Part shown: positions 1-22,788 of the stretch, piece after piece | Position numbering within the stretch: the first letter of the stretch is position 1 | Layout of the letters: every line of letters begins with the position of its first letter | Source: a virus | Virus record (IMG/VR): IMGVR_UViG_3300022934_000207 | Location: 1 to 22,788 of that record | Length of the DNA stretch: 22,788 nt | Direction: 5' to 3' (one strand) | Translations under genes and position numbers: made by a program | The notes under the pieces: model-generated | What the model was told of the DNA's origin: nothing | Seen by the model: the letters and a program-made list of their open reading frames with translations, nothing else | Database searches by the model: none

Positions 1-1
1 T

Positions 2-3000
2 GATAAAGATAAGAAACCAATTGCTGGTAATACAGGTACAACATACTTTGTAGTAAGTGCAAATAATGTCACAAGTACATCTTGGCAGACATTTAGAAAT
101 CACACAACAATTCCGACATCTCATACTCCATATAATGGCTCAGATGGTGGCGGTGTAAGATATGTCAGATTAAGAATTCTTTATAACTATAGCTCTGGTG
201 GAGCATTACGAGAATTTACTGCTCCTGTATTAAAAAGAGTTAATGCATTTAGTAATATTAGAACTGACTACGATATCTGGGGCTCAGTATTCCGTGATGT
301 AAATAATTCTGCATACTACTTGGATATGGACAGTGTATCTTATCTGAATGATATTCGTCCTAATATCATGTATGATAGAAATGATACAAACTATTATGTC
401 AATCCAGCTACAGGTTCTAGATTAAAAGGTTCTAATGGTTCACTTGTTATTCAAGGTTCTTGGCCACAATTAAGAATTGCTCAAGATGACGGAACAGCAG
501 ATGCATCTATTAACTATGATGCTGGTTCTGGTTATCGTAAATGGAATGTTGGTCCAGGCGCTGGTACTTCTGAAGGTGATGAATTTGGATTTGCTGTTTA
601 TTCAAGTACTAGAGGAACACATTACGGTACCAATTTAAGAATTAATGCTCTTACCGGCCGTGTACAGGTTGGTGATAGAGATAATCCTGCATATAATTTA
701 GATGTTGTTGGAACTGGTTATGCTCGTGGTGATTTCCGTGCTCCAGTTTTCTATGATGCTAATGATACAGGATATTTTACAAATCCTAATTCATCTTCAA
801 GATTCCATAATGTAGAAATAAGAAACTACGGTTTAAGATTAATGCGTAATTATACCCATAATGGTATATGGTTCAATGGTGGAACTGACCAGAATCACGT
901 ATTATGGAATACCTATTATGGTGGCCCTGCTGGCCGAGGTGGTGCAGGTTCAGGCCGTGATGGTATTCGTTGGAATGTTTATGGTGGTATTGAATTACGT
1001 GGTGGTTCAAATGGTGCTTATCCATTAATTATTGCTAATAATTCAAGTGGTAATTCAAATAACCACACAGTAGAATTATACGCACATAATGTCAAGCAAT
1101 TTGAAACTGAAAGTGGATATGCTCTTGCTCCTAATCAAATGCGTTCACCAATTTTCTATGATAGTAATGATACGAATTATTATGGAAACTTTGCAAGTAC
1201 ATCTAGATTTGCAGATGTCACAATAGAAAGAAGTCAGGCTGATGCTGTATTAAGAGTCACAAGAACTGGTTCTGCTCCCGGAAACTACAAAACTGCAATA
1301 TTTGAGAACCAATATGGTAATCATTCCTGGGGTGTCGTTGCAGAGGTTCGCGTTGGCGGTGTTTCAGGTACTGATAAACCTGCAATTCTTTACTCATCTG
1401 GACAAACTGGAACTACATGGACAACAGGATTCAAAAGAACAGATAACGACTTTGCTGTTGTTGAAAACAGAGGTTATAGAAATGGTGGTTGGGGAACTCC
1501 AAGATTAACAGTTTCTCCTGGTGGTAATGTCACAATTACAAATGGTATGTATGCTCCTATCTATTATGATAGTAATGATACATCATACTACCTTGACCCA
1601 ACTGGTGATACAAAAATTAGAAGATTGTATATCTGGCAAGATAAAGTCTGGGATACAAGCTTAGGTAATTCAACCGACTCAGGATATTTAAACTTAGGTT
1701 GGCGTGTAATGAATCAGGGTAGAAAAGTTTACGCTGATGAAGAATTTACAGATGGTACTAACGGTACAAGCATTTATAACAATGCTGGTGGTTCTGCTCT
1801 ATCAAGAGCAAGACTTACTGGCCAATCAGATGCTCCTAACGAAAGTGGAGTTGTTTACAGATATACTAGAAGTTCTGGTTCAAATGGAACATCGCCAGGA
1901 TATGGTGGTTTCTACTTTGCGATTGGTACAGCTAGAAATAGAACAATTGTTTGTAGATGGCGCGCAAGGATGCCAGCTGGTAAATCATTTAATTTTGCTT
2001 CGAATGCTTATGGTAGTAATGCAAATTCATATTGGTTAACTGACAATGTAGGTACTGGAAAATATGAAGAATACGCATATGTAGTTCGCTGTGGTAATGG
2101 TGGTTCATTCAGTTCTACAATGTTCTTCTATGTGACTGGTGGTTCATCTACTGGTACACAGTTTGACCTTGCCTCTGCAACATGTTATATTGACACAGAT
2201 CACGATTTACAACAATCAAGAAGATATTGGGCGAATAGAGATGTTCGTGGTGATGTTTTTTATGATGTAAATAATACTGGTTATTATGCAGACCCAAATA
2301 GCACATCACAATTTAGACGAGTTGACTTAAATGACCAGCTTCGAAATGAAAGTGGTGCTCCGCATTACTTCTATACAGGTGCTGGAAACTTAAGAGGTTA
2401 TATACGGGCAACAGACACAAACGACCAACACCTCCATATTGCTACATCTGGTGGTGAGGATATTAAATTCTCTGATGGTGGATTTACATCAGCTTGGAAT
2501 ATGATTATTCGTGGTAATGGTCAAACACTTATTAGTTCAAGAATTGACACACCTATCATGTACGATAGGAATGATACGGGTTATTATGTTGACCCGAATG
2601 GTTCTTCTCAATTTAGAGCAGTATATGCTAATGATTGGTTTAGAGCTCAAGGTTCAACAGGTTTCTATTTTCAATCTTATGGATATGGTATGCGTTCTGC
2701 ACATTCAGAAGGCAACTCTTATGGTAATGTTTCAACATACGGAACTGGTAGAAATGGGTGGTCTGGATATGGCATTGATAGAAAATGGTGTATCATGTCA
2801 TCTGGTTCTGGAAACAGTAATAACTTTGGTATACACAATAATGATTCAAGTTGGTTATGGTATTGGAATGGTTCTTATACAAATACTAGATTAGGTTATT
2901 TCCAGAACGAATCAAGTTTTAGAGCTCCAATTTTCTACGACACTAATAATACAGCTTATTTCTTTAATGGAGCTTCAGATAATAGTACAAGATTCCGTGG

Positions 3001-4963
3001 TGTTCAACCAGAAACAATGGCCTTCATGGCATTGCCTGGCCATACAAGAAACTCTGCTGAATACTATCGTGCAAGACCTCGTATAACAGGAGATACCAAC
3101 TACTGGACTGGTGCAATGGGTTGGGGTCGTATCGACATGAACGCTGTTGCAACTTGGGGTTCAGGCTTTATTGATTCTTGGAGTAATCCACCTAACCAGC
3201 CTTCAGGTACATCTCACTGGGTTGGTGTTCAAGCCTTCCACTATAGAAGTAGTAATACTCGTGGATATGGTTGGCAGATGGTTGGTGGTCCAATCACAAA
3301 CCTTAGATTTAGAAGTTCATGGAGTGGTTGGAGAACTTGGAGAACAATTCCAATATTAGATGAGAATAGTGGTAATGGCGGTTCAATGTATGCTGGGCGT
3401 TATTACGACTCTAATAATACAGGTTATTATGGAGACTTCGCATCAACATCTAACCTTTATAGATTACACGTACAAGACGAAATTCATATCAGTAGAGGAA
3501 ACAGAACTGGTGCTGGTTTAATTCTTGCTGACGATGGTGATATTGTTGATAATAATGACGGATACGCTGCATTAAGATTCTCAAGTGGTATCTATGTTTC
3601 TTCAGGAAACCGAACAGGAAACTCTGGAAACTGGAGACACAGATTACATTCAAATGGTAATGCTGAATCTACATCTTCAATGCGTGCTCCTATCTTCTAT
3701 GACCGAAATGATACCGGTTATTATCTAGACCAGAATTCAACAAGCAACTCTGCTCTTAGAATTAGAGGTGGTGCACTACACGGACCTAACCCATCTTGGG
3801 GTAGATATCTTGCTGTTGGTACAAATGGTCACTGGTCTAGCTCTTACGCTTCGGTTGCAACAACTAATGGTAATCTTCACCTTGATTCGCAGGGTGGTCG
3901 CGACTTATATCTTCAGTGGTATGTTGGAAGAACAGTTTATGTAAGTGGTTCTATTCAGGCTACAATTTACTACGATAGAAATAATACAGGTTATTATTCA
4001 GATCCGAATAGTACTTCAAGATTAAATCAGCTAAATGTAAACAGAATTAACTCACCATACGCTGGTGGAAACTCTGGTATTACAAGAAGTAGTTCACCAT
4101 ACTCATACGGCTTCCAGGAATCTGGTAGTTGGAGTTATCCATATCCGGATATGGTATTCCAGTATCATACTGGTGTATCTATGGCAGCTAACCCATCGTA
4201 TGGTGGTATTAGATTCTTTAATGACTATAATAGTGGAACTGTAAGATTCCAGGTTAATGGTTCTTCAAGTTATACATTTGCAAATACATGGCTCCAAGTT
4301 GGTGGTGGCGGTGTCGGTATCTATGATGGATATAATGGTGCTCACTTCTATCCAAACAATGCTACAAACTATGGTTCTTGGAACTTCTTAGGAAGCAGAA
4401 GTGGTTGGAGAGGTATTGCATTCTCTGATGCTGGATATGACCCGCACTTAATGTGGGATAGCTCAGGTAATGGTGGTTGGTATCATGAAGACTTAGGTCG
4501 TTGGTTATTCTATCATAGCCGTAGCAGAAACTGTACTGGTGTTGCTTCATCAAGTACTGTGTCCGGTTATCGTATGAGAGTTAACGGTTCGCTTTACTGT
4601 AATGGTAATATCGTTGCTTATTCTGATAGACGTAAGAAAAAGAATATCGTCACAATTGATAATGCTCTTGATAAAGTATTACAATTACGTGGTGTATATT
4701 ATGAGAGAAAAGAAGATTTAGTTGACGAACGTGACGACCTATATAAAGGCAGACAATTAGGTATGATTGCTCAGGAGGTCCAAGAAATTGTACCTGAGGT
4801 TGTATCATATGCCGAAGAGCTTGATGAATATGCACTTGATTATCCTAAGATGGTCGGTCTACTTGTCGAGGCTCACAAAGACCAACAAGAGATTATAAAT
4901 AACCAACAAGAACAAATTGATGAATTAAAGAAACTTGTGAATACATTAATGGAGAAACTATAA
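2..4963 (+). CDS. Long tail fibre protein with C-terminal S74 chaperone domain (5' partial)
   Basis: The frame is open from base 2, so the true start lies upstream; the TTG at 320 and ATG at 326 are internal. The visible 1653 codons encode a Gly/Asn/Ser/Tyr-rich beta protein with eleven copies of a motif close to PIFYDxNDTGYYxDPNSTSRF, separated by variable domains. The C-terminus matches the peptidase S74 intramolecular chaperone of endosialidases and fibres. It starts at YSDRRKKKNI, with the probable cleavage Ser at 4622-4624 followed by Asp and, 4-6 residues on, lysines that could supply the catalytic dyad. It ends in a heptad-rich coiled coil (KDQQEIINNQQEQIDELKKL). In this family the chaperone trimerises the fibre and is then released; here that would free about 113 residues. 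The protein is probably a host-recognition fibre. Its position upstream of small virion genes fits, but which T4 fibre it replaces is unclear. Confidence 0.9.
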   Translation, partial: DKDKKPIAGNTGTTYFVVSANNVTSTSWQTFRNHTTIPTSHTPYNGSDGGGVRYVRLRILYNYSSGGALREFTAPVLKRVNAFSNIRTDYDIWGSVFRDVNNSAYYLDMDSVSYLNDIRPNIMYDRNDTNYYVNPATGSRLKGSNGSLVIQGSWPQLRIAQDDGTADASINYDAGSGYRKWNVGPGAGTSEGDEFGFAVYSSTRGTHYGTNLRINALTGRVQVGDRDNPAYNLDVVGTGYARGDFRAPVFYDANDTGYFTNPNSSSRFHNVEIRNYGLRLMRNYTHNGIWFNGGTDQNHVLWNTYYGGPAGRGGAGSGRDGIRWNVYGGIELRGGSNGAYPLIIANNSSGNSNNHTVELYAHNVKQFETESGYALAPNQMRSPIFYDSNDTNYYGNFASTSRFADVTIERSQADAVLRVTRTGSAPGNYKTAIFENQYGNHSWGVVAEVRVGGVSGTDKPAILYSSGQTGTTWTTGFKRTDNDFAVVENRGYRNGGWGTPRLTVSPGGNVTITNGMYAPIYYDSNDTSYYLDPTGDTKIRRLYIWQDKVWDTSLGNSTDSGYLNLGWRVMNQGRKVYADEEFTDGTNGTSIYNNAGGSALSRARLTGQSDAPNESGVVYRYTRSSGSNGTSPGYGGFYFAIGTARNRTIVCRWRARMPAGKSFNFASNAYGSNANSYWLTDNVGTGKYEEYAYVVRCGNGGSFSSTMFFYVTGGSSTGTQFDLASATCYIDTDHDLQQSRRYWANRDVRGDVFYDVNNTGYYADPNSTSQFRRVDLNDQLRNESGAPHYFYTGAGNLRGYIRATDTNDQHLHIATSGGEDIKFSDGGFTSAWNMIIRGNGQTLISSRIDTPIMYDRNDTGYYVDPNGSSQFRAVYANDWFRAQGSTGFYFQSYGYGMRSAHSEGNSYGNVSTYGTGRNGWSGYGIDRKWCIMSSGSGNSNNFGIHNNDSSWLWYWNGSYTNTRLGYFQNESSFRAPIFYDTNNTAYFFNGASDNSTRFRGVQPETMAFMALPGHTRNSAEYYRARPRITGDTNYWTGAMGWGRIDMNAVATWGSGFIDSWSNPPNQPSGTSHWVGVQAFHYRSSNTRGYGWQMVGGPITNLRFRSSWSGWRTWRTIPILDENSGNGGSMYAGRYYDSNNTGYYGDFASTSNLYRLHVQDEIHISRGNRTGAGLILADDGDIVDNNDGYAALRFSSGIYVSSGNRTGNSGNWRHRLHSNGNAESTSSMRAPIFYDRNDTGYYLDQNSTSNSALRIRGGALHGPNPSWGRYLAVGTNGHWSSSYASVATTNGNLHLDSQGGRDLYLQWYVGRTVYVSGSIQATIYYDRNNTGYYSDPNSTSRLNQLNVNRINSPYAGGNSGITRSSSPYSYGFQESGSWSYPYPDMVFQYHTGVSMAANPSYGGIRFFNDYNSGTVRFQVNGSSSYTFANTWLQVGGGGVGIYDGYNGAHFYPNNATNYGSWNFLGSRSGWRGIAFSDAGYDPHLMWDSSGNGGWYHEDLGRWLFYHSRSRNCTGVASSSTVSGYRMRVNGSLYCNGNIVAYSDRRKKKNIVTIDNALDKVLQLRGVYYERKEDLVDERDDLYKGRQLGMIAQEVQEIVPEVVSYAEELDEYALDYPKMVGLLVEAHKDQQEIINNQQEQIDELKKLVNTLMEKL
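287..4033 (+). repeat. Eleven dispersed FYDxNDTGYY protein repeats in the fibre gene
   Basis: About 20-codon copies of the pattern [PI][IV]FYDxN[DN]TxYYxDPxSTSxF occur with the Tyr-Asp pair (Arg-Asp in copy 1) near 293, 371, 752, 1157, 1565, 2261, 2561, 2936, 3404, 3698 and 3971. The first two copies are only 26 codons apart. The others are separated by 91-232 codons of unrelated Gly/Ser/Asn-rich sequence. The invariant parts are YD, N[DN] and the two aromatics. Several copies are preceded by MRAP or FRAP. The pattern suggests that each copy is a structural joint between interchangeable shaft or knob domains. Divergence at the DNA level indicates old duplication and not a recent tandem repeat. 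Confidence 0.85.
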
Positions 4964-4964
4964 A

Positions 4965-5399
4965 ATGGCTTTAATTAAAGAATACGAAATACCAGGTACT
5001 GGTTTATCTGCAGCGAATGCTTATTTCGTTGTGACAGATGTAAAAGTACACAAAAGAATGCATGACTATAAAACACCTGTAGATACTTCTGACCCTACTG
5101 GTTATACAAACGGTGGAGTTTGGGACGAAGGAACTGAGGTTCACTGGAAAGCAGGTTATATTGGTCATATCTACTTAACTATTTGGGCTAGTAAAGAAGC
5201 TCGAGAAAATGACCAGAAACCTATTGGTATGGCTGGTGTTGATGCAACTGAAGTAGAGGCCGAAGTACATATTGGTACAAAAGGGCTTGACCACAGATGT
5301 GTATTTTTTGTTGATGTAGATTCTGCAGATAACTATATCACACAGGCTTATACATACCTCAAAACATTAGATTATTTTGAGGGTGCAACTGAGGATTAA
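4965..5399 (+). CDS. Small unknown virion-region protein, fibre-linked
   Basis: The 144-aa protein starts one base after the fibre stop codon, which suggests translational coupling to the fibre. I do not recognise a domain. It is mixed alpha/beta with a central Trp- and Tyr-rich stretch (VHWKAGYIGHIYLTIWASKE, about residues 60-80) and an acidic C-terminus. It has no signal peptide and no membrane segment. The N-terminus MALIKEYEIPGTGL resembles the short MA(I/L)-type starts of structural proteins in marine T4-like phages. Its position directly after a fibre gene makes a fibre-tip protein, fibre chaperone or baseplate accessory protein plausible, but this is inferred from position alone. Confidence 0.75.
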   Translation: MALIKEYEIPGTGLSAANAYFVVTDVKVHKRMHDYKTPVDTSDPTGYTNGGVWDEGTEVHWKAGYIGHIYLTIWASKEARENDQKPIGMAGVDATEVEAEVHIGTKGLDHRCVFFVDVDSADNYITQAYTYLKTLDYFEGATED

Positions 5400-5405
5400 T
5401 AAATA
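5398..5405 (+). promoter_or_regulatory. T4-late-promoter-like octamer AATAAATA
   Basis: This one-mismatch form of the T4 late promoter TATAAATA overlaps the upstream TAA stop codon and lies 32 nt before the next ATG (5438). The spacing matches four other copies in the window. A GGAG Shine-Dalgarno follows at 5427-5430. Confidence 0.5.
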
Positions 5406-5437
5406 TAACTATCCAAATTAATTAACGGAGAAAAGAA

Positions 5438-5854
5438 ATGGCACTATCATATACATGGAAAATTACCGCCCTTAAGAAAAAGGACCAGGTAAATAGTGAA
5501 GGCGCAACACTCGAAGGTGCAGTGGTCCAAACTTATTGGGAAGCTGAAGGTACTGACGAGAGTGGAAATAAAGCATCATTCCAAGGTGCAACTCCTTTTT
5601 CAGCAGAAAATGTACCATCTGGTTCGTTTGTTGCTTTTGAGGAATTGACTGAGGAAAATGTTATTTCTTGGGTACAAAACATTGTTGACAATGACCCAGG
5701 TTATGCGGCTCACATTGAAGAAAGAATTAGAGCTGAGATTGATAAAACAATCGTTGAAGATGTCACGGAAGGTTCACTTCCTTGGTCTGACGGTTCTGAA
5801 GTCACTCCAGACCCTGAAGTTCTTGATTCTGAAGACGAAGAAGAAGTAGAATAA
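5438..5854 (+). CDS. Small phage protein, first of a duplicated pair
   Basis: The 138-aa soluble protein is probably alpha/beta. An N-terminal beta-rich core (YTWKITALKKKDQVNSEGAT, from residue 5) is followed by a helical segment (residues 69-104), an LPW element near residue 114 and a very acidic tail (SEDEEEVE). It is clearly paralogous to the next gene: residues 5-83 align without gaps to residues 3-81 of the neighbour, with about 39 of 79 identical when counted by eye. Small proteins with a W-x-I start, a hydrophobic VxWxxxGxDxxG strand and an LPW(A) end are common among marine T4-like phages, but I know of no assigned function. The start is supported by GGAG at 5427-5430 and an upstream late-promoter-like octamer. 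Confidence 0.8.
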   Translation: MALSYTWKITALKKKDQVNSEGATLEGAVVQTYWEAEGTDESGNKASFQGATPFSAENVPSGSFVAFEELTEENVISWVQNIVDNDPGYAAHIEERIRAEIDKTIVEDVTEGSLPWSDGSEVTPDPEVLDSEDEEEVE

Positions 5855-5868
5855 TCTAGGAATAACAA

Positions 5869-6201
5869 ATGACCTATTCCTGGACCATTATAAAGTTTGA
5901 AACCAGAGACCAAGTCAATTCTGATGGCGTCACTTTGGAGAATGCTGTCGTCACTGTAAAGTGGAAACGCGACGGGGTTGATTCAAATGGTACAACAGGT
6001 TCAGTTTTGGGCTACACCGTCCTCTCAGCAGAGACTGTAGCCCAAGGCGATTTTGTTGCATTTGACTCTCTTACAGAAGAATTGGTTATCGGCTGGATTG
6101 AAAACTCACTTAGCGCGGAAAGATTGGCTGAATATAATACAGCAATTCAAGAGCAAATCAATAAACAATCTTCCACAGAGCGCACCCCGCCTTGGGCATA
6201 A
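5869..6201 (+). CDS. Small phage protein, second of a duplicated pair
   Basis: The 110-aa protein shares the core fold of the preceding gene: YSWTI at residue 3, RDQVNSDGVTLENAVV at residues 13-28, FVAFDSLTEELVIGWIE at residues 62-78. It ends in PPWA and lacks the acidic tail that follows the LPW of its neighbour. The gap between the two genes is 14 nt, with a weak TAGG Shine-Dalgarno at 5857-5860. No promoter motif lies between them, so they are probably co-transcribed. The stop codon is immediately followed by a strong sigma70 promoter, making this the last gene of its unit. The function is unknown; co-retention of two diverged copies suggests a heteromeric partner or separate roles. Confidence 0.8.
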   Translation: MTYSWTIIKFETRDQVNSDGVTLENAVVTVKWKRDGVDSNGTTGSVLGYTVLSAETVAQGDFVAFDSLTEELVIGWIENSLSAERLAEYNTAIQEQINKQSSTERTPPWA

Positions 6202-6207
6202 AAACGG

Positions 6208-6236
6208 TTGACAACTGACATAAATAGTGTTATAAT
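6208..6236 (+). promoter_or_regulatory. Perfect sigma70 promoter P1 (TTGACA-N17-TATAAT)
   Basis: The -35 box TTGACA is at 6208-6213 and the -10 box TATAAT at 6231-6236, with a 17-nt spacer: the full consensus. Transcription would start near 6243. A short dyad GTGT/ACAC flanks the -10 box (6227-6240). A CATAAATA late-like octamer lies inside the spacer at 6219-6226. The promoter serves the sugar-modification operon that starts at 6278. Confidence 0.85.
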
Positions 6237-6257
6237 ACACTTAAAACTTTAGAATAT

Positions 6258-6272
6258 TTTTATATAATGGAG
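6258..6272 (+). promoter_or_regulatory. Shared 15-nt leader with Shine-Dalgarno
   Basis: The sequence TTTTATATAATGGAG is identical to 15556-15570. In both places it ends in GGAG exactly 5 nt before the ATG. It serves as the ribosome binding site. The conserved AT-rich part may act as a translation enhancer or protein-binding site, or may reflect duplication of a promoter-leader cassette. Confidence 0.7.
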
Positions 6273-6277
6273 AAAAT

Positions 6278-7315
6278 ATGCATGATTTGCGCCACCATGG
6301 CCTTGTACATTACGCCCTGAAAAGAGGCGGAAGTATCCATCCAATTACACTACCTAAGGAATTAACTGGCGAAACTGGGATTATGAATCCTTCCATTTAC
6401 GTACATAATGGAAAGATTCTATTAAATGTTCGCCACGTCAATTATACACTTTACCATTCAGAAGGTAAAAAATTCCCACATACTTGGGGTCCTCTCCAAT
6501 ATATCCACCCAGAAAATGATGTATGTCTAGCGACACATAATGTAATGTGTGAGTTAGATACAAATATGAACATGCTCAGTGCTGGTCGTATCAAAATGAA
6601 TCTGGATACAGGTGAACCAACTTGGAATTTTATCGGTTTAGAAGATGGTAGATTATTCTGTTGGGAAGACCGACTTTTCCTTTGTGGAGTTCGTAGAGAT
6701 TGCTACGACGATAAAGGTAAAGGTCGTATGGAAATGTGTGAAATAGAATTTATTGATGGTTTATGGCAGGAGGTTTCACGTAATCCTATACCGGCTCCTG
6801 GTGACGATGGCACATATTGTGAAAAGAACTGGATGCCAATCCTTGATATGCCATGGCATTTTGTTAAATGGTGTAATCCAACCGAAGTTATTAAATACGA
6901 TATTGACACAAGAACAACAACTACAGTTCACTTAGATGAGTCATCAAGAATAGATGCTCCGCGTGATTATAGAGGTGGTTCACAAGTAGTTCCTATTGGT
7001 GATAATAAACGACTTGCATTTACTCACGAGATTGATTTATTAAAAGACCCATTTTATAGAAAAGATGGTCATTATAATCATCGTATTCTTGTATGGGACG
7101 AAGATTGGAATATCATTCATAAAACAGAGGATTTCCATTTTATGGGAACTCAAATTGACCCAACTACAGGTTATGAATATAATATTGAATTTGTGACAGG
7201 TATGTGTTTTCTGAATGGAAATGTTTATATTAGTTATGGTTATCAGGATAATGGTACATTTATTTTGAAAATGCCAGAAAAAGTATTTTTTGATTTTGTA
7301 GGGAGGCTGGCATAA
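6278..7315 (+). CDS. GH130-like five-bladed beta-propeller enzyme
   Basis: The 345-aa protein carries the motif series of five-bladed propeller glycoside hydrolases/phosphorylases (GH130/DUF377-like): NPSI (37-40), GLEDGRLF (120-127), EKNWMPI (182-188), RGGSQ (232-236), THEID (249-253), IEFVTGM (303-309) and SYGYQDN (319-325). Canonical GH130 has EDPR where this protein has EDGR. Family members cleave or phosphorolyse mannosides; related propellers are often encoded beside glycosyltransferases or FkbM methyltransferases in glycan loci. It is probably cytoplasmic, as no signal peptide is visible. It is the first gene after the P1 promoter, and its stop overlaps the next start by one base (TAATG). 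The exact reaction is unknown. It may trim, phosphorolyse or simply bind a glycan. Confidence 0.75.
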   Translation: MHDLRHHGLVHYALKRGGSIHPITLPKELTGETGIMNPSIYVHNGKILLNVRHVNYTLYHSEGKKFPHTWGPLQYIHPENDVCLATHNVMCELDTNMNMLSAGRIKMNLDTGEPTWNFIGLEDGRLFCWEDRLFLCGVRRDCYDDKGKGRMEMCEIEFIDGLWQEVSRNPIPAPGDDGTYCEKNWMPILDMPWHFVKWCNPTEVIKYDIDTRTTTTVHLDESSRIDAPRDYRGGSQVVPIGDNKRLAFTHEIDLLKDPFYRKDGHYNHRILVWDEDWNIIHKTEDFHFMGTQIDPTTGYEYNIEFVTGMCFLNGNVYISYGYQDNGTFILKMPEKVFFDFVGRLA

Positions 7316-8541
7316 TGTTGCAAGAGTTATTGAACAAACACTGTATGGACCCAAAAAATCCGAATAAAATATTTGATTTGGCAAAAGAATATGACCGACT
7401 TGAACAAGGTGCTATGGCTGTATCTTTATATCTTAAGGCGGCCGACCTTACAGAGGATAAATTATTACAATATAAATGTATGATTGGTATTGGCAATTGC
7501 TATTGGAGACAAGGTAATAGAACATATACAGTCGAAGGTGCATTTCAAGATGCTGCAGCTCTCATTCCGGAAAGACCTGAAGCACATTATTTCCTCGCTG
7601 GTCTTTGTGCTGAAAGACAATTATGGAAAGCCTCATATTTACATGCAAAATTAGCTAGACTGTTTAATGTCAGCGATGATATCGATGTAGGATATAAAGG
7701 TCGTAAGGCTTCTGCTGTACAGGAAGCAATTGCAAAATGGTATATTACTGGAACACAAGAAGGTAAACATGCTTTATTTGACCTCAAATTTAAATCTGTT
7801 CTTGATGATGAATTATACAATAAAGTTAATACTCTATTAACAGGAATTTTTTATCCAGATACAATTCCATATTCTGTAAAAGATAGAGAAAGATTTAAAT
7901 ACCCATTCCCAGGTTTTGATACAATTCAAAAAAATTATTCTAAACATTTCCAAGATCTTTTTGTATTATCAGTACTGAATGGTAAACAAAATGGAACATA
8001 TTTAGAGATTGGTTCCGGTGACCCGTTCGTGCATAATAATACAGCATTACTTGAAACTGAATTTGGTTGGAAAGGAATTTCGATTGACAACCAAGGTAGT
8101 TTGTGTTATAATTTTAAAGAGAATAGAAATAATACAGTAATATGTGCTGATGCTACTGAAATCGGATATGCCGATTTATTTGACAAACATTGCATGGAGC
8201 CTGTAATTGATTATTTACAAATAGATTGTGATGAACTTTCAGTTGATATTCTAGAAAAAATTCCATTTAATCAGTATGGGTTTAGAGTTATAACATTTGA
8301 ACACGACAAATACAGACTCGGTGATGAAATTAGAGATAAGGCTAGAGAACATTTAAGACAATTTGGGTATATTCCATTGGTGAATGATGTAGCCTTTACA
8401 GAGGAGTGTTCATACGAGGATTGGTATGTACATCCAGCATTGGTAGATATTCCAGAGAAAATGAAAACTGATAAATCAGTAAATTTTGTATGGGAATATT
8501 TTATGAAACCTTTAACTGAAGAAAATGAGAGAAAATTATGA
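7315..8541 (+). CDS. TPR-like protein with FkbM-type SAM methyltransferase domain
   Basis: This 408-aa protein has two parts. Residues 1-150 are helical and TPR-like (DLAKEYDRLEQGAMAVSLYL, then CMIGIGNCYWRQG and EAHYFLAGLCAERQLWKASY). Residues 200-400 look like an FkbM/Methyltransf_21 methyltransferase: SAM-binding loop YLEIGSGDP (229-237), acidic SIDN (256-259), CADA (277-280), LQIDCDE (301-307) and ITFEHDKY (326-333). FkbM enzymes O-methylate sugars or polyketides; the TPR part may dock a partner or substrate. The start is set by GGGAGG at 7301-7306 and the 1-nt overlap with the upstream stop; the end overlaps the next gene by ATGA, so all three genes are probably translationally coupled. 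A glycan methyltransferase is likely, but the substrate is unknown. Confidence 0.75.
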   Translation: MLQELLNKHCMDPKNPNKIFDLAKEYDRLEQGAMAVSLYLKAADLTEDKLLQYKCMIGIGNCYWRQGNRTYTVEGAFQDAAALIPERPEAHYFLAGLCAERQLWKASYLHAKLARLFNVSDDIDVGYKGRKASAVQEAIAKWYITGTQEGKHALFDLKFKSVLDDELYNKVNTLLTGIFYPDTIPYSVKDRERFKYPFPGFDTIQKNYSKHFQDLFVLSVLNGKQNGTYLEIGSGDPFVHNNTALLETEFGWKGISIDNQGSLCYNFKENRNNTVICADATEIGYADLFDKHCMEPVIDYLQIDCDELSVDILEKIPFNQYGFRVITFEHDKYRLGDEIRDKAREHLRQFGYIPLVNDVAFTEECSYEDWYVHPALVDIPEKMKTDKSVNFVWEYFMKPLTEENERKL

Positions 8542-9287
8542 TAACTGTGGTTGCAACAGGTGGATTTGACCCGATTCACTCTGGTCACATTGAATATTTA
8601 AAAGATGCAAGTACATTTGGAACAAGACTAGTTGTAGGAATTAATTCCGATAGCTGGTTAAAGCGAAAGAAAGGTAGATATTTTATGACTTGGGAAGAGC
8701 GTTCAGCCATTGTTGAAGCATTATCTTCTGTCGATAAAGTTCTATCGTTTGATGATAAAGATGATACTGCGATACATTGCTTGGAACAAGTTAAAACATT
8801 ATATCCAAATGATACTATTATATTCGTAAATGGTGGAGACAGAACATCAGATAATATTCCAGAAATGGCTGTGGAAGGTATTGAATTTGAGTTTGGAGTT
8901 GGTGGTGATAATAAGAAAAATTCCTCAAGCTGGATTCTAAAAGAGTGGGCACAACCTATGGTGAAAAGAGCATGGGGTAATTATACAGTATTACATAATG
9001 GTCCTTCATGGCAAGTAAAAGAATTATCATTTGACCCCGGATTAGAATTAAGTGACCAAAGACACGAACACCGGTCGGAACATTGGCACATTGTTGATGG
9101 TATAATTGAAATGAGAATCCAAACAAAAACAAAAACCATCACACAAGAATTTGGCCCTGGCGAAAGCATTGATATTCCAAAAGGTGCTTGGCACAAAGCA
9201 AAAAATGTGGGAATTAAACCTGCAAAAGTAATTGAAGTTTGGCTAGGAAATCTTCTTTCTGAAGATGACATAGAGCGACGAGACTAA
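8538..9287 (+). CDS. Nucleotidyltransferase fused to phosphomannose isomerase-type cupin
   Basis: The 249-aa protein has two domains. Residues 1-135 are an RfaE2/TagD-superfamily nucleotidyltransferase: GGFDPIHSGHIEYL (8-21, with the HxGH pair H14/H17), GINSDSW (34-40), EERSAIVEAL (53-62) and NGGDR (98-102). Residues 142-249 match the type II phosphomannose isomerase cupin of AlgA/ManC: AWGNYTVL (145-152), the metal-site block Q174-x-H176-x-H178-R-x-E181-H182-W, IPKGAWH (213-219, with H219 as a further likely ligand) and a terminal SEDDIER. In AlgA this cupin interconverts fructose-6-P and mannose-6-P beside a different, GT-A-type nucleotidyltransferase. Here the partner is a HxGH-type transferase, suggesting activation of a sugar phosphate (perhaps heptose- or mannose-like). 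It is the last gene of the P1 operon and overlaps the methyltransferase by 4 nt. Confidence 0.85.
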   Translation: MITVVATGGFDPIHSGHIEYLKDASTFGTRLVVGINSDSWLKRKKGRYFMTWEERSAIVEALSSVDKVLSFDDKDDTAIHCLEQVKTLYPNDTIIFVNGGDRTSDNIPEMAVEGIEFEFGVGGDNKKNSSSWILKEWAQPMVKRAWGNYTVLHNGPSWQVKELSFDPGLELSDQRHEHRSEHWHIVDGIIEMRIQTKTKTITQEFGPGESIDIPKGAWHKAKNVGIKPAKVIEVWLGNLLSEDDIERRD

Positions 9288-9288
9288 G

Positions 9289-9296
9289 TATAAATA
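9289..9296 (+). promoter_or_regulatory. T4-type late promoter TATAAATA
   Basis: An exact TATAAATA lies one base after the upstream stop codon and 31 nt before the ATG at 9328. It marks the return from the sugar island to late virion genes. Confidence 0.65.
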
Positions 9297-9327
9297 ATCT
9301 TACAAAATAAATTATTGGGATTACGTA

Positions 9328-9573
9328 ATGGCTATTTCATTTACATCTTCATCAACATTTAATGTAAGCAATAAATACATTGGTACTATAGAGGCTACAC
9401 AAGATGGTGGAGAGGACATATCTTTTTCAACTGATAGTGCTGATATTATTATTAGTGAGAATGGTACCTGTCAATTTTTAGTTGGGCAATTGGCTGGAAC
9501 TTATAATTTTACAATTACAGCAACAAGTGCATCAGAATCCGAAAGTCAAAACATTACGGTCACAGTAGTATAA
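9328..9573 (+). CDS. Single-domain Ig/cadherin-like protein
   Basis: The 81-aa protein looks like one bacterial Ig-like or cadherin-like beta-sandwich. The strand pattern runs NKYIGTIEATQDGGEDISFS (15-34), then DIIISENGTCQFLV (39-52) and TYNFTITATSASESESQNI (58-76), closing with TVTVV. The TATQDGG-D and final NITVTVV strand are typical of the fold. In phages such domains usually occur as appendices to larger structural proteins (T4 Hoc, for example, has several Ig domains). A free-standing copy could be a capsid or tail decoration protein that binds surface carbohydrate. It has its own late promoter (9289-9296), and the next late promoter overlaps its stop, so it may be a single-gene unit. 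The fold call comes from the sequence pattern; the role is inferred. Confidence 0.65.
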   Translation: MAISFTSSSTFNVSNKYIGTIEATQDGGEDISFSTDSADIIISENGTCQFLVGQLAGTYNFTITATSASESESQNITVTVV

Positions 9574-9576
9574 ATA
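9569..9576 (+). promoter_or_regulatory. T4-type late promoter TATAAATA
   Basis: An exact TATAAATA contains the upstream TAA stop codon and lies 33 nt before the ATG at 9610. A good Shine-Dalgarno, AGGAGA, follows at 9599-9604. It probably starts the transcript running through the adhesin genes and perhaps into the neck genes, since no other promoter motif was seen up to 15515. Confidence 0.65.
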
Positions 9577-9609
9577 TAATAATAACTGCTAATAGTCTAG
9601 GAGACGAAG

Positions 9610-10602
9610 ATGGCAATTAAGGTCAATGGCGTAACTGCCATAAACAATTCTAAAGTACTTCAAAATATTGGAAGAGCAGATAACTGTAGATATAATGATT
9701 TCCATCCTGCAGGAATTGTTGATATGGGTACCAGTACACAAATTACCAACGGAGATCCAGTAAAGTCTAAAACATTAACAGCAGATACAACTTTTACACA
9801 TTCTAAGATCTTAAATTCCCCTAATTGCGAAATACTTTTGCATCTGGATTTAAGTGCTGACGGTTGGACTCCAACATTTCCATCAAATTATAATTTTCCA
9901 GCAACCCCAGCTTGGTCGGCTCATAGATACTGGATGATAACAATACTTGAACGCACCACCGACGGTGGCGCATATCTATGCACAGCACAAGGCTTTGATG
10001 AAGGTCCATATTCTGGTTCAGGTTTAGGTGGAAGTGGAGCATTTTTAACCTCTACATGGACCACACCAAATGGGTGGCGCACACAAGATATTTACTATTC
10101 TGGATACGGATTTCCAGAAACATATTGTTATATTTCATTCCAGCATGATGCTGCAAATCAAAGAGTCATTGTCACTTATGCTCACGGCAACAGTAGTCAA
10201 CCAACACAGTTTCAGCCCGCCGTCTATGTGACCTATGGTGGATTAAGCAATATTTCTACTGTTAGAGTTCAATATAATGTACAATCACAATCTTGTATTG
10301 GAGATTGTAATGCAAGTAATTATGGATTCGGCCCGACACCAGTACAGGATAATAAACTTTCTGGCTCATATTATACACTTTCTGGTTTAGGAACACAAAC
10401 ATTTGCCTGGATGGCACAAGCAAACCCAAATACTTTTCAAAATAATGATACAACCACAACAGCAGATTTTAGTTCAGCAAATCCAGATTTTCGCATTGAA
10501 ATTGTTGATAGTGTAGAAGGAACATTTACCTCGACTTCTGAAATGTCTAGTTTTCATGGTGTTAATTTAAGGGCATATATAGGTACAGTACCAATTAAAT
10601 AG
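9610..10602 (+). CDS. MAIK-type adhesin-like virion protein, paralogue A
   Basis: The 330-aa protein starts MAIKVNGVTAINNSKVLQNI, an N-terminal tag I recognise from fibre-like proteins of marine phages, where it probably attaches the protein to the virion. Residues 40-82 are a beta segment with TLTADTTFTHS. Residues 84-110 hold the family signature GWTPTFPSNYNFPATPAW followed by RYWMI. The rest is Gly/Ser/Thr/Tyr-rich and beta-like, as expected of a binding domain (QPAVYVTYGGLSNISTVRV). Two neighbours (10612 and 11345) share the start and the RYW signature. A tail or head surface adhesin is most likely. Function is inferred from composition and position between fibre-region and neck genes. 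Confidence 0.75.
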   Translation: MAIKVNGVTAINNSKVLQNIGRADNCRYNDFHPAGIVDMGTSTQITNGDPVKSKTLTADTTFTHSKILNSPNCEILLHLDLSADGWTPTFPSNYNFPATPAWSAHRYWMITILERTTDGGAYLCTAQGFDEGPYSGSGLGGSGAFLTSTWTTPNGWRTQDIYYSGYGFPETYCYISFQHDAANQRVIVTYAHGNSSQPTQFQPAVYVTYGGLSNISTVRVQYNVQSQSCIGDCNASNYGFGPTPVQDNKLSGSYYTLSGLGTQTFAWMAQANPNTFQNNDTTTTADFSSANPDFRIEIVDSVEGTFTSTSEMSSFHGVNLRAYIGTVPIK

Positions 10603-10611
10603 GTTTAAGAT

Positions 10612-11091
10612 ATGGCAATAAAAATCAATAATATTGAGATAATGGACGATTGGACTTCTTCTTATGTTATATTGGAGGATTTGAATAATATCCAAGGAAC
10701 ATATCAGGGTTGCATGCGCGTCAGCGAAAGTAGCTATGGTATTAGTGATGGTGGTCCTTTCAGGATGTCTTTCGGCGGCGACTATACACGTATGTCTGTT
10801 TCTAGTCAAAACATAACGATTACTATGCCAGATTATGGGTCGCCCGCCGGTGACCCAAGATCTGGAGGTAATTCTGGTTCAAATTTAAACGCACACGCAG
10901 GTGGTGGTTATGCAGTATTATTCGATATGAGCAGTAATGGTTATGACATTACATGGCCTACAGAATATAAGTGGCCTAATGATTCTGAACCAGATTGGAC
11001 AACTGCAAGATATTGGTATATACACACAGTTTGCTATTCAACAAGTATTATATTTGCTACCGCAACACCATTCGATGCACTTTCAACGTAG
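10612..11091 (+). CDS. MAIK-type adhesin-like protein, short paralogue B
   Basis: The 159-aa protein starts MAIKINNIEIMDDW and shares the family signature at residues 109-138 (GYDITWPTEYKWPNDSEPDW, then RYWYI). It stops about 20 residues after that signature, where paralogues A and C continue for 220-250 more residues. It therefore has only the attachment and core part, with a Gly-rich loop (residues 76-99) inserted before the signature. The gap from the previous gene is 9 nt. It may be a functional short form, or the remnant of a longer gene that lost its variable C-terminal domain; the ORF after it does not look like the missing half. Confidence 0.7.
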   Translation: MAIKINNIEIMDDWTSSYVILEDLNNIQGTYQGCMRVSESSYGISDGGPFRMSFGGDYTRMSVSSQNITITMPDYGSPAGDPRSGGNSGSNLNAHAGGGYAVLFDMSSNGYDITWPTEYKWPNDSEPDWTTARYWYIHTVCYSTSIIFATATPFDALST

Positions 11092-11099
11092 GATATAAG

Positions 11100-11345
11100 A
11101 TGGCTTTTACAGGAAACTCAATTAATATAGAATTTACACTTACAGATAACACAGGTAATACATCTCCTGTATACCAGTCTGTTAAGGAACTAGAACCGAT
11201 TGATATGCCAGACCAAATAAGTTTAATTAAAGACGTGGCAAAAGGGATTTTAACAAGTTCTGCAAATACAATTGTTTCGGTAGCATGGACACATTCATGT
11301 GGTCGATGTGAGACTAACGGTTTATTAGAAAGAGGTGGTGAATAA
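11100..11345 (+). CDS. Small unknown protein with a CxxC pair
   Basis: The 81-aa protein begins at the ATG at 11100, 8 nt after the previous stop. An upstream in-frame start at 10995 would overlap paralogue B heavily and is less likely. The N-terminal half is beta-like (NSINIEFTLTDNTGNTSPVY), followed by a helix (MPDQISLIKDVAKGILTSS) and then a C-terminal tail holding HSCGRCETNG. A single CxxC could bind metal as a dimer or form a disulfide. The stop overlaps the next start by one base (TAATG), so it is probably translationally coupled to paralogue C. I do not recognise the family. Confidence 0.6.
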   Translation: MAFTGNSINIEFTLTDNTGNTSPVYQSVKELEPIDMPDQISLIKDVAKGILTSSANTIVSVAWTHSCGRCETNGLLERGGE

Positions 11346-12460
11346 TGGCTATTAAAATTAATGGTGATTTAATTATATCTAATACTAGAGATATGAGTGA
11401 TATTAGTATTGATTATCAACCAGATTCCAGTACAGAAGGCCTTTTTGACCCTTTCATTTTTACCCCTGAAGTAAATACTATTACAAGTACTATTAATATG
11501 GGCACGTCATATATGACTGGTGTAATGACCGCAAATACAACCTATACAATTAGTGGTACTACTAATGTTGGTACTTGTTCTGTAGTAACGCTCGACACGA
11601 CTACAACAGGCCATATACCTAGTTTTCCTAATAATGTTTCTTGGGAAAGTAATATCGAGCCGACATGGAGTGATTGGAGATATTGGGTAATTACCATGGC
11701 TCAAGTTGCAAATACCGAAGTAAGAGCAGCAGCTGTTGGTTATGTTTCAAACGCATCTGCACCAACTGAAACAATCGCGCTTGAAGGTACTACTGGGTCA
11801 CCTGAAGCCTTTTTTGATAAAGCAACAAGTGACACGCATGATTTTGTTGCGGGTTGGACTTTTAATTCAGACGGAAATGTATACAAATACGAAAGCATTT
11901 ATAACGTTGGCGGTGGTGGTACATATTTACATGATAGTACAACTTGGAATAATATTACCCCATCTCAAACATATTGGATTCAAGTAAATAATCATGATAG
12001 CAGAACCTTATCAGTAAGTGATAGTGACGATATTGGTGAATGGATTTCCTTGAGTTCTACTAGAACATTTAGATATAGAGATGGACAAACCTTAAATACA
12101 TATTCTTCAAGATATGGGACAATGAAAGTAGATATCGCTGAAAGAGATTTTGGAACTGAACAACATAGTACTTCCACTCCTCAATATTATTCAGCTACGA
12201 TAGGTTATACAGATGGAGAAGGATTTCCAGAAACAATACATAACGCTTATTGGAATGGTACTCTTGTATACAGTGGTGGGATTGCCTCTACTACATCTGA
12301 AGGTGATATTTTTCTAGGTACTGATGGAAATTATTATCGTACAGGAACTTTACAGCAGCAATTTGGAAATCCAACTACATATTCTTACGCAATACAACAA
12401 GCAACTTTTACCATTCTGGCTACTGGTTATTATAGAGTTAATTGGGAGGGCAACGCATAA
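11345..12460 (+). CDS. MAIK-type adhesin-like virion protein, paralogue C
   Basis: The 371-aa protein starts MAIKINGDLIISNTRDMSDI, close to paralogue A. It has the TMTANTTYT-like strand (VMTANTTYTISG, residues 60-71) that parallels TLTADTTFTHS in A, and the family signature at residues 89-117 (GHIPSFPNNVSWESNIEPTW, then RYWVI). The C-terminal 250 residues differ from A and are Ser/Thr/Tyr-rich beta sequence, consistent with a swapped or fast-evolving binding domain. It overlaps the upstream stop by one base and is itself followed by a 1-nt overlap with the next gene. It is probably a surface or tail adhesin; the ligand is unknown. Confidence 0.75.
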   Translation: MAIKINGDLIISNTRDMSDISIDYQPDSSTEGLFDPFIFTPEVNTITSTINMGTSYMTGVMTANTTYTISGTTNVGTCSVVTLDTTTTGHIPSFPNNVSWESNIEPTWSDWRYWVITMAQVANTEVRAAAVGYVSNASAPTETIALEGTTGSPEAFFDKATSDTHDFVAGWTFNSDGNVYKYESIYNVGGGGTYLHDSTTWNNITPSQTYWIQVNNHDSRTLSVSDSDDIGEWISLSSTRTFRYRDGQTLNTYSSRYGTMKVDIAERDFGTEQHSTSTPQYYSATIGYTDGEGFPETIHNAYWNGTLVYSGGIASTTSEGDIFLGTDGNYYRTGTLQQQFGNPTTYSYAIQQATFTILATGYYRVNWEGNA

Positions 12461-13026
12461 TGCCATTACATTATCCACATTTATATCCCGCAATTACAGG
12501 CACAAATAAACCTGGTACATTAGGTGGTGTCGGAGGTACAGATGTACCAGCTGGTACAACAACTGGTCGAATATCTTCGAATGGCATTGTATGTTCAGTG
12601 AAACACGCCGAAGTTGATTCTTCCACAGAAGTCATAGCATTTGTAGCTGGTAGACTTACTGTAAGATCTGATGGTGCTAATGCTGGCTTTTCCATATATG
12701 TTGAGTCAGATACTGGAAATAGTGGAACTAGTTATTGGTATAATACTTCTGGTACTCAAACAATATTGTCTGACGATAATACAGAAGTGAAAATTTATGA
12801 AGAAAATACAGTGACAGCAACTCATGTATCGTTTGATGGTAATTCTTATGTGGCTCTGCCTGACGACCAACAAGTTTCAGCTGGCGCGATTTCAGATTTT
12901 GTTGGATACACAGATACCAATACGGTTAACGATACAATACCAGTTTACATTAGAGCGACAGGATATAATGATACATTGGTAGCTACATTTATATTCCGTG
13001 TTATAGCACAGGCAACAAGAACATAA
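12460..13026 (+). CDS. Beta-rich unknown virion-region protein
   Basis: The 188-aa protein is best started at the ATG at 12460, which overlaps the preceding TAA and has a strong GGGAGGG Shine-Dalgarno at 12444-12450; a longer start at 12442 would bury that site. The N-terminus MPLHYPHLYPAITGTNKP is rich in Pro and aromatic residues, followed by a Gly-rich linker (LGGVGGTDVPAGTTTG). The remainder is predicted beta (VIAFVAGRLTVRSDGANAGF; TVTATHVSFDGNSYVALPDD; TIPVYIRATGY). The aromatic head may insert into a partner and display the beta domain. This is the last gene before the neck genes. It is probably a structural or decoration protein; no family was recognised. Confidence 0.7.
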   Translation: MPLHYPHLYPAITGTNKPGTLGGVGGTDVPAGTTTGRISSNGIVCSVKHAEVDSSTEVIAFVAGRLTVRSDGANAGFSIYVESDTGNSGTSYWYNTSGTQTILSDDNTEVKIYEENTVTATHVSFDGNSYVALPDDQQVSAGAISDFVGYTDTNTVNDTIPVYIRATGYNDTLVATFIFRVIAQATRT

Positions 13027-13041
13027 TAAAGAGAAAGAAAA

Positions 13042-14001
13042 ATGGCACAACCAACATCAAGAACTGAATTTAAAGAATGGATACTCCGAAAGATTGGAGC
13101 ACCAGTAATTCAGATTAACGTTTCCGATGAGCAAGTTGATGACCGTATTGATGAAGCGGTAGATTTCTGGCGTGATTATCACTACAATGGAAGCCAATTA
13201 GTTTATTTAAAACACCAAATTACTGGTAGTAGTTTAACATTAACCGATGCAGACGCGGCTGATTTCCAAATAGGTGAAACTATTACTGGTGGTACATCTG
13301 GTGCTTCAACTGTAATTACCGGCGATTCAACCGGACAAACATTAACATATCACTCATTATCGGATAATAATGCATTCCAGGCTGGCGAAGTTATTACTGG
13401 AGGTGCTTCTGGCCAACAAGGCACAATTGGTTCAATTACGAAAGGTGATAAAGAGAATGGATACATTACATTACCAGAACAACTTTTAGGTATTTCTGGA
13501 ATCTTTAATCTTGAAACAAGTATTAGTACTGGTGGGGGAATCTTTAATGTTCAGTATCAATTCGTATTGAATAATTTAGAAGATATTACAGGCTATAATG
13601 TTTCAAATTATTATATGGCAATGTCTCATTTAGAATTTTTACAAGAAATGCTAGTAGGTAAACCACATATTCGCTATAATAAGCACGTCAATCGTTTATA
13701 TATTGATGCTGATGCAAGTGCTTTAAGTGTGGGAAATTATGTTATTATAGAAGCTTACGATGTCATTGATGGCGATACATATTCAGATGTATGGTCCGAT
13801 AGATGGCTACAAAATTACGCTTCAGCATTAGTTAGAGAACAATGGGGATTGAATTTAACTAAATTTGATGGTATGCAATTAGTCGGTGGTGTGACATTTA
13901 ATGGAGCAAATATTCTTGCGGAAGCTAGGGAAGACCGACAGCGTATGGAGGAAGAAGCAATAACAACACTTCAACCTCTCAACTATAACTATATTGGGTA
14001 A
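13042..14001 (+). CDS. gp13: Neck protein gp13 (head completion) with inserted repeat domain
   Basis: The 319-aa protein matches T4 gp13. The N-terminus is SRTEFKEWILRKIGAPVIQI, then VSDEQVDDRIDEAVDFWRDY, then YITLPEQLLGISGIF (141-155). T4 gp13 seals the portal after packaging and joins head to tail. The length is near the T4 protein (about 309 aa), but residues 62-134 appear to be an insertion between YLKHQIT and KGDKENGYITLPE. It contains two repeats, FQIGETITGGTSG (75-87) and FQAGEVITGGASG (112-124), typical of phage appendage domains. The C-terminus (SDVWSDRWLQNYASALVREQ, GVTFNGANILAEA) is as expected. It is followed 3 nt later by gp14. Confidence 0.9.
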   Translation: MAQPTSRTEFKEWILRKIGAPVIQINVSDEQVDDRIDEAVDFWRDYHYNGSQLVYLKHQITGSSLTLTDADAADFQIGETITGGTSGASTVITGDSTGQTLTYHSLSDNNAFQAGEVITGGASGQQGTIGSITKGDKENGYITLPEQLLGISGIFNLETSISTGGGIFNVQYQFVLNNLEDITGYNVSNYYMAMSHLEFLQEMLVGKPHIRYNKHVNRLYIDADASALSVGNYVIIEAYDVIDGDTYSDVWSDRWLQNYASALVREQWGLNLTKFDGMQLVGGVTFNGANILAEAREDRQRMEEEAITTLQPLNYNYIG

Positions 14002-14004
14002 AAT

Positions 14005-14691
14005 ATGGCAAACAATTTCTTCTTTGATAACTATACAAACTTTAATGAGCAACAGCTGATTGATGATTTAGTTATTGAAAGTATTAAAATGTATGGTGTG
14101 GATGTTATCTACATCACTCGTATTGATGGAGCATTGGATAAAGTATTTAACGAAGATGACCTTCCATTATATAATGAAACATTTGAATTTGAGGCTTATG
14201 TTAAAAATGTAGATGGATTTGAAGGCGAGGGTGATTTCCTATCCAAGTTTGGTCTACAAATACGAGACCAGATGACACTTACAGTTGCAAACAGAACGTT
14301 CGAACGATTTGTCACAAGAGAAGAAGGTACAATTATTCGTCCAAAAGAAGGCGATTTAATTTACTTCCCTTTATCAGAAAACATTTTTGAAATTAAATTT
14401 GTTGAAGATGAAAGCCTATTCTATCAATCAGGTGCTTTACAAGTATTTGATATGACTTGTGAATTGGCTGAATACACAGGTCAAAGATTACAAACTGGCC
14501 GTGATAATATTGACACATATTTTGATGCATTTAATAGAGAAATACTCACATCAAATACAGCTACATTGAATGCTGTTGCTCAGGTTGACCCAATTGCTCG
14601 TAATTTAGTCTTTGAACAGGAAGGCGATGCAATTATTGACTTTAGTGAAATTGACCCATTCAGTGAAAACATTTACATCAACGACGATTAA
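14005..14691 (+). CDS. gp14: Neck protein gp14
   Basis: The 228-aa protein matches T4 gp14 (about 256 aa), the second head-completion/neck protein that works with gp13 to form the connector between portal and tail. Typical stretches are FFFDNYTNFNEQQLIDDLVI at the N-terminus, IKMYGVDVIYITR (27-39), FGLQIRDQMTLTVA and the end DFSEIDPFSENIYI. It starts 3 nt after the gp13 stop. No promoter motif lies between gp13, gp14 and gp15, so they are probably read from the same late transcript. Confidence 0.9.
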   Translation: MANNFFFDNYTNFNEQQLIDDLVIESIKMYGVDVIYITRIDGALDKVFNEDDLPLYNETFEFEAYVKNVDGFEGEGDFLSKFGLQIRDQMTLTVANRTFERFVTREEGTIIRPKEGDLIYFPLSENIFEIKFVEDESLFYQSGALQVFDMTCELAEYTGQRLQTGRDNIDTYFDAFNREILTSNTATLNAVAQVDPIARNLVFEQEGDAIIDFSEIDPFSENIYINDD

Positions 14692-14699
14692 GGTATAAT

Positions 14700-15518
14700 A
14701 TGGGAATTGCAAATTATTTTTACAACTCTACTTTGAGAAAATATGTTGCTCTATTCGGCACATACTTTAATCAGATGAAAATCCAAAGAGCGGATAATGA
14801 TGGTACTTTAATACAAGATATGATTGTACCTATTTCATATGCTCCTTTCCAAAAGATTTTAGCTCGTGTGACACAAGACCCTAATTTTTTAAAGGGTGTA
14901 GCAATTAACCTGCCAAGAATGTCGTTTGAAATGACCAATATGACATACGACCCAGAACGTAAAGTTGCTCCAACAAGAAAGGTAAGAAAAACTGGAGTTG
15001 ATACTGAAGGTGGTGGCAGACGATTTGTATATGCTGGAGTGCCATACAATTTAGATTTTTCATTGTACATTATGGCTAAATATAATGAAGACGCAGTAAA
15101 AATATTAGAACAAATTTTACCATTCTTTAATCCAGAGTTTACAAGTACTGTGCGATTAATTGATGGTTTGGAACCAATGGATATACCTTTAATCCTGAAT
15201 GATACAACATTTGAGGATTTATATGAAGGCGACTTCGAGGAAAGAAGAAGTGTTCTTTATACATTAAATTTCACGATGAAAGGTTGGTTCTTTGGGCCAG
15301 AAAGAGATAAGGCTGTTATTAAGTTTATAGATGTTCGTTATGCAACGGATACACCTTCTAACACATCGTTTGAAGAATTTTATTCAGTGTCACCAGGTAT
15401 GACTGCAAACAACGAACCTACGACTGATAGAGCGTTAAGTATTGACTATAGTTTAATTGAATTTGATGATAATTGGGATTACACAGAGGAAATCGCAAAT
15501 ACAGCACCTTCCGTTTGA
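14700..15518 (+). CDS. gp15: Tail terminator / sheath stabiliser gp15
   Basis: The 272-aa protein has the same length as T4 gp15. It shows the family pattern: MGIANYFYNSTLRKYVALFG at the start, DMIVPISYAPFQKILAR (40-56), the central LPRMSFEM and RVVYAGVPYNLDFSLY-like segment, and FTMKGWFFGPE near residue 200. gp15 caps the tail tube and sheath as a hexamer and docks the tail to the neck. It starts 8 nt after gp14. Its TGA stop codon lies inside the -35 box of the P2 promoter, so the structural block ends exactly where the next transcription unit begins. Confidence 0.92.
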   Translation: MGIANYFYNSTLRKYVALFGTYFNQMKIQRADNDGTLIQDMIVPISYAPFQKILARVTQDPNFLKGVAINLPRMSFEMTNMTYDPERKVAPTRKVRKTGVDTEGGGRRFVYAGVPYNLDFSLYIMAKYNEDAVKILEQILPFFNPEFTSTVRLIDGLEPMDIPLILNDTTFEDLYEGDFEERRSVLYTLNFTMKGWFFGPERDKAVIKFIDVRYATDTPSNTSFEEFYSVSPGMTANNEPTTDRALSIDYSLIEFDDNWDYTEEIANTAPSV

Positions 15519-15543
15519 CATTTATAATTAAATATGTTATAAT
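15515..15543 (+). promoter_or_regulatory. Perfect sigma70 promoter P2 (TTGACA-N17-TATAAT)
   Basis: TTGACA (15515-15520) and TATAAT (15538-15543) are separated by 17 nt, as in P1. The -35 box contains the gp15 TGA stop. A dyad ATGTT (15534-15538) / AACAT (15546-15550) flanks the -10 box. The promoter is followed by the shared leader and the TagD-like gene. Confidence 0.85.
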
Positions 15544-15555
15544 GGAACATAGCAA

Positions 15556-15570
15556 TTTTATATAATGGAG
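15556..15570 (+). promoter_or_regulatory. Shared 15-nt leader with Shine-Dalgarno (second copy)
   Basis: This sequence is identical to 6258-6272 and ends in GGAG 5 nt before the ATG at 15576. It fixes the start codon of the TagD-like gene. Confidence 0.7.
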
Positions 15571-15575
15571 TAATT

Positions 15576-16001
15576 ATGAAAGTAGGATTTACAGCTAGTA
15601 CATTTGATTTATTACATGCTGGACATGTACAAATGTTAAGAGAGGCAAAAGAACAGTGTGACTATCTAATTTGTGGTTTACAAATGGACCCAAGCTCTGA
15701 TAGGCCAGATAAAAATTCACCTGTTCAAACTGTGGTTGAAAGATATACTCAACTTAAGGCGGTAAGTTATGTTGATGAAATTATACCTTATTCAACCGAA
15801 AGGGATCTAGAAGATATCCTTGAAATGTATACAATTCATGTTCGTATACTAGGAGAGGAATATCGCGATAAGGATTTCACAGGTAAAGATATATGCCGTA
15901 AACGAGATATAGACCTTTACTTTAATAAGAGAGACCATCGCTTTAGTAGCAGTGGTTTGAGACAAAGAGTTTGTGATAAAGAAAAGGATTATGAGTACTA
16001 A
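15576..16001 (+). CDS. TagD-like glycerol-3-phosphate cytidylyltransferase family protein
   Basis: The 141-aa length is typical of TagD-type cytidylyltransferases. Motifs are FTASTFDLLHAGHVQMLREA (5-24, HxGH with H14 and H17), VVERYTQL (53-60), ILGEEYRDKDFTG (91-103) and RFSSSGLR (122-129), the last replacing the RTEGISTT of TagD. In TagD these bind CTP and make CDP-glycerol from glycerol-3-phosphate. The substrate here could be another polyol or sugar phosphate. It sits between gp15 and gp16, behind its own sigma70 promoter and 2 nt before gp16. It is an auxiliary gene and probably works on a surface glycan or phospholipid precursor, perhaps together with the enzymes of the 6278-9287 operon, but that link is inferred. 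Confidence 0.85.
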   Translation: MKVGFTASTFDLLHAGHVQMLREAKEQCDYLICGLQMDPSSDRPDKNSPVQTVVERYTQLKAVSYVDEIIPYSTERDLEDILEMYTIHVRILGEEYRDKDFTGKDICRKRDIDLYFNKRDHRFSSSGLRQRVCDKEKDYEY

Positions 16002-16003
16002 TT

Positions 16004-16510
16004 ATGAGCGATGATAAAATTGCACAAGCACTAAATATGAGGCCTTTGGAAGAAGCAGAGGAAGAAAAACAAGAAATTTTGGATGAACTTAATCCGGATA
16101 AATTACCTGATTTACCTGCCAATGCATTTACTACAAATGACGAAGTAGAAAATTTACCAGCAGAGACACCAGCTGGCGAATTAGTTCCAGCAGATGTACT
16201 CGCTGATGAAAATTTAAAAGACATTGAACTTGCACGACGAAACATTGAAAATATTATTGGTTTAGGTGACGACGCAGTGAAGGAAATGGTTGAAATTGCA
16301 AAACAATCTGAATCGCCTAGAGCATTTGAGGTTGTATCTCAATTAATGAAAACACTGCTTGACGCAAACAAAGATTATGTTGATATGTCAACCAAAAAGA
16401 GATATGCAAAGGAAGAACAGGCTCCTTCTACAAACGTCACAAATAATAATCTTATTGTATCAACAGCTGATTTACTTAAAATGATTAAGGACGATAATAG
16501 TAATGCCTGA
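16004..16510 (+). CDS. gp16: Small terminase subunit gp16
   Basis: The 168-aa protein is close in length to T4 gp16 (164 aa) and directly precedes and overlaps the large subunit by 8 nt. Residues 1-70 are acidic and Pro-rich. Residues 72-139 form the helical core (IELARRNIENIIGLGDDAVK, then SPRAFEVVSQLMKTLLDANK) that in relatives builds the oligomeric ring. The C-terminus has an Asn-rich linker and a short hydrophobic helix (STADLLKMIKDD), probably contacting gp17. It regulates DNA recognition and stimulates gp17 ATPase in packaging. It starts 2 nt after the TagD-like stop without a late-promoter motif of its own. Confidence 0.85.
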   Translation: MSDDKIAQALNMRPLEEAEEEKQEILDELNPDKLPDLPANAFTTNDEVENLPAETPAGELVPADVLADENLKDIELARRNIENIIGLGDDAVKEMVEIAKQSESPRAFEVVSQLMKTLLDANKDYVDMSTKKRYAKEEQAPSTNVTNNNLIVSTADLLKMIKDDNSNA

Positions 16511-18122
16511 TTTTATTAAAGGATATCTGGGCAACAATGACCTCAAAAGATCTGGTGAGGAAATTGAATTTACACCTGATATGCTTAAGGAATATGTGAA
16601 GTGTTCTAAGGACCCAATATATTTCGCTGAAAATTATATTAAAATTGTACATGTAGATAAAGGTCTTGTAAACCTTGATATGTATGATTATCAAAAAGAA
16701 ATTACAGAAAAGATTACAAATAGTAGACGTGTTGCTGTATTAACAGCAAGACAGAGTGGAAAAACTACAACAGCAGTTGCAGTTATTTTACATTATATTT
16801 TATTTAATGAATTTAAAACAGTTGCTATTCTTGCAAATAAAGGTGATGCTGCAAGGGAAGTTCTTTCAAGAGTTCAACTTGCTTATGAAGCTTTACCTAA
16901 ATGGATGCAACAAGGTATTGAGGAATGGAATAAAGGTAATATTACCTTGGAAAATGGCTGTAAAATATATGCGGGTACAACCACATCATCGGCCATTCGT
17001 GGTAAATCTATCAGTTTCCTCTATCTTGATGAGGTCGCGTTCATTGAAGGCTTTGATGAGTTTTTTGCTTCGGTATATCCGACAATCTCATCTGGTGATA
17101 CCACAAAGCTCTTAATGACTTCTACACCAAACGGGTTAAACCATTTTTGGAAAACTTGTAAGGGTGCTGAAGAAAAGACCAATGGTTATGAATTTGTAAA
17201 GGTGATGTGGCATGATGTTCCAGGCCGTGATGAAAAATGGCGTAAGGAAACAATTGAAGCACTTGACCATGATGAAGAAAAGTTTAATCAAGAATATTGC
17301 TGTGAATTTATTGGAAGCTCTGGCACACTGATTAGTGGTGCCAAATTGAAACAGCTTCTACATTCCAAACCATTGGTTGAAAAAGAAAATATGTATCAAT
17401 ATGAAGCGGTGAAGGAAGGTCATGCATATGTAATGACTGTCGACGTATCTCGGGGAAAAGGCCTCGATTATTCGACATTTACTGTGTTTGATGTGACTGA
17501 AATGCCTTATAAACAGGTCGTTTGTTATAGAGATAATATGATAAGTCCTGTTGATTTCGCTTCAATTATATATAGAATAGGCCTAATGTATAATGAGAGT
17601 GCTATTCTGATTGAGGTTAACGATATCGGTGAACAGGTTTCTGATGTACTTTTAATGGACTACGGCTATGAAAATCTTCTATTCACCGAGAATGCTGGAC
17701 GTTCAGGTAAAAAAATATCAGGTGGATTTGGAAGAAGTGCTGACCATGGAATAAGAACAACAAAAAGTGTTAAACAAAAGGGTTGTTCAATACTAAAAAT
17801 GCTGGTTGAACAAAATCAGATGATTTTAGTAGATTATAACACAATACAGGAGTTATCGCGATTTTCTAAAAAGGGATTTTCCTACGAAGCTGAACCTGGG
17901 TTTCATGATGATATGGTCATGAATTTAGTCATCTTTGCATGGCTAACTGATGACAGATTTTTCAGAGAATTAACAGACATAAATACCTTGGCACAATTAA
18001 GAGAAAAGACCGAGGAACAGCTCAACGAGGATTTATTACCCTTTGGGTTTATTGATACAGGCGACGACATCAACCAAGATGGTGGATGGCAGTCTGTACC
18101 TGGAAGAGCTTTTGAGGTATAG
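16503..18122 (+). CDS. gp17: Large terminase subunit gp17 (packaging ATPase-nuclease)
   Basis: The 539-aa protein drives DNA into the prohead and cuts the concatemer. The ATPase domain has Walker A ARQSGKTT (82-89), Walker B FLYLDEVAF (D176, E177) and coupling motif LLMTSTPNG (203-211). The RNase H-like nuclease domain has TVDVSRGKG (D314), ILIEVND (E371) and HDDMVMNL (D469/D470), matching the three acidic metal ligands of T4 gp17. All key residues are present, so it should be active. It is shorter than T4 gp17 (610 aa), as is common in marine relatives. It overlaps gp16 by 8 nt and is followed by a late promoter for the sheath gene. Confidence 0.97.
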   Translation: MPDFIKGYLGNNDLKRSGEEIEFTPDMLKEYVKCSKDPIYFAENYIKIVHVDKGLVNLDMYDYQKEITEKITNSRRVAVLTARQSGKTTTAVAVILHYILFNEFKTVAILANKGDAAREVLSRVQLAYEALPKWMQQGIEEWNKGNITLENGCKIYAGTTTSSAIRGKSISFLYLDEVAFIEGFDEFFASVYPTISSGDTTKLLMTSTPNGLNHFWKTCKGAEEKTNGYEFVKVMWHDVPGRDEKWRKETIEALDHDEEKFNQEYCCEFIGSSGTLISGAKLKQLLHSKPLVEKENMYQYEAVKEGHAYVMTVDVSRGKGLDYSTFTVFDVTEMPYKQVVCYRDNMISPVDFASIIYRIGLMYNESAILIEVNDIGEQVSDVLLMDYGYENLLFTENAGRSGKKISGGFGRSADHGIRTTKSVKQKGCSILKMLVEQNQMILVDYNTIQELSRFSKKGFSYEAEPGFHDDMVMNLVIFAWLTDDRFFRELTDINTLAQLREKTEEQLNEDLLPFGFIDTGDDINQDGGWQSVPGRAFEV

Positions 18123-18133
18123 GCTCAACTTTT

Positions 18134-18141
18134 TATAAATA
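18134..18141 (+). promoter_or_regulatory. T4-type late promoter TATAAATA
   Basis: An exact TATAAATA lies 11 nt after the gp17 stop and 61 nt before the gp18 start. This is longer spacing than the other copies and gives a leader that includes the strong AGGAG at 18191-18195. The rest of the 80-nt gap is AT-rich; I saw no clear hairpin in it. Confidence 0.6.
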
Positions 18142-18202
18142 AAGAGTGATAACTAATTATAACAAATAGGTTTTAAATAGATAATATTAAAGGAGAAATA
18201 AT

Positions 18203-20116
18203 ATGGCTTTTTCCGTAAGTCCTTCCGTAATTGTTCGTGAAGTGGACGCATCAGCAGCGGTACCGGCCATCGCAACACCACCTGCAGCTATCGCTGGAGT
18301 GTTTAGATGGGGTCCTGTAGGCGAAGCAATTCTTGTTTCTTCGGAGAATGAACTAGTAAGTCGTTTTGGTGAACCAACCAATGATAACTATGAGACATTT
18401 TTCGTAGCAGCAGATTACCTTTCATACGCTAATGCATTATATGTAGCTCGTGTTGATAACGGTGCAGTCGCAGCTTCTGCAAGCGATACTTCAAACGCAA
18501 ATACACAACTACACACTTTTGGTGGATTCGATGCTTTATATCCAGGCGCATTAGGTAATTCAATCGATGTTTCTTATTGTAAATCTGATGATTTTTCAGA
18601 TGTATTAATTGACGTTGGTGACATTACTGCTTCAAAAATCACTGGTAATACACAAATCTCTCAAACAATTTCATTTAATAGTTCAAGTGTGACCTTCGAG
18701 GTTGCTCCAGCTGAAAGAATTACAGTTGCAGATGTGAATGTTGGTGATTTAATTAGAATCGGTAATGATTCTGTTGGTTATCAAGAAATTCCAGTCTCTT
18801 CACTTTCTGAAACAGCTTTGGATTCAGCAGGTGATGAAACTGCTAATAATGCATTAATCTCATCTTACGAGTATGTATTAACATTAAGCAATAACTATTT
18901 GCTTGCAGAAACAGACTTGAATAAACTTTCATTAGAAAGAAAATGGAAACATGCTGGTTTATTTGGTGTCGCTCCTCAATCTGGAAACTATCACATCGCA
19001 GTTATTGATGGTGATGGTAGTGTCGCAGGTGAAGCTGGGGTAGCACTAGAAATTTACACAGACGTTTCAACAACATCAACAGCAAAAACATCAGATGGGT
19101 CAACAAACTATTATAAAGATGTAATTGACCAAAGATCTGATTGGGTAAAAGTTGCAAATACTGCACACTTTGAAGCTCAAACACTTGCTTATGAAGATCT
19201 TGCAAATGGTACAGACGGTACTTCAGAAAGTGCTACTGGACTAGGTGCTCTTGCAGGAGGTTATGACCTCTTCGCAAATGATAATGAAATCGATGTTTCA
19301 TTTGTTCTTCAAGGTAAAGGTGATAACTCAGGTAATGTTGCAAACTATATTATCAGTAATATTGCTGAGAGTAGAAAAGATTGTATCGCATTCATTTCAC
19401 CTTCTAAGGAAGCTGTTGTTGACGAAAACAAAACAAACGCAAAACTTACAAATGTAATTGCATACAGAAATGCATTACAGAATAGTTCATACTTCTTTAT
19501 GGACTCTGGATACAAATATAGATACGACAAGTATAATGACACATACAGATATGTACCATTAAACGGTGACATGGCTGGTCTTGCTTCTCGTGTTGAACCT
19601 TATGAGTCTCCAGCTGGTTTCCGTAAGGGCGTAATTAAGAATGTTGTAAAACTTGCATTTAATCCAAGTAAAGCACAAAGGGACCAACTTTATAGTTCTG
19701 ATGTTAACCCAGTAATGTCACAGGTAGGACAAGGTGTTGTTCTATTTGGGGATAAAACAGGATTAGGTTTACCAACTGCATTCTCTAGTATCAATGTTCG
19801 AAGATTGTTCATTGCAGTTGAGAAAGTAATTGCTAATACCGCTCAAACATTCCTATTCGAGTTGAATGATGAGTTTTCACAAACTCAATTCAAGAATATA
19901 GTGGAACCTTTCTTAAGAGATATTCAAGGAAGGAGAGGAATTATAGACTTCAGAGTTGTATCTGATAGTACTGTAAATACGCCAGCTATAGTGGACCAAG
20001 GTAAGTTTAGAGCTAATATCTTCATCAAACCTGCTAGAAGTATTAATGTAATTGAACTTACATTTGTTGCTACACGTAGCGGAATTGAATTTGAAGAGAT
20101 TGTAGGTTCTCTATAA
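18203..20116 (+). CDS. gp18: Tail sheath protein gp18
   Basis: The 637-aa protein is near T4 gp18 (659 aa). The N-terminus FSVSPSVIVREVDASAAVPA and GVFRWGPVGEAILVSSENEL are the conserved sheath start. The middle (about residues 120-360) is the variable, surface-exposed insertion. The C-terminal core has the usual NINVRRLFIA-like (SINVRRLFIAVEK), LRDIQGRRGIIDFRV and FIKPARSINVIELTFVAT. It polymerises as hexameric rings around the tail tube and contracts at infection. AGGAG at 18191-18195 supports the start. It has its own late promoter, as expected for a highly expressed virion protein. Confidence 0.97.
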   Translation: MAFSVSPSVIVREVDASAAVPAIATPPAAIAGVFRWGPVGEAILVSSENELVSRFGEPTNDNYETFFVAADYLSYANALYVARVDNGAVAASASDTSNANTQLHTFGGFDALYPGALGNSIDVSYCKSDDFSDVLIDVGDITASKITGNTQISQTISFNSSSVTFEVAPAERITVADVNVGDLIRIGNDSVGYQEIPVSSLSETALDSAGDETANNALISSYEYVLTLSNNYLLAETDLNKLSLERKWKHAGLFGVAPQSGNYHIAVIDGDGSVAGEAGVALEIYTDVSTTSTAKTSDGSTNYYKDVIDQRSDWVKVANTAHFEAQTLAYEDLANGTDGTSESATGLGALAGGYDLFANDNEIDVSFVLQGKGDNSGNVANYIISNIAESRKDCIAFISPSKEAVVDENKTNAKLTNVIAYRNALQNSSYFFMDSGYKYRYDKYNDTYRYVPLNGDMAGLASRVEPYESPAGFRKGVIKNVVKLAFNPSKAQRDQLYSSDVNPVMSQVGQGVVLFGDKTGLGLPTAFSSINVRRLFIAVEKVIANTAQTFLFELNDEFSQTQFKNIVEPFLRDIQGRRGIIDFRVVSDSTVNTPAIVDQGKFRANIFIKPARSINVIELTFVATRSGIEFEEIVGSL

Positions 20117-20119
20117 TAG

Positions 20120-20127
20120 GATAAATA
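20120..20127 (+). promoter_or_regulatory. T4-late-promoter-like octamer GATAAATA
   Basis: This one-mismatch late octamer is in the 39-nt gap after gp18, 28 nt before the gp19 ATG. AGGAG at 20143-20147 is the Shine-Dalgarno. Confidence 0.5.
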
Positions 20128-20155
20128 ATTTTTAGAAATAATAGGAGAAACGAGA

Positions 20156-20689
20156 ATGGCATTTAATATTAACGAGTTTAAATCACAACTAGTAGGTGGT
20201 GGTGCTCGGTCTTCCCTTTTCCAAGTGCAGATACTCAATCCTGTGGCTCCTGAAGCAGATTTCAAAGTTCCGTTTATGGTTAGGGCTGGTGGAATTCCAG
20301 CCTCAAACATAGGTTCATTTGAGGTTCCTTACTTCGGTAGAAACGTCAAATATGCTGGTGATAGAACATTTGATGATTGGACAGTCACAGTAATTAATGA
20401 TGAGGATTTCATTGTAAGAAATGGCTTCGAGGCTTGGATGAACGCTATCAATACTCATGATAGTAATGTTCGTGCATTACCTCAGGACTACAAGTCCAAT
20501 GCCGTTATTACACAATATAGCAAAGATGGTGATGCTATCAGATCTTATGTATTTGAAGGCATGTATCCAACAACTATTGACCAGATCGACATGGATTGGT
20601 CAAACGTTGATGCTATAGAGGAATTCGGTGTGACATTTGCTTATGACTTTTGGAGAGTTGAAGGAAGCACTGGAATTCCAACTACATAA
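20156..20689 (+). CDS. gp19: Tail tube protein gp19
   Basis: The 177-aa protein (T4 gp19 is 163 aa) forms hexameric rings of the inner tail tube through which DNA passes. Family features are NINEFKSQLVGGGARSSLFQ at the N-terminus, FMVRAGGIPASNIGSFEVPY (41-60), GRNVKYAGDRTFDDWTVTVI (61-80) and the end FGVTFAYDFWRVE. It is immediately downstream of the sheath gene in T4 order, with its own late-like octamer. No oddities were seen. Confidence 0.96.
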   Translation: MAFNINEFKSQLVGGGARSSLFQVQILNPVAPEADFKVPFMVRAGGIPASNIGSFEVPYFGRNVKYAGDRTFDDWTVTVINDEDFIVRNGFEAWMNAINTHDSNVRALPQDYKSNAVITQYSKDGDAIRSYVFEGMYPTTIDQIDMDWSNVDAIEEFGVTFAYDFWRVEGSTGIPTT

Positions 20690-20696
20690 TTTAAAT

Positions 20697-20709
20697 AGGT
20701 GATATTTTG
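20697..20709 (+). promoter_or_regulatory. Shine-Dalgarno and TTG start of portal gene
   Basis: AGGTGA (20697-20702) precedes TTG (20707-20709) by 4 nt. Translation from TTG gives MKIFGFEIKR, the conserved portal N-terminus. The first in-frame ATG would remove about 47 residues, so TTG is preferred. Confidence 0.7.
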
Positions 20710-22242
20710 AAAATTTTTGGCTTTGAAATAAAGAGGTCAGAAGAGGAACTTGATAACGTACCAGTTTCTTTTGCTGAGCCCCAAAATGATGATGGTGCAA
20801 TTACAGTAGGTAATGCGCTAGGTGGTTTTTATAATACAATTTTAGATATGGAAGGCTCTGCTAAAACAGAGTCTGAGTTAATTACTAGATATCGTCACAT
20901 GGCGATGCAACCTGAGATTTCTCAGGCGATTGACGACATAGTCAACGAAGCAATTAGTATTGACACAAACGACCAAGTGGTAGAGATTGCTCTTAATGAG
21001 ACAGACTTACCAGAAAAGGTTAGGAAGAAAATTGTTGATGAGTTTGATAACATACTGACGCTATTTGATTTTACAAATAACGCCTATGATATGTTTTATA
21101 AGTTCTATGTGGACGGTAGATTAAATTATCACATTATTATTGATGATGATGATTTAAAGAAAGGAATTGTAGAATTAAGATATGTAGACCCTCGTAAGCT
21201 AAAACTTATTAGGGAAGTTGATAAAAAGCAAAAAGACAAACACTCTGGTATTCCAACGAAAAGAGTTAAAAATGAATACTACATGTATTCAGATACTGGA
21301 TTCCAGAATACAAGCACTGGAGGCGTAGGGTCGCCGGTTCCTGGTGGTACAACCGGGTTTAAAATTGCGAAGGACTCTATTGGTAGAGTGACTTCAGGAT
21401 TGATGAATGAGAATAATAGTTTAGTATTATCTCATTTACATCCAGCAATTAAGGCACTTAATCAGCTTCGTATGCTTGAGGACGCAACAGTCATTTATAC
21501 TTTGACTCGCGCGCCAGAGAGAAGAATTTTTTATATTGATGTAGGTAATTTGCCTAAGAATAAGGCGGAACAATATCTTAGAGATATGATGGCCCGTCAT
21601 AAAAATAAACTTCAGTATAATTCGTCAACAGGTGAAATTACAGATTCACGTAAAATGTTGACAATGACTGAAGATTTTTGGTTCCCTCGTAGAGGTGGCG
21701 AAAGGTCAACCGAGGTTGATACTTTAGCCGGAGGTGCAGCTCAAGCTTTAAGTACTGATGAGAACCTTCAGTATTTTCAGCGTAAGTTATATAAAGCACT
21801 GAAGGTACCTTTAACAAGATTGGAACCAGAAACACAGGCAACTTTTGGACGTGCATCTGAAATTACTCGTGATGAACTAAAATTTGGTAAGTTCATACGT
21901 AGGGTAAGAACAAGATTTTCTTGGTTATTCAATATGGTACTTGAGAAACAATTGGTATTGAAAGGAATTTTAACACCAGAAGAGTTTAACGAAATCAGAA
22001 ATCAAATTCGTTATGACTTTGTAAAAGACAACTATTTCGAGGAACTCAAGGAAGCTGAGATATTAAGAGAAAGATTAACTACATTAAGAGACGTAGCTGA
22101 TTACACTGGTAAGTATTTCTCTCATCAATGGATTGTGAAAAATGTTCTTCAAATGTCTGAAGAAAAGGCAAATGAAATGGAAGATGAGATTGAACAAGAA
22201 AGAAGAGCAGGCGCGTTCGATGATGAAGACCAAGGTTTTTAA
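20707..22242 (+). CDS. gp20: Portal vertex protein gp20
   Basis: The 511-aa protein (T4 gp20 is 524 aa) forms the dodecameric portal that nucleates prohead assembly and is the packaging channel. Conserved parts are KIFGFEIKRS at the start, YRHMAMQPEISQAIDDIVNE (62-81), RYVDPRKLKLIRE, LNQLRMLEDATVIYTLTRAP, YIDVGNLPKNKAEQYLRDMM, EDFWFPRRGG and LKVPLTRLEPE. The C-terminus is acidic and helical (MSEEKANEMEDEIEQE). The start codon is TTG. The gene follows gp19 after 17 nt with no late octamer at the usual distance, so it is probably co-transcribed with the tube gene. The stop overlaps a late-like octamer for the next gene. Confidence 0.97.
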   Translation: MKIFGFEIKRSEEELDNVPVSFAEPQNDDGAITVGNALGGFYNTILDMEGSAKTESELITRYRHMAMQPEISQAIDDIVNEAISIDTNDQVVEIALNETDLPEKVRKKIVDEFDNILTLFDFTNNAYDMFYKFYVDGRLNYHIIIDDDDLKKGIVELRYVDPRKLKLIREVDKKQKDKHSGIPTKRVKNEYYMYSDTGFQNTSTGGVGSPVPGGTTGFKIAKDSIGRVTSGLMNENNSLVLSHLHPAIKALNQLRMLEDATVIYTLTRAPERRIFYIDVGNLPKNKAEQYLRDMMARHKNKLQYNSSTGEITDSRKMLTMTEDFWFPRRGGERSTEVDTLAGGAAQALSTDENLQYFQRKLYKALKVPLTRLEPETQATFGRASEITRDELKFGKFIRRVRTRFSWLFNMVLEKQLVLKGILTPEEFNEIRNQIRYDFVKDNYFEELKEAEILRERLTTLRDVADYTGKYFSHQWIVKNVLQMSEEKANEMEDEIEQERRAGAFDDEDQGF

Positions 22243-22248
22243 TAAATA
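22241..22248 (+). promoter_or_regulatory. T4-late-promoter-like octamer AATAAATA
   Basis: This one-mismatch late octamer overlaps the gp20 TAA stop and lies 27 nt before the ATG at 22276, the same arrangement as at 5398-5405. Confidence 0.5.
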
Positions 22249-22275
22249 GATAATAGAATTAAATAGGGACTCAAT

Positions 22276-22788
22276 ATGAAACAATTTAAAGACATTCTCT
22301 CCGAGGTAGGCCAACCAAAGGCGCCCGAAGAAAAGAGATTTAAAGACCAACATGAGATTGAGCGAATCGATCATCCTGTTGCTTTGGATTCTCAATTTAC
22401 AGGCGACATTGAAGGTTTAACACCCAAGAAACGTCCGGCAGATAATGCCAAGGGAGATGATAAAAAAGCTTACGACCAAGCTTATAAAAAGAAAGTTTCT
22501 CAAACTCTACCTAAAAGAGGTAATACAATCGTTGTCGATGATGAAGAACTTACTGATGACTATGATTGGACCGAGGAAGAAATTAATACCCTCGCAGAGG
22601 AATTATCCAAATATGACCTGGAAGATCTTACAGAAGAAGAACTTGATGAGGTTATAGGACGTGCTGCAAAAGCAATTGGTAGAGGTATTAAACGACAAAC
22701 CATAGACAGACTTACAACTTCTGGTCGTGCAGGCCGAGCTGAAAGACAAGCAGATAAAATAGAAAAGAAAGTAAAAGCTAAAGAACGC
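22276..22788 (+). CDS. Unrecognised charged protein after portal (3' partial)
   Basis: The ATG at 22276 opens a frame that runs to the window end (171 codons, no stop). The N-terminus MKQFKDILSEVGQPKAPEEK is followed by DQHEIERIDHPVALDSQFTG and a Lys-rich linker. An acidic helical stretch comes next (DYDWTEEEINTLAEELSKYD, then LTEEELDEVIG) and then a basic segment (GRGIKRQTIDRL, GRAGRAERQADKIEKKVKAK). The charge pattern resembles a scaffold or internal head protein. In T4 the genes after gp20 are 67, 68, 21 and 22 (prohead core and protease), so a prohead-core role fits the position, but I do not see homology to any of them. The gene is truncated by the window, so its full length is unknown. 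Confidence 0.75.
   Translation, partial: MKQFKDILSEVGQPKAPEEKRFKDQHEIERIDHPVALDSQFTGDIEGLTPKKRPADNAKGDDKKAYDQAYKKKVSQTLPKRGNTIVVDDEELTDDYDWTEEEINTLAEELSKYDLEDLTEEELDEVIGRAAKAIGRGIKRQTIDRLTTSGRAGRAERQADKIEKKVKAKER

What the first reader, a model, noticed from the sequence alone, without database searches (positions are those of the whole stretch)
8538..9287. HxGH nucleotidyltransferase fused to AlgA-type phosphomannose isomerase cupin
The sequence shows a complete RfaE2/TagD-like domain (GGFDPIHSGHIEYL, NGGDR) joined to a complete type II PMI cupin with its metal-site block Q-x-H-x-H-R-x-E-H-W and IPKGAWH. In AlgA/ManC the cupin is fused to a GT-A mannose-1-P guanylyltransferase. Here the nucleotidyltransferase is from a different superfamily, so this bifunctional enzyme could isomerise a phosphosugar and activate a sugar phosphate by a route other than GDP-mannose. 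I do not recall this pairing as a described enzyme.
Basis: partly seen in the sequence, partly recalled or inferred. Interest (0 to 1): 0.72.

Follow-up and report, generated by a model that had tools for sequence, protein, structure and literature searches.

The report
Phage fusion enzyme for activated mannose
A marine virus gene, also found in most genomes examined of the abundant ocean bacterium SAR11, joins a mannose-phosphate isomerase to a nucleotide-attaching enzyme of an unexpected family, and it may be how these organisms make activated mannose, a step for which no standard enzyme was found in them.

Summary
The fusion is real. The 249-aa ORF at 8538-9287 joins an HxGH nucleotidyltransferase (RfaE2/HldE-C-like) to a type II phosphomannose isomerase (PMI) cupin. 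It recurs full-length in over 120 viral loci and in bacterial chromosomes (SAR11, SAR86, SAR116). Proposed catalytic residues of both domains are invariant in 148 distinct fusions. Two clues point to mannose rather than heptose. First, of 12 fusion-bearing bacterial genomes searched, none has a canonical AlgA/ManC (GT-A) enzyme or a type I PMI, yet six have a GDP-mannose 4,6-dehydratase above cutoff and all have a phosphomannomutase-family gene. Second, in the phages the gene usually follows a protein predicted to have the GH130/GT108 fold (mannose-1-P / GDP-mannose enzymes) and an FkbM-like methyltransferase. Best reading: a bifunctional enzyme analogous to AlgA/ManC with a non-homologous nucleotidyltransferase, making NDP-mannose (probably GDP-mannose) for a phage glycan. 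Activity and nucleotide specificity are untested. A route 'other than GDP-mannose' is not favoured. No description of the pairing was found in the open-access papers searched. New variant of a known kind.

The parts
8538..9287 (+). Fused HxGH nucleotidyltransferase - type II PMI cupin, 249 aa
   Evidence: ORF; Pfam and NCBIfam; AF2 model pLDDT 91.8, pTM 0.65
8538..8957 (+). Nucleotidyltransferase domain, residues 1-140
   Evidence: PF01467; VIA-align TagD 1coz Z 16.6, HldC 5xf2 Z 15.1 at 36% identity
8577..8588 (+). HxGH motif H14-S-G-H17
   Evidence: invariant in 148 distinct fusions
8829..8843 (+). NGGDR motif, residues 98-102 (HldE has KGGDY)
   Evidence: invariant; HldE comparison
8922..8930 (+). 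S129-S131, counterpart of the C-terminal STT/ISSTT motif of the superfamily (by position, from general knowledge)
   Evidence: S130 and S131 invariant, S129 in all but two bacterial rows
8958..9284 (+). Type II PMI cupin domain, residues 141-249
   Evidence: PF01050; VIA-align Thermococcus PMI 7zvy Z 17.4, 7zvm Z 17.3; 42% identity to E. coli ManC C-terminus
9048..9074 (+). Nine-residue type II PMI motif LSDQRHEHR; S172, Q174, H176, R179 correspond to Ser95, Gln97, His99, R408
   Evidence: PMC9602691; invariance
9078..9080 (+). E181, predicted metal ligand
   Evidence: spacing of PMI ligands in PMC9369236; invariant
9192..9194 (+). H219, predicted metal ligand in cupin motif 2
   Evidence: PMC9369236; invariant
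7315..8541 (+). TPR plus FkbM-like methyltransferase, immediately upstream
   Evidence: PF05050 E 0.0033 in a relative, below cutoff; adjacent upstream in 90 of 122 viral loci
6278..7315 (+). GH130/GT108-like beta-propeller protein
   Evidence: AF2 pLDDT 69.6, pTM 0.76; Foldseek and VIA-align; order GH130-like > FkbM-like > fusion in 69 of 86 loci
320..4963 (+). Tail-fibre-like protein with S74 chaperone domain, possible recipient of the glycan (inference)
   Evidence: PF13884

Best explanation
A bifunctional enzyme that works like AlgA/ManC (PMI plus mannose-1-phosphate nucleotidyltransferase) but whose nucleotidyltransferase is of the HxGH superfamily instead of GT-A. The metal-dependent cupin (Q174, H176, E181, H219) interconverts fructose-6-P and mannose-6-P. 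A phosphomannomutase of the cell makes mannose-1-P. The HxGH domain couples mannose-1-P to an NTP, most likely GTP, giving GDP-mannose. In the phage the product, or mannose-1-P itself, would feed the neighbouring GH130/GT108-like enzyme and other phage glycosyltransferases, and the FkbM-like methyltransferase would methylate the glycan, which may sit on the tail fibre or on the host surface. Shown here: the fusion, intact motifs, relationships, genomic context and the lack of canonical enzymes in the genomes searched. Inferred: every catalytic activity, the nucleotide and the recipient.
For: Cupin: motif residues and metal ligands of type II PMI are invariant in 148 fusions, the closest solved structures are PMIs, and the SAR11 cupin is 47% identical to the E. 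coli ManC cupin. HxGH, KKG, NGGDR and SS motifs are invariant. In 14 bacterial genomes there is no type I PMI and no GT-A GMP-PMI, while GDP-mannose 4,6-dehydratase is over cutoff in six fusion-bearing ones and PGM/PMM genes are in all. Of 25 Pelagibacteraceae genomes none has GMP-PMI, 21 have the fused-type PMI match, 14 have GMD over cutoff. SAR11 G002 has only RmlA-like, GlmU and MurU-like GT-A enzymes. The fusion shares a glycan locus with GMD in G011. The phage neighbour has a predicted GH130/GT108 fold, a fold of mannose-1-P / GDP-mannose enzymes.
Against: No activity has been measured. The nucleotidyltransferase is closest in sequence to heptose-1-P adenylyltransferases, and I know of no GTP-using HxGH sugar enzyme. 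An RmlA-like or MurU-like enzyme of SAR11 might make GDP-mannose instead. Three GMD-bearing SAR11 genomes lack a detected fusion, and the fusion is present in five of six genomes without GMD; the genomes are incomplete. GT-A enzymes were enumerated in only 8 genomes. Fusion-bearing phages carry no GMD over cutoff. The GH130-like assignment rests on a model of moderate confidence.
Confidence: 0.5

Rival explanations
1. Heptose activation: the HxGH domain is a heptose-1-P adenylyltransferase (HldE-C type) and the cupin makes manno-heptose-7-P from sedoheptulose-7-P, replacing GmhA.
For: Closest families of the N-terminal domain are rfaE_dom_II and HldC; the chemistry of PMI and GmhA is alike (established knowledge).
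Against: Score 75.5 against a cutoff of 181.5; invariant NGGDR instead of KGGDY. SAR11 G001-G004 have no GmhA or HldE kinase match above weak sugar-kinase/SIS level. G005-G007, with strong GmhA and HldE-kinase matches, also have the fusion, so the two do not go together.
Confidence: 0.15
2. The nucleotidyltransferase acts on another phosphate (glycerol-3-P, another hexose-1-P or a phosphonate), and the cupin supplies or modifies that product instead of acting as a PMI.
For: HxGH relatives with solved structures use glycerol-3-P, choline-P or ethanolamine-P; substrate cannot be read from sequence.
Against: The cupin has the full type II PMI motif set and 42-47% identity to the ManC cupin; TagD model score 43.7 against 165.4.
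Confidence: 0.15
3. NDP-mannose is made but with another nucleotide (ADP-, CDP- or UDP-mannose) for a dedicated glycosyltransferase; GDP-mannose in SAR11 comes from another enzyme.
For: Known HxGH enzymes use ATP or CTP (established knowledge); an RmlA-like enzyme of uncertain specificity is present in SAR11.
Against: GMD over cutoff in 14 of 25 SAR11 genomes without a recognised GMP makes GTP the simplest choice.
Confidence: 0.12
4. The cupin is a structural or regulatory remnant and only the nucleotidyltransferase is active.
For: Close relatives of the nucleotidyltransferase without a cupin exist in cyanophages, SAR86, SAR116 and other alphaproteobacteria.
Against: All PMI motif residues and metal ligands are invariant over 148 fusions, unlikely for a decayed domain.
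Confidence: 0.08

Closest known systems
AlgA/ManC/PslB bifunctional GMP-PMI (TIGR01479)
   Same: Same type II PMI cupin at the C-terminus (42% identity for the window, 47% for SAR11, to E. coli ManC); same pairing of PMI with a sugar-1-P nucleotidyltransferase if the activity is confirmed
   Different: Nucleotidyltransferase is HxGH class, not GT-A; 249 aa instead of about 470; no GT-A domain match
HldE C-terminal domain / HldC heptose-1-P adenylyltransferase
   Same: Nearest sequence and fold relative of the N-terminal domain
   Different: Far below the equivalog cutoff, NGGDR instead of KGGDY, no kinase domain, cupin attached; GmhA and HldE kinase absent from SAR11 G001-G004
Monofunctional type II MPI of cyanophage S-SCSM1 and relatives (PMC9602691)
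   Same: Marine T4-like phages with a type II PMI domain and the same S/Q/H/R motif
   Different: Those retrieved in that study are described as monofunctional, without a nucleotidyltransferase
Stand-alone Thermococcus PMI (7zvm, 7zvy)
   Same: Best structural match of the cupin, Z 17.3-17.4; same ligand spacing
   Different: Single domain; His instead of Gln at the first ligand position
A0A218MKF4, 'cytidyltransferase-like domain-containing protein' of an uncultured virus
   Same: Top BFVD match and the only one listed that covers most of the fusion (TMq 0.68, 35% identity, 215 columns)
   Different: 432 aa; named only for the nucleotidyltransferase domain in the library used

Membership tests
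Type II phosphomannose isomerase (PF01050) | Match over the Pfam cutoff | tested here: met
   89.5 bits against 23.6, residues 141-247
Type II phosphomannose isomerase (PF01050) | Motif residues Ser95, Gln97, His99, R408 (PMC9602691) | tested here: met
   S172, Q174, H176, R179 invariant in 148 fusions
Type II phosphomannose isomerase (PF01050) | Four metal ligands with PMI spacing | tested here: met
   Q174, H176, E181, H219 invariant; Gln replaces the first His of Thermococcus PMI
Type II phosphomannose isomerase (PF01050) | M6P/F6P isomerase activity | not testable with these tools
   needs an enzyme assay
AlgA/ManC GMP-PMI (TIGR01479) | GT-A mannose-1-P guanylyltransferase domain at the N-terminus | tested here: not met
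   only model positions 357-460 match; 82.5 bits against a cutoff of 372.95
HldE-C / RfaE2 heptose-1-P adenylyltransferase (TIGR02199) | Whole-protein score over the equivalog cutoff | tested here: not met
   75.5 bits against 181.5
HldE-C / RfaE2 heptose-1-P adenylyltransferase (TIGR02199) | HxGH active-site motif | tested here: met
   H14-S-G-H17 (T at 15 in two aligned rows), H14, G16 and H17 invariant
HldE-C / RfaE2 heptose-1-P adenylyltransferase (TIGR02199) | Heptose pathway partners (GmhA, HldE kinase) in genomes that hold the fusion | tested here: not met
   absent from SAR11 G001-G004, present only in some others
TagD / GCT glycerol-3-P cytidylyltransferase (TIGR01518) | Whole-protein score over the equivalog cutoff | tested here: not met
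   43.7 bits against 165.4
GH130/GT108 (upstream neighbour 6278-7315) | Five-bladed propeller of the GH130/GT108 type | tested here: inconclusive
   model pLDDT 69.6; 25 of the first 25 VIA entries GH130/GT108-type, Z 18.8-15.2; PF04041 only below cutoff in one relative
GH130/GT108 (upstream neighbour 6278-7315) | Mannose-site Asn/Asp/Asp (N73, D131, D344 of BF0772; PMC4264767) | tested here: inconclusive
   candidates N37, D123 (in EDGR) and D324 invariant in 50 relatives; residue-level superposition not available

The most novel reading that the evidence does not exclude
This is a mannose-1-phosphate guanylyltransferase of the HxGH superfamily, a non-orthologous replacement of the GT-A enzyme, fused to the same PMI domain used by AlgA/ManC. 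It is the GDP-mannose source of SAR11 and other marine bacteria, and is carried by T4-like phages that build their own methylated mannosyl glycan.
Probability: 0.4. Interest if true: 0.75.

Novelty: new variant of a known kind. Interest (0 to 1): 0.6.

Why it matters
If right, it fills a gap in nucleotide-sugar metabolism of some of the most abundant bacteria in the sea: GDP-mannose-consuming enzymes are present, but no known GDP-mannose pyrophosphorylase was found in the genomes searched. It would show that the PMI domain was paired with two unrelated kinds of nucleotidyltransferase, and it would be, to my knowledge, the first GTP-using HxGH sugar nucleotidyltransferase. It also makes a testable claim about what marine T4-like phages build with their glycan cassette: a mannose-based, methylated decoration. 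One database relative is named only for its cytidyltransferase domain, so the PMI half may be easily overlooked.

Tried and rejected
Assembly or chimera artefact: rejected, since over 180 loci carry the same full-length fusion. A purely viral invention: rejected, since chromosomal copies form a SAR11 clade between polA and an MFS gene. Heptose pathway: disfavoured. Association of the fusion with GMD presence across 25 SAR11 genomes: looked for, none seen, because the fusion is near-core. GMD on fusion-bearing phages: none over cutoff in 14 records. A separate PMI cupin beside the cupin-less nucleotidyltransferases: none found. Sequence search of the GH130-like neighbour against PDB sequences: no significant match, so that assignment rests on a structure model. 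Papers describing the fusion: none found in the open-access library. A phage-isolate record with the full fusion: none (no record covers 80% of the query in one place).

Full report
What is there. The window is a whole IMG/VR virus record of 22,788 bp from a T4-like myovirus; terminase and portal are closest to Sinorhizobium phages phiM12/phiN3 and relatives at 53-58% identity. The ORF at 8538-9287 encodes 249 residues in one frame. Residues 6-105 match CTP_transf_like and residues 141-247 match MannoseP_isomer, both over the curated cutoffs. NCBIfam places the halves nearest to rfaE_dom_II and to the C-terminal part of the bifunctional GMP_PMI, each far below the whole-protein cutoff. An AlphaFold2 model from 50 homologues has mean pLDDT 91.8; pTM is 0.65, so the relative placing of the two domains is uncertain. 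The cupin's best structural matches are the solved Thermococcus phosphomannose isomerases (Z 17.4 and 17.3). The N-terminal domain matches TagD (Z 16.6) and HldC (Z 15.1, 36% identity).

How common. Of 122 viral loci examined, 121 carry a full-length fusion and the other is cut at a contig end. The genome collection holds it in SAR11, SAR86, SAR116 and other marine bacteria, mostly at 42-52% identity. Some MAG hits (L087-L090, L094, L095) are phage contigs, judged by their neighbours. In a tree of the nucleotidyltransferase domain the phage forms group together with a few sequences from bacterial bins, SAR11 forms its own clade, and several cupin-less lineages branch among the fusions, so fission or loss of the cupin has probably happened. 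No phage record in the GenBank-derived collection covers 80% of the query in one place; cyanophages carry the nucleotidyltransferase alone.

Active sites. In an alignment of 148 distinct fusions (84 viral and 57 bacterial rows tallied), H14, G16, H17, N36, D38, K44, K45, E54, R55, N98-R102, S130 and S131 of the nucleotidyltransferase are invariant. So are R144, W146, G147, K161, S172, Q174, H176, R179, E181, W183, H219, N223 and E233 of the cupin. A study of cyanophage MPIs lists Ser95, Gln97, His99 and R408 as functional motif residues of type II PMI (PMC9602691); these fall on S172, Q174, H176 and R179. The Thermococcus PMI metal ligands are H44, H46, E51 and H85 (PMC9369236); the same spacing gives Q174, H176, E181 and H219. 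The SAR11 cupin is 47% identical to residues 363-463 of the translated E. coli ManC (CpsB) segment, the window's 42%.

Which sugar? In 14 bacterial genomes (12 with the fusion, 2 with the nucleotidyltransferase alone) I looked for pathway genes. No type I PMI was found in any (it rings in 7 of 14 control genomes). No GT-A GMP-PMI was found; TIGR01479 matched fused cupins, stand-alone cupins in G005 and G012, and two very weak GT-A stretches. GmhA and the HldE kinase were not found in SAR11 genomes G001-G004 beyond weak SIS or sugar-kinase matches; G005-G007 have strong matches to both and also have the fusion. GDP-mannose 4,6-dehydratase is over the curated cutoff in six fusion-bearing genomes, and PGM/PMM-family genes are in all 14 (PgmG-like in SAR11 G002, below that model's cutoff). 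Among 25 Pelagibacteraceae genomes, none has a GMP-PMI over cutoff, 21 have the fused-type PMI match (one in an ORF cut at a contig end), and 14 have GMD over cutoff with 5 more at 370-405 bits. GT-A nucleotidyltransferases were enumerated in 8 genomes. In SAR11 G002 they are an RmlA-like protein, GlmU and a MurU-like protein beside an AmgK-like one; G001 also has an RfbF-like protein and a second, longer nucleotidyltransferase beside a UDP-sugar 2-epimerase-like gene. SAR11 genome G043 has GMD next to a GDP-L-fucose synthase-like gene just below that model's cutoff. In G011 one of two fusions lies in a polysaccharide locus with GMD, an SDR reductase, GT4-type glycosyltransferases and a sugar transferase, about 12 kb apart. 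So GDP-mannose users are present while no standard maker was found, and the fusion is the best candidate. This is a gap-filling argument from incomplete genomes, not a demonstration. The fusion does not track GMD: it is near-core in SAR11.

Phage context. In the window the order is tail fibre, small proteins, a 345-aa protein, a TPR/FkbM-like methyltransferase, then the fusion, with a 4-base overlap that 52 viral loci share. The triplet order holds in 69 of 86 loci with over 3 kb upstream held. The 345-aa protein has no Pfam match of its own. Its AlphaFold model (pLDDT 69.6, pTM 0.76) has GH130-type mannoside phosphorylases, mannosidases and related entries as its first 31 Foldseek matches. 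By VIA-align the first 25 entries, Z 18.8-15.2, are GH130-type or the GDP-mannose-using Leishmania MPT (GT108) enzymes; the best other fold is at 15.1, so the gap at the lower end is small. One relative reaches PF04041 at E 2.6e-4, below cutoff. Candidate mannose-site residues N37, D123 and D324, and basic residues R139, R140, K183 and H250, are invariant in 50 relatives; correspondence with GH130 (PMC4264767, PMC4599007) is by motif only. GH130 phosphorylases make or use mannose-1-phosphate (PMC4264767), and GT108 shares the fold with dual glycosyltransferase-phosphorylase activity (PMC8950772). Other phage loci hold GT8- and GT17-like genes, a DegT aminotransferase, an epimerase and an NDP-sugar dehydrogenase-like gene. 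Pelagimyophages are known to carry glycosyltransferases around the tail-fibre region and 'rfaE' among LPS-related genes, interpreted as host O-chain modification (PMC7029224). Whether the glycan goes on the virion or the host is open.

Conclusion. The most economical explanation is an AlgA/ManC-like enzyme assembled from different parts. The chemistry of the nucleotidyltransferase half (substrate mannose-1-P, nucleotide GTP) is the main unproven step; I put about 0.5 on the AlgA/ManC-like reading with GDP-mannose the likeliest product. Heptose, other phosphates, another nucleotide, or an inactive cupin remain as rivals. I did not find the architecture described, but only open-access papers could be searched.

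Noticed in passing
window 15576-16001: A second, separate HxGH nucleotidyltransferase (141 aa, TagD/HldE-like, 28% identical to the fusion over 81 residues) upstream of the terminase genes; relatives occur in 13 other phage loci.
   Followed up: partly
window 6278-7315: Protein predicted to have the GH130/GT108 mannoside-enzyme fold, with no Pfam match of its own, conserved upstream of the fusion in most of the phage loci.
   Followed up: yes
L158-L166, around locus position 6000: Cupin-less relatives of the nucleotidyltransferase sit in a conserved alphaproteobacterial/SAR11 gene order (next to genes that read as pyrE, pdxH, fabI and aroC); function unknown.
   Followed up: no
L051 5681-5995; L067 5645-5992: A small ORF resembling holo-ACP synthase by eye is inserted between the FkbM-like gene and the fusion in two phage contigs.
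   Followed up: no
window 9610-12460: Several consecutive ORFs starting MAIK(V/I)(N/S)G..., a family present in many copies downstream of the fusion in other phages (cluster 7, 180 copies in 59 loci).
   Followed up: no
L200/L204 1121-2644: A phage protein joining a MobA-like/NTP_transferase domain to an APH kinase-like domain, near the fusion.
   Followed up: no
L088-L090, L094, L095: Phage contigs binned into bacterial MAGs (Rhodobacteraceae Water_Bin34, Neomarinimicrobiota RS350), so searches of such bins can report viral genes as bacterial.
   Followed up: partly
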